DNA of 64,000 nt from an uncultured Flavobacteriaceae bacterium. GTDB lineage: Bacteria > Bacteroidota > Bacteroidia > Flavobacteriales > Flavobacteriaceae. Location: NCBI GenBank assembly GCA_947488435.1, contig CANKZG010000001.1:1914308-1978307 (forward strand), written 5' to 3'. Under the pieces are notes generated by a model. The model saw only the letters and a list, made by a program, of their open reading frames with translations, was not told the origin of the DNA and searched no databases. The position numbers were made by a program, and so were the translations under genes. Below are positions 1 through 64,000 of this stretch, in pieces (the first letter of the stretch is position 1; each line of letters opens with the position of its first letter).

Positions 1-1922
1 AGACTTTTATCCGAAAAACTTTCGATGCCGTTGGCTTGAAGGAATTTAAGTCAAATGATTTTAATGAAAAAGAATTGGAAGAAGCTTTGCTTAAATTGCG
101 GCATCAATCAATGTATTTATTTCAGTTTAACTTCTTATTAGATCGTCCCAATTGGTTGGATAGAGCAGATTATTTATTTCGAAAAATTTTGGATTTTGAT
201 AATAAGGATGCCCAGGAAGCTGCTTTTACAAATAAAAAGGAATTTAAAGCGATCTATAAATATTTCTCAGAGGAGCGCCCGTCGAAAACAATGCGCAGAA
301 ATAATTTCCGAGATGCACATTCTTTATATTTAATTTACAAAATGTTAAAGTCTTTTGAAAAAGGAGATCGCGAAGAACTACCAATCTATTTTGCATCCAC
401 ACAAGTTATTAAGGACATCAAGGAAAATAAGGAGATATGCGATCTTTTTACAACTAAAATTACCGTTGAAAATGCGGATGGTACTAAAATCAATGAAAAA
501 GATTTTTTAATCTTACAAGACTCTCAATTTATCCTCTTAGATACCTTATTTAAAACCGTTAGAAAAGAAAACGAACCACTATATCATCAGTTTAGAGCCT
601 ATAATAGGCTAGAGGTTAAGGAGCAAGTAAACATCGAAGATACCGAAAGATTAATTTTTTCGGATACGTTGGAAAATGTTGAATTTCAGTTTTTTGAAAA
701 GTTTTGGTTTGAAAAAAGAGGACATAAAAAAATTTCAGAGACGATTAAGAACTTTGTGAAGTTTGATAAATTAACAGATGATGATAGTGTTGAACAAATA
801 AAATTACAACGTAGAGTACAAAAAAAAGAAATTCTAAGTAGACTTAATGAAAACGCTACTTACTTAGACTTAATGTCTAAAGCCTGGGAGGCCTCAGATG
901 ATTTCGTAGAAAAAAAGAAGCATTTAGATGTGGTAAATCCTTTTACCGAATTTGGACTTACCCGCTTTTCTTTTACGGATGATGAGGAAATCAAAACCTA
1001 TTTTACGGAGACAGTTTTTGTAAGTATTAATGAAGAAGAGCGCTTGCTAGATTTTCAAGGACAATTTATTTCCACAATTTTCAGAGTGTTAAAAGGAGAT
1101 AGTGCAAAGGAAGAACTGGAAAAAATCATGGCTGCCTTATGGATTTATAAAGAGTTTAAATTGATTACCCGGATTTTGGACCACTTGAAGGGAGATTCGG
1201 GAAACAACATCGCACTTCCACTAATCCATGCGGCATCTTTGCTGAAACCTATGTTGGTGAACAAGGATAAGTTAATGAAACTGATACGGCAAATAGAGTG
1301 TACCGATTATAATGAAAAACCATACAAAAAACAGATCGGTTTGGGCTATATATACTTCAATTTATGGGATGAATTGAACGATGGTTTTCCAATGACTCCT
1401 GAAGGAGATATGACTGTGATAATTAAGCATAAGGGGTTTTTTAATAAAGCGCAAACGCTGTTAAAGGAGGGTGTTTTATGGTTGTTTAATGAAAAAGACA
1501 AGGTGGAACATAAAAAAGGGTATCGCAATAAAAGATATCTATATGCGCTAAATAACTACATCTACTATACCACAAGAGCGGCCGATGCCAATAGCTTTAA
1601 AGGGCTATCCAAGTATTTTAATCGTTTTTTAAGATCCAAGGCTAAATTTGTGGGTGATAATGAATTTTGGCAGTTTAGGTTTGAAGATACAATAGCGCTG
1701 TATTATTTGAGAAAAGCACAGCTATCCCATTTGGCTAAAAAAGAGCATATAAGTCACGGAGAAAAAGCAAAAGAACATATTAAGACGGCCATAAAAAACG
1801 CTGTGAATGATATAGAAAAATTTAAGCATACAGAAGAATACATTACCACAAAGCTAAACGAATTAAATACAGGTGTTAAGACCCTTGAAAAAGAAGGTAA
1901 GCAAAAAAGAACGGCAAAATAA
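1..1922 (+). CDS. Large hypothetical protein, 5' end outside window (partial)
   Basis: The reading frame is open from the first bases of the window, so the TTG at 36 is probably internal and the true start lies upstream. About 640 residues are visible. The protein is lysine- and glutamate-rich, without signal peptide or membrane segment in the visible part, and ends in a predicted helical, charged tail. I recognise no domain or catalytic motif. The mid-part contains many aromatic and acidic residues typical of helical repeat scaffolds. It is followed by a 469-nt gap, so it is not obviously in an operon with the protease at 2392. Function unknown. Confidence 0.75.
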   Translation, partial: TFIRKTFDAVGLKEFKSNDFNEKELEEALLKLRHQSMYLFQFNFLLDRPNWLDRADYLFRKILDFDNKDAQEAAFTNKKEFKAIYKYFSEERPSKTMRRNNFRDAHSLYLIYKMLKSFEKGDREELPIYFASTQVIKDIKENKEICDLFTTKITVENADGTKINEKDFLILQDSQFILLDTLFKTVRKENEPLYHQFRAYNRLEVKEQVNIEDTERLIFSDTLENVEFQFFEKFWFEKRGHKKISETIKNFVKFDKLTDDDSVEQIKLQRRVQKKEILSRLNENATYLDLMSKAWEASDDFVEKKKHLDVVNPFTEFGLTRFSFTDDEEIKTYFTETVFVSINEEERLLDFQGQFISTIFRVLKGDSAKEELEKIMAALWIYKEFKLITRILDHLKGDSGNNIALPLIHAASLLKPMLVNKDKLMKLIRQIECTDYNEKPYKKQIGLGYIYFNLWDELNDGFPMTPEGDMTVIIKHKGFFNKAQTLLKEGVLWLFNEKDKVEHKKGYRNKRYLYALNNYIYYTTRAADANSFKGLSKYFNRFLRSKAKFVGDNEFWQFRFEDTIALYYLRKAQLSHLAKKEHISHGEKAKEHIKTAIKNAVNDIEKFKHTEEYITTKLNELNTGVKTLEKEGKQKRTAK

Positions 1923-2391
1923 GATTATGTTAGGTTTTAATACCACTAATTAAAAGGGGTTGAAGTGCTACAAATAAGTATTTTGAAATTGTTGTGAAGC
2001 ATAGCCTTATGTTTCATTCTTTCACCTTACCTATGTAAAAAGTACCTCCTTTATTTTAGGAATACCGTTATTGAAGATTAGTACATCAATATCTATAAGA
2101 ATTTAATTACAAATAAAAAGAAAGACCTTGACTTTCCACAAAAACCATCAAAACTCTATGGTTTTTGTGTAAAACTCTATGCTTATTAAACTGTAATTTA
2201 ATCACTTAAGTTTCTACTTCCCCTGTTTATATCTTACTAGAGTTTTTAATTATTGTAAAAATCCCTATGGATGGGTATGGTTTTATCATCTAGTTTCTTT
2301 GAATTTTGTTCAATAAGTTGTGTTTCCCAGATAAGTAATTATTAAAGACTATTATAATTCTATTAAGAACATTCAATTTGAAATATTTTCT
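1923..2391. other. 469-nt intergenic region
   Basis: No credible gene is seen. The region is AT-rich and holds one perfect 12-bp hairpin at 2137-2169 and a repeated 11-mer (see the separate entry). The last ~100 nt should contain the promoter for the protease operon starting at 2392, but I find no clear TAnnTTTG box there. Confidence 0.6.
2137..2169. terminator. Hairpin, possible terminator, with an 11-bp direct repeat
   Basis: CACAAAAACCAT at 2137-2148 pairs perfectly with ATGGTTTTTGTG at 2158-2169, leaving a 9-nt loop. The 11-mer AAAACTCTATG occurs in the loop/right arm (2150-2160) and again just downstream (2171-2181). There is no uridine run after the stem, so terminator function is uncertain. 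Confidence 0.35.
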
Positions 2392-3471
2392 ATGATTACT
2401 AAAACTATAGCAAGAGAAGCGTTAAAAAATTATCATAAAAAAGTAATAGGAGAGATTGCAGATGTTTGTTATATGTTTTCCTGTAAGAAGAACAATAGTG
2501 AAGAATATGAGGTTGTTGTTGGACTTAATAAAGAATCTACGGATTATAATCAATCTTTGGTAAAACTTAGGAGTATAGAAATGATAGTTAATGACCACAA
2601 TGATCCAGATAACACTTTGAAGGTAGATAAAAAGATTGAGAATACAACGGTAGTTAAAGGATGTTCAAATACTTTAATTGTTCAACCGGGCAAAAGTATA
2701 GGAAATCCTAATACCGAATCTACAGGTTCTTTAGGTGCTATTTTAAATTTAAATAATTGCTATTATCTGATTACCTGTCAGCACGTTCTTAGATATGATA
2801 CAAATGATATTGGAAAAAGAATAGATATGCCGGGAGTAATGGATTTGCAGTATTTTACTTTTAATGGCACTCGAAATATTGGATTTTTTATAGGCGGAAG
2901 TATAAATGATCATGTAGATTTAGCAGTGGGAAAGCTGATAGAAAGTCAATCTCTAGAAATAAGTACGTCAACATCGTGCAACTTTGAAATTGAGTATAAT
3001 CCAGATCATTACCCTAAGGAGAATATGATAATTAATTTTTGCAGAAAGTTAAACGGAGGATTGGCCTCGCCAAAAAGAATATGTAGTACTGATGCCATTG
3101 TAAAAGCACAATTAGTAGGTATAGATTCGGAAAGAGAATATGTATTATATAATCAATTAGTAATTGAAAATAATGGTAATACCGAATTAGGAGATTCCGG
3201 CTCAATAGCATTTCAAAAAGACACTAATTATGCTACGGGATTGTTATTTTCCCATTCAAATAAAAGATCTTTTTTGAATAATATTTCGGACGTAATCTAT
3301 AGTACAACTTCTCATATTTTAAGGTTTGAAAAACAAGCTCTACTGGAATCCCAACTATCTTCTGGTTTTAAGGAGGTCCTTGAGGATTTTAATGGCTTTG
3401 AATTCCTTTCTAGAATAGAACAAAACGTACTGTTAAAAGAGGTGTCAAAAAAAATGAAATTTATTAACTAA
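2392..3471 (+). CDS. Trypsin-like serine peptidase domain protein
   Basis: This 359-residue protein carries a chymotrypsin-fold triad in the right order: His131 in a TCQHVL context, Asp176 in VDLAVG and Ser269 in GDSGS. The serine context is the classic GDSG. No signal peptide or membrane segment is visible, so it is predicted cytoplasmic, unlike DegP-type periplasmic proteases; there is no PDZ domain. The N-terminal ~110 residues are of unknown fold. Only 11 nt separate it from the next gene, and the operon continues into a TPR histidine kinase and a NarL regulator, which suggests a role in a regulated response. Substrate is unknown. Confidence 0.8.
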   Translation: MITKTIAREALKNYHKKVIGEIADVCYMFSCKKNNSEEYEVVVGLNKESTDYNQSLVKLRSIEMIVNDHNDPDNTLKVDKKIENTTVVKGCSNTLIVQPGKSIGNPNTESTGSLGAILNLNNCYYLITCQHVLRYDTNDIGKRIDMPGVMDLQYFTFNGTRNIGFFIGGSINDHVDLAVGKLIESQSLEISTSTSCNFEIEYNPDHYPKENMIINFCRKLNGGLASPKRICSTDAIVKAQLVGIDSEREYVLYNQLVIENNGNTELGDSGSIAFQKDTNYATGLLFSHSNKRSFLNNISDVIYSTTSHILRFEKQALLESQLSSGFKEVLEDFNGFEFLSRIEQNVLLKEVSKKMKFIN

Positions 3472-3482
3472 AATAACATATT

Positions 3483-3923
3483 ATGAAACTAATTAACTTT
3501 ACCATTGATTTACGAAAAAATGATTATCAGCCAGTATTGGCTTTTGAAGCTGGGAAGAATGCATTCTTGGTTTTGGCTCATTTTAAAATAATACCTTTAG
3601 GTAATCCTGATAGGTTTACATTAGAAAATATTTTATTAAGATTATATAATTTAAATTCAGATAAAAAATATGTAAATATTGCCTGCACAGATTATTCTCC
3701 AAAAAAAGGACTCAAACCCGCAAGAGTTTTTCTTAAATTTAAAATGAGCAAATATCCAGATATGAATATTGAAACCGTCAATACTAAAAACGATGTTGTA
3801 AATACTAGTAAAGGAGAAAAAATGGAATTTCATATTTCGTTTGATACGACTTCATGTAAAGATGACACAGTGAATGGAATTAATAATGGAAACTGGCCCT
3901 GTAATCAAAATAAAATAATGTAA
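3483..3923 (+). CDS. Hypothetical protein in protease/two-component operon
   Basis: This 146-residue protein is not recognised. It has no signal peptide or membrane helix. The first ~110 residues look like a compact mixed alpha/beta domain, and the C-terminus contains two cysteines and an Asn-rich tail. It sits 11 nt after the trypsin-like protease and 6 nt before the sensor kinase, so it is almost certainly co-transcribed and may be a partner or substrate of the protease. Confidence 0.7.
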   Translation: MKLINFTIDLRKNDYQPVLAFEAGKNAFLVLAHFKIIPLGNPDRFTLENILLRLYNLNSDKKYVNIACTDYSPKKGLKPARVFLKFKMSKYPDMNIETVNTKNDVVNTSKGEKMEFHISFDTTSCKDDTVNGINNGNWPCNQNKIM

Positions 3924-3929
3924 GTTCAA

Positions 3930-5882
3930 TTGAGAAATAAAATAAGTGTTATCATTATTTTTTTTATTTTTTTTGTCTGTAAAGCACAAAAAACATCAAA
4001 CTATGAGAGAAGTATTATAGAAAAACTTAATAAGTACCAATTTGATTCTGTTAAAAGAAGTTTGATAGATTCTAAAAAGGTTAATTCTAACGATCTATTC
4101 CAATCTATAATCAAATGGAATTTAGGTCTTCTAGAAGAGAATAATATAAATCCTAGTTTGAATAATTGGATTAAACTTCATAAGCCAAAAAAAGACAGCA
4201 CAAAGGAGCGTATTTTATATGAAATACAACAAGGTGATTATTTGTTAAATAGTGATGAGGCTAAGTTCAGTACAGCATTTTCCAAGTATAGATATTCTTT
4301 TGAGTTGTCAAAGTCCCTAAAAGATTCAGTTTTAATATGTGAATCTTTAAAACGATTACTTTTTTATGGTTCAAAGTATTCTAGAAACATAGAAAGTTTA
4401 GAAAGATATGGTAATACTTATTTCAAATTTGCATATAGTAACAACGAAAAAGCAATTGCAATTTATAGAACCTTGTCCTATGAAACCCAAGTTGTTAGTA
4501 AACTTGTTAATAAAATAAGGCAGGGAATAACCTCAAAACCAAAAGATACCTCAAAACTTCATTTGGATATTCATAAAATTAATGTTGGAATAGAAATAGC
4601 ACAGAAATGTGGAAATAAGGTATTAGAGGCGGACCTTTTATTTATGTCTGCATTAAACAATAACTTGCACTTAAAGCGACCCGAAGAAGCCTTTAAGTTG
4701 TATAAGAAAGCCTATAATATGTTTAATAAGTATGATTTTGCATATGTAAATAGCAGAAAATTTGATGCGCTTTTAAGTATGGGAGCTCTATCTTATCTTA
4801 AGGGTGAAAATTACACTGCCGAGTTTTTTTTTAATAAAGCTTCTAAAATAAGCTTGCCTAAACAGGAGATAAGGGATTTACAATCCTTAAATCATTGGAG
4901 GTATAGTAATTTTGAAGCAATGAAAAAACCAGATAGTGCTTTAAAGTACTTGAAATTAAAGAATCAATTACAGAAAGAAATTAACCAAATTTCCACTAGT
5001 ATTGCTATCCAGGATATTGAAACTAAGTATCAAACAGCGGAAAAAGAAAAACAAATTCTAATTGAGAGACAAAGGGCAAAAGAACAAACCGAAAAAGCAA
5101 AGTTCAATCGTAATTTACTTTTACTAGTAAGCCTTGTATTGCTTCTAGGAACTACTATAGCTGTTCTTCTTCATAATAATGTTTCAAAAAAAAGAGTACT
5201 TGCCGAACAAGGACGGGAGATTCAACGTCAACGGGCAGAAAATCTCTTAAAAGAGCAAGAGTTGCTTAGTATCGATGCCATGATCGCAGGACAGGAAAAA
5301 GAACGTCAGTATGTCGCCAATGAATTGCATGATGATTTGGGCGGATTAATGGCGACCATTCAGTTGCATTTTGAAAATATCAAAACAAAGGAGAAAGATA
5401 CTCCTCTGGAAAAAGCCAGAATGCTATTGAATGAGGCATATCAGAAGGTTAGGAATATTGCACATGCCAAAAATTCCGGCGTACTAGCTCGCCAAGGGCT
5501 AATGCCTACACTGCATAAAATGGCCAAAACCATATCCGAAACCAATGCGTTGCAAGTGGAAGTGGAAGATTTTGGGCTTCAGCATCGTATGGAGAATTCG
5601 TTAGAACTCAATCTGTTTCGTATGATTCAGGAATTAATTACCAATATCATCAAACATGCAGAAGCAACGAAAGCAAGGGTCCAACTTACACAACATGAAA
5701 CAAGTTTAAATATACTAGTGGAAGATAATGGAAAAGGGTTTGCTATGCATAAAATCAAAAATTTGGATAATGGTATGGGACTCCGAACAATAGAGAAACG
5801 TGTGGAACATTTAGAAGGTAATTTTACTATCGATAGCAGCATAGGAAAAGGAACTTCTATGATAATAGATATACCGATATGA
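3930..5882 (+). CDS. TPR-containing sensor histidine kinase (HisKA_3 type)
   Basis: A 650-residue sensor kinase. It begins with an apparent signal peptide (hydrophobic residues 6-17, then KAQ), followed by a helical TPR-like sensor region to about 380, a transmembrane helix near 395-417 and a coiled coil. The H-box NELHDDLGG places the phospho-acceptor at His467. A HATPase_c domain follows, with an N-box (ELITNIIKHAEA) and G-box (DNGKGF, GMGL). This is the NarX/LiaS/DegS-like class common in Flavobacteriaceae. The start is TTG; no better ATG gives the signal sequence. It overlaps the response regulator by 4 nt (ATGA), so the two are translationally coupled partners. The signal is unknown. Confidence 0.9.
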   Translation: MRNKISVIIIFFIFFVCKAQKTSNYERSIIEKLNKYQFDSVKRSLIDSKKVNSNDLFQSIIKWNLGLLEENNINPSLNNWIKLHKPKKDSTKERILYEIQQGDYLLNSDEAKFSTAFSKYRYSFELSKSLKDSVLICESLKRLLFYGSKYSRNIESLERYGNTYFKFAYSNNEKAIAIYRTLSYETQVVSKLVNKIRQGITSKPKDTSKLHLDIHKINVGIEIAQKCGNKVLEADLLFMSALNNNLHLKRPEEAFKLYKKAYNMFNKYDFAYVNSRKFDALLSMGALSYLKGENYTAEFFFNKASKISLPKQEIRDLQSLNHWRYSNFEAMKKPDSALKYLKLKNQLQKEINQISTSIAIQDIETKYQTAEKEKQILIERQRAKEQTEKAKFNRNLLLLVSLVLLLGTTIAVLLHNNVSKKRVLAEQGREIQRQRAENLLKEQELLSIDAMIAGQEKERQYVANELHDDLGGLMATIQLHFENIKTKEKDTPLEKARMLLNEAYQKVRNIAHAKNSGVLARQGLMPTLHKMAKTISETNALQVEVEDFGLQHRMENSLELNLFRMIQELITNIIKHAEATKARVQLTQHETSLNILVEDNGKGFAMHKIKNLDNGMGLRTIEKRVEHLEGNFTIDSSIGKGTSMIIDIPI

Positions 5883-6499
5883 AAGAAACAACTGTGGTTA
5901 TTGCAGAAGATCATCAAGCACTTATTGATGGCATACAATCGTATTTGGAATACAAAGACGGGATTAAAATTATTGGTTACGCCAATGATGGGGAAGCGCT
6001 TTTAAGTTTGGTAGAACGGAAAAAACCATCCGTGGTCATTTGCGACATCCGAATGCCGAAAATTGATGGAATTACAGCTACAAAAATCTTAAAAAAACAA
6101 TATCCAGAAACTAAAATTATTGCCTTTACCATGTTTGATCAAGAAGAGGCGATACAGCAGATGTTAGATGCTGGAGCAGTGGGGTATATTTTAAAAAACT
6201 CTTCGCTTCAAGTAGTTCTAGAAGCGATACGAACGGTAGCGGAAGGAGAACGCTATTTTGATAAAAAAATTCACCAACCTACTGCAAAAAAGAATGGTTC
6301 TAAAAGTGTATTGTCAGCAAGAGAAAAGGAAATATTAGGACTTATTGGTAAAGGGAGAACTTCGCACGAAATTGCCGATCAACTTTTTATAGGAAAAAGC
6401 ACCGTAGACACGCACCGAAAAAATATGATTCGAAAATTAGGATTAAGTGGTGCAGGGGAGTTGTTGCGTTATGCTTTGGAGAAGAAGTATGATTTTTAA
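5879..6499 (+). CDS. NarL/FixJ-family response regulator
   Basis: A 206-residue response regulator. The receiver domain has acidic residues at Glu10/Asp11, the phospho-acceptor Asp56 (ICDIRMPK) and the conserved lysine in GYILKNS. A LuxR-type helix-turn-helix follows (LSAREKEIL, then SHEIADQLFIGKSTVDTHRKNM). The length is typical of the family. It overlaps the 3' end of the kinase gene and is its presumed partner. It may regulate its own operon (2392-6499); no repeat resembling a binding site was evident upstream of 2392. Confidence 0.95.
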   Translation: MKETTVVIAEDHQALIDGIQSYLEYKDGIKIIGYANDGEALLSLVERKKPSVVICDIRMPKIDGITATKILKKQYPETKIIAFTMFDQEEAIQQMLDAGAVGYILKNSSLQVVLEAIRTVAEGERYFDKKIHQPTAKKNGSKSVLSAREKEILGLIGKGRTSHEIADQLFIGKSTVDTHRKNMIRKLGLSGAGELLRYALEKKYDF

Positions 6500-6607
6500 T
6501 AGTAAAATCACGTACGATATATTTAAACTCCACCTAAAAATAATCTAACCGGTTTAGAGAATTTTATAAAGTGTTTTTTGAAACATGTCTATACTATTAA
6601 AAATCAT

Positions 6608-7117
6608 TTATTCTAACTTTATTGTATTAACAATTGTCTCCAAAGATGCTATTCTTAGCGTGTCTATTTCCGCTGAAACGTCGATTTCTACCTCATTTGT
6701 TCCAGATTGAAGTGATGTGCCTTTAATTTCAGTAATTATTTGATTATTATTAATTAGTTGAATATCCAAGCAACTACTGCAATTATTAAACAAGGAAATT
6801 GTGATTTTGGTTATCCCGTTGGTTGCGGCTAAATCCATTTCTAAAGTGCTAAATTCGCCATTTTCTCCAGGTGAAGCTAGCAATATACCATCCCCACCTA
6901 AGGCGGTGGAAATCGCACGAATAACTCTAAAAGAAAAACCTTGCAACGTGAATTCAGTATCTTCAATGGTTATAGTTGTGGTCGATAAATCTATTGTTAT
7001 AGGTTGAAAACTCTGTGGTTCTTGAAAAGAACTATCATCATCTCTGGAGCATAGCATGAGAGGAAGAGTCAAAGACAAAACAATTAAAAATTTGCTACTA
7101 AATATAAATGTTCTCAT
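6608..7117 (-). CDS. Small lipoprotein of unknown function
   Basis: A 169-residue protein with a lipoprotein signal: a hydrophobic helix followed by LMLCS, then an Asp/Ser-rich linker typical of exported Bacteroidota lipoproteins. The mature part is predicted all-beta, with a CSSC pair near residue 112. It lies 22 nt after the CsgG-like gene and is probably co-transcribed with it from the promoter near 8150. No domain is recognised. Confidence 0.75.
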   Translation of the reverse strand: MRTFIFSSKFLIVLSLTLPLMLCSRDDDSSFQEPQSFQPITIDLSTTTITIEDTEFTLQGFSFRVIRAISTALGGDGILLASPGENGEFSTLEMDLAATNGITKITISLFNNCSSCLDIQLINNNQIITEIKGTSLQSGTNEVEIDVSAEIDTLRIASLETIVNTIKLE

Positions 7118-7139
7118 GATTAGTATTTTTTGAGTTTAT

Positions 7140-8117
7140 CTACTTCAATTCATTGATAATAGCCAAACATTCATCATTTTTAGGATTTAATAAATAAGCT
7201 TCTTTAGCATTTTTAAGACTATTGTCATACTCCCCATTATATAATTGCATTTTGGCAAGATTATATAGTGCAAATGATCTAGCTTTTCCTTCTGCTGTGG
7301 TTTTTGCAATTTGTTTAATCATTGCATAGCCTCCTTCAAAGTCGTCAATTTCAAGTAGGTTAATAGCTTTTTTTAGTTTACTATTAAATTTTCGATGGGT
7401 TTGAAAGTCGATCTCATATTCTTTTTGATGAACAGTAAATAATTCTCCAAATTGTATGCCTATATCTTCCTTTGCAAGTTGATAGAATTCCGTTGAACCA
7501 AAATCAGGGGGATATTGACAGTCGTATTTTGGGCTGGTCTTCTCAATCTTAGATTTGATAGTTCTAGAGAAAAGAACCGCTGCCGTTTGAAGATCAATAA
7601 TCTTTAAATTCACATCTAAACTATACACTCCTACTTGTCGATATGTTGTATTACACCCGTTTGTGGTTAACAGCGATTTGTCTTTCACCGCATTTTGAGC
7701 AAAATTATCTGTTTGTATCCTTCCAAAAATAATGAGACCAGAACCAAGAAAATCCCCTAATTTCTTAATTTGGTCATCATCTACATAACCGCTACGCTGG
7801 AAGTTGAGTTCTTTTAATAATGATGTGGTCTTGTCTCTGTCAATAAGAGTTAAGCCATCAATATTCGTAATTTGATTAACAAATTCGTCGTAGGTATCGA
7901 CGGTATGACTATCTTCTTGTTTTATATTATTAACAATTTCTGAGATAATAATGTTTTTGGTTTTAGAAACGTCAAAAACAGGTTGTTTGTCTACCAAATA
8001 TGTGATTTTGCTCCAACTTTCATTAAATAATGCACCTATGCTATTGTTTTGAGAAGTTCCCTTTTGAGGGGTTAATAATAATAATAGAACTGATGTATAT
8101 AGTATTGATATTTTCAT
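7140..8117 (-). CDS. CsgG/FlgO-like secreted protein with C-terminal TPR
   Basis: This 325-residue protein has a signal peptide ending near GTSQ. The middle (about 40-190) resembles the CsgG/FlgO-type fold: an early strand with a family-like phrase, LIDRDKTTSLLKELNFQRSGYVDD, then a LGDFLGSGLIIFGRI segment typical of these proteins. The last ~90 residues look like TPR helices (ALYNLAKMQLYNGEYDNSLKNA). There is no lipobox, so it is probably periplasmic or outer-membrane associated. A second protein of this type starts at 13629, and both genes share the same promoter motif. A role in export or envelope assembly is inferred from the fold only. Confidence 0.7.
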   Translation of the reverse strand: MKISILYTSVLLLLLTPQKGTSQNNSIGALFNESWSKITYLVDKQPVFDVSKTKNIIISEIVNNIKQEDSHTVDTYDEFVNQITNIDGLTLIDRDKTTSLLKELNFQRSGYVDDDQIKKLGDFLGSGLIIFGRIQTDNFAQNAVKDKSLLTTNGCNTTYRQVGVYSLDVNLKIIDLQTAAVLFSRTIKSKIEKTSPKYDCQYPPDFGSTEFYQLAKEDIGIQFGELFTVHQKEYEIDFQTHRKFNSKLKKAINLLEIDDFEGGYAMIKQIAKTTAEGKARSFALYNLAKMQLYNGEYDNSLKNAKEAYLLNPKNDECLAIINELK

Positions 8118-8142
8118 GATCTTTTATTTATAATATTGAAGT

Positions 8143-8184
8143 CAAATCTAATAGTGACCAATAAAATAACCTTACGGTTTTCCG
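8143..8184 (-). promoter_or_regulatory. Promoter with 16-bp operator for CsgG-like gene
   Basis: Read on the minus strand: CGGAAAACCGTAAGGT (8184-8169), an 18-nt spacer, then TAGATTTG (8150-8143), which fits the Bacteroidota -7 consensus TAnnTTTG, 25 nt before the ATG at 8117. The same 16-mer at the same 18-nt spacing precedes the gene at 13756. The upstream box is in the place of an activator site rather than a normal -33 TTG. Confidence 0.65.
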
Positions 8185-8248
8185 CATATGGTAGTTTTTA
8201 ATATTTTTTTTAGTTTAAATAACCGATAAATTCGATGAGATTACACAT

Positions 8249-8917
8249 TTAAATTAGCCCCAGATCTTTAGCAGTGGCTACAAGCTGGATTGTGTTCTTT
8301 GCTTTGAGCTCGTCTTTAAGGCGATTAAGTTTTTTCTCAATAGAACTCAAGCTACTGGGTGAGATATTATTTTCATGAAAGTGTTTTGAAATTTCATCCT
8401 GCGTCCAACCCTCGGATAAATGTAAAAGCAATCTTACATCATAATCTTCAATTTCAAAAATATCTTTACGTTTCAACGAATCTGCTAATTCTTGAGATAA
8501 ATAGGATTCACCATTATTAACCGTCTGAATAGCTTCCATTAAATGTTTAAGGCCTTTTCTTCCTTTAAGCACGTATCCTGATATAAGATTACTATGCATC
8601 AATTTTTTAACCACGGTTGGTTTATCTTCAACAGAACAAACAATTATGGGAACCCTACTACCTATATCTCTTACCTTTTTTATGAATTCATTTCCAGATG
8701 GTAAACGGCTATCTCTGTGATCTTTTGTAAAACACAGGTCCGTTATAATAAGATCAAAAGGAAGATGATCTCTTTCAGCCTTTAAGAATTTTAAATAGGC
8801 ATCATCACAATATTGAGATAGTACCACTTGTGCAACTTTCAATTTATTTCTTAACATAGCATCTATACCATAGCTAATGCTATCCAAATCTTCGATCACC
8901 ATAACTTTGTTATACAT
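8249..8917 (-). CDS. NarL-like response regulator
   Basis: A 222-residue receiver plus helix-turn-helix protein. Receiver landmarks are Glu9/Asp10, the likely phospho-acceptor Asp60 (LIITDLCF) and Lys in GYVLKGRKG; there is a short insertion after the acceptor. The C-terminal domain (GWTQDEISKHFHENNISPSSLSSIEKKL) is a divergent LuxR-type HTH. I chose the ATG at 8917, preceded by AGAGAG, rather than the GTG at 8938 that would overlap the kinase gene. It follows the kinase by 14 nt. It is the best candidate to bind the palindromic operator found before 8117 and between 13629 and 13756. Confidence 0.88.
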   Translation of the reverse strand: MYNKVMVIEDLDSISYGIDAMLRNKLKVAQVVLSQYCDDAYLKFLKAERDHLPFDLIITDLCFTKDHRDSRLPSGNEFIKKVRDIGSRVPIIVCSVEDKPTVVKKLMHSNLISGYVLKGRKGLKHLMEAIQTVNNGESYLSQELADSLKRKDIFEIEDYDVRLLLHLSEGWTQDEISKHFHENNISPSSLSSIEKKLNRLKDELKAKNTIQLVATAKDLGLI

Positions 8918-8931
8918 AACTCTCTTCAGAA

Positions 8932-10857
8932 TTAGCACGGAATAGAAATATCAATTTTAACTCCTTTCCTAGGTTCAGCCTTAAAAATAAAAGTACCATT
9001 GCAACTTTGGATACGGGAAACCGTATTTTGTAATCCCATACCATATTTTTGATCGGACTTACAACCAATTCCATTGTCTTTATAACGTATGATGATTTTT
9101 TTCTGATCTTTTTTAAAGTCGAGAACTACTAAGGAAGCTTCACTATGCTTTTTCATATTAACCATAAGCTCCTTTAAAGTTCTATGGATAGCTACGCAAA
9201 TGTGTTCTTTTAATTTATGCCATGCTATGCTATCTATTCCCTTAGCAACAATTGAGACATCTTTTCCCTGATATGTTTTTAAAAGCGATCTCAATTCGTT
9301 AATATATTCCATCCCAGTTATGATAGCGTTATTTTCATGTGAAATATCCCTAGTGCGTCGGTATATACTTTCTAAACCATCTAAAAAAACTTTGTTCTTT
9401 TTTTTTGCTATGTGCTCTAACTGAGTCATTAGGCTGAATACATCATTTGCTAAACCATCATGCAATTGTTTACTTATTCTTTTTTCGGTACGATAAATTT
9501 CTTGTAATCGCTCTTTTCGATGTTTCTGTTTAAGAAAAAAGAAGAATGAGGCACCACTTAAAATTAGGAAGCCACTTAATGAAAGAATTACTATTTTTTG
9601 ATTTTTCTGCTCTGAGATTTCTACCCTTCGCTGATTTGATTCAATTTCGAGTTGTTGAATTTTAATTTTTTCTAATTGATCGTCATACCGCATTTTTGCG
9701 AATTGCGTTTTCACCTTCAACTCCTGTCTGTATAAGCTGTCTTTTAAAAATATATAACGTTCTTTATATCCAATATCTTTTGGGCTAATGTCCATTAAAA
9801 ATGAAAGCGCATCTATCTCTGCCTTAGGTGTTTTTAGCTGTTTTGAGAGCAAAATCAGCGAATCTAGATACAATTTAGCCCGATTAATATCATGATATGT
9901 GTAGTATTCCCCTAAATCGGTATAACTGGCTAATAATCCTCTGTAATCATTTTTTTTCTTCCGTATTTGTAATGCCTTTAAAAAGTCTATGAGCACTCTA
10001 TTTTCATTATTCTTCCAACGACTATAGGTTAAGTTGTGCAATATTCTAGCGTACTTAAATGTACTTTTTTTTAAGAGAGGACTGGAAATCACCTCATTCA
10101 ATAAATCTATTGCTTTCTTATACTCTTTTTGCTCTCGATAAACTACCGAAAGATTATTTTTATAGGATAAAATATCTTCTTCTGAAATCGAAACGTTTAT
10201 TGCTTTTTTATGATATAAAATAGCATCTTGATAGTTGAGAAGTTTCCTATTATTAACTCCAAGTTGATCATAGACTGATGCTAAAAACCGCCTGTCCTTT
10301 ACAGTATCCAGTAGTTTCAAGGAAGCCGTTAGCAATTCCTTTGCACCAAAAAAATCATTTTTAGTTCTTAGAAGCATAGCCATATTCATATAAATACTTC
10401 CTGCTTCAGAACTATCCTTAATTTTTAAAAATGTGTTTTTTGATAGTTCATAATAATGATATGAACTATCTATTTTACGGCTTAGGTCGTCGTAATAATA
10501 ACCGATGTTGAAGTATGCTTTCCCCTTAAAACTGTGATGAGTATTTAAATTCTGAAAGGGTTTCTTTGTTATTAATTGATTGTAATAAAGAAAGTCGTTA
10601 TAGGCGCCTTCTTCAAAATGTAAAAGACTTTTTTGTAGCAATATGGCGAGATCTAAAGAATCAACACTAGTGGAACTTATTGTAGAATATAAACTGTCGG
10701 AAAGATTGATTCGAGTTTCAAGTGGTATAGATCTATTTTTTAGTTTATAATAGAGAATACTCTTCTCATTTTCAATTTTTTGATAATTTCTTTTTGTTAA
10801 ATCGCAGGAAGCAAGAACAAAAAAAAAGAAAATGAAACCCGCAAATTTATGATACAT
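8932..10857 (-). CDS. TPR lipoprotein sensor histidine kinase
   Basis: A 641-residue kinase. The start ATG at 10857 gives a lipoprotein signal (FFFFVLASCDLTK). The ATG at 10899 was rejected because it falls inside a terminator hairpin. An extracytoplasmic TPR region covers about 50-420, followed by a transmembrane helix near 435-455, an H-box (KQLHDGLAND, His466) and a HATPase domain with N-box (ELMVNMKKHSEA) and G-boxes (DNGIGCK, GMGLQNTVSRI). It is followed by its response regulator. Upstream is a tiny lipoprotein gene separated by the terminator. The combination of lipid anchor and transmembrane helix means the TPR sensor is held at the membrane at both ends if the Cys is lipidated. Confidence 0.88.
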   Translation of the reverse strand: MYHKFAGFIFFFFVLASCDLTKRNYQKIENEKSILYYKLKNRSIPLETRINLSDSLYSTISSTSVDSLDLAILLQKSLLHFEEGAYNDFLYYNQLITKKPFQNLNTHHSFKGKAYFNIGYYYDDLSRKIDSSYHYYELSKNTFLKIKDSSEAGSIYMNMAMLLRTKNDFFGAKELLTASLKLLDTVKDRRFLASVYDQLGVNNRKLLNYQDAILYHKKAINVSISEEDILSYKNNLSVVYREQKEYKKAIDLLNEVISSPLLKKSTFKYARILHNLTYSRWKNNENRVLIDFLKALQIRKKKNDYRGLLASYTDLGEYYTYHDINRAKLYLDSLILLSKQLKTPKAEIDALSFLMDISPKDIGYKERYIFLKDSLYRQELKVKTQFAKMRYDDQLEKIKIQQLEIESNQRRVEISEQKNQKIVILSLSGFLILSGASFFFFLKQKHRKERLQEIYRTEKRISKQLHDGLANDVFSLMTQLEHIAKKKNKVFLDGLESIYRRTRDISHENNAIITGMEYINELRSLLKTYQGKDVSIVAKGIDSIAWHKLKEHICVAIHRTLKELMVNMKKHSEASLVVLDFKKDQKKIIIRYKDNGIGCKSDQKYGMGLQNTVSRIQSCNGTFIFKAEPRKGVKIDISIPC

Positions 10858-10890
10858 TGAACTTGGTTTTGTGGAATTGAATATAAATAA

Positions 10891-10917
10891 AAAAGCCATA
10901 CAATTTGTATGGCTTTT
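10891..10917 (-). terminator. Intrinsic terminator between small lipoprotein gene and kinase gene
   Basis: AAAAGCCATACA (10891-10902) pairs perfectly with TGTATGGCTTTT (10906-10917) over a 3-nt loop. On the minus strand it is followed by a T-rich run (TTTTTTATTTA). It ends the 50-residue lipoprotein gene and lies 34 nt before the kinase ATG, so it may also act as an attenuator for the kinase. Confidence 0.75.
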
Positions 10918-10932
10918 AGAAATTCTAAAGAC

Positions 10933-11085
10933 TTAGTTGTCACCAGGTTTCTTTTTTACTTCCTCTGTGTTGCCCTCTGTAGCTTGCACTTCAAATAGCT
11001 CTTCAGTATCCGTCAAGTTTTCACTAGTACATGATGTAAAAGTAAAAGCAAAAGCTAATACAATAATAAATAGTAACGATTTCAT
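10933..11085 (-). CDS. 50-residue lipoprotein next to sensor kinase
   Basis: The ORF has 50 codons plus TAA: a hydrophobic signal (MKSLLFIIVLAFAFTFTSC) with lipobox TSC at Cys19, then 31 residues rich in Glu, Asp and Thr ending in KKKPGDN. Tiny lipoproteins with this layout (TSC, an acidic middle, a C-terminal Gly/Asp/Pro end) are common in Flavobacteriaceae, often beside regulators. It lies just upstream of the TPR kinase in the same orientation. Function is unknown; a signal or modulator for the kinase is an inference. Confidence 0.7.
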   Translation of the reverse strand: MKSLLFIIVLAFAFTFTSCTSENLTDTEELFEVQATEGNTEEVKKKPGDN

Positions 11086-11144
11086 GATTTTAATGTTTTA
11101 AGGATTCAATGAAATCGGCAGCTCTTCAGACAGCCCCTGCCGTT

Positions 11145-11154
11145 GGACATGTCC
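11145..11154. promoter_or_regulatory. GGACATGTCC palindrome in divergent region
   Basis: A perfect 10-bp palindrome lies between the minus-strand lipoprotein gene (start 11085) and the plus-strand gene at 11294, with a further ACATGT eight bases away. A variant -7 box TTACTTTGC on the plus strand is at 11178-11186, about 24 nt downstream. Operator function is inferred. Confidence 0.3.
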
Positions 11155-11216
11155 GATACATGTTATAAGCTCTGTAATTACTTTGCTAAACTCGTTTAAT
11201 GATAGAATAAGGCTGA

Positions 11217-11242
11217 GTCATGACCGTCATGACGGTCATGAC
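11217..11242. promoter_or_regulatory. 26-bp perfect palindrome made of three GTCATGAC octamers
   Basis: GTCATGAC occurs at 11217-11224, 11226-11233 and 11235-11242, a 9-bp period, with single C and G spacers that make the whole 26 bp self-complementary. It lies ~30 nt downstream of a putative -7 box (11178-11186), so it would sit in the leader as a strong hairpin or on the DNA as a three-copy operator. The ATG at 11243 abuts it. Confidence 0.6.
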
Positions 11243-11293
11243 ATGTTTGAATTTGTGAAAATTCGTAAGAGCTTTTTATGTATTTTTGGATTT

Positions 11294-12049
11294 ATGGTGG
11301 TTACCAAACTGACACGGGAACTTTTACCCCATTTTATCTTTTTGATAGATGAAATTCACGCTAGTCAAAGTGATTTCGTAGAAATAGGAAAGCTTGCTCG
11401 TGAGTGCAGAGATAAGGAGATAGATACTAGCTGGCATTCATTAAATAGAGCTTTTGCCTTTAGGAACTTGTTTAAGGAATCAATTTCGCCAGAACAAACA
11501 TTTAATATTCCCAAAAAGAAAACTTTAGATGCCCTCACCAAATACTTATATGGTGAAGATTTTATTTTTAGGGATTTAGTACTCAATAACAATCAGATTG
11601 ATGTAGATAATAAAATAATCCAAAAACATTATTTAGCAAATCTTCCGAATCCGGATACCCTTAAAAAAGTGTTTGAAAAAAGACCCCCTAAAGTGGAGCA
11701 TTTGGACAATCAGATAGATGCGCATAACCATTTTATTCAAGAATTGAAAATACATTCTCTAAAAGAGTTTATTGCTGATGAAGTAAATAAACGTTTTGAA
11801 GAATTGCAAAAGGAGATGACTACCGAACTAGAGCTAAAAAAAGACCTCCTTTCACAGTTAGAGGATAAAATAATAGAATTGGAGAAGAAAAGAAGAAGGG
11901 CGCATTTCGTGTATCGATTTTTTGGGATGTTTGGACTATTTTTTGTTACGATTGACTATGATGAAATTACTAAAACTGAAATTCTTGAAGGTTTTATGGA
12001 TGAATACCAAGGAATACTAAAAGAAGATTTTTTAGATGAAATACTATGA
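11294..12049 (+). CDS. Hypothetical coiled-coil protein
   Basis: The frame is open from a TTG at 11183, but that lies in a putative promoter, and the codons up to 11242 are the GTCATGAC repeats. The ATG at 11294 (251 residues) is the more natural start; 11243 is possible. The protein has no known domain. The N-terminal half is soluble alpha/beta-like, and a coiled coil (about 150-215) carries an EKKRRRAHF basic patch followed by a weakly hydrophobic stretch. The stop overlaps the next start by 4 nt, so it is coupled to the membrane protein at 12046. Confidence 0.6.
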   Translation: MVVTKLTRELLPHFIFLIDEIHASQSDFVEIGKLARECRDKEIDTSWHSLNRAFAFRNLFKESISPEQTFNIPKKKTLDALTKYLYGEDFIFRDLVLNNNQIDVDNKIIQKHYLANLPNPDTLKKVFEKRPPKVEHLDNQIDAHNHFIQELKIHSLKEFIADEVNKRFEELQKEMTTELELKKDLLSQLEDKIIELEKKRRRAHFVYRFFGMFGLFFVTIDYDEITKTEILEGFMDEYQGILKEDFLDEIL

Positions 12050-12702
12050 ATTTAAGTACAGAACGTAAGATAAAGTTTTGGTTGACCAGTTTGGCGAAAA
12101 TGATTTTCATTGGTTTTTTAATTTTTAAGGTATATGATTATACAAAATCTCGAAAAACATCTAATGATGCTATTGCTACCGAAGGTGATCTTATTACGAA
12201 AACGGATACTATCATAGATAAGAAAGGAGAAAAACCACCTGTAAACGTTCAAAAGTCTGAAACAACAGAAGTAAATAGACTTCCTAACGGTTTGCCAAAT
12301 GAGCCCGATGACTCTATAGAAAAGGAAAAGCCGCTACCTGGTACAATAGGTATTTATATTTTTAATGAAAACGGATTGGATGCTCAAGTAAGTCGACATA
12401 TGGAAAATACTATTTTACAGAATTACATTGCTATGGCAATAGTGTCAAATCCTAATAAGGAGAAACTTCTAGCGGGAGATATCCCTGGATATTTTAATAC
12501 CGAAACTGTTTGCATAGGCACCACGTCTTATAAGTTTACAGAGAGTGATACAAAAATCACTTGTCAGTTAACTTTGAGCTTTGATACCTATATGACTGCA
12601 ACAAGAAATAAAATAAGAGAACTTTCAGGTTCTAAAACTTACTATGGCATTGGTTTTTCACAAGAACAGGCAAAGGAAGTGGCTGTTAAAAAAATACATT
12701 GA
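12046..12702 (+). CDS. Membrane-anchored hypothetical protein (anchor type shared with 14534)
   Basis: A 218-residue protein with one N-terminal transmembrane helix (about 12-30), a Thr/Lys/Pro-rich linker and a C-terminal alpha/beta domain ending in FSQEQAKEVAVKKIH. Its first ~40 residues (KIKFWLTSLAKMIFI...KVYDY) closely match the start of the 247-residue protein at 14534, while the rest differs. The C-terminal 120 residues have the feel of a small lipoprotein-type secreted domain, but no family is recognised. Coupled to the gene before it by a 4-nt overlap. Confidence 0.7.
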   Translation: MNLSTERKIKFWLTSLAKMIFIGFLIFKVYDYTKSRKTSNDAIATEGDLITKTDTIIDKKGEKPPVNVQKSETTEVNRLPNGLPNEPDDSIEKEKPLPGTIGIYIFNENGLDAQVSRHMENTILQNYIAMAIVSNPNKEKLLAGDIPGYFNTETVCIGTTSYKFTESDTKITCQLTLSFDTYMTATRNKIRELSGSKTYYGIGFSQEQAKEVAVKKIH

Positions 12703-12705
12703 TAA

Positions 12706-13629
12706 TTATTTAATCGTATAGGTTTTGGATTGGCAGACTTCTACCTTAAGTTCACCTTTATCCTTAAGAAATTTTGAATATCCCGAATTATTCAATTTAC
12801 TCTCATTTCCGTTAAATTTTTCTTCACTATTAAAATCTTTCCATGTGGCTATAAAATAGTTGAAAGGCCTATTTGTTATAGCATAAACACATTTGGTTTC
12901 CCTAGTATTCAAAATAATTGTTCTATATGTATTTGGGTATCGATCTTCTTCATTTTCAAAATAACCAATCCTTAGAATAACCTTTTCATTTAGTGCATTG
13001 CTAAAACAAAAATCCCCAGTAGAGTTTTTTTTACAGGAAGGGTCTACCGTATCTGGATTATTAACGGTTTCATTAGATCCTAAAGGTACATTAAAACCCC
13101 GATTGGGTGAATTTCCTCCATTAACACTAACCCCCAAATAAGAGGCAATATTCTCATCAAGCGGTAAGCTTGCAATATTGGCTGCGAATTGCCTTGCTGT
13201 TTCCGTATCTAATACCTTTGCTCTCACCTTAATTACTGAGTTTAAAACGGTGTACGTGCCTGTAATAATGGCATCTACTGCTACTATTTTACCCAATTCT
13301 TTAGCTGTATTTTCATCAATATAACCTTCGGCATTCAATTGATGCTCTTTTAGCAATACGTCTAAATGGTTGCGATCTATAACCTCAAACTGATCGCCAA
13401 AATTGGTGATGTACACCGAAAAATCCTCGGTGAGGTAATTACCTAAAGCTGTACGTCCTCCGTTTTCTGTAAAAAACCCCCAAACCGCTATTTTAGTTTT
13501 ACCAGTAGCTTTTATTTTTTGAGCGATGTTTTGAGCCAATTTTTCAAGACCTGAGTCGAAATCTTGCGCTAGAATTGAATTAGAAGATAATAGTAGAAAT
13601 AGAAAGAGAAAGTGAGTTACTTTTTTCAT
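12706..13629 (-). CDS. FlgO/CsgG-like secreted protein
   Basis: A 307-residue protein with signal peptide (cleavage near ILAQD). Residues ~25-165 fit the FlgO/CsgG-like fold: KIAVWGFF, LTEDFSVYI, FEVIDRNHLDVLLKEHQLNAEGYIDENTAKELGKIVAVDAIITGTY. The shared ID/LL/GYIDE...LG pattern also appears in the protein at 7140-8117. The C-terminal ~130 residues form a separate domain with four cysteines, likely disulfide-bonded. It is transcribed divergently from the lipoprotein gene at 13756 across a perfect palindrome. Periplasmic or outer-membrane location is likely. Confidence 0.75.
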   Translation of the reverse strand: MKKVTHFLFLFLLLSSNSILAQDFDSGLEKLAQNIAQKIKATGKTKIAVWGFFTENGGRTALGNYLTEDFSVYITNFGDQFEVIDRNHLDVLLKEHQLNAEGYIDENTAKELGKIVAVDAIITGTYTVLNSVIKVRAKVLDTETARQFAANIASLPLDENIASYLGVSVNGGNSPNRGFNVPLGSNETVNNPDTVDPSCKKNSTGDFCFSNALNEKVILRIGYFENEEDRYPNTYRTIILNTRETKCVYAITNRPFNYFIATWKDFNSEEKFNGNESKLNNSGYSKFLKDKGELKVEVCQSKTYTIK

Positions 13630-13658
13630 TTTAGTAATTGATTGGTATATGAGATATA

Positions 13659-13733
13659 CAATAATAAGTCTTTTTCCAAAAAAGATCGTTACGGAAAACC
13701 GTAAGGTGTTGTTTAGTGTTGTTTTTAAGTTTG
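13659..13733. promoter_or_regulatory. Divergent promoter pair around palindrome TTACGGAAAACCGTAA
   Basis: TTACGGAAAACCGTAA (13689-13704) is a perfect 6-4-6 inverted repeat. On the plus strand, CGGAAAACCGTAAGGT (13692-13707), 18 nt, then TAAGTTTG (13726-13733) matches the layout before 8117 exactly. On the minus strand a near-consensus TATTATTG (13666-13659) lies 19 nt from the mirrored site. One operator can therefore serve both the FlgO-like gene (13629) and the 13756 operon. Confidence 0.65.
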
Positions 13734-13755
13734 GAAGAACTAAAAATTAAATAAA

Positions 13756-14040
13756 ATGAAAAAATCAATTTGGATCGTAGGAATCTTTATGAGTTTAACC
13801 CTACTAAGTTGTGGAAATGCAATTGATAGTGATGCTGCAAAAGTAGCAAATTTGCAGTGTGAAGCTAAGGAATTGGCGCAAAGTGCAATGTCAGGAGATG
13901 CGACAGCTATGGAAGAGAGTAAAGAGTTATTAGCAAAGGCAACGAAGTTAACTAGCGAACTACAAAAAAAATACACTTCTATAGAGGATCAGCAAAAATT
14001 TCAATCAGCATTGGCCAAGGCGCTAGGAAATTGCAATTAA
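13756..14040 (+). CDS. Small helical lipoprotein
   Basis: A 94-residue protein with a lipoprotein signal (SLTLLSCGN, Cys19). The mature part is all-helical, Ala/Lys/Glu-rich, with one cysteine in LQCEAKEL and one near the C-terminus (LGNCN). It is first in the plus-strand cluster 13756-15277, driven by the palindromic promoter. Function unknown. Confidence 0.8.
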   Translation: MKKSIWIVGIFMSLTLLSCGNAIDSDAAKVANLQCEAKELAQSAMSGDATAMEESKELLAKATKLTSELQKKYTSIEDQQKFQSALAKALGNCN

Positions 14041-14071
14041 AACAGTTAAAAACTAAACTAAGTTAAAGATT

Positions 14072-14473
14072 ATGGTTTTAAAGGAAATAGATTATGGAAA
14101 GGTGATTCTTAAAATATTAGAATTGATAATAGTCAGACCTTTGACATTACCACTAAAAATATATAAGAACTCACTTAGAGCTTTATCGAATACTGATGCA
14201 GATGATTCAGAAGAAAGTAATCTTTCATTAGATTTTCCCCTATATATATGGCTAATTAGCATATTTGATGCGATTATAGTTTTAATATATCCATTGGGAC
14301 TAATTGCAGCTTTTATTGGTGGGTTTAACTCCTACGGAGCAGGTTTTGGTATTTTTATTGGGATATTATTGACAACCTATTTTACACCGCTTCTATATGG
14401 TCTTATACGAGAATTTGCTCAGATTTCACTAAAAGTATTATTGTACTTGAAAATTATGAGTAAAAAGCAATAA
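14072..14473 (+). CDS. Small membrane protein
   Basis: A 133-residue protein with two or three transmembrane segments (around 58-80 and 82-105, perhaps a third near 108-125). The N-terminal ~50 residues are amphipathic with an Asp/Glu/Ser stretch. It follows the lipoprotein gene by 31 nt, so it is likely in the same transcript. No family recognised. Confidence 0.65.
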   Translation: MVLKEIDYGKVILKILELIIVRPLTLPLKIYKNSLRALSNTDADDSEESNLSLDFPLYIWLISIFDAIIVLIYPLGLIAAFIGGFNSYGAGFGIFIGILLTTYFTPLLYGLIREFAQISLKVLLYLKIMSKKQ

Positions 14474-14533
14474 AATTATAGTCGTTGGCAATGGAACACC
14501 TATCTGAATGTATGCGATTGTAATTAGGAATAG

Positions 14534-15277
14534 ATGAGCCTTAAAAAAGAACAAAAAATAAAATTTTGGCTGGTCACTATTTCCAAAATATTATTCATAA
14601 TCTTAGTTGTTTACAAATTGATTTCTTTTTCGTTGGAATCAAAAAAAAGAAAAAACCTAGAAAAGGCAAATGACGCTTATGCCAGAATAGATGGAATTTT
14701 CAAGGACTTAATGAGGAACTATAACAATATTCTTGATATTCATGGATCATTGGAAAATAACAAAACTTATATAGAGTTTTCTAGAGAAAACCTAGAATCT
14801 AGAAATGAATACAGAAAAGAACTGATTAGAAACTTAAAAGAATTTGAAAAGACTATAACGGATATCAGAAATACTACTTGGCGTCCGGAATTTAAAAAAA
14901 TAATGTTAGAACAAGAAGAAAAATTACAGTCGGAAATATCTAAATTCCAAAATTATCAAGAAAAAAATAATATAGACATTAGAAATGAAAAGGAAAGTTT
15001 GAGAAAACTATTAGTTATTAACGATAGCCTTGAATATAGGTGGGCAAATTTTGATGGCTTTTCACAATTAGAATTGAATACTAAAAAACTATTTACAGAA
15101 ATTGAAAGCGACAAATTACAAATTACTTTAGATAAAATAAAAAAATGGAAAAAAGGATTAGAGAAAGATATAGATTTTATTTATGAAGAAAATACGCAAA
15201 ATATAGATCATGAATTCCTAGAAATCATAACAGTTGAGTTTGAAAAGGCTGTTCGCCGCCTCTATGTCAATAACTAG
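14534..15277 (+). CDS. Membrane-anchored coiled-coil protein
   Basis: A 247-residue protein. One N-terminal transmembrane helix (about 13-33) is followed by ~200 residues of charged, heptad-rich coiled coil. Its anchor (MSLKKEQKIKFWLVTISKILFI) matches that of the protein at 12046. The soluble part should lie on one side of the inner membrane. It is the last gene of the 13756 cluster, 60 nt after the small membrane protein. Function unknown. Confidence 0.7.
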   Translation: MSLKKEQKIKFWLVTISKILFIILVVYKLISFSLESKKRKNLEKANDAYARIDGIFKDLMRNYNNILDIHGSLENNKTYIEFSRENLESRNEYRKELIRNLKEFEKTITDIRNTTWRPEFKKIMLEQEEKLQSEISKFQNYQEKNNIDIRNEKESLRKLLVINDSLEYRWANFDGFSQLELNTKKLFTEIESDKLQITLDKIKKWKKGLEKDIDFIYEENTQNIDHEFLEIITVEFEKAVRRLYVNN

Positions 15278-15520
15278 ATAGTTATTTTCTGATCTTAAAT
15301 ATTGGATTTTTAATGACTAAAGTAAAGTTAATTACTTATTCTAAAACCTTAACTTCTTCACGGCAGGTTAAAAAAATGATTTATATTTTTGGATAAACCA
15401 AACAGATCCTAACTTAGTCTGGGATCATTGATATATCTACTTATAACTGAGCCATTCACGAATGTGTTTGTGATATAGCAATAGTGAGTTATGTATGGCT
15501 AAATACAGCCAATTGTTAAG

Positions 15521-15542
15521 AAAATGTCTGGTAGACATTTTT
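15521..15542 (+). terminator. Possible intrinsic terminator
   Basis: AAAATGTCT (15521-15529) pairs with AGACATTTT (15533-15541) over a 3-nt loop, and the right arm ends in a run of five T. It is well placed to end plus-strand transcription from the 13756 operon, although it lies 244 nt after the last stop codon. Confidence 0.45.
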
Positions 15543-15590
15543 AGTGTTGGAGCGAGCTGAAGGGTGGTCTTCGACGACTGGAGGTATAAC

Positions 15591-15617
15591 GAAAAACGCC
15601 ACCGATAAGGTGGCGTT
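15591..15617 (-). terminator. Intrinsic terminator of ssrA
   Basis: AACGCCACC (15595-15603) pairs perfectly with GGTGGCGTT (15609-15617) over a 5-nt loop. On the minus strand it is followed by TTTTTC, six bases after the mature tmRNA 3' end. Confidence 0.85.
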
Positions 15618-15622
15618 AGAAG

Positions 15623-16017
15623 TGGAGCCGGAGGGAGTCGAACCCTCGTCCAAACAAGCTATTGCAAAGCTTTCTACATACATAGTTTCCGTTCAATTTT
15701 CGATGTACAACCGACCGAAAACCGCCTATTATACACTTAGCTTCTTAAGTTTTTAGTGATGGTACCAAAGCTATACCACCCTTGTGTTGACTTTTATAGT
15801 GCCTCTTTATGAATCGCCGTCAACAAGGGCTATCCAGAGACATCTCGCTTCCCTACCTAGTAAGGACGAGGCTAATCTTACTATAATTCAGATTAAGCGG
15901 CAAGAGCGTAGTTATTATCGCCAATTAAAAGTGTGGAAAATGAGTTTTACGAGCTGTAGCCCAGCGCTCGGCATGCTTACCTTCCAATTGGTCTCGCTGT
16001 CAAAACCAGTCGGCCCC
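15623..16017 (-). ncRNA. ssrA: tmRNA (transfer-messenger RNA), tag GDNNYALAA
   Basis: The 3' end shows the tRNA-like T arm (GGTTCGACTCC) and the acceptor strand ending GGCTCC-A. The 5' end GGGGCCGAC pairs with it in a 7-bp acceptor stem with one G-U. The 5' part has the conserved CTGGTTTTGACAG segment. CCA is not encoded. The resume ORF at 15922-15893 reads GGC GAT AAT AAC TAC GCT CTT GCC GCT TAA, giving the tag GDNNYALAA, ending in the LAA degradation signal. The RNA (~395 nt) rescues stalled ribosomes with SmpB. Confidence 0.97.
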
Positions 16018-16348
16018 TTCAATGATTCAATACAGTATTAAATCACGATTTTTTTCAATGATCTTTTGGGTGTTCTCCGCTTCGATATAATCGCAGCAGG
16101 TCGGGCTTTCAGGAGTCGCTTTGTAGTGATCTACAAGAGCTCCAACAAATCCCTCAATCCCTAACACAACGCTTTACAATTTCTAAAGTGTAAAGCGCAA
16201 GGGAGCAAAGCTAACAAAAACTTGCGTACCGCCCCAATTCCACTTATTTTTAAATCAAAATTAATACCAGAGTACTTTTTACGAATTTATCGCTTAAAAA
16301 ATAAGGTATATACGGTAATTGCCAAACCCGCTAAACCCCTAAAACAGT
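16018..16348. other. 331-nt gap between ssrA and the dehydrogenase gene
   Basis: It should contain the ssrA promoter (minus strand) and the promoter of the gene at 16349. It also holds the candidate structured RNA at 16090-16263. No protein gene is supported. Confidence 0.6.
16090..16263 (-). ncRNA. Candidate structured non-coding RNA upstream of ssrA
   Basis: No ORF covers this stretch. It holds two stems: GGAG-(N5)-TTGTAG, loop, CTACAA-(N3)-CTCC at 16112-16143, and CGCTTTACA/TGTAAAGCG at 16170-16197. Read on the minus strand it contains TTAGGGATTGAGGGATT and AAAGCCCGACC, wording I recall as recurring in non-coding parts of Flavobacteriaceae genomes. A minus-strand TAATTTTG box lies at 16263-16256. 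It could be a small RNA or a processed leader; identity is unverified. Confidence 0.35.
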
Positions 16349-17554
16349 ATGAAATTTGGAATTATTAAAGAACGCAAAACCCCTCCGGACAGACGCGTTG
16401 TACTTTCCCCAAAGGCCTGTCAAAAAGTCCTTAAGCAACACTCCAAGGCAACCTTAGTCGTAGAGCCTTCCGATATACGGGTATTTCCTGATGCAGAATA
16501 TATTGATGCAGGAATCCCTGTAGCTTCGCTTATGGATAGCTGTGATGTGCTTTTGGGGGTGAAGGAAGTTCCCATTCAAGATTTGATTCCTTATAAAAAA
16601 TATTTTTTCTTTTCGCATACCATAAAAAAACAACCCTATAACCGCGAATTGTTACAAGCCGTATTACAATTGCAAATAGAGCTGTACGATCATGAGGTAA
16701 TTACCGACCCTAAAAACAAACGTTTAGTTGCTTTTGGTCGGTATGCCGGAATCGTAGGAGCGTATAACGGCTTTCGCGCGTATGGCTTAAAGCATGAATT
16801 GTTTGAACTGCCCAAAGCGGAAACTTTGACTGATCAACAAGCTTTGATTGCAACCTTAAAAAAGGTAAAACTTCCACCAATTAAAATTTTACTTACCGGA
16901 AAAGGACGGGTGGGGAATGGAGCACGGGAAATGTTGGTAGGTATGGGTTTAAAAGAGGTAGACGAGGATACCTATTTGGCTGCGGATTTTGAAGTACCTG
17001 TATTCTGTCAAGTCGATGTTTCTTCGTACAATCTAAGGAAGGATGGTGTAAAAGGAAATATGCAGGATTTCTTTAAGAACCCTTCGGAATACAAATCGAA
17101 CTTTATGCGTTTCGCAAAAGTAACAGATTATTATATTGCAGGGCATTTTTATGGAGATGGGGCGCCTTATTTATATACGCGAGAGGATGTAAAACAACCT
17201 GACTTTAAGATCAGTGTTGTAGCTGACGTTAGTTGTGATATTGATGGTCCGGTAGCGACCACATTACGAGCTTCTACCATAGCCGAACCCATTTATGGCT
17301 ATGACCCTAAAACTGAAAAGGAAGTACATTTTAAAGATGACAAGGCTATTGCGGTAATGGCAGTAGATAATCTTCCCTGTGAGTTACCCAGAGATGCTAG
17401 TGTAGGTTTCGGAGATTCTTTTTTGCGTCATGTAATCCCTGCTTTTTTTAACGATGACGCTCATGGGGTTTTGAAACGTGCGCGAATGACAAAAGACGGG
17501 AAGCTTACGCCACGTTACGCATACTTGCAAGACTATGTAGATGAGGTCGATTAG
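16349..17554 (+). CDS. NAD(P)-dependent saccharopine/alanine dehydrogenase-like enzyme
   Basis: A 401-residue protein of the AlaDH/PNT-N superfamily. The N-terminus (KFGIIKERKTPPDRRVVLSPKAC) is the substrate-binding half typical of alanine dehydrogenase, transhydrogenase and saccharopine dehydrogenase. A nucleotide-binding Rossmann motif (KILLTGKGRVGNGA) follows near residue 182. The later VVADVSCDIDGPVATTLRASTIAEPIYGYD segment matches saccharopine dehydrogenase (lysine-forming) homologues better than alanine dehydrogenase. Likely a cytoplasmic oxidoreductase of amino acid metabolism; the exact substrate cannot be assigned from sequence. Monocistronic. Confidence 0.8.
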   Translation: MKFGIIKERKTPPDRRVVLSPKACQKVLKQHSKATLVVEPSDIRVFPDAEYIDAGIPVASLMDSCDVLLGVKEVPIQDLIPYKKYFFFSHTIKKQPYNRELLQAVLQLQIELYDHEVITDPKNKRLVAFGRYAGIVGAYNGFRAYGLKHELFELPKAETLTDQQALIATLKKVKLPPIKILLTGKGRVGNGAREMLVGMGLKEVDEDTYLAADFEVPVFCQVDVSSYNLRKDGVKGNMQDFFKNPSEYKSNFMRFAKVTDYYIAGHFYGDGAPYLYTREDVKQPDFKISVVADVSCDIDGPVATTLRASTIAEPIYGYDPKTEKEVHFKDDKAIAVMAVDNLPCELPRDASVGFGDSFLRHVIPAFFNDDAHGVLKRARMTKDGKLTPRYAYLQDYVDEVD

Positions 17555-17597
17555 ATTTTCGTGATACCGTACATGAATATAACGTATATAGAATGGT

Positions 17598-18713
17598 TTA
17601 CTTTACCTTAATATCCCAATGTATAATGGGGTGTTCTTTCGGAGCAATATAAGCACCTAGCGCCTTTAACTTGAGTTCAAGGGCATCCAGTTTCTTTAAA
17701 GTTTTTACTTGAAGAATTAGAGTTGTTTCAGCAGGAATTTCAAATACTGGTGGATGATGATAGAAGTTATAATCCATCTCATTTTCAAAAAGTAAATCAC
17801 TACTTGTAGTATTCTTTAGTGTTATTTCCAAAATACTTGTATTAGCAATATAATTGACTTTTTGTACAGTAATACCGCTTTGAATAAGGGGTTTTACGAA
17901 TTCAGATTTTCCAATAAAAAGGGAATTGAAAACAGCCACAGTTCTCCCCTTAAATAAGGCTTCTTTAAGACTTTCTTTAGTACGTTCTTTGGCAAAAACC
18001 AAAGTTATTGGCCTTTGATGTCCTTTTTCGCTATAATCCCAATCGATAAGTCCATGAATATCGCTGGTACCCATAATAGTAAGGTTGTGTTTTAATGCTA
18101 AGGCAAAAGATTCTTCGGCATAATCTCCGGTGTTTATAACTTCAATACCATGTAATTCTCCATTTTTTATACGCTCATCTTGAAAATCACTCCAAATGGG
18201 ATTTCCTTTCGGAGCCTGAGCATGCCAAGCAGGATGATTCCAAAAAACAAAAGCACCTTGTTTTTTTGCCATTTCGAAAGAAGTAACAGCGTCTTTAGCA
18301 ACTAAGGCATTAGCATCCGAAATAAATACGGCATTACTATGGCCAATCGGTGCAGCTCGAGTAATTTCTGCACCGCGAATAATTAATAAATCATGCGCTG
18401 CAGCTTCTTTCAATGCAATGGCATAGGATCTGTTTCGATCTGGATGAGGAATATCTTTTTTATGTGGCTGATACTCTAGGTGTTCAGTTAAAGAAATAAC
18501 ATCAAGATTATCCCGTAATGCTTCTTGAACTCGCAAGGTTGGCCATACATCTCCATCCGAAAAAACACTGTGTTGGTGTAAATCGGTTTTTAAGGTAATA
18601 TAACCGTCAATGTCAGGATAATTTAACGTTTTTGAAGCTTTGTGCGAATGCAACTGTCCAAAAACAAATTGGGTCAAAAAAAGAGCAGAAATTAAGAAAC
18701 GTAGTTTTTGCAT
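17598..18713 (-). CDS. Secreted PHP-domain phosphoesterase
   Basis: A 371-residue protein with a signal peptide (LTQFVFGQ). The PHP motifs are clear: DLHQHSVFSDG (metal-binding His/His/Asp), ISLTEHLEY, RGAEITR, FWNHPAW and TSDIHGLIDW. The arrangement is that of the Bacteroidota phosphodiesterases annotated as Sb-PDE family. The C-terminal ~100 residues are a beta domain. Predicted to hydrolyse phosphodiesters or phosphates in the periplasm; the substrate is not known. No operon partner. Confidence 0.85.
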   Translation of the reverse strand: MQKLRFLISALFLTQFVFGQLHSHKASKTLNYPDIDGYITLKTDLHQHSVFSDGDVWPTLRVQEALRDNLDVISLTEHLEYQPHKKDIPHPDRNRSYAIALKEAAAHDLLIIRGAEITRAAPIGHSNAVFISDANALVAKDAVTSFEMAKKQGAFVFWNHPAWHAQAPKGNPIWSDFQDERIKNGELHGIEVINTGDYAEESFALALKHNLTIMGTSDIHGLIDWDYSEKGHQRPITLVFAKERTKESLKEALFKGRTVAVFNSLFIGKSEFVKPLIQSGITVQKVNYIANTSILEITLKNTTSSDLLFENEMDYNFYHHPPVFEIPAETTLILQVKTLKKLDALELKLKALGAYIAPKEHPIIHWDIKVK

Positions 18714-19019
18714 TTTTTAAAGAATAAGATCTAAATGTAAAGGATTATAGAAGTAATTATGTTAAAATATGACTTTGTGATATTATATAATTGTTAATTC
18801 TGTAAATTAAATATAGTGAATAACGAATTGAATGTTATCAAATAAACTGAATAAAACCCCCATAGCCATAAAGATAGGAAGGTCTGGAAAATAGCATATT
18901 TTTCTGGAGGGAATGGCAGCTCATAGTTAATTTTGAACAACTTACCTGAATTTACAAACTGTCCCTTTATACTATTCAAAAATTACTTATCTTGAACTGC
19001 TATTTCTAACTGAAGGCAA
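18714..19019. other. 306-nt gap
   Basis: AT-rich. A 61-codon minus-strand ORF (18794-18979) is present but has no start context or domain to support it. Presumably promoter space for the PHP protein (minus) and the gene at 19020 (plus). Confidence 0.5.
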
Positions 19020-19295
19020 GTGAAGTTCAATTGGATTATCGATCAAGCACGGGGTAATATTACCAAAATGTGTGTGGATTTGGAATATGAATTGCGTCCA
19101 AAAATCGTTCGATTTTTAATGGCTCGTTTGGAACAGGAATGTTCTGGAGATTTTTCTAATTTTTATTTTGATGTAAACATAAAAACAAGGGAGATTCGTA
19201 TTTCAAATAAAACCCCGGAGTCTTTAGCTGCTAAAATTAGATTGGAATTTGAATCTGAGATTAATGATACCTTAAAACTATCTAGAATACGGTAG
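19020..19295 (+). CDS. Small hypothetical protein
   Basis: A 91-residue soluble protein starting at GTG (MKFNWIIDQARGNITKMCVDLEYELRPK). It is predicted alpha/beta with a charged C-terminus. No family recognised. Codon use matches its neighbours, and no gene lies on the other strand, so it is probably real. Confidence 0.6.
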   Translation: MKFNWIIDQARGNITKMCVDLEYELRPKIVRFLMARLEQECSGDFSNFYFDVNIKTREIRISNKTPESLAAKIRLEFESEINDTLKLSRIR

Positions 19296-19312
19296 TCCCC
19301 TCCTCCTTAAAA

Positions 19313-19984
19313 TTATTTTTCAACTTTTTTAATACCAGTGGATTGAAATACAGGTATAGTTAAAAGTATACTTACAATAATCCAAAGAAATCCGCCAAAG
19401 GCAAAAGTCACCAACCAAGTTTTCATATAAAAAATACTTTCCCAAAATTGAACTAGTATTATATTCGGTTTGGTGAAAACATCCCAAGAATTAAAGCGTA
19501 AAAATCGTCCTAAATAAATACCATAACCACTTAAAAAACAACTTATAAATAGGAAAGTATTGGCAATTTTATCATTCCATCTATCACATATAATGCTATA
19601 AATATCTAATAAGGATAGTAATCCTACCAAAAGACCATTTAAAGCAAAAACAAATACTAGGAATAGATCGAGCCATAGTATTGTGGATCTTCCATTATGC
19701 AGATGTATCAGATCAGTTATGATATAAGGGCTATTGGGTAGAAACAACAACCAACTTGCCAAAATACAATAAAAAAAAGTGCGTCTTTTTTGTAATTGAG
19801 GAACATTTACAAGGTATTGACTAAACATATAGGGTACAGTAGCCAAGAATAAATTCCAGATTAAGAAACTAAAAAATAAACTTTTCGTCAAATAGATCCG
19901 AGTGACAAATAATGATAATGCAAAAGCATAAGATAATAGCAGCAACCGATAAGGGTAGATTTGTGTGTAAAATATAGTTTTCAT
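19313..19984 (-). CDS. DUF1361 membrane protein
   Basis: A 223-residue integral membrane protein with about six helices. The segment WLLFLPNSPYIITDLIHLHN is the hallmark of the DUF1361 family. Its start overlaps the stop of the preceding gene by 4 nt, so it is the last gene of the minus-strand run that begins at 23134. Function unknown. Confidence 0.85.
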   Translation of the reverse strand: MKTIFYTQIYPYRLLLLSYAFALSLFVTRIYLTKSLFFSFLIWNLFLATVPYMFSQYLVNVPQLQKRRTFFYCILASWLLFLPNSPYIITDLIHLHNGRSTILWLDLFLVFVFALNGLLVGLLSLLDIYSIICDRWNDKIANTFLFISCFLSGYGIYLGRFLRFNSWDVFTKPNIILVQFWESIFYMKTWLVTFAFGGFLWIIVSILLTIPVFQSTGIKKVEK

Positions 19985-20277
19985 AAATCAAATAAATAAA
20001 GGTAAAACCCTGTTATAGGTAGGTTAAGAATGATGAGAAATAGCGTGTAAAAATGTTCCTTATAATCCTTATAATGCAACAATCCATTGATAAGGAGTAC
20101 CAATAACATGAAACTGTTTAGCATAAAAGCGAGAAGTACAAACCAAATACCAATTCCCAAAAGAAAATCGAATGGTTTCAACCAATACCCCACAAATAAT
20201 AAAGTTCCAATGCTAAAACAAACCGCAGCAATGATAACTGCTATTCGATTAATCCGATGCTTAAATAACGCTAACAT
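19981..20277 (-). CDS. Small membrane protein
   Basis: A 98-residue protein with three predicted transmembrane helices and a short loop KDYKEHF between the second and third. It overlaps the DUF1361 gene by 4 nt and starts one base after the stop of the DUF4173-like gene. Function unknown. Confidence 0.75.
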   Translation of the reverse strand: MLALFKHRINRIAVIIAAVCFSIGTLLFVGYWLKPFDFLLGIGIWFVLLAFMLNSFMLLVLLINGLLHYKDYKEHFYTLFLIILNLPITGFYLYLFDL

Positions 20278-20278
20278 T

Positions 20279-21673
20279 TTATAATGAAGCTTTAAGTTTT
20301 GCGTAGGTATATTCCTGCCATAAGAGCGTATCGGCTTTTTTGAGATAACGATTGTGTTTTATCCGAATATCCTGTTGCTGTTGGTGGGATAAAAATTTCG
20401 GATTTTGTTGCAAATATTGGTATAACTGTGTACTATTAGAATCCCCTAAGTCAATAAGATAGGATAGGTCCGCTGAAGGGATATAATTGAGATTGTAATG
20501 GGTAATAAACCGATCCCAGGGAACAGCACTACAAAGTACCAATAAACTAAATAATGCAAGGGCATTGGTTCGCCATAAATACCAAATATTTCGTATTTGT
20601 GTTACCTTCCAATATGTGGTAATTAAACCAATAAACGTGAGCATGAGATATATAAAAACACCTATGCGCTTGTACGTAAGCCCCAAGGCATTTACGTAAA
20701 CAAAATTCTTATAGTAAGTGAAGATGATCAATAGAATGTTTAATCCAATCCATAGATAGGTAAGACGTCTTAGGTTCTTATTTTCCTTGAAAAAATTGAG
20801 GTTTCCTCTAAAAAAGTAAAGCACCAAGCTAATAGCACAAATGATCGAGAAGAGCAAAGCATAAATACCATTATGAACGGATTTGGAATAAGAAGCATTG
20901 CCGGTAATATTTGGATCTAATAAATATAGAAAATCGGTGATCAGAAAAAAGATCAAGACCAAATTGAGTGTCATAAAAATCATAGTACCTACGGTGTGTT
21001 CATTGGAAAGTTTTTTTAATAGAAAAGTGTTAAAAGGTAGTTTTGGTACGGAAAGCTTATTCCCAATGGCTAAATCGGCATTAATAAGCTCCTTAATGGC
21101 ATAAGGTTTTAAAATGTGTTTAAAAATGAAAAACCCTAAAAGCGTAAACAACAACCATGGAATGCGAATAAAACTCAGATCGATTCGGGTTATAAGATCT
21201 TGAAAGATAGGATTTGCATTGTTGTATAAGAGCACAAAAAGTAACACGAAAAGACTACTTATTAAGATTCCTTTGCCATACAATAAAAATTTGGCATTGT
21301 ATTTTTTCGAGGGTTTTTCTTTTACATAGTTAGGATCTACCCATTGCGAAAAAGAAGCAGTTAGCATATTTAGTATGCCCAATAGTCCAGAAACATATAT
21401 CGCGGTTTTAGGTGCAATAGATTTTCCCACAAGAATTAAAAAAGTTATGAAATAGATAAAGATGTTTAAGACTGAGGGTTCCATAAAAACCATAAATGCA
21501 GTGAATAGATGTGCAAAATGATAGGAAAGGGGAAAAGAGCGACGTGCTTTTTCAAAAGCTAGAAATACGGTAATAAGTATAGCAATAATTAAAATATTAA
21601 GTCCTAGCTGTTGTCCGTAAAAAAGGATGCTAAAAATAATGGCTGCGATTAAAGATTGTAGATATATTTTCAT
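20279..21673 (-). CDS. DUF4153/DUF4173-family membrane protein
   Basis: A 464-residue protein with about 11 transmembrane helices. The phrase ALGLTYKRIGVFIYLMLTFIGL and the preceding SVHNGIYALLFSII segment are typical of DUF4153/DUF4173. The C-terminal ~70 residues are soluble and Gln/Leu-rich. It is two nucleotides after the Coq4-like gene and in the same operon. Function unknown. Confidence 0.8.
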   Translation of the reverse strand: MKIYLQSLIAAIIFSILFYGQQLGLNILIIAILITVFLAFEKARRSFPLSYHFAHLFTAFMVFMEPSVLNIFIYFITFLILVGKSIAPKTAIYVSGLLGILNMLTASFSQWVDPNYVKEKPSKKYNAKFLLYGKGILISSLFVLLFVLLYNNANPIFQDLITRIDLSFIRIPWLLFTLLGFFIFKHILKPYAIKELINADLAIGNKLSVPKLPFNTFLLKKLSNEHTVGTMIFMTLNLVLIFFLITDFLYLLDPNITGNASYSKSVHNGIYALLFSIICAISLVLYFFRGNLNFFKENKNLRRLTYLWIGLNILLIIFTYYKNFVYVNALGLTYKRIGVFIYLMLTFIGLITTYWKVTQIRNIWYLWRTNALALFSLLVLCSAVPWDRFITHYNLNYIPSADLSYLIDLGDSNSTQLYQYLQQNPKFLSHQQQQDIRIKHNRYLKKADTLLWQEYTYAKLKASL

Positions 21674-21675
21674 GA

Positions 21676-22131
21676 TTAATGAATTAAAAAAGTGGTTTTA
21701 AAACGTGAAATTGATTGTTGTAAGAGTTTTGAAAAATCCAATTGATGAAAGGGCAGTGCTTTTTTTCCCTTTTTAAAAGTGCTGCTGAAGTACCTGATGT
21801 AATCGGGATAAAGTAGTGTTCCTAGTAAAATAACTGCGTAACCGTATATACTTCGTTTTCCATTTCCCAGTAGATAGTATTGCATGCCTATTTCTTCGGG
21901 AACCGATATTCCAGTTTCGGTTAATACATGAAAAACATCATGATTTTCAAGTTTAGGTTGCAACTCAAAACGATACTTTAGTAAAAAACAACCCAAATGA
22001 AAACCCAGACTGGTGTTAGGGTATGTGATTAATTCGGATGCAGATACCGTCCAAGGGACGCTTTTTTTTATAAAGCGTTGATAAGGAAGCTTACTCCCTT
22101 CGTATAAGTATTCCATAATGATATCTCTCAT
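21676..22131 (-). CDS. Coq4-like protein
   Basis: A 151-residue protein with the Coq4 metal motif H-D-x-x-H-(x11)-E: His64, Asp65, His68 and Glu80 (HDVFHVLTETGISVPEE). It continues with EIGMQYYLLGNGKRS, another Coq4-like stretch. Coq4 proteins act in ubiquinone biosynthesis, but Flavobacteriaceae normally use menaquinone, so the role here is probably different. An internal ATG at 22116 is an alternative start. A palindromic operator lies at 22140-22158, just before the start codon. Confidence 0.75.
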   Translation of the reverse strand: MRDIIMEYLYEGSKLPYQRFIKKSVPWTVSASELITYPNTSLGFHLGCFLLKYRFELQPKLENHDVFHVLTETGISVPEEIGMQYYLLGNGKRSIYGYAVILLGTLLYPDYIRYFSSTFKKGKKALPFHQLDFSKLLQQSISRFKTTFLIH

Positions 22132-22139
22132 ATTAAAAG

Positions 22140-22158
22140 TACTTTGTAATTCAAAGTA
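22140..22158 (-). promoter_or_regulatory. Operator TACTTTG-N5-CAAAGTA before Coq4-like gene
   Basis: A perfect 7-5-7 inverted repeat, 8 nt upstream of the ATG at 22131. The left arm, read on the minus strand as TTACTTTG, also resembles the -7 box, so a protein bound here would block RNA polymerase. The same repeat occurs at 23143-23161. Confidence 0.6.
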
Positions 22159-22175
22159 AATAGATAAATAAAAAA

Positions 22176-22466
22176 CTACTGTTTTAATAATTTTTCCAAA
22201 GCGTCAATGTGTTTTTTAAATGCTGCTTTCCCCAGTGGAGTAGCGCTGTATTTTGTATTTGGCTTTCGTCCAATAAATTGTTTTTCCACCACGATATAAT
22301 TTTCTTTTTCTAGGGCTTTTGCGTGGCTGGCAAGATTTCCATCTGTGGCTCCTAAGAGCTCTTTTAACCGATTAAAATCGGCATAGTCATTTACCATGAG
22401 TATCGACATAATGCCCAAGCGAATGCGGTGATCGAAAGCCTTATTTATGTTCGTTATAATACTCAT
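22176..22466 (-). CDS. Winged-helix transcriptional regulator
   Basis: A 96-residue single-domain regulator of the winged-helix DNA-binding family (PF13601-type): FDHRIRLGIMSILMVNDYADFNRLKELLGATDGNLASHAKALEKENYIVVEKQFIGRKPNTKYSATPLG. The helix LGATDGNLASHAKALE is the recognition helix, and the wing carries GRKPNTKY. The ATG at 22466 fits better than the TTG at 22490. Located between two genes that carry the same operator, it is their likely repressor; effector unknown. Confidence 0.88.
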   Translation of the reverse strand: MSIITNINKAFDHRIRLGIMSILMVNDYADFNRLKELLGATDGNLASHAKALEKENYIVVEKQFIGRKPNTKYSATPLGKAAFKKHIDALEKLLKQ

Positions 22467-22498
22467 GTGTACAATGCTTGCTTTCTTCAAATGGATTA

Positions 22499-23134
22499 TT
22501 ACACTCTATCGTATTTAAAATACATCAAAGCTCCATAAAAAATATGGAATATGCCGAAACCTAGTGCCCAAAAATAAAGACCATATCCAATAAACTGCGT
22601 GCTAATTAGACCGATAATAATATTGGAAATACCCAAATACCTAACATCTCCCAAAGTATATTTACTGGCATTCAAACACGCTAAACCATAGAAAATTAGG
22701 GTTGCTGGTGCTACCAGGCCATACATGTCTTGCTGCAGTAAGGCAATGCTAAAAACACCTCCCGCAAATAGCGGAATAAAAAAATTAATGACCAATCTTT
22801 TACTAGAGTCGTCCCACATCTTATCACCCACTTTTTTTGCTTTTCTAGCAGAAAGTAAAATACCGGTTGCAATAGCCAACAGAATAACGCCCATAGCTAT
22901 TAAAAACAGATTGTATATATAATCTGTTTCAATTTTCACGGAGCTACTTCCAAAAACATCGGTATAATCTACAGCTATAATTTCCTGTAATTTTCGGTGC
23001 GCCAACCAAGCACCAATAAGTGCATATATCCCAGCTAAAACGCCAGATAACCCACTTAAGGAGATAAAACGCGAGGATTTTCGCATCATATCTTTAATTT
23101 CAGAAATGTCTTCGAGATACTTTTTTGATTCCAT
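22499..23134 (-). CDS. Membrane protein of the regulator operon
   Basis: A 211-residue protein with a short cytoplasmic start (MESKKYLEDISEIKDMMRKSSRF) and six transmembrane helices. The ATG at 23134 was preferred over the upstream TTG because it follows the operator directly. It ends 32 nt before the winged-helix gene. The pair membrane protein plus winged-helix regulator is common in Flavobacteriaceae. Function unknown. Confidence 0.75.
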   Translation of the reverse strand: MESKKYLEDISEIKDMMRKSSRFISLSGLSGVLAGIYALIGAWLAHRKLQEIIAVDYTDVFGSSSVKIETDYIYNLFLIAMGVILLAIATGILLSARKAKKVGDKMWDDSSKRLVINFFIPLFAGGVFSIALLQQDMYGLVAPATLIFYGLACLNASKYTLGDVRYLGISNIIIGLISTQFIGYGLYFWALGFGIFHIFYGALMYFKYDRV

Positions 23135-23142
23135 ATTTAAAG

Positions 23143-23161
23143 TACTTTGAAATACAAAGTA
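23143..23161 (-). promoter_or_regulatory. Operator TACTTTG-N5-CAAAGTA before the membrane-protein gene
   Basis: A perfect 7-5-7 inverted repeat, 8 nt before the ATG at 23134, the same distance as its twin before 22131. It heads the operon that contains the winged-helix regulator, consistent with autoregulation. Confidence 0.6.
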
Positions 23162-23217
23162 AATATATATTCTGAAATTAAGCAACTTTTTCGAACATTC
23201 TTTTTTAATTTTAAAAA

Positions 23218-23574
23218 GTGAATCCTGCCGAAGCCTACATTTTAAATAAACCAGAACCGTATCGAGCGATACTTTTACATTTACAATCGGTGATAGAACA
23301 TACCGTTCCCGAAGTAGATTTAAAATTTAAATATAAAATACCTTTTTATTACCTCTCCGGAAAACCATACTGTTATCTCAATCAAACTAAAAACTATGTG
23401 GACGTTGGGTTTTGGAATGCCGCGCACCTTAGCGTTTATACAGAACACTTGGTTAGCGATGGGCGAAAAGTAATGAAATCACTTCGCTATCGTAGTTTAG
23501 AAGAAATAAACAATGCTATTTTAATAGCAGTACTTAAAGATGCCTATGCTGTAAAGCATAAGAAGTTTTATTAA
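23218..23574 (+). CDS. DUF1801-domain protein
   Basis: A 118-residue soluble protein starting at GTG. The segments NPAEAYILNKPEPYRAIL, IPFYYLSGKPYCYLN and YVDVGFWNAAHL match the DUF1801/YdhG-like fold. Function of the family is not established. Stands alone between two minus-strand genes. Confidence 0.8.
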   Translation: MNPAEAYILNKPEPYRAILLHLQSVIEHTVPEVDLKFKYKIPFYYLSGKPYCYLNQTKNYVDVGFWNAAHLSVYTEHLVSDGRKVMKSLRYRSLEEINNAILIAVLKDAYAVKHKKFY

Positions 23575-23576
23575 AA

Positions 23577-25544
23577 CTATTTTTTCTTTAGTACAATTAT
23601 CGAGTTTTTTTGAACTTCTACAACTTCATTAAACAACTGTTTAAGACCTTCATAAAAAGGAGCAGGGTACTGCGTTCGATTCAGCGATAGATTAAAATTT
23701 AGTGCGATTTGATTCTGCTGTTGAGTGCAACTAAAAATAAGGCGTCCCGAATTTTCAGGTAAACTAATAGCCTTTTGTTTGGGTATTTGTGTTATCTCAT
23801 AGTTTTTAGGCACCGCAATGGTCATACGGTATTTATAAGCACGTTGGTAACCAAAGTCAATAGGATAATTACGTTCGCTTAACACAAAGGGATTTTCGCG
23901 GAAAAATTTTATTAGAAAAGGATTCAGATAGATGGTTTCCTGATCCAACAAATCTGCTATTTCAAATTCAAAGCGTTCCAAAGTTTTCTCATCAGAACTT
24001 TTTGAAGTTTGGAACTTATAAGTGTTTAAAACAAAGGCATCTCCCAAAAGCTCCTCTTTTTTCGTGAGATATTCTTCCTCGGAAACGGCGGCAATAGTTT
24101 TTCTACGACTAAGGGCATCATAACCAAGTCTTGTTTCACTAATAATTCCAAAGCCCTTTCCAGTGGTTTCATCGAAATCCAATTTTATCGCCGTGATTAC
24201 CTGATTTTTTGCGTATGCTTTTATGTCATACCAAGAACTTTCATTTTTAAAGTCCATAACACGTCCATAATAGTTTAAACAACGAAAAGGTAACATTCCA
24301 AAAGGCATGAACTTATCTGTAGCATCCAAAAGATAATCCTTGCCGTCAATTTCAACCTTTGCAACAATGTAATTGAAATCACTCATTACAGGATGATTTT
24401 GTTTGGGTAAACCATTTTTTCTTGTGGAAAGTAAAACAAGATTTGTTTTAACGTTTGCGGCATTCAGGAGGTTGATAAGCGACATGTTTATTTCTCCAAC
24501 ATTACCACTCTTGTTCTCAAAAGCCTCCTTAACACTATTGTTGGTATAGATACTGTATTTTCCATTCCAATTGTAATGTCCCTTTACAAAAGCGTAAATA
24601 TTTTTCGCTTTTATAAAGGGGTCCTTATTGTCAAAGAGGGCAAGCGGAACATTTTTTTCAAAAAATCCTTTTTTAGTCAATTGACGTCCAATGTCTCGAT
24701 CCGTTTTAAATTCGTGATCCACATCCTTCCAAGTTTTGGTGTACCGTTCACGAGTGCCGTCCAAGTTGTGAAGTTCAGACATTTCAAAATCTAAATGAGA
24801 AATATAGTTTGATGCGGCCAACATATAATCTTCTTCCGTCTTAAACGCCGGGATATCTTTCATTACATATTTCAATACTTCACAATCGGCAGGATTGTTA
24901 TATCCCGGAACATCAAAACAAGCTTTTTTTATTGTAGCATTGTTAACAGCTAATTGCAATGTCCCTGTTAAGGTTCTATTGTACTTATAGTTAGCTGGGA
25001 TTTTGGCATTAAATTCACTGTACATTTTAGGAATATCTGATTGGAAGTACCAACCATTAAAATTAAAGATAAAGGGAGACTCAATACGATAGGTATATTC
25101 TAAAATACTGCCCACTTTAATATTGGGTAAGGTGAATTTTTTTTCGGACCATCGATCCGTGATATCAGAATCAAAAATATCTTTTGCCGCAAGATAAGTT
25201 TGTGCGCCACCATTATGAGTTACAGCTTTAATATTCTTAACAGTTTCGGTAACTTTATCATTATGATAGTAGGGAATGTTAATCGTTCCGTGTCGATATC
25301 CTTCTTGTTTTAAAATCTTAATCTTAACCCGATACTCTTTTACCAAGCGAATACGATCGGCGATAATTGCAAAAAAATTATTCCCTTTTTCATACATCAC
25401 CACCGCATTAGCAGTAGAATCTTTTTCATAAGTGATAAATTCACGTTCTTCGGTACTAATCTTCCCAAATGGGATTTCACGTTGCGCATGTCCAAGTGTA
25501 AAAGTAAAAAAGGTAACGAAGAGAAGGCTATATTTAAATTGCAT
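23577..25544 (-). CDS. DUF3857-domain secreted protein with transglutaminase-like region
   Basis: A 655-residue protein with a signal peptide (FFTFTLGHAQ); the ATG at 25544 gives this signal, while the longer frame from 25604 would bury it. The N-terminal third is DUF3857 (GSILEYTYRIESPFIFNFNGWYFQSDIPKMYSEF). The middle has a transglutaminase-like fold (NKSGNVGEINMSLINLLNAAN, then LLDATDKFMPFGMLP), in which the usual catalytic Cys is replaced by Gly-Glu. It is therefore probably non-catalytic and outer-membrane or periplasmic. Common in Bacteroidota. Confidence 0.85.
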   Translation of the reverse strand: MQFKYSLLFVTFFTFTLGHAQREIPFGKISTEEREFITYEKDSTANAVVMYEKGNNFFAIIADRIRLVKEYRVKIKILKQEGYRHGTINIPYYHNDKVTETVKNIKAVTHNGGAQTYLAAKDIFDSDITDRWSEKKFTLPNIKVGSILEYTYRIESPFIFNFNGWYFQSDIPKMYSEFNAKIPANYKYNRTLTGTLQLAVNNATIKKACFDVPGYNNPADCEVLKYVMKDIPAFKTEEDYMLAASNYISHLDFEMSELHNLDGTRERYTKTWKDVDHEFKTDRDIGRQLTKKGFFEKNVPLALFDNKDPFIKAKNIYAFVKGHYNWNGKYSIYTNNSVKEAFENKSGNVGEINMSLINLLNAANVKTNLVLLSTRKNGLPKQNHPVMSDFNYIVAKVEIDGKDYLLDATDKFMPFGMLPFRCLNYYGRVMDFKNESSWYDIKAYAKNQVITAIKLDFDETTGKGFGIISETRLGYDALSRRKTIAAVSEEEYLTKKEELLGDAFVLNTYKFQTSKSSDEKTLERFEFEIADLLDQETIYLNPFLIKFFRENPFVLSERNYPIDFGYQRAYKYRMTIAVPKNYEITQIPKQKAISLPENSGRLIFSCTQQQNQIALNFNLSLNRTQYPAPFYEGLKQLFNEVVEVQKNSIIVLKKK

Positions 25545-25758
25545 AAGGGATAGAAAAGATTGATATATCAACAACAAAAAAAAGAAAATAGTATAGAAAT
25601 CCAAGGATTTGAACTAAAAGCTTTAGAAATTCTTCGTTACGCAAAATGTAAAGATCTAAAAATAAATCACAAAATATAGTCGGTTCGTTCTTCGTATTTG
25701 ATATTTAAGAACAAGGCGTTAACTTTAACCAAAAGTTTTGCTAACCTGAATTACAACG

Positions 25759-27519
25759 ATGGATACTATTGAATCAAATGAGTTAATAGCTAAATTACCT
25801 CCTCATTTAAAACAATTTATTAAACCGCAGCAATATGAAGAATATAGCCCTATAAATCAGGCAGTATGGCGTTATGTAATGCGAAAAAATGTGCAGTATT
25901 TAGCTCAGGTAGCGCATAGTTCTTATGTAGATGGTTTAGCTCAAACCGGTATTTCGATCGATGAAGTTCCTAATATTTATGGAATGAATCGCATTCTTAA
26001 AGAGATAGGTTGGGCCGCAGTTGCCGTAGATGGTTTTATTCCTCCAAATGCATTTATGGAATTTCAGGCCTATAAGGTTTTGGTAATTGCATCAGACATT
26101 AGACAATTAGAAAATATAGAATACACTCCTGCTCCCGACATTATTCATGAAGCTGCAGGTCATGCCCCTATAATTGCAAACCCTGATTACGCAGAGTATC
26201 TGCGGAGATTGGGTGAAATCGGTGCCAAAGCCATTTTATCGGAGTATGATATAAAATTATACGAGGCAGTGCGAAAACTATCCATTTTAAAAGAGGCAGA
26301 TACGGCAAGTGACGCAGAAATTAAAGTTGCAAATGAGGAAGTAGAACAATTGCAGGAAATGGAGGTAGAATTTTCTGAAATGGCTCAAATTCGCAACCTG
26401 CAATGGTGGACTGTAGAATATGGATTAATAGGGACTACCGATGCTCCAAAAATATATGGCGCTGGATTATTATCTTCTATAGGTGAAAGTCAATCCTGTA
26501 TGCAAGAAACAGTACCTAAACTTCCCTATTCAATTGCCGCAACGGAAATGGGCTTTGATATTACAAAACCACAACCACAATTATATGTGACTCCAGATTT
26601 TTCGTATTTGATGGAAGTGCTTCAAGAATTTGCTAGCACTATGAGTATTCAGAAAGGTGGGCATACAGGTCTTAAAAAGTTAATCAATTCTGGTATGGTC
26701 GGTACCATTGAGCTTAGCACAGGTCTTCAAGTTTCTGGAAAATTTAAAAGGATGATCATAAATGAAGATCGAGAAGTTATCTTTTTTCAAACTGAAGGTC
26801 CGACTGCCCTAGCATATAGAGAAAAAGAACTTATTGGTCATGGTGTAAGCACACATCCAGACGGATTTAGTTCCCCCTTAGGGAAACTTAAAAATATTAA
26901 TCTAGCCATTGAGAATATGGGACCGGTAGATCTAAAGGCTTATAATTTTTATGATGGGGAGAGACTTTCTTTTCAATTCGAAAGTGGGATTCGAGTAGAA
27001 GGGTTGAACGTTACTGGAATTCGCAATGTAAAGGGAAAATTAATGTTGATACAGCTAAAAGATTGCACGGTTACCTACAAGGAAGAAGTGTTGTTCAAAC
27101 CGGAATATGGGATGTTTGATATGGCAGTAGGTAAAGATATTATTTCGGCTTTTGCGGGAGCAGCAGATTACAACTCTTTTCCAAACTTATACCACAAATC
27201 AGATACCATTACCAAAAAACCACGAAAATCGCGGATTACGCTTCAACTAGAAGCACTTTATCAAGAAGTACGTGATATTAGAAACAATCAGCCTTATAAT
27301 GAGGTGCACCTTAAACGGATATTCGAGACTATTCAAAAGGCTCACAATGGGGATTGGTTATTAGCTCTGGAATTGTTGGAATTGACCAAGGATGAAAATT
27401 TACAAACTGGAATAATTGGATATTTGAAACAGATAATTGGAAAACACCCTAAATTAGCAAAGTTAATAAAAGATGGAATTGAGCTGCTGCCAAAGCAAGT
27501 ATCGTTCGGGAATAACTAA
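25759..27519 (+). CDS. Aromatic amino acid (phenylalanine) hydroxylase
   Basis: A 586-residue protein. Iron ligands are visible: His130 and His135 in HEAAGHAP and Glu220 in WWTVEYGLIG. The catalytic domain covers roughly residues 20-320. It is a pterin-dependent monooxygenase converting phenylalanine to tyrosine, or a related aromatic amino acid. The C-terminal ~270 residues are an extra domain of unknown role, as in other Bacteroidota members, much longer than the ~270-residue proteobacterial enzymes. Followed by a GNAT gene 16 nt downstream. Confidence 0.9.
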   Translation: MDTIESNELIAKLPPHLKQFIKPQQYEEYSPINQAVWRYVMRKNVQYLAQVAHSSYVDGLAQTGISIDEVPNIYGMNRILKEIGWAAVAVDGFIPPNAFMEFQAYKVLVIASDIRQLENIEYTPAPDIIHEAAGHAPIIANPDYAEYLRRLGEIGAKAILSEYDIKLYEAVRKLSILKEADTASDAEIKVANEEVEQLQEMEVEFSEMAQIRNLQWWTVEYGLIGTTDAPKIYGAGLLSSIGESQSCMQETVPKLPYSIAATEMGFDITKPQPQLYVTPDFSYLMEVLQEFASTMSIQKGGHTGLKKLINSGMVGTIELSTGLQVSGKFKRMIINEDREVIFFQTEGPTALAYREKELIGHGVSTHPDGFSSPLGKLKNINLAIENMGPVDLKAYNFYDGERLSFQFESGIRVEGLNVTGIRNVKGKLMLIQLKDCTVTYKEEVLFKPEYGMFDMAVGKDIISAFAGAADYNSFPNLYHKSDTITKKPRKSRITLQLEALYQEVRDIRNNQPYNEVHLKRIFETIQKAHNGDWLLALELLELTKDENLQTGIIGYLKQIIGKHPKLAKLIKDGIELLPKQVSFGNN

Positions 27520-27535
27520 CTTTAAGTATTGCTGA

Positions 27536-27991
27536 ATGATCAAACAAATAGACTCTAAAAACAGATTGGTAGCTAAAAGAATTCACTTTATTTTTCAGGA
27601 GTCATATGCGGTGGAAGCCAAACTACTTAACGCTATAGATTTTCCACCTCTGAAAAGAGGTTTAACAGACTTTATAGCAAGCACAACTATCTTCTATGGT
27701 TATTTTAAGGAGGGAATTATGATTGCCGTTATCGAAACAAAAGGGGATCAAGAACGAGCACATATTCAAAGTTTGGTTGTACTTCCTGATTTTTTTAGAA
27801 AAGGAATTGCGAAAAAATTAATCGGCTATGTTTTTGATTGTTATGGCTCGAATGTCTTTACTGTAGAGACAGGAGCAGACAATATCCCTGCTAGAGCATT
27901 ATATCGCAAATTTGGGTTTCAATTAGTAAAGGAGTGGGATACCGATCATGGTATACGCAAAGTAGCTTTTGAAAAATTAAGAACCAAATAA
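27536..27991 (+). CDS. GNAT-family N-acetyltransferase
   Basis: A 151-residue acetyltransferase. The acetyl-CoA site is visible as SLVVLPDFFRKGIAKKLIGYV, and the C-terminal ARALYRKFGFQLV is the typical GNAT ending. Acceptor unknown. It sits 16 nt after the hydroxylase and may be co-transcribed. Confidence 0.85.
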   Translation: MIKQIDSKNRLVAKRIHFIFQESYAVEAKLLNAIDFPPLKRGLTDFIASTTIFYGYFKEGIMIAVIETKGDQERAHIQSLVVLPDFFRKGIAKKLIGYVFDCYGSNVFTVETGADNIPARALYRKFGFQLVKEWDTDHGIRKVAFEKLRTK

Positions 27992-28051
27992 ACCTTGATT
28001 AGCATGCCTAGCTAGCTCTAACTAAACCCGAATAGAAGTAATACATATTAA

Positions 28052-28930
28052 ATGAATATTTCGGAACTAAAACAATATCTTAAAGAACCGTATCCATACT
28101 TCTATGATTTGCGTAATGTAATTCATATTTCTGTACTAGTTTTTGTGTTGACTTTGTTTTTTAATTATTTCTTTGAACCATTTGAAATTAATCAGAAGGA
28201 GCATAAGCTAGATTTCTTTTGGATTAGTGCGTTACATGCTTTTGTTTCGTTTTTTGTCATTTTCATTAGCTCAATACTATTTCTTTTTTTTCGTAGATCT
28301 GCAGATGGGTGGACCATTAAAAAGGAGTTTGGATTTATTTTTATTACGCTCGTTCTAATAGGTATAGGTCAATTTTTAATTCGAGATATTATTTACAATA
28401 ATCCTAACAACTGGTCTTGGGGTTATTTCTTTGAAGAAATTAAAAATACCGTTCTTGTAGGAACGTTTTTTTTAGCAATTGTTATCCCAATTATTCACTA
28501 TCGTTTTCTAAAGCAAAATCAAAAAAAATTGAAACAATTCAAACCTTTTAAAACCTTACCTATAACTAGTTCAGAAGGGAATGTTTTAATTCAAACTTTG
28601 GTTAAAACGGACGATTTTAATTTAGACCCCGCTCAATTGCTGTATGCGTTATCTGACGGGAATTACACAGAAGTGAATTTTTTGCAAGGAGATAAAGTAA
28701 AAAGGAAGCTGATTCGAATCCCATTAAAAAGATTGGAAATGCAGTTGACGCCATTTACATATATTCATCGAACACATCGTTCTTATCTTGTAAATCTGCT
28801 GCATGTTCACGATATTGAAGGAAACGCGCAGGGCTTTAAACTTAAAGTGCATAGGGATCTTGCTAATGCACTAGTTTCTCGAAAAATGGTAGATGATTTC
28901 AGAAATAAAATGGAATTATTACGTAACTAA
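28052..28930 (+). CDS. Membrane-bound LytTR-family transcriptional regulator
   Basis: A 292-residue protein. The N-terminal half has four transmembrane helices (about 27-45, 58-80, 95-110, 135-150). The C-terminal ~100 residues form a LytTR DNA-binding domain (LYALSDGNYTEVNF, IRIPLKRLEMQLTPFTYIHRTHRSYLVNLLHVHDIEG). There is no receiver domain, so sensing is probably by the membrane part. The next gene is an acyltransferase, and a direct repeat with LytTR-like spacing lies in the gap between them. Confidence 0.9.
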   Translation: MNISELKQYLKEPYPYFYDLRNVIHISVLVFVLTLFFNYFFEPFEINQKEHKLDFFWISALHAFVSFFVIFISSILFLFFRRSADGWTIKKEFGFIFITLVLIGIGQFLIRDIIYNNPNNWSWGYFFEEIKNTVLVGTFFLAIVIPIIHYRFLKQNQKKLKQFKPFKTLPITSSEGNVLIQTLVKTDDFNLDPAQLLYALSDGNYTEVNFLQGDKVKRKLIRIPLKRLEMQLTPFTYIHRTHRSYLVNLLHVHDIEGNAQGFKLKVHRDLANALVSRKMVDDFRNKMELLRN

Positions 28931-28940
28931 GTTGTTATTC

Positions 28941-29002
28941 ATCACAAAGCTTTGTTTTCTATCACATTGTTTTTTAATGCAACATAACCGCTATTACATT
29001 TG
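28941..29002 (+). promoter_or_regulatory. Direct repeat ATCACAAAG/ATCACATTG and -7 box before acyltransferase
   Basis: ATCACAAAG (28941-28949) and ATCACATTG (28961-28969) repeat at a 20-bp period, close to the ~21-bp period of LytTR direct repeats. TACATTTG at 28995-29002 fits TAnnTTTG, 21 nt before the ATG. The site lies just after the LytTR gene. Binding by that regulator is inferred. Confidence 0.45.
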
Positions 29003-29022
29003 CTGAAAATGCAAATAATAAT

Positions 29023-30138
29023 ATGCGCAGACACGATATTGATTGGATACGAGTACTGGTTTTTGGATTGCTGATTTTTTATCATACCGCAAAGTTTTTC
29101 GAACCCGATGATTTTCATATTAAAAATAACATTACCTATTCATGGTTAGAACTTCCCATGTATTTTCTAAATCGATGGCGACTACCTATTCTGTTTGTGT
29201 TATCTGGAATGGGAGCTTCCTTTGCTTTAAATAGAAGAAGTGGTTGGGAGTATAGTAAAGAAAGAGTTGTTCGACTTTTTATTCCTTTAGTTTTCGGCAT
29301 GTTAATTATTGTACCTCCTCAGGTGTATATCGAACGCGTTGTAGAAGGGGATTTTTTGGGTAGCTACTTTGATTTCTGGCCTTCACATGCTTTTGTTGGC
29401 GAATACCCCCAAGGTAATCTAAGCTGGCATCACCTTTGGTTTTTACCTTATCTATTGATATTCTCTTTATTTTGGCTTCCCATTTTTTTAATGTTAAAAA
29501 AGTTTCCAAAAAATAAGTTGAATGATTGGCTATCTAAGGAGCTTAAAAAACCTCTTGGAATATTTTGGTTTTGCTTACCGTTAATTTTAATAGAATTTTG
29601 CTTGGAACCATTTTTTCCAAAAACGCATGCACTGGTGGGAGATTGGTATTTGCTTGCAAAATTTGGCTGCTTATTCGGTTATGGTTTTATGGTAATGCAA
29701 GTTAAAGATGCCTTTTGGACAAATCTTAAAAAATATTATAGGCATTATGGTATTATGGCTTTTGCAGCATTTAGCATACTGTACATTTCGGTCTGGATAA
29801 TGGATGACACCTACTTTTCATATGCTTTGGAATTGACTATTATCCCAATTAATTACTGGAGTTGGATTTTAGTAATCTTGGCATTTGCTGTAAAATACCT
29901 GAACAACCCAAGTAAAGAATTAACGTATGCAAATGAAGCGGTGTATCCCTTTTATATCCTGCATCAGACGATTACAATATGCATTGGTTACTATATCATG
30001 GATTTAAATTGGAGTTTTCTTCCCAAGTTTGCCCTAATGATTCTAGGAACTTTTATTGGTAGTTGGCTGGTCTATGAATTAGGAATACGCAGATGGAAAC
30101 TCATAAGACCACTTTTTGGGCTTAAAGTTCAACGCTAA
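29023..30138 (+). CDS. Acyltransferase 3 family membrane protein
   Basis: A 371-residue integral membrane protein with about ten helices. The opening RRHDIDWIRVLVFGLLIFYHTAKFF carries the family His in the first helix, and the FVLSGMGASFALNRRSGWEYSKERVVRLFIPLVFG segment is typical. It transfers acyl groups to cell-surface glycans or similar; the acceptor is unknown. Located after the LytTR regulator (92-nt gap) and 15 nt before the alkaline phosphatase gene. Confidence 0.88.
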   Translation: MRRHDIDWIRVLVFGLLIFYHTAKFFEPDDFHIKNNITYSWLELPMYFLNRWRLPILFVLSGMGASFALNRRSGWEYSKERVVRLFIPLVFGMLIIVPPQVYIERVVEGDFLGSYFDFWPSHAFVGEYPQGNLSWHHLWFLPYLLIFSLFWLPIFLMLKKFPKNKLNDWLSKELKKPLGIFWFCLPLILIEFCLEPFFPKTHALVGDWYLLAKFGCLFGYGFMVMQVKDAFWTNLKKYYRHYGIMAFAAFSILYISVWIMDDTYFSYALELTIIPINYWSWILVILAFAVKYLNNPSKELTYANEAVYPFYILHQTITICIGYYIMDLNWSFLPKFALMILGTFIGSWLVYELGIRRWKLIRPLFGLKVQR

Positions 30139-30153
30139 AATTAAAATTAGAAG

Positions 30154-31329
30154 ATGAAAAAGTTAGCAAAACCAATAGCACTAGCGATATTAATAATTAG
30201 TTTTTTATGGGTATTTATGGTATATGTCCTCAATTATAAAGTTGTAACTACTTCCTCAGCTGCTATTCCGTTTAGTGCGCATGAGACTTTGGAGAAAAAT
30301 ATAGCGTATGACCTAAGTCAGAAACCTAAAAATATCATCCTATTTATTGCAGATGGAATGGGGTTTACGCATCTTACTTTAGCAATGCACACAGAACAAT
30401 CAAAAGAAGCAGCTTTGATATGGCAAAAATTTAATACCCAGGGATGGCATGATGCTAGATCTTTTTATGGACCATTAACAGATTCTGGAGCTTCCGCTAC
30501 GGCTATGGCCACTGGTGAACCTACCTTAAATGGTGTAATTGGATTGGATTATAAAGGAAATATTCTTAGCAATATTATGGAATTCGCTTCTAAACAAGAA
30601 TATGCAACCGGAATTGTAACAGACTCCTACATTTGGGATGCCACTCCAGCTGCCTTCACATCACATACAGCTTCCAGAAAAAATGCAAAAGATATCTTAA
30701 CCCAAATTGCTTCAAGTAAGCTAGATCTTATTTTTGGGGAACTTGAAGATTTGGGTGAAGACGAAGTTCCTGATAAAGACGAAACATTAAATATTTTAAG
30801 GGAAAGATTTTATGTGATTGAAGATTCTCTTAACATTCGAGAAATAAACACTGCGAATAGGCCCATTGCGGCTCTTTTTTCGGAAGATCAAATTCAGGAT
30901 TTAGATTCATCCCCAAATCTTAAAGAAATGACAGCAGAAGCACTTACAATTTTAACTAAAAAAGAAACTCCTTTTCTATTGCTTGTAGAAAGTGAAGAAA
31001 TTGATACAGCATCTCATAAAAACGATTCTGAAAGGGTATTAAAGGGATTAAGGACTATTGAAGAAACCCTTACGTTACTGTTAGATTTTTCAAGCAAAAA
31101 TGAAGAGACTTTATTGGTATTCACTTCTGATCATGAAACAGGAGGTTTAGCAGTAGTTTCTAAACATGATGATTATCCAGATATGCAGCTAATTTGGTCT
31201 ACAACAGAACATTCAACAGCAGTTGTTCCTATTTTAAGTTATGGTCCAGGAGCTGAACATTTTTCTGAGCTGCACCGGAATTGGCAGATCGGAAATTTAC
31301 TTAAAGACTTAATTAGTAAAAAGGAATAA
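30154..31329 (+). CDS. Alkaline phosphatase family protein
   Basis: A 391-residue protein with one N-terminal membrane anchor (about 8-28). Metal-binding and catalytic motifs are clear: IADGMGF (Asp), TDSGASATAMATG with the nucleophile Ser, DTASHKND and TSDHETGG. It is a phosphomonoesterase acting outside the cytoplasm. Follows the acyltransferase gene by 15 nt and probably shares its promoter. Confidence 0.92.
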   Translation: MKKLAKPIALAILIISFLWVFMVYVLNYKVVTTSSAAIPFSAHETLEKNIAYDLSQKPKNIILFIADGMGFTHLTLAMHTEQSKEAALIWQKFNTQGWHDARSFYGPLTDSGASATAMATGEPTLNGVIGLDYKGNILSNIMEFASKQEYATGIVTDSYIWDATPAAFTSHTASRKNAKDILTQIASSKLDLIFGELEDLGEDEVPDKDETLNILRERFYVIEDSLNIREINTANRPIAALFSEDQIQDLDSSPNLKEMTAEALTILTKKETPFLLLVESEEIDTASHKNDSERVLKGLRTIEETLTLLLDFSSKNEETLLVFTSDHETGGLAVVSKHDDYPDMQLIWSTTEHSTAVVPILSYGPGAEHFSELHRNWQIGNLLKDLISKKE

Positions 31330-31431
31330 ATAACTGTTTTAAGCAAAATAAGACGCTGAAGTAGCTCAAAAAAAACTAGCTTAGTAGTTCAAAGAAATTT
31401 AAAGACCTGTAGCGGTTAAAATTATTGAATT

Positions 31432-31896
31432 ATGTCTGTAATACCATTGAGACCCCTTTCGAAAACATATCAGAGTAAAAGACTTCGTACTACGCATAAT
31501 ACCTACTTAACTATACTTGAAGCCTTACGCAAAAGAAATATCCCTGTAGAAATGTTGCAATTAATCAATGATGAGGTGGAAAAATTCAACAATTTTTCGG
31601 GTACAGAAAAGGAAGAATGGCGGGAATTATCAAAGTCCAAAGCACGTTTATTAAAGCTACTAGAGAAAAAACTAAAGATCGTTCAAAAAAATCATTATAT
31701 GATGCTTTGGATGGTATTAGGAATGTCTGTTTTCGGTATGCCACTTGGAGTTGTTTATGGATCGGTTATGGGTAACATGGGACTCCTAGGCTTAGGTTTG
31801 CCTATTGGTATGTGCATTGGTATGGCAGTAGGAGCGATGTTAGATAAAAAAGCAAAAGAAAAAGGAAATCAACTGGAAGTGGCGTCTTCAATTTAA
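31432..31896 (+). CDS. Hypothetical membrane protein
   Basis: A 154-residue protein. The N-terminal ~85 residues are helical and basic (RPLSKTYQSKRLRTTHNTY), followed by two glycine-rich transmembrane helices (about 86-108 and 112-135). No domain recognised. Followed by a GNAT gene 28 nt downstream. Confidence 0.7.
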   Translation: MSVIPLRPLSKTYQSKRLRTTHNTYLTILEALRKRNIPVEMLQLINDEVEKFNNFSGTEKEEWRELSKSKARLLKLLEKKLKIVQKNHYMMLWMVLGMSVFGMPLGVVYGSVMGNMGLLGLGLPIGMCIGMAVGAMLDKKAKEKGNQLEVASSI

Positions 31897-31924
31897 ATTT
31901 TGGAAAACGGTTTGTTTTGATTAA

Positions 31925-32464
31925 ATGATACAGGTTTCCAACATTTTAAGATTAACAGAAATAAAAATAGGGGATCAAGAACAGCTTTTTGATCTTATGA
32001 CCCGTATTTATGTGCCCGTTTATAAGCACTTCTGGGAAGATCAAGGTAAAAGTTATATCGAAAGCCTTTACAATAGCATTAATTTAAAAAAAGAGCTTGA
32101 AGACTTAAATGCATGTTATTATTTTGTGCATTATAATGATGAAGTAATAGGTATCCTGAGAGTATTAAAAGATGCCCCGTTGTCTGATGTTCCAGATAAG
32201 AAAGCCACAAAAATACATCGTATATATCTTGATCCTAAAACACAAGGGAAAGGGTTTGGCAAAACCTTATTAAATTGGGTGGAAATTAAAGCGAAAGACA
32301 GCGGTAAAGATATTATATGGTTAGAAGCAATGGATCAACAACAAGCGGCGGTAGGATTTTATAAGGCTATTGGGTTCGTAGTATCAGGGACTTTTAGTTT
32401 TAACTCTAAAATCATGCATGCACCACTGCGCGGGATGTACCGAATGTGGAAACCCCTGCATTAA
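31925..32464 (+). CDS. GNAT-family N-acetyltransferase
   Basis: A 179-residue acetyltransferase with acetyl-CoA-binding motif IHRIYLDPKTQGKGFGKTLLNWV and ending motif QAAVGFYKAIGFVVSG. The pattern resembles the streptothricin/diamine acetyltransferase-like group. Acceptor unknown. Convergent with kdsA. Confidence 0.87.
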   Translation: MIQVSNILRLTEIKIGDQEQLFDLMTRIYVPVYKHFWEDQGKSYIESLYNSINLKKELEDLNACYYFVHYNDEVIGILRVLKDAPLSDVPDKKATKIHRIYLDPKTQGKGFGKTLLNWVEIKAKDSGKDIIWLEAMDQQQAAVGFYKAIGFVVSGTFSFNSKIMHAPLRGMYRMWKPLH

Positions 32465-32473
32465 ATGGTTTAG

Positions 32474-33292
32474 TTAAAGCTGCGTTATGGTCTGTCGAAT
32501 TGCGACCAAGTTGGTTAATAATTTTTCTAAGCGATCCAGCGGTAACATATTGGCACCATCACTTTTTGCATTGGCAGGATCGAAATGTGTCTCCATAAAA
32601 ATACCATCTACTCCAGTTGCTATTCCGGCCCTTGCGATAGTTTCAATAAGTTCTGGTTTTCCTCCTGTTACCCCACTGGCTTGATTGGGTTGTTGTAGTG
32701 AATGTGTTACATCGAGCACCACAGGGGCAAAAGCTTTCATGGTTGGAATCCCTCTAAAGTCAACCACCATATCCTGATATCCAAACATAGTGCCTCTATC
32801 TGTAACCATTACTTGTGTATTTCCAGAATCTTTCACTTTGGTTACCGCATGTTGCATACTTTCCGGGCTCATAAATTGCCCTTTCTTTAAATTTACTGTT
32901 TTACCAGTTTTAGCGGCGGCTACCACCAAATCTGTTTGACGAACTAAAAAAGCGGGTATTTGTAATATATCAACATAAGTGGCTGCCTTATTCGCATCAG
33001 AAGCTTCATGAATATCCGTAACTGTTGGCACACCAAAAGTTTCCGAAACCTTGCGTAGTATTTTTAAAGCTTTTTCATCTCCAATTCCAGTAAAAGAATC
33101 TACCCTGCTTCTATTTGCTTTTTTAAAACTTCCTTTAAATACATATGGAATTTGCAATTTATCCGTTATTGAGACGATTTTTTCTGCAATACGCATTGCC
33201 ATTTCTTCTCCTTCGATAGCGCAAGGTCCCGATAACAAAAAAAAGTTATCTGAATTTGTATTTTTTAATTGAGGAATTTTGCCTAAATCCAT
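32474..33292 (-). CDS. kdsA: 3-deoxy-8-phosphooctulonate synthase (KDO-8-P synthase)
   Basis: A 272-residue enzyme of lipopolysaccharide core synthesis. It condenses phosphoenolpyruvate with arabinose 5-phosphate. Signatures are FFLLSGPCAIEGEE, FKGSFKKANRSR, VPTVTDIHEASDA, QIPAFLVRQTDL and MVDFRGIPTMKAF, then VTHSLQQPN. The length is that of the family, and its presence indicates Kdo in the outer membrane. Cytoplasmic. Its -7 box is at 33307-33314. Confidence 0.97.
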   Translation of the reverse strand: MDLGKIPQLKNTNSDNFFLLSGPCAIEGEEMAMRIAEKIVSITDKLQIPYVFKGSFKKANRSRVDSFTGIGDEKALKILRKVSETFGVPTVTDIHEASDANKAATYVDILQIPAFLVRQTDLVVAAAKTGKTVNLKKGQFMSPESMQHAVTKVKDSGNTQVMVTDRGTMFGYQDMVVDFRGIPTMKAFAPVVLDVTHSLQQPNQASGVTGGKPELIETIARAGIATGVDGIFMETHFDPANAKSDGANMLPLDRLEKLLTNLVAIRQTITQL

Positions 33293-33306
33293 ATCATAAA
33301 TTTATG

Positions 33307-33314
33307 CAAAGATA
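33307..33314 (-). promoter_or_regulatory. -7 box of kdsA
   Basis: TATCTTTGC on the minus strand matches TAnnTTTG exactly and lies about 15 nt before the ATG of kdsA. No convincing -33 TTG is seen at 17-23 nt. Confidence 0.5.
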
Positions 33315-33435
33315 GTATTTCCAATGCTTCTAATTTTTTAGTTTTATTGAAATTCCCATGCATTACATCGAAAAGGATATACTTTTTTAGGGGAAGCTAT
33401 GTTATGTACTATAGCTATGAAGAAAAGAAATTAGA

Positions 33436-33993
33436 ATGAAAAATGTATTACCTCTTTTACTGCTATTTTTTGCGGTGATTGGCAGTGCTCAATTTGGTAA
33501 AAACTGCGAAATTAGACAGCTAAAGTTTAATTTTATTAGCCCTGGCTTTGAGTATGAGTTAGGTCTTGGCGTTAATAGTACGCTAGATATTAGAGCAGCA
33601 TGGCAATTGGGTTTAGATCCTTTTACTGCCGACCCCATAGAAAACTACGATTTTTTTCCAGCACTTACGGTACAAACTAGGTTTTATCACAACTTTGAAA
33701 AACGTTTTAGAAATGGGAGACAGAGCTATGGAAATTCTGGAAATTTTATAGCTCCTGCAGCCGCTTTGTTAGCTCCTGGTACTAGATCTTTTGCAGATAA
33801 TGATAATGACGGAGCCTTTGGATATGTCGGAATAGTATATGGAATTCAAAGAAGTTATGATTCTGGCTTTAGTTTTTCTATCGATGCCGGGCCTGCTTAT
33901 TATTTAGGTGCCTTTGAAGGTGGTATCTATCCGGTATTTAACGTAAGCATTGGTTGGATAATCAGTGAAAAGCGTTGGTGCTTAGGACGATAA
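33436..33993 (+). CDS. Secreted outer-membrane-type hypothetical protein
   Basis: A 185-residue protein with a signal peptide (LLFFAVIGSAQ). The mature part alternates hydrophobic and polar residues as in small beta barrels (FNFISPGFEYELGLG, LTVQTRFYHNFEKRF, AGPAYYLGAFEGGIYPVFNVSIGWIISEKRW). Probably an outer-membrane barrel of the DUF3575-like kind; family not certain. Confidence 0.65.
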   Translation: MKNVLPLLLLFFAVIGSAQFGKNCEIRQLKFNFISPGFEYELGLGVNSTLDIRAAWQLGLDPFTADPIENYDFFPALTVQTRFYHNFEKRFRNGRQSYGNSGNFIAPAAALLAPGTRSFADNDNDGAFGYVGIVYGIQRSYDSGFSFSIDAGPAYYLGAFEGGIYPVFNVSIGWIISEKRWCLGR

Positions 33994-34059
33994 TGAACTT
34001 ACTCTAAATCAATAAGATAAAAATAACACAACTTTATCTTAAGATGCGAAAATTAGCAT

Positions 34060-34067
34060 TACCTTTG
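34060..34067 (+). promoter_or_regulatory. -7 box of the bipA/typA gene
   Basis: TACCTTTGC matches TAnnTTTG and lies 19 nt before the ATG at 34087. An upstream imperfect inverted repeat (TAAGATAAA...TTTATCTTA, 34013-34041) overlaps the region where a -33 element would be. Confidence 0.55.
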
Positions 34068-34086
34068 CGCGCTTAAAATACACCTT

Positions 34087-35886
34087 ATGTCTAACACGAA
34101 GAATATAGCAATAATTGCTCACGTAGATCATGGTAAAACGACCTTGGTAGATAAGATTATGTACCATTGTCGTCTTTTTAGAGAAAACCAAAATACTGGA
34201 GATCTTATTCTGGATAACAATGATTTGGAAAGAGAACGTGGTATAACGATTACTTCCAAAAATGTTTCCGTTGTATATAAAGACACTAAAATTAATATTA
34301 TAGATACTCCTGGTCACGCCGATTTTGGAGGAGAAGTGGAACGGGTGTTGAATATGGCGGATGGCGTGTTATTATTGGTAGATGCTTTTGAAGGCCCTAT
34401 GCCACAGACACGATTTGTTTTGCAAAAAGCCATAGACTTAGGTCTCAAACCTTGTGTGGTAATCAATAAGGTAGATAAAGAAAATTGTACTCCAGAAGAA
34501 GTACATGAAAAAGTATTTGATTTAATGTTCGAATTGGGTGCAGAAGAATGGCAATTAGACTTCCCAACTGTATATGGTTCTGCGAAGAATAACTGGATGA
34601 GTGAAGATTGGCAGAAAGAAACTGATTCTATAGAACCATTATTGGATATGGTAATCGATCATATTCCAACATTCAGACCAACAGAAGGAAACACACAAAT
34701 GTTAATCACTTCTTTGGATTTTTCTTCCTTTACTGGAAGAATCGCTATAGGGCGTTTACAAAGAGGAACATTAAAGGAGGGACAACAAATTTCGTTGGTT
34801 AAAAGAGACGGAAGTATTGTAAAATCAAAAATTAAGGAACTCTTTACTTTTGAAGGTCTTGGTCGTAAAAAAGTAGAAGAGGTTGCCACAGGTGATATTT
34901 GTGCACTTGTAGGAGTTGAAGGTTTTGAAATTGGTGATACTGTTGCAGACTTAGAGCAGCCAGAAGGCCTGAAAACAATTGCTATAGATGAACCAACAAT
35001 GAGTATGTTATTTACCATTAATGATAGTCCTTTCTTTGGACAGGATGGTAAATTTGTAACCTCGCGCCATATTAAAGAACGTTTAGAACGCGAGTTAGAA
35101 AAAAACCTAGCCTTACGTGTAAATGAAACAGATAGTGCAGATAAGTTTTTAGTTTTTGGTCGCGGTGTATTACACCTTTCTGTCTTGATTGAAACCATGC
35201 GACGGGAAGGTTATGAAATTCAAATTGGACAGCCTCAGGTTATTATTAAGCAGATTGATGGCATTAAATGTGAGCCTGTTGAACATCTTACCATTGATTT
35301 ACCTGAAGAAGTATCTGGGAAGGCGGTAGAAATGGTATCGATTCGTAAAGGAGAAATGACGAGTATGGAAGCAAAAGGAGATCGTATGCTTTGCGAATTT
35401 CAAATTCCATCAAGAGGAATTATTGGTTTGCGAAATCAACTCCTAACGGCAACGGCAGGGGAAGCCATTATGGCACACCGTTTTTTAGAATATCAACCGA
35501 TGAAAGGAGATATTCCGCAGCGGCAAAATGGTTCCTTAGTGTCGATGGAAAAAGGAAAAGCAATTCCCTATTCTATAGATAAATTACAAGATCGTGGAAA
35601 ATTCTTTGTGGATCCAGGAGAAGATATTTATGAAGGACAGGTGATTGGTGAAAACTCTCGTGGTGATGATATGACCATTAATATCACCAAAACAAAAAAA
35701 CTCTCTAATGTTCGTTCTGCTGGAGCGGATGATAAAGCGAAAATTGTTCCTGCGATCAAATTCTCACTCGAGGAAGCTTTGGAATACATTCAGAAAGATG
35801 AGTATGTTGAGGTAACACCAAAGCACTTAAGACTTCGAAAAATTTATTTGACTGAGGTGGAACGTAAACGAAATAAGATCGATTAA
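34087..35886 (+). CDS. typA: Translational GTPase TypA/BipA
   Basis: A 599-residue ribosome-binding GTPase. The G1 motif AHVDHGKTT, G2/G3 RGITITSKN and DTPGHADFGGEV, and G4 NKVDKEN are intact. Domains II, III and V-like plus the BipA-specific C-terminal domain (SRGDDMTINITKTKKLSNVRS) follow, and the length (599) is that of the family. It acts in ribosome assembly and stress adaptation. Preceded by a clear -7 box and followed by a strong terminator. Confidence 0.97.
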   Translation: MSNTKNIAIIAHVDHGKTTLVDKIMYHCRLFRENQNTGDLILDNNDLERERGITITSKNVSVVYKDTKINIIDTPGHADFGGEVERVLNMADGVLLLVDAFEGPMPQTRFVLQKAIDLGLKPCVVINKVDKENCTPEEVHEKVFDLMFELGAEEWQLDFPTVYGSAKNNWMSEDWQKETDSIEPLLDMVIDHIPTFRPTEGNTQMLITSLDFSSFTGRIAIGRLQRGTLKEGQQISLVKRDGSIVKSKIKELFTFEGLGRKKVEEVATGDICALVGVEGFEIGDTVADLEQPEGLKTIAIDEPTMSMLFTINDSPFFGQDGKFVTSRHIKERLERELEKNLALRVNETDSADKFLVFGRGVLHLSVLIETMRREGYEIQIGQPQVIIKQIDGIKCEPVEHLTIDLPEEVSGKAVEMVSIRKGEMTSMEAKGDRMLCEFQIPSRGIIGLRNQLLTATAGEAIMAHRFLEYQPMKGDIPQRQNGSLVSMEKGKAIPYSIDKLQDRGKFFVDPGEDIYEGQVIGENSRGDDMTINITKTKKLSNVRSAGADDKAKIVPAIKFSLEEALEYIQKDEYVEVTPKHLRLRKIYLTEVERKRNKID

Positions 35887-35907
35887 GTAGTTATCGTAAG
35901 TATAAAT

Positions 35908-35938
35908 AAAGCCCATCTAAATTCTAGATGGGCTTTTT
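35908..35938 (+). terminator. Intrinsic terminator between typA and the ThuA gene
   Basis: AAAGCCCATCTA (35908-35919) pairs with TAGATGGGCTTT (35925-35936), followed by TT. On the minus strand the stem is followed by ATTTATAC, so it can serve convergent genes on both strands. Confidence 0.9.
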
Positions 35939-35950
35939 AATTGCACCGTA

Positions 35951-36931
35951 CTATTCGAATAATATAGGTCTACGATTTATCTTGTACTTTGCACCAAAGC
36001 CCGAATTGTTTGGCTCATAGGGCGTATCCAGGTCTACATTAACTCCCTCAATTGGAATTTTGTCTTCCCTACCTAGAGCCCAAAGCATGCCATTCAGTGA
36101 AAGTTTACGCATAACGGGTAACTTAAAATCATAAGGATGTCCTAGTGTTGTAAAAAAAACACGTGCTTTTTTTCCTTGACTCCCGGTATAACTTTTGGTC
36201 CAAGCAACCGGATTGTCCAACGGAAATTTTTCTAGATTACCATCCATTTCATGTTTAGACTTAAGTGAATGTCCCATTAAGATAGGAGAACTATCGCCAT
36301 AAAGTTTCCAATTCCCACCAGCTACATGATACAACCAAGAATATGCATGAAACTTTTCAAAACCATTTAAAATTGGACTTGCAGTGATTTTGGAGATTTC
36401 TGTCACTGGATATTTGCCGTCGTCAAAATGGCCGTGATGTGTAATCCATTGCTGCCCAAAAACTTTTGTAGGCCACTCATTATTCATAGACACAAGACTT
36501 GAGTCATTTTCATATAAAAAAGCATGTGTAGCAGTTCTAAAACCAACTATGGGTCGCCCAGATTCTACATAGTCGGTAATATAGTTTAATTCCATCTTGG
36601 GTAAGGCCCTAAAGCGTGTAAATAAAACCATTAAATCGGCATCTTTCAGCGCTTCTAAGCCGGAAATATGATCCGATCTATTTGGTGCTATAAAACCCAA
36701 ACTATCCAGTGCATAGCATACGGTAACCGTTGCACCTAGTTCTCGTGCAGCAATACTAGCTAACATAGGCATCGATTCCTCAGAACGATATTCTTCATCT
36801 CCAGTAACAAATACAATTTTTACACGATCTTGATTTTCGTTGGTAAGGGGAGTTGCTTTTTTTGATTGCGTATGGCATGCGCTTAAAATTATAATAATCA
36901 AAATAAGACTGAAATACTGTATAGACTTCAT
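35951..36931 (-). CDS. ThuA-domain lipoprotein
   Basis: A 326-residue protein with a lipoprotein signal (ILSACH). The ThuA-like glutamine amidotransferase-type fold spans most of the mature chain: KIVFVTGDEEYRSEESMPML, LEALKDADLMVLFTRFRALP, RPIVGFRTATHAFLY, then the VFFTTLGHPYDFKLP ending. It lies 22 nt after the PVC-cytochrome gene and forms an operon with it. Such pairs are linked to sugar or glycan oxidation; the exact role is unknown. Confidence 0.85.
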   Translation of the reverse strand: MKSIQYFSLILIIIILSACHTQSKKATPLTNENQDRVKIVFVTGDEEYRSEESMPMLASIAARELGATVTVCYALDSLGFIAPNRSDHISGLEALKDADLMVLFTRFRALPKMELNYITDYVESGRPIVGFRTATHAFLYENDSSLVSMNNEWPTKVFGQQWITHHGHFDDGKYPVTEISKITASPILNGFEKFHAYSWLYHVAGGNWKLYGDSSPILMGHSLKSKHEMDGNLEKFPLDNPVAWTKSYTGSQGKKARVFFTTLGHPYDFKLPVMRKLSLNGMLWALGREDKIPIEGVNVDLDTPYEPNNSGFGAKYKINRRPILFE

Positions 36932-36953
36932 AGGTATTATTTAGTTGAATCTG

Positions 36954-39900
36954 TTAATTTGGATGGATTTCTAACAATTCGCTTGCCGTATAAAACCCTT
37001 TTTTGGTGCTGGTTTCTTTTCGAATACGAGTAACAGTTTCGGGTTGAATTACCGAAGCTTTATTTCCAAATGCATTTCGAACATAAGTAAGTACCGCCGC
37101 AATTTCGGTATCGCTAAGCAAATCTCCAAAGGCCATCATTGGCACTTGTCCTGAATATTCCTTTCCCATTACTTGTATAGGACCATAAAGACCATTTAAG
37201 GTAAGTTTAATAAGACGATCTTCATTTCCAACAACCCAGTCAATTCCTCGAAGTGAAGGAAACCCCGATGCTGCGAGGCCTGATCCACTTTCTTGATGAC
37301 AGGTAATACAAAATCCTTCACGTTCATAAATCTCTTTTCCTGCCGTAAAGATTTTTAAATCTTTTCCTTTTAAATGTGAGGCAACCAATTTTTCCTCCAC
37401 CTTTTCTGTCCAGCTATTTTCTAGTTGTGCTTTGGTAAAATTTAATGACGGTGTCATCCAATCATCTAATGGATATTTTTCAATAAGGGAAACAATTTCT
37501 TTTCCTTCTTTTTCGGGAAGCCAGGAAGCCGCTGCAAGTGCCTCTAGTCGCACTCTTGGATGTGCATCTGAAGCTGCTTTTGTAAGTAGTACCTGATTGT
37601 TTATTTGATGTCCTGTGTAGCGAGCAACACGAGTAGCCGCAGCTCTAACTCTGTAATCTTTTGCGGAAATAGCTTGGTGCAAGAGCGTGGAATCGATGCT
37701 GTTTAGTCCCCAAGAAACCCACAATGCCTCTAAAAGGTGATGCCCAAAGTTTGTATCAGTCTTATCCAAACCTGTTACCCAAGCTTTTAGCTCTGGCATT
37801 ACAACCTTAGAAGATCTACCTCTAAGCTCTCGCCTTGTACGATAGCGACTGCGATATTCGGGCAGCTTTAAATTGTCTAGTAAAGTTGCTATAGGAGCGC
37901 CTGCAATCTGGGCAGGTTTTACCAGAGGTCTTGACGGATAGGTAATTCGATATATTCTTCCGTGTACATGATCCCGTAATGGATCTCTGGCATTATGTTG
38001 CATATGGCCAATTAGAATATTGTGCCAATCCACTACGTACAGGGAACCATCTGGTGCAAACTCCATGTCAACAGGCCTAAAATTTCCATCATTTCCCGCT
38101 AGAAGATCTTGCCTGTGTTTGGTGGAATAACCTGTACCATCTTCAAGTACCTCATGTTGTTTCATCCCTAAAAATCCGATGGAGTTGCAAATCAGCAAAT
38201 CTCCTTGAACTTCATCTGGAAAATGCCTACTGGATACAAATTCCAATCCAGAAGTTGGACGTACCCGATGTGATTCCTCAATAAGGTCTTTAGTTTTTGG
38301 ATTTACAACACCGTAACGCGGTTTTAAGGTACTTGGCATCATCCAATGCACTTTAGGACCTGAAGTTTCTGCAAAAAAATCCTGCCCCCAGGAATCAAAG
38401 GCAATACCCCATGGGTTCGGAATTGCTAATTGCGCTATACGTTCCAAGTGTTTTCTCTGCGGTGCGTAGCGATAGAACCCACCTCCTGTACCACGAACGG
38501 TTCCATAGGAAGTTTCCACGTTGGTGTGCAGAAAAGTCCCTTCGGCCATATAAATTGCTCCTGATGGATCGGCACAAAAAGCCGAAATTGCATGATGCGT
38601 ATCGTGATCATCAAAGCCACTTAATACAATTTCAACGGTGTCTGCTTTATCATCTCCATCTGTATCTTTATATAGCTTAAGATTAGTTCCTTGAGAAACG
38701 TAAACTCCTTCAGGTGCAAACTCAAAACCAATAGGCAAATGCAATTTGTCAGCAAAAACAATTTGTTTATCCGCTTTCCCATCGGCATCGGTATCTTCCA
38801 GAATAAGAATTTTGTCATTTGGCCTAGAATCACCTGGTTTGTAATGTGGATACGAAGGCAAAGTAGCAACCCATAATCGTCCTTTATTGTCAAAAGACAA
38901 CTGTGCAGGATTAGCTAAATCAGGAAACTCTTTTTCGGAGGCAAAAAGATGTACCTCATAGCCTGAAGGTACCTTTAATGACATTTCTGCCTGCTTTCCA
39001 TAGCGATAGTTTTGATTTCCATTTGAATTACTAGGGGTATAATTCGTAGGTATTTCGGCTAAGGGAGTGGTAGTTTTATCTGCGGCAACAATATTATAAC
39101 TTTTTCCACTTGCCATGGCCCAAATAGCAGAATCCCGGATTGTAGTCAATTCACGTATCTTTTTCAATTCATTGGGGTAATTGTCCGAACCATAAGGATC
39201 ATAACGTCTACCAAATACATGAACTCCGTTTGGAATTTTAAAATCGTTGTGCCAAAAGAAATTTTTCTCTTGCACTGCCTCAAGAATCGCTGCTTTATTT
39301 GTGCTTGCAACCGTTTTTTTTCGAAAAAAAGCAGTTGCTAGTAATTTTGCGAAACGTTGATAACCTTCTTCGTTTAATTGAGAACCATCAATAGTTAGTT
39401 GTTTTTTTTGAGTAAACCATTCCTGCGAGGGAGTAAATGCATCGAGAAATAAAATCTTATGCGTTTCCGCAATCTCCTGCATTGCTTGAGTGTATAGTAA
39501 TAAATTTTGATTTTCTACGGTACCATTCGGAAGGTCCTGGTTGTAACTCAAATCCTCAAAGGCAATGGGGGAAACTAGTGCAATTTGCGGAGGAGATTCT
39601 CCATTGTAATCTTGCGCTTGCGTATGCTTAATAAATGCGACGAGCTCCTTCTTAAAACTGGGTAGCCCTTCTTTCCCTTCAAAAGACTCATTGTAACCAA
39701 AAAAAGCAATAATAATATCGGTTCGTAAACGCGTCAACCATTCATCAGGAGTTTCGAAATGTCCTTCGCTACCCGAATTTTTGGCTAATTCTATTTGATA
39801 ATCCTTAGCATTGGGAAAAGCCCAGGGGGAAGTTCTTCCAGAATGGGGTCTAAATCCAGGGGTATTTCCGCCATCACACATGTTTCGAATAACCAGTTGT

Positions 39901-40097
39901 TTTTGGGGATAGCGTTGATGTAATTCGGTTTCAAAAAAACCAAAATTTTGCATTCGTGATCCAAGATTATTTCCAATAAGTACAATACTGGAATTTTGTG
40001 CGACGTCTAAAACTTTTTGATTGTCTGAAGTGCATCCTAAAAAAAGAAATAACCCACCTATGAGTGCATATATACTCTTTGCCAATGGTTGATTCAT
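36954..40097 (-). CDS. PVC-type heme-binding CxxCH protein with SGNH-like domain
   Basis: A 1047-residue protein with lipoprotein signal (FLFLGCTSD). Residues ~35-265 form an SGNH/GDSL-type domain in which the usual catalytic Ser is absent (VLIGNNLG) and the terminal His is replaced by Gln (DGSQLNEEGY). Next comes a beta-propeller of the PVC-type membrane-bound dehydrogenase family (GYEVHLFASE..., DTDADGKADKQIVF), then HEAT-like helices, and finally a cytochrome c domain with CITCH at 930-934. Probably a periplasmic or outer-membrane oxidoreductase working with ThuA-family partners on carbohydrate. Confidence 0.85.
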   Translation of the reverse strand: MNQPLAKSIYALIGGLFLFLGCTSDNQKVLDVAQNSSIVLIGNNLGSRMQNFGFFETELHQRYPQKQLVIRNMCDGGNTPGFRPHSGRTSPWAFPNAKDYQIELAKNSGSEGHFETPDEWLTRLRTDIIIAFFGYNESFEGKEGLPSFKKELVAFIKHTQAQDYNGESPPQIALVSPIAFEDLSYNQDLPNGTVENQNLLLYTQAMQEIAETHKILFLDAFTPSQEWFTQKKQLTIDGSQLNEEGYQRFAKLLATAFFRKKTVASTNKAAILEAVQEKNFFWHNDFKIPNGVHVFGRRYDPYGSDNYPNELKKIRELTTIRDSAIWAMASGKSYNIVAADKTTTPLAEIPTNYTPSNSNGNQNYRYGKQAEMSLKVPSGYEVHLFASEKEFPDLANPAQLSFDNKGRLWVATLPSYPHYKPGDSRPNDKILILEDTDADGKADKQIVFADKLHLPIGFEFAPEGVYVSQGTNLKLYKDTDGDDKADTVEIVLSGFDDHDTHHAISAFCADPSGAIYMAEGTFLHTNVETSYGTVRGTGGGFYRYAPQRKHLERIAQLAIPNPWGIAFDSWGQDFFAETSGPKVHWMMPSTLKPRYGVVNPKTKDLIEESHRVRPTSGLEFVSSRHFPDEVQGDLLICNSIGFLGMKQHEVLEDGTGYSTKHRQDLLAGNDGNFRPVDMEFAPDGSLYVVDWHNILIGHMQHNARDPLRDHVHGRIYRITYPSRPLVKPAQIAGAPIATLLDNLKLPEYRSRYRTRRELRGRSSKVVMPELKAWVTGLDKTDTNFGHHLLEALWVSWGLNSIDSTLLHQAISAKDYRVRAAATRVARYTGHQINNQVLLTKAASDAHPRVRLEALAAASWLPEKEGKEIVSLIEKYPLDDWMTPSLNFTKAQLENSWTEKVEEKLVASHLKGKDLKIFTAGKEIYEREGFCITCHQESGSGLAASGFPSLRGIDWVVGNEDRLIKLTLNGLYGPIQVMGKEYSGQVPMMAFGDLLSDTEIAAVLTYVRNAFGNKASVIQPETVTRIRKETSTKKGFYTASELLEIHPN

Positions 40098-40216
40098 AAT
40101 ATTTTATATTCTGCTAAACGAACAAGTTACTATAAATCCTTTATATTTTTAAACATCATGTTAAATATTGATAGTGTTGTCACACTTACATTGTTTACAT
40201 TGTCTAATTAAAAGAG

Positions 40217-41026
40217 ATGATGAAAGAAAAGATAGAAACATTAGTTGCTCAAGCAAATAAAGGGGATAAAAAAGCACTTGAAGAAGTTGTTATGCAAATT
40301 AAAGATTTGGTATACAACCTTTCTTTGCGAATGCTTTTATTTCCTATGGATGCTGAGGATGCCACCCAAGAGATTCTGGTTAAGATAGTAACGCATCTCA
40401 GTACTTTTCAGTATCAAAGTAAGTTTGAAACCTGGGTTTATCGAATAGCTACAAATTATCTACTAACACAAAAAGGAAGGCAAAGTAAGCGGTTTGGAAT
40501 GTCTTTCGAGGAGTATAGCAAGTTAATAGACAACGGGCATTCGGTAGGTGTTAATTACACTCAAAATAAAGGGGAGCAATTGTTGTTGGAAGAAGAAGTG
40601 AAAGTAAGCTGTACACATGGAATGTTATTGTGTCTTACGGAAACAAATAGATTGGTTTATATTTTAGGAGATATCTTGGATTTTAATAGTGTTGAAGGTG
40701 CAAAAATTTTAGAAATTACCCCAGATAATTTTAGAAAACAACTATCCAGATCTAGAAAAAAATTACGCAACTTTCTTACTCATAAATGTGGCTTGGCAAA
40801 CCCTAAAAATCCCTGTCGTTGTTCCAAAAAAATTGATTATCTAATTGATAAAAAAATTATTGACCCCAAGAACATGCGGTTTGCAAAGTTCAACAATAGA
40901 AGTATTGACTTAATAAATAAAATAGCAACTTTAGAAAAGTCCACTGCTATTTATAGATCAACACCACACTATTCTACTCCGGAAAACATTATAGCGCAAA
41001 TAAAAACAACAATAAACCTCTTATAA
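40217..41026 (+). CDS. RNA polymerase sigma factor (ECF-like, with Cys-rich tail)
   Basis: A 269-residue protein. Sigma region 2 is clear (AEDATQEILVKIVTHLSTFQYQSKFETWVYRIATNYLL). Region 4 is present but divergent. The C-terminus contains the conserved HKCGLANPKNPCRCSKKIDYLI segment typical of a Bacteroidota subgroup of this family. The start codons 40217 and 40220 are adjacent ATGs. The stop codon abuts the start of the membrane protein gene (41027), which may act with it, although no anti-sigma signature is seen. Confidence 0.88.
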   Translation: MMKEKIETLVAQANKGDKKALEEVVMQIKDLVYNLSLRMLLFPMDAEDATQEILVKIVTHLSTFQYQSKFETWVYRIATNYLLTQKGRQSKRFGMSFEEYSKLIDNGHSVGVNYTQNKGEQLLLEEEVKVSCTHGMLLCLTETNRLVYILGDILDFNSVEGAKILEITPDNFRKQLSRSRKKLRNFLTHKCGLANPKNPCRCSKKIDYLIDKKIIDPKNMRFAKFNNRSIDLINKIATLEKSTAIYRSTPHYSTPENIIAQIKTTINLL

Positions 41027-41461
41027 ATGATCGTGCAACCTTTTAGAATTAAAGCAATAGTGCGAGTTATTTTATGGACAAGTATTTGGATTAACATATC
41101 AGAAGTATTTCGATATTTTAGTATTGTAAGGCCAAATATTCAGCGTTTTTTTAATCATCAGGAAGGCATAGCCGCAATGGATTGGATTATTTTTTCCATC
41201 TGGGGGGTTTGGGACATGCTCCTTACCACCATGGTAGTACTCACTTGTTGGTTGTTTATAAATATTCTTGGCAACAATCGAAAAAGCATTGTATTGGCGG
41301 CAACCTTTTCATGGAGTTTTCTTTTTGTTCTTTTTTGGATTGCTTGCGCCAATATGGGGCTTTCTCATTGGGATATACTTGTAATAGTTCTTCCACTATG
41401 CTGGTTAGAAATGGTAATTGCCTGTTTTATCGCTTTCAAAATATTTAATAAATATCAATAA
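41027..41461 (+). CDS. Small membrane protein after the sigma factor gene
   Basis: A 144-residue protein with four transmembrane helices, basic start and end. It begins one base after the sigma factor stop, so it is co-transcribed. It could be an anti-sigma-like membrane partner, but no motif supports that. Function unknown. Confidence 0.75.
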   Translation: MIVQPFRIKAIVRVILWTSIWINISEVFRYFSIVRPNIQRFFNHQEGIAAMDWIIFSIWGVWDMLLTTMVVLTCWLFINILGNNRKSIVLAATFSWSFLFVLFWIACANMGLSHWDILVIVLPLCWLEMVIACFIAFKIFNKYQ

Positions 41462-41472
41462 AAAAATACCCT

Positions 41473-41889
41473 ATGAGACAAGTTAAGATTATTAAAATTC
41501 CTACGTCAATGACCAAATATTATGGCACTGGAAGCATGCTGCACCCGGATTTGGATATGGTAGTACAAACACTTAAAATGATTCCAAGTGGTAAGGTGAC
41601 CAATATGCGTTTGCTTACACAGAAAATGGCATTTGATTATAGTGCTGATGTTGCCTGCCCTATGCGAACAGGAAATCATTTAAAACAACTTTCAAAAAAA
41701 AAGAGTGAAAATCAAGAGATTTCTAAAGCTCCTTTTTGGAGGGTGTTGCGGAATGATAATACTCTGGTAAAACTAACAGATATTGATTTTTGGGCAGCAT
41801 TACTTGAAAAAGAGGGAATGCAATTGCAATATACAAATCAGGGATTGATTCGAGTCTTAGTTAATGAAAAGCAATGGTATAGGTTTTAG
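41473..41889 (+). CDS. MGMT/alkyltransferase-like protein
   Basis: A 138-residue protein resembling the DNA-binding domain of O6-methylguanine methyltransferases (MIPSGKVTNMRLLTQKMA, ACPMRTGNHLK, KAPFWRVLRND). The active-site PCHRV is replaced by PFWRV at 87-91, so the catalytic Cys is lost as in alkyltransferase-like (ATL) proteins, which bind lesions without repairing them. The His is also changed (to Trp). Third gene after the sigma factor, 11 nt spacing. Confidence 0.6.
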   Translation: MRQVKIIKIPTSMTKYYGTGSMLHPDLDMVVQTLKMIPSGKVTNMRLLTQKMAFDYSADVACPMRTGNHLKQLSKKKSENQEISKAPFWRVLRNDNTLVKLTDIDFWAALLEKEGMQLQYTNQGLIRVLVNEKQWYRF

Positions 41890-41907
41890 CTAAATTTAAA
41901 AGAAGCA

Positions 41908-42645
41908 TTATTTGGGGATGCAAGCTGCTGCTGCCCCAATAATCCCAGCCTTGTTTCGGAAAGTAGCCTGAATATGTGGTGTATCTATAGAAATATCGTC
42001 TTTAAACTGATCAAAATCCTTGGAAGTACCACCACCAATAATAATCAAATCGGGCGCTACAAGTAATTCTACATAATTTAAAAACTTGTCAAAGCGTTTT
42101 CCCCATTTGTCATAGGATAGATTTTCACGCTCTTTGGCAGAAGCAGCCGCCCAGAGCTCTATCTTTTTATATTTCTTATATGGAATTTGACCGAGCTCGA
42201 AATTAGGTATTAACTGTCCATTAAAAAAGGCACCACTACCAAGGCCCGTTCCAATTGTTATCATGATCACAAAGCCCATCTTTCCTTTTCCTGAACCGTA
42301 TTTCATCTCGGCGTATCCAGCAGCATCTGCATCATTAACTACAGTAACCGGAAGACCGGTTGCTTCACTAAATAAATCATCAACTTTAAGATTTAGCCAA
42401 CTTTTGTGAAGGTTGCCTGGCGATTTGCAAACACCATTTTTTATAACAGTTGGAAATCCACAACCAATAGGACCTTTATGATTAAAATGAGCGACTATTT
42501 GCGCAATAACCTTTGCCATTTCCTTTGGTTTCCTACTTGGTGGTGTTGGAATTCGGAAACGTTCTGAAAGCATTTCACCAGTTTTAGCATCTACTAAAGC
42601 TCCTTTCATACCGGAGCCTCCAACATCAATTCCAAGAATCTCCAT
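41908..42645 (-). CDS. ppgK: Polyphosphate glucokinase
   Basis: A 245-residue ROK-family kinase. ATP/polyphosphate-site motifs are GIDVGGSGMKGALVD at the start, GCGFPTVIKNGV, the sugar site VVNDADAAGYAEM and TIGTGLGSGAF, plus the ELGQIPYKKYKKIELWAA segment typical of polyphosphate-type enzymes. It phosphorylates glucose with polyphosphate (or ATP) to glucose 6-phosphate in the cytoplasm. Its -7 box is the variant TTACTTTGC on the minus strand at 42676-42668. Confidence 0.92.
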   Translation of the reverse strand: MEILGIDVGGSGMKGALVDAKTGEMLSERFRIPTPPSRKPKEMAKVIAQIVAHFNHKGPIGCGFPTVIKNGVCKSPGNLHKSWLNLKVDDLFSEATGLPVTVVNDADAAGYAEMKYGSGKGKMGFVIMITIGTGLGSGAFFNGQLIPNFELGQIPYKKYKKIELWAAASAKERENLSYDKWGKRFDKFLNYVELLVAPDLIIIGGGTSKDFDQFKDDISIDTPHIQATFRNKAGIIGAAAACIPK

Positions 42646-42667
42646 AGGAAGTTTTATAATTTTGCAG

Positions 42668-42676
42668 GCAAAGTAA
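42668..42676 (-). promoter_or_regulatory. -7-like box of ppgK
   Basis: TTACTTTGC, one change from TAnnTTTGC, about 22 nt before the ATG. The same variant occurs at 11178-11186 and inside the 22-23 kb operators. Confidence 0.35.
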
Positions 42677-42755
42677 CGAAAAAGATTTCGTAGTAAAAAT
42701 GTAGCCGTTAAAGGATTGATTATTTACGATAAAGAATGTTTTTAGGAAATATGGG

Positions 42756-43439
42756 TCATACTGCTTTTTGAACTACTTCAAATACTTTGTTGTTGTCACA
42801 TTTTAGGGTTTTAGAGGGATATTTTAGCAGCAATGCGTAATCGTGTGTTGCCATTAGAATGGTGCGTCCAGTTTTATTAATTTCCTGCAGCACCTTCATG
42901 ACTTCAACGCTGGTTTGAGGATCAAGATTTCCAGTTGGCTCATCTGCTAAAATTAATTCCGGATCATTCAATAGGGCTCTAGCAATAGCAATGCGCTGTT
43001 GCTCCCCTCCTGAAAGTTCATGCGGAAATTTAAAACCCTTTGTTTTCATACCCACTTTGTCCAGAACATCCTCAACTTTGGACGCCATTTTTTCGGGATC
43101 TTTCCATCCTGTTGCCTTCAAAACAAAGCGTAAATTGTTATTTATAGTCCTATCGGGTAGTAATTTAAAATCTTGAAAAACAATACCTAGTTTTCGGCGT
43201 AGAAATGGAATGTCTTTTTCCTTTAGTGTTTTTAGATTAAAATCAACAATATGTCCTGTTCCTTGTTTTAAGGGTAAATCGCCATAAAGTGTTTTCATAA
43301 AACTACTTTTTCCGCTCCCAGTTTTGCCTATCAAATAAACAAATTCTCCTTTTTTTACTTTTAAGTTTACGGTACTAAGGACCAGATTTTCATTTTGAAA
43401 AATTGCAACATCCTTTAATTCTAAGATATTTTCTGCCAT
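42756..43439 (-). CDS. ftsE: Cell division ATP-binding protein FtsE
   Basis: A 227-residue ABC ATPase of the FtsE type. Walker A is [12 protein letters not shown], the signature motif is [15 protein letters not shown], and Walker B is [13 protein letters not shown]. The FtsE-like features include [18 protein letters not shown]. FtsX is not adjacent, so its partner must be elsewhere. FtsEX controls septal peptidoglycan hydrolysis. Divergent from the TPR gene. Confidence 0.9.
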
Positions 43440-43462
43440 AATCGTATTGTGATTATAAAAGT

Positions 43463-43542
43463 AATAAGTTCCGAAAGAAATCGCTCTAAGCTGCGGAAAA
43501 AATATTTATATTATGGAAAACTATGGGATAAATAAGTTCCGA
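43463..43542. repeat. 12-bp direct repeat in the ftsE/TPR divergent region
   Basis: AATAAGTTCCGA occurs at 43463-43474 and again at 43531-43542. Both lie in the 171-nt region between ftsE and the TPR gene. No promoter role is established. Confidence 0.4.
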
Positions 43543-43610
43543 TATACTTAGCTATCATATTTAACGTTATACTATGTAATATCGGTAATTCTTAACAGCT
43601 AGAGAACATT

Positions 43611-46600
43611 ATGCGAAAGAAAAAAACCGCGCTACTCCTTTTTGGTATAGGTATTTTATTTTCTGGATTCGCTCAGGAAACAAGAATATATACCCACGAT
43701 CAAAAAGAATATCAACAAGCCTTAGCACTCTACAATAACAAGCAATATCAGGCTGCGCAAACTATTTTTGAAAAGGTGAAATCAGCTACTTCGGACGAGG
43801 AGACCAAAGCCAATAGTACGTATTATGTTGCAAATGCAGCTATTCGACTTAATCAATTGGGAGCAGATCGACTTATGGAAGATTTCGTAACCGCATATCC
43901 TACATCTACAAAGAGAAATTCTGCTTTTCTGGATGTGGCAGATTATTATTTTGAGACAGGAAGATACCCCTATGCTTTAAAATGGTATAAAAAAGTAGAA
44001 CAGAGTGCATTATCAAGAAAAGAAAAAGAACGATTTAATTTCAACAACGGATATGCACTTTTTAATGCGAGAAAAACCCGCGATGCAGAGCGTTATTTTA
44101 ATAAAGTTATTACTTCAGAAACTTATGGTTCTCAGGCGAAGTATTATCTAGGGTATATTGCCTATCAAAATGATGATTATGAAGGAGCTAACGAGCGTTT
44201 TGATCAAATTACAGATCAAGATGTTTTGGATGAAAAGCTGTCTTACTTTCAAGCCGATATGAATTTTAAGTTAGGCAATTTTGAAAAAGCCATAGCACTT
44301 GCAAAAAAACAATTACCTAAATCGGATCGAAGAGAAATATCGGAACTAAATAAAATTATTGGAGAGAGTTATTTTAATCTGAAACAGTATGCTGAAGCTA
44401 TTCCTTTCTTGGAAAAGTATAAAGGAAGAAGAGGTCGTTGGAATAATACCGATTATTACTTGTTGGGTTATTGCTATTATCAGCAACAAGATTATGCCAA
44501 TGCAATTCAACAGTTTAATAAAATTGTTGATGGAGATAATAGTGTATCTCAAAATGCTTATTATCATTTAGCAGAATGTTACCTTAAACTTGATAAAAAG
44601 CAAGAAGCCTTAAATGCCTTTAGAAATGCGTCTGAAATGAATTTTAGTCCAGAGATTCAGAAAGATGCGTATTTAAACTATGCAAGATTAAGTTATGAGA
44701 TTGGGAATGCCTATGAACCAGTTCCGACTGTACTTTCGGGTTATCTGGAGAATTATCCAAAAGACGACTATACGGAGGAGATACAAGAATTGCTGGTCGA
44801 TTCCTACATTACTTCCAGAAATTTTGAAGGAGCATTAGTACTACTCGATGAAAATAAAAATTACGCAAGTAAAACAACCTATCAAAAAGTTGCTTTCTAT
44901 AGAGGAGTAGAATTGTTTATCGATACCGATTATTCTGAAGCGTTGGCGCATTTTGAGAAGTCTCTAGCTAATGATGAAGATGCTATTTTTAAGAGTAGAG
45001 CATTGTATTGGAAAGCCGAATCAGAATATCTGTTAAATAAATACGACGATGCTTTGATAAGTTTTGTACAATTTCAACAAAACCCTCAGGCGTCTGCCAT
45101 TCCTGAATACCAGAATTTGGACTACAATTTGGGGTATACCTATTTTAAATTAAAAGACTACAATAATGCGGTAGCTTATTTTACGAAGTTTGCTGATAAA
45201 AACCCAGAGGATTTGGACCGTTTAAATGACAGCTATCTGCGTTTGGGTGATAGTAGGTTTGTAACAAGTAAATATTGGCCAGCCATTGAAGCCTATAATA
45301 AATCATTGGCATTAAACGGAGCAGAACGAGATTATGCAAGTTTTCAAAAGGCACTTAGTTATGGCTTTGTAGATAGAAGCGCAAAAAAAATTGAAGAACT
45401 AGATAAATTTGTGATCAACTTTCCAAAATCTCCTTTTAGGGATGATGCACTTTTCGAACTAGGGAATTCACATATAAAAGCGAATGCGGAAAGTAGCGGA
45501 CTACAGGCCTATGATCGTTTAATTGCAGAATATGCCCGAAGTACCTTAGTTCCTCGTGCCCTATTAAGACAAGGATTGGTGCACTATAATGGAAATCGAA
45601 ATGAACAAGCACTAGCTAAGTTTAAAACTGTGGCTCGAGATTACGCGGGCTCTCAGGAAGCTATTCAGGCAGTAGCAACGGCCAAACTTATTTATGTAGA
45701 CCTCGGAAGAGTGGATGAGTATGCTACGTGGGTGCGCGGATTAGATTTTGTTGAGGTAACAGATACCGAGTTGGATAATGCAACTTTTGAATCTGCCGAT
45801 AAACAATATGTTGAAGGTAATACTAGAGCTGCAATAAAAGGATTAGAATCTTATGTAACGCAATTTCCAAACGGAATACATGCGTTAAAAGCCAATTTTA
45901 ATCTGGCACAGTTATATTTTGGTGAAGATCGTAAAGATGAGGCATTACCTTATTATCAATATGTAGCGGATAGGGGAGCTAGTGAGTATCAGGAACAGGC
46001 ATTGACTCGCGTTTGTGAGATTTATGTAAGTAACAAAGCTTATGCCGTAGCCATTCCTTTTCTAGAACGCTTAGAAACTAGCGCGGAAATTCAACAAAAT
46101 ATAACCTTTGCCCAATCCAATCTAATGAAAGGGTACTACGAGCAAAAAAATTATGATAAAACAATTGCCTATGCAGAAAAAGTGCTGACCTCTGCTAAAA
46201 TTGATAATCGTATTAAGAGCGATGCTCAAGTTATGATTGCTAGATCTGCAATACAAACCAATAATGAAGGCAGAGCTGAAGAAGCTTATAAGGAGGTTCG
46301 AAAAATAGCGGTTGGTGCACTGGCCGCAGAAGCGTGGTATTATGATGCATATTTTAAGAATAAAACCGCTGATTACGAAGGATCTAATAGTTCCGTACAA
46401 AAACTTGCGAAAGATTATTCAGGCTATAAAGAATGGGCAGGAAAAGGGCTTTTAATAATGTCCAAAAATTTCTATGCACTCGGGGATGCATTTCAAGCTA
46501 CATATATATTAGATAGTGTAATTGCTAATTTTAGTGAGTACCCTGAAATAGTAGCTGAAGCTGAAGGAGAGCAGGCCTTGATCAAGTCAAAAGAAGCAGA

Positions 46601-46634
46601 ACGTAATTCATCAATTAATCCAAACGAAAATTAA
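43611..46634 (+). CDS. TPR-repeat secreted protein
   Basis: A 1007-residue protein with a signal peptide (FGIGILFSGFAQ). The rest is a long array of TPR-type helical repeats (for example YYLGYCYYQQQDYANAIQQF, YHLAECYLKLDKKQEALNAF, DYNLGYTYFKLKDYNNAVAYF). Such scaffolds organise outer-membrane complexes. There is no lipobox. It is followed after 6 nt by an outer-membrane receptor gene, so the two are probably partners in one system. Confidence 0.88.
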   Translation: MRKKKTALLLFGIGILFSGFAQETRIYTHDQKEYQQALALYNNKQYQAAQTIFEKVKSATSDEETKANSTYYVANAAIRLNQLGADRLMEDFVTAYPTSTKRNSAFLDVADYYFETGRYPYALKWYKKVEQSALSRKEKERFNFNNGYALFNARKTRDAERYFNKVITSETYGSQAKYYLGYIAYQNDDYEGANERFDQITDQDVLDEKLSYFQADMNFKLGNFEKAIALAKKQLPKSDRREISELNKIIGESYFNLKQYAEAIPFLEKYKGRRGRWNNTDYYLLGYCYYQQQDYANAIQQFNKIVDGDNSVSQNAYYHLAECYLKLDKKQEALNAFRNASEMNFSPEIQKDAYLNYARLSYEIGNAYEPVPTVLSGYLENYPKDDYTEEIQELLVDSYITSRNFEGALVLLDENKNYASKTTYQKVAFYRGVELFIDTDYSEALAHFEKSLANDEDAIFKSRALYWKAESEYLLNKYDDALISFVQFQQNPQASAIPEYQNLDYNLGYTYFKLKDYNNAVAYFTKFADKNPEDLDRLNDSYLRLGDSRFVTSKYWPAIEAYNKSLALNGAERDYASFQKALSYGFVDRSAKKIEELDKFVINFPKSPFRDDALFELGNSHIKANAESSGLQAYDRLIAEYARSTLVPRALLRQGLVHYNGNRNEQALAKFKTVARDYAGSQEAIQAVATAKLIYVDLGRVDEYATWVRGLDFVEVTDTELDNATFESADKQYVEGNTRAAIKGLESYVTQFPNGIHALKANFNLAQLYFGEDRKDEALPYYQYVADRGASEYQEQALTRVCEIYVSNKAYAVAIPFLERLETSAEIQQNITFAQSNLMKGYYEQKNYDKTIAYAEKVLTSAKIDNRIKSDAQVMIARSAIQTNNEGRAEEAYKEVRKIAVGALAAEAWYYDAYFKNKTADYEGSNSSVQKLAKDYSGYKEWAGKGLLIMSKNFYALGDAFQATYILDSVIANFSEYPEIVAEAEGEQALIKSKEAERNSSINPNEN

Positions 46635-46640
46635 ATCACT

Positions 46641-48413
46641 TTGAATCCAAGCCATTTTAATAAACACATTGTAAGTAGTATACTAACACTTCTAAGTTTT
46701 GTGATGTGTGTTGTTGCTCAAGAGAAAGATGAAAAAGACATCGGAACAGAGACGGTGACCGTAGTACGCCCGTATTCACCAACAGTTTCAGATGCTTTTA
46801 AAGTAAAGGCAATACCTAGTCTTAACGATTCCATCGTTTTAAAGAAAAAAAAGATTACCTACAGCATTTTTTCCGTACCTGTTGCATCTACTTTTACCCC
46901 CGCAAAAGGAAGAGCTGCAGGGGTGGAAAAGGCGAAACCAGAAAAAATCTTTAATTCGTATGCTTCTGTGGGACTTGGGAATTTTAATAATGCACTAATA
47001 GACTTTTATACGAGTAGAGATATTAATAGGGGAGATGAACGAATTGATTTTGGCTTTAATCACCATTCCTCTCGAGGAGACTTGGACGAAACAATTTTAG
47101 ATAACGATTTCTATAACACCAAATTAGATGTTTCCTACTCAAAAAGGGATCGGGATTTAGATTGGGGAGTTAATTTAGGAGTACAACATCAATTATACAA
47201 TTGGTATGGTATTCTGCAAGGTGCCTTCGACCCAGCAATCACTGCTGGTATCGACGCTACACAAAATTATTTTAATGCCGAAGCTGGTGCCTATTTAAAT
47301 TTAGAAGATAATGCATTTAAAGGAGGGAAAATCTTATTGCGTAGATTTTGGGATGAGGTAAGTTCAGGAGAGAATAGAATACGGCTGGAACCTAGTTTTG
47401 AACTACCGATATCAGACGAATTGGTAACTTTTAATACCAAACTAGATTATGTCAGTGGCAATTTTGAAAATACAAACCTTAATAGTATTGCCAATACTCA
47501 GGGAATAGATTATAGCCATTTTCAGGCAGGAATAACTCCAAGTTTACAGATATTAAGAGATGACTTAACTATTAACTTAGGTGCTTCTTTGGTATATGGT
47601 GTGGATACAGAAAATAGTGATAGTAATTTTTTCATTTTTCCGGCGGTCACAGCTTCCTATCAATGGGTGCCGGATCAAGTAATCGCCTATGGAGGTATTG
47701 AAGGGCAATTAAAACAAAATTCCTATCACGATTTTGTAGATGCGAATCCTTTTGTTTCTCCAACGCTTAGCATCCAGCCTACAGATCAACAATATGAAGC
47801 CTATGTAGGTTTGAAAGGAAAATTGATTCCGAATTTAAGCTATAATATTAAAGGTTCCTATACCGCAGAAAATAGAGTGCCTTTATTTAAATTAAACCCT
47901 CAAAATTTGTTTCGAAACGACGAAAAGGGTTATAATTTTGCAAACTCCTTTGAAGTATTTTATGACGATATTAAAACCTTAGGAATTTTTGGGGAGTTGA
48001 ATGTTGATGTAAATCGAAATTTCGATCTAGGTATTAATGTTGCAATCTACGATTACGATACGGAAACCGATAATCCTGCTTGGAACCTACCAAATGTTAC
48101 TGCATCTGTATTTATGGATTATCAAATTAATAAGGAGTGGTTTTTAGGTGCAAACCTCTTTTATGTGGGGGAACGAGAAGACCTGAATCAACAGGTAGTG
48201 CAGAATGTATTACCGGCTGATTTTCCATCAGCAATTATTACCTTAGAAGGATATTTTGATGCTAATGCACATGCTGGTTATCGTTTTGATGAACAACTTT
48301 CGATTTTTGTAAGAGCCAGTAACCTTACCAATAATATATATCAACGTTGGGCAAATTTCCCTGTACAAGGATTTCAGATTTTAGCCGGGGCTCAATACAA
48401 ATTTGATTTTTAA
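46641..48413 (+). CDS. TonB-dependent receptor-like outer-membrane protein
   Basis: A 590-residue protein with signal peptide (LSFVMCVVAQ), starting at TTG. The sequence after it (TETVTVVRPYSPTVSDAFKVKAIPSLNDS) lacks a full plug domain, and the remaining residues are barrel-like aromatic/glycine strands ending with the aromatic signature (AGAQYKFDF). It is probably a plugless or short-plug TonB-receptor relative in the outer membrane, partner of the TPR protein 6 nt upstream. Confidence 0.75.
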   Translation: MNPSHFNKHIVSSILTLLSFVMCVVAQEKDEKDIGTETVTVVRPYSPTVSDAFKVKAIPSLNDSIVLKKKKITYSIFSVPVASTFTPAKGRAAGVEKAKPEKIFNSYASVGLGNFNNALIDFYTSRDINRGDERIDFGFNHHSSRGDLDETILDNDFYNTKLDVSYSKRDRDLDWGVNLGVQHQLYNWYGILQGAFDPAITAGIDATQNYFNAEAGAYLNLEDNAFKGGKILLRRFWDEVSSGENRIRLEPSFELPISDELVTFNTKLDYVSGNFENTNLNSIANTQGIDYSHFQAGITPSLQILRDDLTINLGASLVYGVDTENSDSNFFIFPAVTASYQWVPDQVIAYGGIEGQLKQNSYHDFVDANPFVSPTLSIQPTDQQYEAYVGLKGKLIPNLSYNIKGSYTAENRVPLFKLNPQNLFRNDEKGYNFANSFEVFYDDIKTLGIFGELNVDVNRNFDLGINVAIYDYDTETDNPAWNLPNVTASVFMDYQINKEWFLGANLFYVGEREDLNQQVVQNVLPADFPSAIITLEGYFDANAHAGYRFDEQLSIFVRASNLTNNIYQRWANFPVQGFQILAGAQYKFDF

Positions 48414-48432
48414 TTCATATTTGAATGCGGAT

Positions 48433-48472
48433 TAACTTTGTAAACAACTATTTTTGCCTCTTGCAAAAATAG
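48433..48472 (+). promoter_or_regulatory. Promoter with 10-5-10 inverted repeat before MFS gene
   Basis: TAACTTTG (48433-48440) fits TAnnTTTG. CTATTTTTGC (48448-48457) and GCAAAAATAG (48463-48472) form a perfect inverted repeat over the expected transcription start and leader, ending 2 nt before the ATG. It could be a repressor site or a leader hairpin hiding the start. Confidence 0.55.
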
Positions 48473-48474
48473 TG

Positions 48475-49779
48475 ATGAATAAACCCAATAAACGCTCCTT
48501 TATAACTCCAGAGAAGAGCCCTTTTTTTTATGGATATATTTTACTTTTTATCGGTACGATTGGTGTGTGGTTTAGTGTTCCAGGACAAACTGTGGGCGTA
48601 TCCGTTTTTACAGATCCAGTAAAAGATGCTTTAGGGCTTTCTAGAAATCAGTTTAGTAATGCCTATATGATTGGTACTATTTGCAGTGCTTTACTTATTG
48701 GTAGGGCAGGGAAATGGTTCGATCGTTATGGAGCTCGATATGTCGCCTTTGCGGCGGCAGTTTTACTTGGAATTACACTTTTGTTATGTTCATGGTCTTT
48801 ACAAATTAGTGATTTTGTAAAAACGATATTAGGTCAGGATTCGTGGATAATTTCTTTTTTAATAATGATTGTGTTGTTTTTTATGCTTCGTTTTTCTGGA
48901 CAGGGCGTATTAACCATGGCTTCTCGAAATATGATCATGATCTGGTTTGATAAAAATCGTGGGAAGGTCAATATGTTTATCAGTATAGCAATTTCATTTG
49001 GTTTTTCTTCCTCTCCACTTTTGATAGATGGATTAATAGAAAAAGTAGCTTGGGATGGTGCTTGGGAAATTATGGGGATTGCGCTTTTGATATTTAGTGT
49101 TTTCATATACCTGTTTTATCGGGACCGTCCGGAAGATCATGGATTATCCCCTGATGGTATAAAGGATGAAACCACTTCCAAAACTGAAAAAAAAGTGACA
49201 AAAAAACAGTTTACTTTAAAGGAAGCAGCAAGCACTAGAGCCTTTTGGATGCATGGGTTAATACTAGCTTTTAATAGTTTTTTTATAACTGGATTGACTT
49301 TTCATGTGGTATCTATTTTTGAGAGTGAAGGACTTTCGAAAACTGAAGCAATCTCTATATTCTTACCCTGTTCCGTTGTAGCTGTTGTAGTATCTACAAT
49401 TTTCAATTATTTTAGTGAATCCTTTTCGCTTAAGTTATACTTATACCTTATGATTTTTGGAGGGATATTAGCTTCTTTAGGAATGATTCTGTTGTCCACA
49501 CCTTTTGGGATTCCTTTGGCTATAGCTGGAATAGGAATTTTAGGTGGGTTCTTTGCTGTACTTAATGCCATTGCCTGGCCCAGATTTTACGGCAGAAAAC
49601 ATTTGGGTGCGATTACTGGGAAAATAATGGGAATATTGGTATTAGCCAGTGCCTTGGCACCTAGTGCTTACAGCCTTGTTTTTTCTATATTTTCGTCCTA
49701 TCAATTTATGGGTTATTTAGGTTTGGCTTTTTTGCTATTTTTAAGTCTTGCTTCTATCAAGGCGAATAAACCTTCATAA
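48475..49779 (+). CDS. MFS transporter
   Basis: A 434-residue major facilitator with 12 predicted helices and the loop motif GRAGKWFDRYGAR after helix 2. The second-half linker is a charged KDETTSKTEKKVTKKQF segment. The pattern resembles the monocarboxylate/oxalate-formate-like branch (FYRDRPEDHGLSPDG). The ATG at 48475 is preferred over the TTG at 48454, which lies inside the inverted repeat. Substrate unknown. Confidence 0.87.
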   Translation: MNKPNKRSFITPEKSPFFYGYILLFIGTIGVWFSVPGQTVGVSVFTDPVKDALGLSRNQFSNAYMIGTICSALLIGRAGKWFDRYGARYVAFAAAVLLGITLLLCSWSLQISDFVKTILGQDSWIISFLIMIVLFFMLRFSGQGVLTMASRNMIMIWFDKNRGKVNMFISIAISFGFSSSPLLIDGLIEKVAWDGAWEIMGIALLIFSVFIYLFYRDRPEDHGLSPDGIKDETTSKTEKKVTKKQFTLKEAASTRAFWMHGLILAFNSFFITGLTFHVVSIFESEGLSKTEAISIFLPCSVVAVVVSTIFNYFSESFSLKLYLYLMIFGGILASLGMILLSTPFGIPLAIAGIGILGGFFAVLNAIAWPRFYGRKHLGAITGKIMGILVLASALAPSAYSLVFSIFSSYQFMGYLGLAFLLFLSLASIKANKPS

Positions 49780-49790
49780 TAAAGCTAGTT

Positions 49791-51209
49791 TCAAGAAAAG
49801 ATAAATTGAATATCGTCAGGGTCGATCTCTGCAACACGTCTTAGTGCTTTTAGGTTTGCAAAAAGAGGTACAGATAGGTTTGCCCTTTCATAGTGCAATA
49901 AAGCATCGATTAATTCAATAAGTTGTGCTGCATTCTCTACAAATAGATCAATACCTTGTTCTTCAAATTTTAAAACTTCTACTTCACTAGAATTTGGCAC
50001 AGGTTTTACCCCAGATTTAAACTTAGTTACCCCTAAAAATCCTGGTAACCCAGCTTTGCTTACCCATCTATAAAAACCAATAATTTTTGTTTTTTCAGCT
50101 AAATTTATGAGTTCATCTCCTTCCGTTGTACTTTCTTCAGATAACTCTCTTTCCATACCCTCAATAACCATGGGAAAAAGATGAGTTGGATGATTGATAT
50201 AATCTTCAAAATCTAGAGAACCCGAACCTGTTGGTGCAATCAAATCTTCAGAACGTTGAGCACTTTTGCTTTGTTGCCATAAGATCATTTCCCCATTATC
50301 AGCAAATGCAATAGTATTGCCACCCATGTGATTGGAAAAATTAGAAGCTTCTAATGATTTCATTCTATTTTTTTTGGTAGAAACATCGTAAACAAAGGGA
50401 AATTTGCTCATAGCACTCCATAAGATCATAGAACTTCCTTTCTCCAATTCTGTAGTCACTTTCTTGGAAGCTAAGTCATTTGTTAGATATGAAAGGTAGT
50501 AAGAGCTTTCAAAGACATCTACACTTGTTGTATCGGAAGTTAAGGTGCTGAGTAAAGAGATTTTTCGGTCATTAAAGAACATTTTCCCTTTACTTTTAGA
50601 ATGCTTGAATTGGAAAATTAGAATATCTTTATAAAAGTTAGCTTCAGGTCTTAAAGTTTTAAGTAGCCTAGATTTGGTATTAGGCACGTCTTTTAGTGTG
50701 ATGTTCTTCGCGGCATCGGTTCTTAAAAAATCATTTACTTCATCAGAAATAAAAATGGAATCATTGCGATAAGGAACTTGAAGCCTTTTGTATCCATTCT
50801 TTTGTTCCGATTTAGAAGGGAATAAAACAGTGTCCTGATAATTAGAATTGTCTTTTTTTTGAGGATCACTTTCTATTTGGTTGCTAAAAAGTGTTTTCAC
50901 TTTTTGAGAGGCCTTAACTTTTATCCTTTTATTTTTTAAAAAAGGTTTAATGAAAGCTAATGAAGTTATGCTAAAAGTAATGGTAGAAATAGTAAACTTT
51001 GCTACTAGGGGCCATTTTATTTCGACGATATTATTAATGAGTATTAATGGAAAAATAAAACTCAAAATTGCTATTGTCAATCTGAAAATGAAATAACGTT
51101 TTGCGTTTTTACCTAGAATTTCAAAGTAAAAATTAATTACAGACCAGCGCGAGGGTTGTATAAATTTATCCGCTTTTTTTGTCATTCCTTTTTTGCTTAA
51201 AATACTCAT
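49791..51209 (-). CDS. Hypothetical membrane protein
   Basis: A 472-residue protein. Two transmembrane helices (about 42-62 and 65-85) are followed by a ~380-residue soluble part of unknown fold with DSP/Lys-rich linker and the sequences FPSKSEQKNGYKRLQVPYRND and LRPEANFYKDILIFQ. The ATG at 51209 is the best start; a TTG at 51221 precedes it. No family recognised. Confidence 0.65.
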   Translation of the reverse strand: MSILSKKGMTKKADKFIQPSRWSVINFYFEILGKNAKRYFIFRLTIAILSFIFPLILINNIVEIKWPLVAKFTISTITFSITSLAFIKPFLKNKRIKVKASQKVKTLFSNQIESDPQKKDNSNYQDTVLFPSKSEQKNGYKRLQVPYRNDSIFISDEVNDFLRTDAAKNITLKDVPNTKSRLLKTLRPEANFYKDILIFQFKHSKSKGKMFFNDRKISLLSTLTSDTTSVDVFESSYYLSYLTNDLASKKVTTELEKGSSMILWSAMSKFPFVYDVSTKKNRMKSLEASNFSNHMGGNTIAFADNGEMILWQQSKSAQRSEDLIAPTGSGSLDFEDYINHPTHLFPMVIEGMERELSEESTTEGDELINLAEKTKIIGFYRWVSKAGLPGFLGVTKFKSGVKPVPNSSEVEVLKFEEQGIDLFVENAAQLIELIDALLHYERANLSVPLFANLKALRRVAEIDPDDIQFIFS

Positions 51210-51264
51210 TTTTAATAACAAGGAGATTGATTATTTCCTATTTTTGAATCAAATGCAATAATTA

Positions 51265-53082
51265 ATGAAATCAACCTTTTTAGCCTTTCTGGGTTTTCTA
51301 TTTCTTTTTATAGGATGTAAAGAAACTTCAAAAAATAGTAAAATTATAGCTGAAGTAGCTATCGATAGCCTTTTTCAAGATTATTTTGAGTTTAAACAAC
51401 GTATTAATCCTATTGGCGCGACCAAAGAAGGGAATATGATTTATAATGATACTATTGCCAATTATATTTCTGAAGCATATATTAAGGACCTAACGCAATC
51501 CTATACCAACTTCCAAGATCGTTTGAATAATTACGACTTAAAAGCGCTTCCGCCGGAGCAAGCACTTAGTGCTAAAGTACTGCAATGGGATTGCGCTATA
51601 AAAAAGGAAGGTCTTACCAATGAAATGGTCAGTATTGCTTCGCCCATGTTTGATTTGCCTAACTTCAGGTTAATGCCGTTAAATCAAATATTTTCTTTTC
51701 ATCTCGAAGTAGCGGTTTTAGGAAGTGGAGAAGGAGCGCATCCCTTTAATACGGAGACAGATTTTGAGCAGTGGTTAGCACGATTAAATGATTATATAGA
51801 TTGGCTTAAAACCGCTGAAACTAACATGAAAGAAGGTATTGCCGCAGGTGTTGTACTGCCTAAAGTAATTATTCAGCGAACATTGGATCAACTAAAAGGA
51901 TTGAAAGTAGCGGATTATAAAGATAATCTGTTTTATGCACCTATAAAAAAAATGCCTAAAGATTTTCCTCCTCAGGATCAACTGCGTTTAGAGGAGGCTT
52001 ATGCCAAACTTGTAAAAGATCGATTAATTCCCCAATACACTAGTATGGTGAATTTTCTCGAGAACACCTATTTGCCCGTTGGAACAACTACATCAGGATT
52101 AGGAGCCTTACCAAATGGTCCTGAAACGTATCAATATTTAATAAAATACCACACTTCTACAAACATGACACCTGACGAGGTCCATGAATTAGGATTAAAG
52201 GAAGTAGCCAGAATACAAGGTGAAATGGAAAAGGTTAAAAATGCCGTAGATTTTACGGGAGACTTAAAAGCTTTTTTTGATCATGTTCGCTCTAGCCCGG
52301 AACAAAAACCATTTACAGATCCAACCCAGGTTATTGAAAATTTTAATGCAATTCATGACCGAATGCAAACAAATTTAAAACAACTGTTCGACCTAAAACC
52401 AAGAGCAGCTTTTGAGGTACGAAGAACAGAGGCGTTTCGAGAAGCTTCTGCTAGTGCGGAGTACTTTCCAGGAACCAAAGATGGAAGTAGACCTGGAGTG
52501 TTTTATGTGCCAATTCCTGATGTTACATCTTACAACAAGTTTACAGATGAGGCGCTGTTTTTGCATGAGGCAATTCCGGGACACCACTACCAATTATCAT
52601 TGCAGCAAGAAAATGAGGCATTGCCTACATTTTTGCATGCAGAAGGAATGGGTGTTTTTGTGGAAGGTTGGGCGCTCTATTGCGAATCTCTCGGAAAAGA
52701 ATTGGGATTATACGAAGACCCCTATCAATACTTTGGAATGTTAAGTATGGAAATACATCGCGCAATACGATTGGTAGTAGATTCTGGATTACATGCTAAA
52801 GGATGGACTCGTGAAGAAGCCATTGAGTATTCGTTAAATAACGAAGCAGCGTCTGAGGCTTCGATAATTGCAGAAATAGAACGTTATATGATTGCGCCAG
52901 GACAAGCGCTTTCGTATAAGATCGGACAACTAAAAATAAGAGCGCTGCGAGAGAAAGCTGAAACTGTTTTAGGTTCAACGTTTAACATTAAGGAATTTCA
53001 CAATCAAATATTAAATTCGGGTAGTTTACCCTTGGTTTTACTGGAAGATAAAATTAATACTTGGATAGCTACACATAACTAA
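51265..53082 (+). CDS. DUF885-family lipoprotein (putative metallopeptidase)
   Basis: A 605-residue lipoprotein (FLFIGCKE). The zinc-site motif is HEAIPGHHYQ (residues ~432-441), followed by HAEGMGVFVEGWALYCESLGKE, the classic DUF885 arrangement of HExxxGHH plus downstream Glu. These proteins are predicted M32/M2-like peptidases of the periplasm. It is followed after 13 nt by an M20-like peptidase gene. Confidence 0.9.
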   Translation: MKSTFLAFLGFLFLFIGCKETSKNSKIIAEVAIDSLFQDYFEFKQRINPIGATKEGNMIYNDTIANYISEAYIKDLTQSYTNFQDRLNNYDLKALPPEQALSAKVLQWDCAIKKEGLTNEMVSIASPMFDLPNFRLMPLNQIFSFHLEVAVLGSGEGAHPFNTETDFEQWLARLNDYIDWLKTAETNMKEGIAAGVVLPKVIIQRTLDQLKGLKVADYKDNLFYAPIKKMPKDFPPQDQLRLEEAYAKLVKDRLIPQYTSMVNFLENTYLPVGTTTSGLGALPNGPETYQYLIKYHTSTNMTPDEVHELGLKEVARIQGEMEKVKNAVDFTGDLKAFFDHVRSSPEQKPFTDPTQVIENFNAIHDRMQTNLKQLFDLKPRAAFEVRRTEAFREASASAEYFPGTKDGSRPGVFYVPIPDVTSYNKFTDEALFLHEAIPGHHYQLSLQQENEALPTFLHAEGMGVFVEGWALYCESLGKELGLYEDPYQYFGMLSMEIHRAIRLVVDSGLHAKGWTREEAIEYSLNNEAASEASIIAEIERYMIAPGQALSYKIGQLKIRALREKAETVLGSTFNIKEFHNQILNSGSLPLVLLEDKINTWIATHN

Positions 53083-53095
53083 TAACTCTTGCTAT

Positions 53096-54637
53096 ATGCT
53101 CCGTTATAGATTTAAATTATTAAAAAAAATAAGTTTTGTTGTAGCGTGGTTTTTATTTGGAATATTAGCATTACACGGACAACAATTCAATAAGCAAGAT
53201 TTACAGGAGCTTACTGAGGAATATACTGTTAAATCATTTCCGTTATTACATGATTTACTTAGTATCCCAAATGATGCATTTTACCCCGAATATATTGAAA
53301 AAAATGTGCAATGGTGTGAGCAGGCATTTAAGCAACGAAACTTTACTACCAAAAGACTGAAAACTGATAATGCACCTTTATTATTGGTAGAACGTGAACA
53401 TAAAAATGCAACTAAAACCGTATTAGTATACCTTCAAATAGATGGGCAACCAGTTGATACCACCCAATGGTATCAGAAAAGCCCCTATATTCCGGCGCTG
53501 AAAAGGAAAAAAGCAAATGGAAGCTGGGAGGAAATAGATTGGACTTCCATTAATAATTATGAGGAAGATTGGCGCGTTTTTGCGAGATCAGCCTCCGATG
53601 CAAAGGGCCCTGTCGCGATGTTTTTAGCGGCATTAGATGCCGTAGCTTCAAAGAAGACGACTCCAAATTATAATCTAAAAGTTATTTTAGATTTTGAAGA
53701 AGAATTAGGATCGCCAAACCTGCCTAAAGCAGTAATTGAAAACAGAGCTACTTTAGCAGCGGATATGCTAGTTATTTTTGACGGTCCAAGACATATTACC
53801 AATAAACCAACACTTACCTTTGGGGCCAGAGGGATTGCTACAATTACACTTACTACCTATGGTCCTGTTGTTCCTCAACATAGTGGTCATTTCGGAAATT
53901 ATGCCCCCAATCCTGCGCTACGACTGGCACAGTTATTAGCTTCGATGAAAGATGAAGAGGGTAGGGTTGTTATTCCTGGTTTTTACGATAATATTAGTAT
54001 AGATGCAGCTACACAAGAAATATTAAAAGCTGTACCTGATAACGAAGATCAAATTCAAGAACGTTTACAACTCGGAAGTATAGATAAAGTAGGAGAATAT
54101 TATCAAGAGGCAATTCAATATCCATCGTTAAATATTAGAGGAATGCAATCCGGATGGATAGACGAAAAAGTGCGCACCATAATACCAGCATGGGCACGTG
54201 CCGAAATTGATGTGCGATTGGTTTTAGAATCGAACCCAGAGCGACTTTTAGGTTTGATAAAAAAACATATTGAAAAGCAAGGCTATTGGATTACAGCTAA
54301 TGTTCCTTCAAAAGAAGAACGTATGGCACATAAAAAAACAGCTACCTTTTCCTCACAGATATCATATCAATCTTTTAGAACAAGTTTTAACTCAGAGGTA
54401 GGGGTATGGTTGCAGAAAGCTTTAAAAAATGCTTTTTCTGAAGATCCGATTTTAATTCGAATGAGTGGAGGTTCTATACCCATAGCGCCTTTTGTAAACA
54501 CATTGGGAATTCCTGCAGTAACTGTGCCAACAGTAAATCGAGACAACAATCAACATAGTCCCAATGAGAATATACGCTTAGGGAACTATAGAGATGGTAT
54601 TAAGACAATGATTTCCATATTAACAACTCCTCTATAA
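53096..54637 (+). CDS. Secreted M20-family peptidase-like protein with altered metal site
   Basis: A 513-residue protein with signal peptide (LFGILALHGQQ). M20 landmarks are present: LQIDGQPVD, ARSASDAKGPVAM, LDFEEELGSPN, VIFDGPRH and NQHSPNENI. The usual first His of HxD is Gln114 (QID), so the metal ligand is changed; Asp116, the Asp of SDAKGP, both Glu and the final His are intact. It may be a dipeptidase of the periplasm or a non-catalytic relative. Probably co-transcribed with the DUF885 gene. Confidence 0.85.
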   Translation: MLRYRFKLLKKISFVVAWFLFGILALHGQQFNKQDLQELTEEYTVKSFPLLHDLLSIPNDAFYPEYIEKNVQWCEQAFKQRNFTTKRLKTDNAPLLLVEREHKNATKTVLVYLQIDGQPVDTTQWYQKSPYIPALKRKKANGSWEEIDWTSINNYEEDWRVFARSASDAKGPVAMFLAALDAVASKKTTPNYNLKVILDFEEELGSPNLPKAVIENRATLAADMLVIFDGPRHITNKPTLTFGARGIATITLTTYGPVVPQHSGHFGNYAPNPALRLAQLLASMKDEEGRVVIPGFYDNISIDAATQEILKAVPDNEDQIQERLQLGSIDKVGEYYQEAIQYPSLNIRGMQSGWIDEKVRTIIPAWARAEIDVRLVLESNPERLLGLIKKHIEKQGYWITANVPSKEERMAHKKTATFSSQISYQSFRTSFNSEVGVWLQKALKNAFSEDPILIRMSGGSIPIAPFVNTLGIPAVTVPTVNRDNNQHSPNENIRLGNYRDGIKTMISILTTPL

Positions 54638-54669
54638 GATATAGCGACGCAAGATTTTCATCCCCCTCC

Positions 54670-54704
54670 TGACATACCCTTGTCATAGAGCAACAATACT
54701 TTTG
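54670..54704 (+). promoter_or_regulatory. Promoter of GyrI-like gene with TGACA-N6-TGTCA repeat
   Basis: TGACA (54670-54674) and TGTCA (54681-54685) form an inverted repeat 11 nt before TACTTTTG (54697-54704), which fits TAnnTTTG. The -7 box covers the TTG at 54702, ruling that out as the start codon. Confidence 0.4.
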
Positions 54705-54725
54705 TTTGAACTAAAAACAAGAAAC

Positions 54726-55187
54726 ATGGATCACTTTAGACAAAACGGATTATTGGTAGCGGGAATCGCTGTGAGAACCACAAACTCAAATGGAAAGGCA
54801 ATGAAAGATATTCCGCAATTATGGAATACTTTTATGGTTAATGATATTAAAAGCAAGATCCCTTCAAAAGTAGATGAAACCATTTATGCATTGTATACCG
54901 ATTACGAAGGAGATCATACACAACCCTATACTATTGTAATAGGTTATGCGGTTCAGAGTTCTGCTAATATTCCAGAGGATTTAACGGTAAAAAGCGTTCC
55001 AGCAAACAAATATGTTAAATTTACGGCCAAAGGCGATTTAACAAAAATGGCGGTTTACGAATGTTGGGAGAAAATTTGGAAAACAGATTTGAAACGAACT
55101 TTTACAACTGATATTGAAGTGTATGGAGAAAAGGCAACGAATCCGACTGATGGTGAGGCTGAAATCTGGATTGCAATTGAATCTTAA
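54726..55187 (+). CDS. GyrI/effector-binding domain protein
   Basis: A 153-residue protein of the AraC-type effector-binding (GyrI-like) fold (VAGIAVRTTNSNGKAMKDIPQLWNTFM, YALYTDYEGDHTQPYTIVIGYAV, VPANKYVKFTAKGDL). No DNA-binding domain is attached. Such stand-alone domains bind hydrophobic small molecules. The ATG at 54726 follows a -7 box by 21 nt. Confidence 0.8.
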   Translation: MDHFRQNGLLVAGIAVRTTNSNGKAMKDIPQLWNTFMVNDIKSKIPSKVDETIYALYTDYEGDHTQPYTIVIGYAVQSSANIPEDLTVKSVPANKYVKFTAKGDLTKMAVYECWEKIWKTDLKRTFTTDIEVYGEKATNPTDGEAEIWIAIES

Positions 55188-55300
55188 GTAATATTTTAAA
55201 GAGGTTAAACACAGTTCTTATTGCCAATAAAAGAACGGTGCATAGAAGAACTATCATATGGAGTTAAATGCTTATTTTTGATGTAAACCATCAAACTCCT

Positions 55301-56929
55301 ATGAAACAAATCCTTTTTTTTATCGTATTAATTTTAATCAGTTGTGAGCCCACAAAAGAAAAAGTAGATTTAATTGTTACGAATGCAAATGCCTATACGG
55401 TAGATGCAAATTTTAGTAAAGCGGAAGCTTTTGCAATAAAGGATGGAAAGTTTGTTGCTGTTGGAACAGCTGTTGATATTACAAAAAGATACAATGCAAC
55501 TAATGTCTTAGATGCGGGAGGAAGTACTATTACACCTGGTCTTATTGATGCGCATTGCCACTTTTATCGTCTGGGATTAGGGCAACAGAATGTAGACTTG
55601 GTAGGTACTAGTAGCTATGAAGATGTCCTGAATCGTGTTAAGAATTTTCAAGAAAGAAACCCTCAGAATTTTATTCAAGGTAGAGGATGGGATCAAAACG
55701 ATTGGGAGGTAAAAGAATTCCCCAATAAAGATGCTTTAGATGCCTTATTTCCAGATACTCCGGTAGCACTTCGGCGTGTTGATGGTCATGCGCTTTTGGT
55801 AAATCAGAAGGCATTGGACTTGGCTGGAATTACGGCGAATACCCAAACTAGTGGCGGGGAAATAGTAAAGAAAGATGGAAAACTAACAGGAATATTGGTA
55901 GATAACCCCATGAGTTTAATAAGTGCTGTTATTCCAGAGCCTACTATTTTAACTAAGATTCAGGCGCTGAAAGATGCGGAAAGACTATGCGTTGAAATGG
56001 GTTTGACAACCGTAGATGATGCTGGTTTGAATCGTGAAACTATAGAGTTAATTGATAGTCTGCAACAAGCAGGGGAACTTTCCATTCGCGTTTATGCAAT
56101 GATAAGTAACACCAAAGAAAACCTAGATCATTATCTTGAAAAAGGTATTGTGAAAACGGATCATCTTAATGTACGATCGGTAAAGGTGTACGGTGATGGT
56201 GCGTTAGGTTCTCGTGGAGCAGCACTAAGGACCCCTTATTCGGATAAAGAGGGGCACTATGGTGCGATGATTACTCCAGTAGATGCTATTGAAAGTTTAG
56301 CCGCTAGAATTGCGGCCTCTGATTATCAGATGAATACACATGCCATTGGAGACTCCGCTAATATTGTGGTACTGCGTGCTTATAAGAAAGTACTGGAGGC
56401 AACGGAAGATCGTCGATGGAGAATTGAGCATGCCCAGGTGATATCACCAGAAGACTTCGAAGATTTTTCTGCCAATATTATACCCTCTGTGCAGCCTACG
56501 CACGCTACAAGTGATATGTATTGGGCTGAAGATCGTTTAGGCGCTGATAGGGTAAAGGGAGCATACGCGTTCAAAACACTATTAGATAAATCGGGAACTA
56601 TTGCTTTAGGAACAGATTTTCCAGTAGAACATGTAAGTCCATTTTATACATTTTATGCCGCAGCAGTTCGTAAAGATTTGAATAACTTTCCGGAAGAAGG
56701 ATATCAAATGCAAGATGTTTTAAGTAGAGAGGAAACCCTAAAAGGAATGACAATTTGGGCAGCACATGCGAACTTTGAAGAAACTGAAAAAGGAAGTATT
56801 GAAGTTGGTAAATGGGCAGATTTCACAATATTAAGTAATGACATTATGGAGGTGCCGGCAAACCAAATTCCCGAGCTAAAAGCCGAGAAAACCTACATAG
56901 CTGGCGAGTTGGTGTTTGAGCAAAAGTAA
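55301..56929 (+). CDS. Amidohydrolase (YtcJ-like), lipoprotein
   Basis: A 542-residue metal-dependent hydrolase with a lipoprotein signal (ILISCEP); the ATG at 55301 gives it, whereas the frame from 55268 would add 11 residues before the signal. Metal motif IDAHCHFYR (HxH), RVDGHALLV, the VKVYGDGALGSRGA segment with carbamylated-Lys-type site, HAIGDSA and TDFPVEH are typical of the YtcJ subgroup. Periplasmic; substrate unknown. Followed by a strong terminator. Confidence 0.9.
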   Translation: MKQILFFIVLILISCEPTKEKVDLIVTNANAYTVDANFSKAEAFAIKDGKFVAVGTAVDITKRYNATNVLDAGGSTITPGLIDAHCHFYRLGLGQQNVDLVGTSSYEDVLNRVKNFQERNPQNFIQGRGWDQNDWEVKEFPNKDALDALFPDTPVALRRVDGHALLVNQKALDLAGITANTQTSGGEIVKKDGKLTGILVDNPMSLISAVIPEPTILTKIQALKDAERLCVEMGLTTVDDAGLNRETIELIDSLQQAGELSIRVYAMISNTKENLDHYLEKGIVKTDHLNVRSVKVYGDGALGSRGAALRTPYSDKEGHYGAMITPVDAIESLAARIAASDYQMNTHAIGDSANIVVLRAYKKVLEATEDRRWRIEHAQVISPEDFEDFSANIIPSVQPTHATSDMYWAEDRLGADRVKGAYAFKTLLDKSGTIALGTDFPVEHVSPFYTFYAAAVRKDLNNFPEEGYQMQDVLSREETLKGMTIWAAHANFEETEKGSIEVGKWADFTILSNDIMEVPANQIPELKAEKTYIAGELVFEQK

Positions 56930-56959
56930 AAAGGCTAAAACCCATGGGTTTTAGCCTTT
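56930..56959. terminator. Bidirectional terminator
   Basis: AAAGGCTAAAACCC (56930-56943) pairs perfectly with GGGTTTTAGCCTTT (56946-56959) over two bases, between two convergent genes. T-rich runs follow on both strands. Confidence 0.85.
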
Positions 56960-56980
56960 CCTTATACCTTAAAATGGGTA

Positions 56981-57520
56981 TTATAAATTAATAGGTAACG
57001 CTACTCGAGTGTTGCCCCAACCCATAAACATATGTACCCCGCCATCAACTTCTTTATAAGCAATTGAAAATGCCTCTAACGAAGCACTACCTTGACTTAC
57101 TTTAGCACTAACGCGAACAACGTCTGCACTTGGATCGTAAGAATACGCTCCCCATTGATTTAGATTGCTATTTAAAATAACAGTCCATTCAGACTCTCCA
57201 GGAATAGTAAACAATGCGTAAGTACCAGCTTTTACACTTTTACCTCCAAAAGTTACGTCTTTATAGAAAGTAACTTCAGCAGATTCATTAGCTCCAGTAC
57301 GCCATACCTTGCCAGCTGGCGCCAGTTCAGATAAGGAACGTCCTTTTAATTGTGGTCTTCCATAAGTAACTTTTAGAGCTTTATCTGAAACTCTACCGCT
57401 AGATGGATACGAGGCGATATCTGCCGGACTTCGATCCAGCTCAGAAAATTCTTGAGCACTTACTTCGGCAGTAAAAACCAAAGCAAAAACCATAGTAGTT
57501 AATGTGATAATTTTTTTCAT
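56981..57520 (-). CDS. DUF2911-domain secreted protein
   Basis: A 179-residue protein with signal peptide (VFTAEVSAQEF). The DUF2911 motif GKVWRTGANESAEVTFYKDVTFGG is present, together with GTYALFTIPGESEWTVILN. The ATG at 57520 is chosen over 57544. Family function unknown. A short, abundant-looking ORF in good codon context. Confidence 0.9.
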   Translation of the reverse strand: MKKIITLTTMVFALVFTAEVSAQEFSELDRSPADIASYPSSGRVSDKALKVTYGRPQLKGRSLSELAPAGKVWRTGANESAEVTFYKDVTFGGKSVKAGTYALFTIPGESEWTVILNSNLNQWGAYSYDPSADVVRVSAKVSQGSASLEAFSIAYKEVDGGVHMFMGWGNTRVALPINL

Positions 57521-57724
57521 CGTGTTTTTTTTAGTGAACCTCAAAACTACTGTGTATTCTAAAGGAATTATGATAAAAAGAAGTTAAAATTTACAGTACT
57601 TACAAAATACTACCTAGAACACATATAAAAGATGATATAATATCTTATATGTATGTATTTCAATATAATTGTTTAAATATGTAAGCATTTTAAATATTTT
57701 GTTTTATAAATGAAAGTTTAATAT

Positions 57725-57732
57725 CATATTTG
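57725..57732 (+). promoter_or_regulatory. -7-like box of asnB
   Basis: CATATTTG is one base off TAnnTTTG, with a TTG at 57699-57701, 23 nt upstream. It lies 29 nt before the ATG of asnB. Confidence 0.3.
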
Positions 57733-57761
57733 TATTATAATTAAAAACAAAGAACAAGATT

Positions 57762-59456
57762 ATGTGTGGAATTGTATGTGCATTTGATGTAAAGGAGAGC
57801 ACAACTAGCTTAAGACCCCAATTACTAGAAATGTCTAAAAAAATACGTCATAGGGGCCCGGATTGGAGTGGAATATATGCAGATGATAAAACTGTTATGG
57901 CTCATGAGCGCCTAGCAATTGTCGATCCAGTATCTGGGAAACAACCATTACTCAGTAATGATGGTAGATTAGTTTTAGCTGCAAATGGCGAAATATATAA
58001 TCATCAGGAACTTCGGGCACAATTTGAAGGGAAATATCAATTTCAAACCAAATCGGATTGCGAAGTTATTTTAGCCTTGTATCAGGAGAAAGGAGTTGAT
58101 TTCTTGGATGATTTAAACGGAATTTTTGGATTTGCAATATACGATACTAAAAAGGACGAATATTTTATTGCCAGAGATCATATGGGGATTATTCCATTAT
58201 ATATGGGTTGGGATAAAAACGGAACTTTTTATGTCGCATCAGAACTGAAAGCATTAGAAGGGACTTGTACCAAAATAGAATTGTTTCCTCCAGGTTATTA
58301 TTTGCATAGCAAAGAAGGCACACCTAAACGATGGTATTCTCGAGATTGGATGGATTACGAAGCAGTAAAAGAAAATGAAACAAGTATTCAAGAAATTCAA
58401 GAAGCATTAGAAGCCGCAGTGCATCGACAGTTAATGTCTGATGTTCCGTACGGCGTGTTATTATCCGGAGGTCTCGATTCCTCTGTAACGTCTGCAATAG
58501 CCAAAAAATTTGCTCAAAAGAGGGTAGAATCCGGCGATACCGCCGATGCCTGGTGGCCACAATTGCATTCTTTTTCAGTAGGACTTGAAGGTTCTCCGGA
58601 TTTAGCAGCCGCTCAAAAAGTTGCCGATCATATCGGGACAGTACATCATGAAATTAAATTTACAATTCAAGAAGGGCTAGATGCAATTAAAGATGTTATA
58701 TACAATTTAGAAACCTATGATATTACCACTATCAGAGCGTCAACGCCCATGTATTTGATGGCAAGAGTTATTAAGTCGATGGGTATAAAAATGGTATTAT
58801 CTGGAGAAGGTGCTGATGAACTTTTCGGAGGATATCTTTACTTCCATAAAGCTCCAAGCGCCAAGGATTTTCATGAAGAAACTGTGCGAAAATTAGATAA
58901 ATTGCATATGTATGATTGTTTAAGGGCCAATAAGTCTTTAGCCGCGTGGGGGATAGAAGGCCGAGTGCCTTTTTTGGATAAGGAGTTTATGGACGTGGCG
59001 ATGCGTATCAACCCAAAAGATAAGATGATCAATGGGGAAAGAATGGAGAAATGGGTTGTACGCAAGGCTTTTGAGGCTTATTTACCCAAGAGTGTAGCTT
59101 GGCGACAAAAAGAACAGTTTTCTGATGGTGTTGGTTACAGTTGGATTGATACCTTGAAAGAACTAGTTGAACGCGAAATTTCGGATGAACAACTTGCTAA
59201 TGCAAAATACAAATTCCCTGTACAAACACCTACATCCAAAGAAGAATTTTATTATCGCTCAATATTTGAAAATCATTTCCCCTCAGATACGGCAGCACTT
59301 TCAGTACCTCAAGAACCTTCAGTAGCTTGCAGTACTAAAATAGCATTGGAATGGGATGAGGCCTTTAAAAACATGAATGACCCTTCGGGAAGAGCGGTCG
59401 CTTTTGTTCATGAAGATGCCTATGATAAATCAACAGATTATTCAACAGTGAATTAA
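57762..59456 (+). CDS. asnB: Asparagine synthase B (glutamine-hydrolysing)
   Basis: A 564-residue two-domain enzyme. The glutaminase domain has Cys2 after Met (MCGIVCAFD) and the RHRGPDWSGI motif. The synthetase domain has the ATP motif LLSGGLDSSVTSAIA and a C-terminal LSGEGADELFGGYLYF. It makes asparagine from aspartate, glutamine and ATP in the cytoplasm. Followed by a good terminator at 59507. Confidence 0.96.
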   Translation: MCGIVCAFDVKESTTSLRPQLLEMSKKIRHRGPDWSGIYADDKTVMAHERLAIVDPVSGKQPLLSNDGRLVLAANGEIYNHQELRAQFEGKYQFQTKSDCEVILALYQEKGVDFLDDLNGIFGFAIYDTKKDEYFIARDHMGIIPLYMGWDKNGTFYVASELKALEGTCTKIELFPPGYYLHSKEGTPKRWYSRDWMDYEAVKENETSIQEIQEALEAAVHRQLMSDVPYGVLLSGGLDSSVTSAIAKKFAQKRVESGDTADAWWPQLHSFSVGLEGSPDLAAAQKVADHIGTVHHEIKFTIQEGLDAIKDVIYNLETYDITTIRASTPMYLMARVIKSMGIKMVLSGEGADELFGGYLYFHKAPSAKDFHEETVRKLDKLHMYDCLRANKSLAAWGIEGRVPFLDKEFMDVAMRINPKDKMINGERMEKWVVRKAFEAYLPKSVAWRQKEQFSDGVGYSWIDTLKELVEREISDEQLANAKYKFPVQTPTSKEEFYYRSIFENHFPSDTAALSVPQEPSVACSTKIALEWDEAFKNMNDPSGRAVAFVHEDAYDKSTDYSTVN

Positions 59457-59506
59457 TACTTCTACCCAACACTTTGGGAATAGTTTTTAATTATAATTAG
59501 TCCTTA

Positions 59507-59537
59507 AGAAGTGCTCGAAAGAGCACTTCTTTGGTTT
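59507..59537 (+). terminator. Intrinsic terminator of asnB
   Basis: AGAAGTGCTC (59507-59516) pairs with GAGCACTTCT (59521-59530) over a GAAA tetraloop, followed by TTGGTTT. Confidence 0.85.
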
Positions 59538-59729
59538 GTACAACGTTCAAATGAATAATCTAAAAATGGAGTTTATGGTTGATGATGCTTAAAGTGGCGT
59601 TTTCCAGTATATTGAAGAAATATTTTTCATAAATTCTATCGAATTATACCTAAAACATTTTCCACAATTATTGTTGATAACTTGAAAGGTGATGTATGGT
59701 GTCACCCCCTTATTTTACTATGTATTGCT

Positions 59730-59737
59730 TATATTTG
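59730..59737 (+). promoter_or_regulatory. -7 box of gyrB
   Basis: TATATTTG matches TAnnTTTG, 39 nt before the ATG of gyrB. No -33 TTG is seen at the usual spacing. Confidence 0.4.
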
Positions 59738-59770
59738 TGGGATTTGCAACATATTAAAAATAGAAGGTAA

Positions 59771-61723
<1,953 letters not shown>

Positions 61724-61753
61724 CGCCTAAAATATAACACTCGTATAAAAATA

Positions 61754-61783
61754 AAAACTCGCGCCAACTGGTGCGAGTTTTTT
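61754..61783 (+). terminator. Intrinsic terminator of gyrB
   Basis: AAAACTCGCGCC (61754-61765) pairs with GGTGCGAGTTTT (61770-61781) with one G-U, then TT. Loop of four. Confidence 0.88.
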
Positions 61784-61860
61784 GATTTGGGGGCTTAAAA
61801 TAACAGCTTTGAATAGTAGGTATTCACTGTTGTTTTAAATTTTAAATATTTCGATAGCAA

Positions 61861-62232
61861 TTATTCTTTTATAGCCAGAGTTACACCGTTAATATCCTCT
61901 AAAATAACGCCTTCTGGAGTATCTTGTAAGGTTACTATATCATCTGGAAAATTCGTCCCTGGGTAGGTTATCGTATAAATTTCATTTTCTCGTTTCCATC
62001 CAAAATCAGTAATAATTTCAAGGTTCTTATTTTGAAAAGTATGATATCTTCCAAGAAAAGCATCATTAAAAATCCATTCTTGTCGCTCAGTTTGCTTGCT
62101 GGCACTTTCAGGTGAAATTGTGGCCTCTATAGCCCATACACCTAATACAGGGTCATTGTTCTCCTCTGGAGCAGAACAATTCGTAGTGCATAACAATACA
62201 CCAGCGCTAATGAAAAATAAATACCTTTTCAT
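61861..62232 (-). CDS. Small lipoprotein (lipocalin-like)
   Basis: A 123-residue lipoprotein (VLLCTTNCSAPEE). The mature chain is beta-rich: VLGVWAIEATI, RQEWIFNDAFLGRYHTF, TDFGWKRENEIYTITYPG. This resembles lipocalin-like domains found in Bacteroidota. Function unknown. Stands alone between gyrB and mdh. Confidence 0.75.
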   Translation of the reverse strand: MKRYLFFISAGVLLCTTNCSAPEENNDPVLGVWAIEATISPESASKQTERQEWIFNDAFLGRYHTFQNKNLEIITDFGWKRENEIYTITYPGTNFPDDIVTLQDTPEGVILEDINGVTLAIKE

Positions 62233-62447
62233 TTAAGTAGGTTTACTAAGATTTGGGATTATTATAACGATAGCCTATTTGTCGTATTGTTAAAATTCGA
62301 CGTACGACACAATAATTTCATTTTCTTCGTTGAAGTGCAACTTTTTTTAACATTATCCATTATTTTAATGTAAGAAAGGTGTAATTTGCTCCGACTAAAA
62401 ATGCAGTTTTAAACTTTTTTTGTTTCTCCTATTTGTTCTAAAAACCG

Positions 62448-62455
62448 TATTTTTG
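62448..62455 (+). promoter_or_regulatory. -7 box of mdh
   Basis: TATTTTTG fits TAnnTTTG, 36 nt before the ATG of mdh; a TTG lies 25 nt upstream. Confidence 0.45.
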
Positions 62456-62491
62456 GATCAAAGAGAAATTAAACCTTAACAAATTAAATAG

Positions 62492-63418
62492 ATGAAAGTT
62501 ACCGTAGTAGGGGCAGGTGCAGTAGGTGCTAGTTGCGCGGAGTATATTGCCATTAAAAATTTTGCTTCAGAAGTTGTTTTATTAGACATTAAAGAAGGTT
62601 ATGCCGAAGGTAAGGCAATGGATCTTATGCAAACTGCTTCACTTAATGGTTTTGATACAAAAATAGTAGGAAGTACGAATGATTATAGTAAAACTGCAGG
62701 AAGTGATATTGTAGTAATTACTTCTGGAATACCTCGCAAACCTGGAATGACTCGCGAAGAATTGATAGGAATAAATGCGGGTATTGTGAAAACGGTATCC
62801 AGTAGCTTATTGGAGCATTCTCCAGATACAATTTTTATTATCGTGAGTAACCCTATGGATACAATGACCTATTTGGTTCATAAAACACTAGATATTCCTA
62901 AGAATAGAATTATAGGAATGGGAGGAGCTTTAGATAGCGCCCGCTTTAAATACCGTCTTGCAGAGGCTTTAGCCGCTCCAATATCCGATGTTGATGGAAT
63001 GGTAATTGGTGGACATAGTGATAAAGGAATGGTGCCACTTATTGGACATGCAACTAGAAACAGCCTTAAAGTTTCAGAATTTTTGAGCGAAGAACGAATG
63101 TCTCAGGTTGTAGAAGATACTAAAGTTGGGGGAGCTACATTAACAAAGCTGTTAGGTACTAGTGCTTGGTATGCTCCGGGAGCTGCAGTATCAGGTCTTG
63201 TGCAAGCCATAGCTTGTGATCAGAAAAAAATGTTTCCCTGTTCCACTTATCTAGAAGGAGAATATGGTTTGAAGGATTTGTGTATTGGAGTACCAGTTAT
63301 ATTAGGTAAAAATGGTATTGAAAAAGTTGTTCAAATGGAGCTTACTGCTGCCGAACAAGCAAAAATGGAAGAGAGTGCCGCAGGAGTTACCAAGACTAAC
63401 GGACTTTTAGATTTATAA
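62492..63418 (+). CDS. mdh: Malate dehydrogenase
   Basis: A 308-residue NAD-dependent enzyme of the TCA cycle, LDH-like type. The Rossmann motif is VVGAGAVGASCAEYIA, the specificity loop is RKPGMTREELIGINAGIV (Arg-rich, malate-type), and the catalytic His is in VIGGHSDKGMVP. Length matches the family. Ends in a strong hairpin terminator. Confidence 0.95.
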   Translation: MKVTVVGAGAVGASCAEYIAIKNFASEVVLLDIKEGYAEGKAMDLMQTASLNGFDTKIVGSTNDYSKTAGSDIVVITSGIPRKPGMTREELIGINAGIVKTVSSSLLEHSPDTIFIIVSNPMDTMTYLVHKTLDIPKNRIIGMGGALDSARFKYRLAEALAAPISDVDGMVIGGHSDKGMVPLIGHATRNSLKVSEFLSEERMSQVVEDTKVGGATLTKLLGTSAWYAPGAAVSGLVQAIACDQKKMFPCSTYLEGEYGLKDLCIGVPVILGKNGIEKVVQMELTAAEQAKMEESAAGVTKTNGLLDL

Positions 63419-63435
63419 ATAAGACATCAATTTTT

Positions 63436-63470
63436 AACAAGTACACCCGCTATTAGCGGGTGTACTTGTT
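63436..63470 (+). terminator. Terminator of mdh
   Basis: A perfect 15-bp stem, AACAAGTACACCCGC (63436-63450) with GCGGGTGTACTTGTT (63456-63470), loop of five, between mdh and secDF. Only a short T run follows. Confidence 0.75.
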
Positions 63471-63560
63471 TACAAAACTTCCAAATATATTGTCAGTTCT
63501 TGACGGAAATGATATATTTGCACGCTGTTTACAGATGCAACTAATAAATTCATTTAACTA

Positions 63561-64000
63561 ATGCAAAATAAAGGACTTATAAAGCTTTTTGCTTTTTTGT
63601 TTGGTATCATAAGTATATACCAATTATCATATACTTTTATTACCGGTAAGATTGAAAATGATGCAGAAAAGTTTGCCATTGCGAATATTTCCGATTCAGA
63701 AAAAGATTTCCCAGCAAAACGTGAGGCAGAGATCACTAGATATTTGGATTCCGTTGGGAACAATACCGTTTTTGGCTATACTACTTATAATGATGCAAAA
63801 ACAAAAGAACTTAATAAAGGTCTGGATCTTAAAGGAGGAATTAATGTTACTTTACAGATATCCGTTAAGGATATTTTAAAGGGTCTTGCAAATAATACAA
63901 CAAGTCCAATTTTTGCCAGAGCTTTAGCCGATGCGGATAAAGCTTCTACAGATAGTCAGGATACCTATTTGAATTTATTTTTTAGAGCATTTGATGCGAT
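63561..64000 (+). CDS. secDF: Protein translocase SecDF, 5' part (partial)
   Basis: The frame begins MQNKGLIKLFAFLFGIISIYQ with a first transmembrane helix and continues through the window edge. The segment ELNKGLDLKGGINVTLQISVKDILKGLAN is the first periplasmic-domain signature of SecD. In Bacteroidota SecD and SecF are fused into a ~1000-residue protein, so this is the first ~146 residues. It drives the final step of Sec export with the proton gradient. Confidence 0.9.
   Translation, partial: MQNKGLIKLFAFLFGIISIYQLSYTFITGKIENDAEKFAIANISDSEKDFPAKREAEITRYLDSVGNNTVFGYTTYNDAKTKELNKGLDLKGGINVTLQISVKDILKGLANNTTSPIFARALADADKASTDSQDTYLNLFFRAFDA

Follow-up and report, generated by a model that had tools for sequence, protein, structure and literature searches.

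A repeated palindromic word is very likely the control site of a two-gene sensor-regulator switch in flavobacteria

The window, a 64,000-nucleotide stretch of DNA from an uncultured Flavobacteriaceae bacterium, contains a sensor kinase gene followed by a response regulator gene, and the same 16-letter word, CGGAAAACCGTAAGGT, is found on either side of the pair. The question is whether the word has a regulatory meaning and whether it belongs to the two genes that it flanks. The first-pass annotation described the word as an operator common to two promoters. That observation is confirmed and is larger than was reported, while its interpretation is partly supported. The repeated word is very likely the conserved control site of the adjoining sensor-regulator switch.

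The two copies (Table 1) are the sole mismatch-free ones in the window, and a scan of the whole genome (4,342,517 bp) for random copies found the word exactly twice, both times at the regulator/kinase locus; the scattered copies that had been named as a refutation are absent. The core of the word is the inverted repeat TTACGG-N4-CCGTAA, with GG often directly after it, and the second copy overlaps a perfect palindrome, TTACGGAAAACCGTAA (13689-13704), as had been noticed. The claimed fixed spacing is also present: a TAnnTTTG box, TAGATTTG or TAAGTTTG, lies 18 nt after each copy. The two sites are not the full set. A third, TACGGGAAACCGTA (9012-9025), had been overlooked inside the kinase gene, and a near-consensus box, TATTTTTA, is positioned at the canonical 23 nt from its CCGT, upstream of the regulator gene.

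Of the exact word TACGG-N4-CCGTA the genome has three copies, two at the locus, and the composite of operator and box with at most one mismatch occurs four times, three of them at the locus. The fourth composite (G000:C2:6180) sits within a helicase/relaxase-like ORF and was taken as a chance match. Looser patterns are not in excess genome-wide over their reversed counterparts: there are 9 matches per strand to TACGGWWWWCCGTA with at most one mismatch versus 23 per strand, 11 versus 12 to the 16-mer with at most two mismatches, and 26 versus 35 to the composite with at most two. Thus only near-exact sites are meaningful in the host genome, and loose matching there was dropped as evidence. The TAnnTTTG box taken by itself was discarded likewise, being not enriched in the window (82 found, 95 expected).

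Table 1. Operators, promoter boxes and genes of the locus, with positions in the window
Feature	Position	Strand	Basis or remark
Operator 1, GCGGAAAACCGT, one mismatch to ACGG-N4-CCGT	8174..8185	-	before CsgG/LpoB-like gene; 16-mer 8169-8184
-7 box TAGATTTG	8143..8150	-	23 nt after CCGT; predicted transcription start ~8138
CsgG/LpoB-like exported protein, 325 aa, predicted target	7140..8117	-	Pfam and L156 homologue
169-aa protein, lipoprotein-like signal, possible second operon gene	6608..7117	-	ORF; membership inferred
Response regulator, receiver + DUF5932, 222 aa, predicted DNA-binding activator	8249..8917	-	domain matches
Sensor kinase, operator 2 in its 3' end	8932..10857	-	ORF, domain matches
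Operator 2, ACGGTTTCCCGT, in kinase gene	9013..9024	-	predicted to drive regulator gene
Near-consensus -7 box TATTTTTA	8982..8989	-	canonical 23 nt from operator 2; predicted start ~8977
Operator 3, ACGGAAAACCGT, core of TTACGGAAAACCGTAA	13691..13702	+	16-mer 13692-13707
-7 box TAAGTTTG	13726..13733	+	23 nt after CCGT; predicted start ~13738
Lipoprotein-like protein, 94 aa, predicted target	13756..14040	+	homologues downstream of operator in L041, L161
Membrane protein, 133 aa, second gene of target operon	14072..14473	+	ORF
247-aa protein, third co-directional gene, possible operon member	14534..15277	+	ORF; inferred
FlgO/CsgG-like exported protein, divergent from operator 3, doubtful target	12706..13629	-	Pfam FlgO 5.1e-7

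The regulator had been assigned to the NarL type, which is true of its overall architecture only, because the C-terminal match is to DUF5932 and not to GerE. Response_reg is found at E<=0.01 in 43 of the 46 members of the regulator family, and the receiver residues D10, D60 and K118 are invariant in all 46; the window protein itself scores 26.9 bits, below the cut-off of 30.2. Its residues 154-209 match DUF5932 (PF19355) with 24.2 bits at a cut-off of 23.7, a partial match that covers positions 31-82 of the 111 in the profile. The kinase has a lipoprotein-like signal (identified by eye), TPRs, and HisKA_3 and HATPase_c matches that are each below the cut-off. The pair resembles NarL/FixJ-type systems (RcsB, VraR/LiaR, DesR, spr1814) in the layout of receiver and C-terminal DNA-binding domain and in having a kinase partner, whose HisKA_3 match is weak. 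Unlike them, the family carries DUF5932 as its C-terminal domain (26 of 46 members) rather than the LuxR helix-turn-helix GerE, which is present in one of 46 and absent from the window protein. The regulator probably works like a NarL-type protein and is not filed as a GerE member. The half-site of NarL differs from TTACGG.

A profile of the 46 sequences matches 4zmr (spr1814) with E = 3e-13 and RcsB with E = 5e-13. These matches extend into the beginning of the C-terminal domain, and most of them leave its later part uncovered. Foldseek relates the modelled regulator to full-length DesR, spr1814 and RcsB (E about 1e-7, about 200 columns), with an rmsd of about 5-13 Å and a low-confidence C-terminal domain. 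The model was built from three sequences, and its pLDDT falls below 50 for a large part of residues 187-222; a claim about the fold of the C-terminal domain was dropped, as the model is too poor there.

The link between operator and regulator, which had been proposed from their adjacency, is supported by comparison across genomes. The 42 neighbour loci consist of L040, L041 and 40 others picked mostly from the best matches, the source being 78 of 149 genomes with a match at E<=0.001. Among the 256 four-base palindromes, ACGG-N4-CCGT recurs most often near the regulator: 31 of 43 loci have it, and 12 have no mismatch-free palindrome there. The remaining 11 orders of A, C, G and G give 0-3 near matches each in the 43 loci, and a spacer of 4 gives 73 matches in 843 kb versus 2-8 for spacers of 0-3 and 5-9. 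Among 397 genomes, 99 have both operator and regulator, 49 the regulator only, 10 the operator only and 239 neither, so that 49 of the 148 regulator genomes are without a strict composite site. Within genera the operator tracks the regulator 22 to 0 (13 ties). This within-genus test is a partial control for shared ancestry, which the Fisher and binomial values leave out of account.

The site within the kinase gene provides a different kind of evidence. Operator 2 is made of the codons ACG, GTT, TCC and CGT, encoding T, V, S and R. In 38 of 39 kinases the site was located by the protein motif alone (L074 has no motif, and four further loci had no kinase ORF call and are outside this count). The 38 sites have 0 mismatches to ACGG-N4-CCGT in 16 cases, 1 in 11, 2 in 10 and 3 in 1. 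Threonine is encoded by ACG in 17 of 18 cases, alanine by GCG in 13 of 13, valine by GTG in 7 of 7, asparagine by AAC in 27 of 27, and arginine by CGT in 33 of 38 and CGC in 5. The background use of these codons in the same genes, counted with the kinase site found by its own letters, is 13% for ACG, 12% for GCG, 30% for AAC, 16% for CGT and 12% for CGC. The kinase-internal operator is therefore under synonymous constraint, its codons being nearly fixed at synonymous positions; an apparent activator site has been retained by selection within protein-coding sequence. At the fixed spacing, 31 of the 43 loci have an exact box and 11 a box with one mismatch. An operator and a predicted promoter precede the regulator gene, lying where the kinase gene ends (3'). 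This is the arrangement of an autoregulated system, and the kinase-internal operator probably drives the regulator gene.

Promoter geometry is rigid. At the regulator loci, 41 of the 44 TAnnTTTG boxes within 45 nt of an operator are exactly 23 nt after CCGT, whereas the box density of the window predicts about 3.6 boxes in all and 0.09 at any one offset. The main text of PMC9723704 describes the sigma-A promoters of a Flavobacterium as having this -7 box, TAnnTTTG, at -12 to -5. The box beside the operator is the ordinary sigma-A box, and the 23-nt spacing puts the centre of the operator at -41.5, the class II layout with a box at fixed spacing; what the present loci add is a predicted activator site upstream at a fixed distance. 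The strings 'acgg', 'ccgt' and 'palindrom' do not occur in that main text.

The sites outside kinase genes, 80 in number, were hand-picked from 188 matches (among the matches listed) by their letters and place, before the downstream genes were seen; those resembling the kinase-internal site and some others were left out. T precedes ACGG in 99% and A follows CCGT in 100% of them, and the outer pair is conserved in 74% and 90%. NarL/FixJ-type regulators bind inverted heptamers 2 bp apart, and the conservation is compatible with such a 7-2-7 arrangement.

In all likelihood, to judge from the sequence, the regulator (8249-8917) binds the palindrome and, as a class II activator, activates three promoters. 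TTACGG-N4-CCGTAA would be the binding site of the receiver and DUF5932 regulator, whose phosphorylated dimer would occupy an inverted repeat of 7-2-7 form with its centre at -41.5 and so activate sigma-A promoters, the right half-site lying roughly where a -33 element would be. Operator 2 would serve the regulator's own gene, operator 1 the CsgG/LpoB-like gene and operator 3 the lipoprotein operon. Several points speak against this reading: the regulator genomes that lack a strict composite site and the few genomes with such a site that lack the regulator, the absence of an excess of looser matches in the host genome, the 12 loci where no mismatch-free palindrome is near the regulator, the low model confidence of the DNA-binding domain, the imperfect consensus of the kinase-internal box TATTTTTA in the window, and the mismatch in operator 1.

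Of the envelope targets named in the first-pass annotation, the CsgG/LpoB-like gene and the lipoproteins are supported as predicted targets, and the FlgO-like gene is doubtful. The CsgG/LpoB-like protein matches LpoB (3.2e-5) and CsgG (1.3e-4) in Pfam, each just above the cut-off, and has a weak C-terminal TPR match (TPR_2, below cut-off); in L156 its homologue is likewise downstream of an operator. A Pfam search with the 169-aa protein gave no match. Relatives of the 133-aa membrane protein, recognised by eye, are the second genes after the operator in L156 and L161, and these two (L156_2 and L161_2) cluster together. The reported box on the side of the FlgO-like gene exists but is weak: TATTATTG has one mismatch and is 24 nt after CCGT instead of the canonical 23, and TAnnTTTG is absent within 45 nt on that side of operator 3. 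Divergent activation of this gene is unsupported, and the FlgO-like arm is doubtful.

Autoregulation is compatible with either activation or repression, the operator adjoins the promoter, and near-perfect palindromes are frequent among repressors, so the same regulator might repress, or repress when unphosphorylated and activate when phosphorylated. Such a scheme is improbable: a centre at -41.5, upstream of the -7 box at one fixed spacing, is the geometry of a class II activator, whereas repressor operators usually vary in position and often lie over the start site. The choice of activation over repression is read from the position of the operator alone.

It is considerably less probable still that the motif belongs to a different transcription factor or to an alternative sigma factor, the kinase/regulator pair being only one of its targets. 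Strict composite matches number 176 in the 148 genomes with the regulator versus 12 in the 249 without it; the latter works out at 0.05 per genome, close to what the reversed pattern gives (25 in 397 genomes, by eye). Gains and losses within genera follow the regulator, and the box is that of the ordinary sigma-A, although 10 of the 249 genomes without the regulator have a composite site and 43 of the 80 sites are far from a regulator among the matches listed. A chance repeat, or a kinase palindrome that merely reflects conserved residues, has a negligible probability. Two 16-mers in one locus could have arisen by duplication, looser matches are not in excess in the host genome, and the kinases share the conserved residues N-[TAV]-x-x-R, but this explanation is contradicted by the rarity of exact copies, the control permutations of the palindrome, the fixed spacing, the co-occurrence with the regulator and the synonymous codon choice at sites located by the protein motif only. 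It was rejected.

Control by the regulator through this operator would, in other genomes, extend beyond the locus. The regulon looks compact in the present genome, as had been proposed, but elsewhere the sites are often distant: 25 of the 80 are within 3 kb of a listed regulator and 4 at 3-20 kb, while 43 are farther than 20 kb or on another contig and 8 are in genomes without a regulator among the matches listed. Type I restriction-modification genes are downstream of 9 of the 80 sites by the PF12161 count versus 0.045 expected, L151 and L195 being examples with a distant site. As controls, 40 regions were taken at round coordinates from some of these genomes; they gave 49 proteins versus 139. 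A local search for restriction genes gave 13 of 80 sites; its queries came from the targets themselves, so that this count is not independent, whereas the PF12161 count is. With distant sites, some of them before restriction-modification genes, 'envelope regulon' is too narrow a name. PADLOC gave no match for two TerB-operon proteins of L143.

A tentative extension is that the chromosomal two-component system, with an operator in its own kinase coding sequence, may be a common switch. Accessory conflict genes (type I restriction-modification, GmrSD-type nucleases, TerB-like operons) would have come under it repeatedly, each by bringing the promoter with this rigid spacing; defence and envelope lipoproteins would then be turned on together by a signal at the envelope, perhaps from attacking phage. 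A precedent for defence genes under two-component control is BaeSR, which controls CRISPR in E. coli. BaeSR is likewise a signal-transduction pair over defence genes, but of other families and with other operators, and it concerns one system, whereas several unrelated cassettes share one operator here. Response_reg_2/HEF_HK pairs, two-component-like proteins, are tied to restriction-modification genes, especially type II, in PMC8011034. They have other domains (PF19192 and PF19191), neither listed for the window regulator or kinase, and they are linked there by genomic region, whereas the link here is a common operator, mostly far from the regulator, and the genes are type I. In agreement with the earlier statement, no prior description of this operator/regulator system was found among the literature matches listed, those for TTACGG being primer noise. 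The analysis gives a DNA site and a promoter geometry to a class of response regulators with a C-terminal domain of 'function unknown', and ACGG-N4-CCGT-N23-TAnnTTTG is a ready-made regulon predictor. If the restriction-modification link is true, unrelated defence cassettes would be wired to one chromosomal sensor.

The 16-mer CGGAAAACCGTAAGGT, which the first-pass annotation had placed in front of both the CsgG/LpoB-like gene and the lipoprotein operon, was found at both positions, and a scan of the entire genome (4,342,517 bp) gave exactly two copies, both at this locus. The claimed distance of 18 nt from the 16-mer to a TAnnTTTG box is true for both copies. The box alone is not enriched in the window (82 occurrences vs 95 expected), and therefore weight was placed on the pair and its spacing. 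The composite, ACGG-N4-CCGT followed after 23 nt by the sigma-A -7 box TAnnTTTG, has a single perfect match in the whole genome and three matches with one mismatch. Allowing up to two mismatches gives no genome-wide excess (26 matches vs 35 for the reversed pattern), and the loose forms of the palindrome and of the 16-mer likewise show none, so that the case for function depends on what other genomes show.

Features of the locus and composite sites of the genome (window positions)
Feature	Position	Strand	Remark
Second two-component pair	3930-6499	+	TPR-like kinase and regulator (by eye); adjoins the CsgG-like operon
Operator 1 composite	8185-8143		1 mismatch; before the CsgG/LpoB-like gene
Response regulator	8249-8917	-	DUF5932-type
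Kinase-internal composite	9024-8982		1 mismatch
Sensor kinase	8932-10857	-	partner of the regulator
Two genes	11183-12702	+	between kinase and FlgO-like gene
FlgO-like gene	12706-13629	-	divergent from operator 3
Operator 3 composite	13691-13733		0 mismatches; before the lipoprotein operon
Lipoprotein operon	from 13756	+
tmRNA gene	15622-16017	-	tag peptide GDNNYALAA; beyond the lipoprotein operon
Fourth composite site	elsewhere in genome		1 mismatch; within a helicase/relaxase-like ORF

A search of 149 relatives for the regulator gave a match at E<=0.001 in 78; the collection of named genomes contributed two regulator loci, one of them from Flagellimonas hadalis. Forty-two loci, mostly the best matches, were combined with the first 20 kb of the window into a regulator-oriented set of 843,393 bp. 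ACGG-N4-CCGT occurs 73 times in these 43 loci, and 44 of the occurrences, in 31 loci, fall in the interval from 1000 nt upstream to 1500 nt downstream of the regulator start. Each of the remaining 11 letter orders of the half-site gives 0 to 3 matches near the regulator. Spacers of 0-3 and 5-9 nt give 2-8 matches, compared to 73 for N4, and the half-site ranks first among all 256, the next ranks being A/T-rich. The palindrome is preceded by T and followed by A in 70 of 73 cases. At 80 sites in other genomes, where the flanks were outside the search pattern, these frequencies are 99% and 100%. One position further out there is T in 74% and A in 90%, and beyond this A, toward the promoter, come two G positions (47% and 60%). 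The resulting consensus, TTACGG-N4-CCGTAA(GG), is a 7-2-7 inverted repeat.

The flanks of the 73 palindromes, searched over 45 nt in each direction, contain 44 TAnnTTTG boxes, 41 of them at exactly 23 nt and the other three at 19, 25 and 36 nt, whereas the box density of the window predicts a total of about 3.6 and, for any one offset, 0.09. The sigma-A box TAnnTTTG of F. psychrophilum spans -12 to -5 (PMC9723704), which places the palindrome at -47 to -36, centered at -41.5.

The third site of the window is located inside the kinase gene, where it reads ACG GTT TCC CGT in frame. The box TATTTTTA follows at the canonical spacing, with about 65 nt between its end and the start codon of the regulator. 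A kinase ORF was called in 39 of the 43 loci, and in 37 of these the best DNA match upstream of the regulator is in frame and has at most two mismatches (none in 16, one in 10, two in 11). Because a DNA search could favor its own letters, the codons were relocated by a protein motif near the kinase C terminus, G-x-x-x-x-x-x-R, present in 38 of 39 kinases. At these positions Thr is encoded by ACG (17 of 18), Ala by GCG (13 of 13) and Val by GTG (7 of 7); in the third codon Asn is AAC (27 of 27) and Ser is TCC (9 of 10), and the 38 Arg codons are CGT (33) or CGC (5). Elsewhere in these genes, ACG accounts for 13% of Thr, GCG for 12% of Ala, AAC for 30% of Asn, and CGT and CGC for 16% and 12% of Arg. 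This recount strengthens the codon argument. Of the 43 loci, 31 carry an exact box at the fixed spacing and 11 a box with one mismatch; L054 has none, the place chosen there by the DNA search having been wrong. Since the synonymous choice is not explained by protein conservation, selection appears to act on the DNA word, whose simplest reading is that of a predicted operator for the regulator's own promoter.

At four loci (L080, L081, L062 and L063) the kinase-internal site is off consensus by 2-3 mismatches, and their regulators have perhaps shifted in specificity. In locus L052 the regulator is present in two tandem copies; each has a kinase-internal operator of its own, and more operators lie downstream.

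Among 397 genomes of the family, the regulator was called in 148 (46-sequence profile, E<=1e-30) and the strict composite in 109; 99 genomes have both, 49 the regulator only, 10 the operator only and 239 neither. Regulator-bearing genomes contain 176 of the 188 strict matches, whereas the reversed pattern gives 25 matches in 25 genomes (counted by eye), 13 with the regulator. Species were compared within genera in order to limit the effect of ancestry: in the 35 genera with both states, the site is commoner with the regulator in 22, rarer in none and tied in 13. The regulator consists of a receiver domain and a C-terminal domain; DUF5932 was matched in 26 of the 46 profile members, and GerE in the C-terminal domain of one. 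In profile and fold it resembles RcsB, spr1814 and DesR, the C-terminal domain of the model being of low confidence.

The predicted targets in the window are the CsgG/LpoB-like gene and the lipoprotein operon. The FlgO-like gene, also proposed earlier, was not counted because its box has one mismatch and lies at 24 nt, not 23. In the relatives, a CsgG-like homolog follows the operator in L156 and lipoprotein homologs follow it in L041 and L161; the second gene in L156 and L161 encodes a membrane protein of the 133-residue type. For a view of the wider regulon, 80 more sites were hand-picked among the 188 matches and the 4 kb downstream of each was read. With respect to the regulators among the matches listed, 25 sites are within 3 kb, four at 3-20 kb and 43 more than 20 kb away or on a different contig; the other eight are in genomes without a regulator place among these matches, four of them in one genome (G312) that does have regulator matches. 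The targets were grouped by single-linkage clustering. Among the recurrent families are small DUF4236-type proteins, a TerB-like operon (with a TerB match), a 240-residue exported protein, YidD (4 of 139 proteins) and type I restriction-modification genes. For many targets a Pfam scan gave no match. At six loci (L143, L146, L147, L175, L177 and L183) the operon after the operator encodes a TerB-like protein and a protein of 419-448 residues, one member of which was scanned and had no Pfam match. Four loci add a lipoprotein-like protein of about 301 residues.

HsdM_N (PF12161) has 61 matches across the 55 genomes concerned, and nine of the 80 sites have one in the 4 kb downstream, in the same orientation (L142, L151, L152, L192, L195, L198, L203, L208 and L209, that of L203 being a fragment; compared by eye), vs 0.045 expected. 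A local search with target-derived queries, illustrative since the queries came from the targets, gave hits in 13 of 80 target regions, none of 40 control regions (half the total target length) and four of 42 regulator loci (up to 20 kb). PADLOC matched 244 families, many overlapping and the largest with five members, in the 139 target proteins, and two families of one member each in 49 control proteins. Nine of 11 restriction-linked regions are far from a listed regulator, one (L145) is near, and that of L203 is in a genome without a regulator among the matches listed. In most of these regions the first gene begins about 40 to 380 nt from the box, with the restriction gene often in second or third place. 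Linkage does not prove that the putative operator regulates restriction genes, and the tie of the regulon to defense is a lead.

Sequence comparison thus shows a conserved predicted operator with one spacing and a synonymous constraint in the kinase gene, which co-occurs with the regulator and is also present far from it. The kinase has a lipoprotein-like signal (by eye), TPRs and weak HisKA_3 and HATPase_c matches. It would phosphorylate the regulator, a dimer of which would bind the operator and activate transcription in the class II manner, its own included; the signal may come from the envelope. The literature search, which extended to sources other than subscription papers and supplements, found no paper naming DUF5932 or combining TACGG with related terms, and its best results contained nothing on the system, in line with the earlier statement that no description was known. 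Two-component activator regulons are a known kind of system; this proposed one is set apart by its uncharacterized DNA-binding domain, its intragenic operator and its unusual set of targets.

The regulator of the second two-component pair has an ordinary LuxR-like C-terminal end (by eye), and the CsgG-like operon is thus flanked by two two-component systems. Neither of the two genes at 11183-12702 has a Pfam match; in L040, L041 and L043 a gene resembling the first of them, and comparable in length and place, is oriented divergently to the kinase (by eye).
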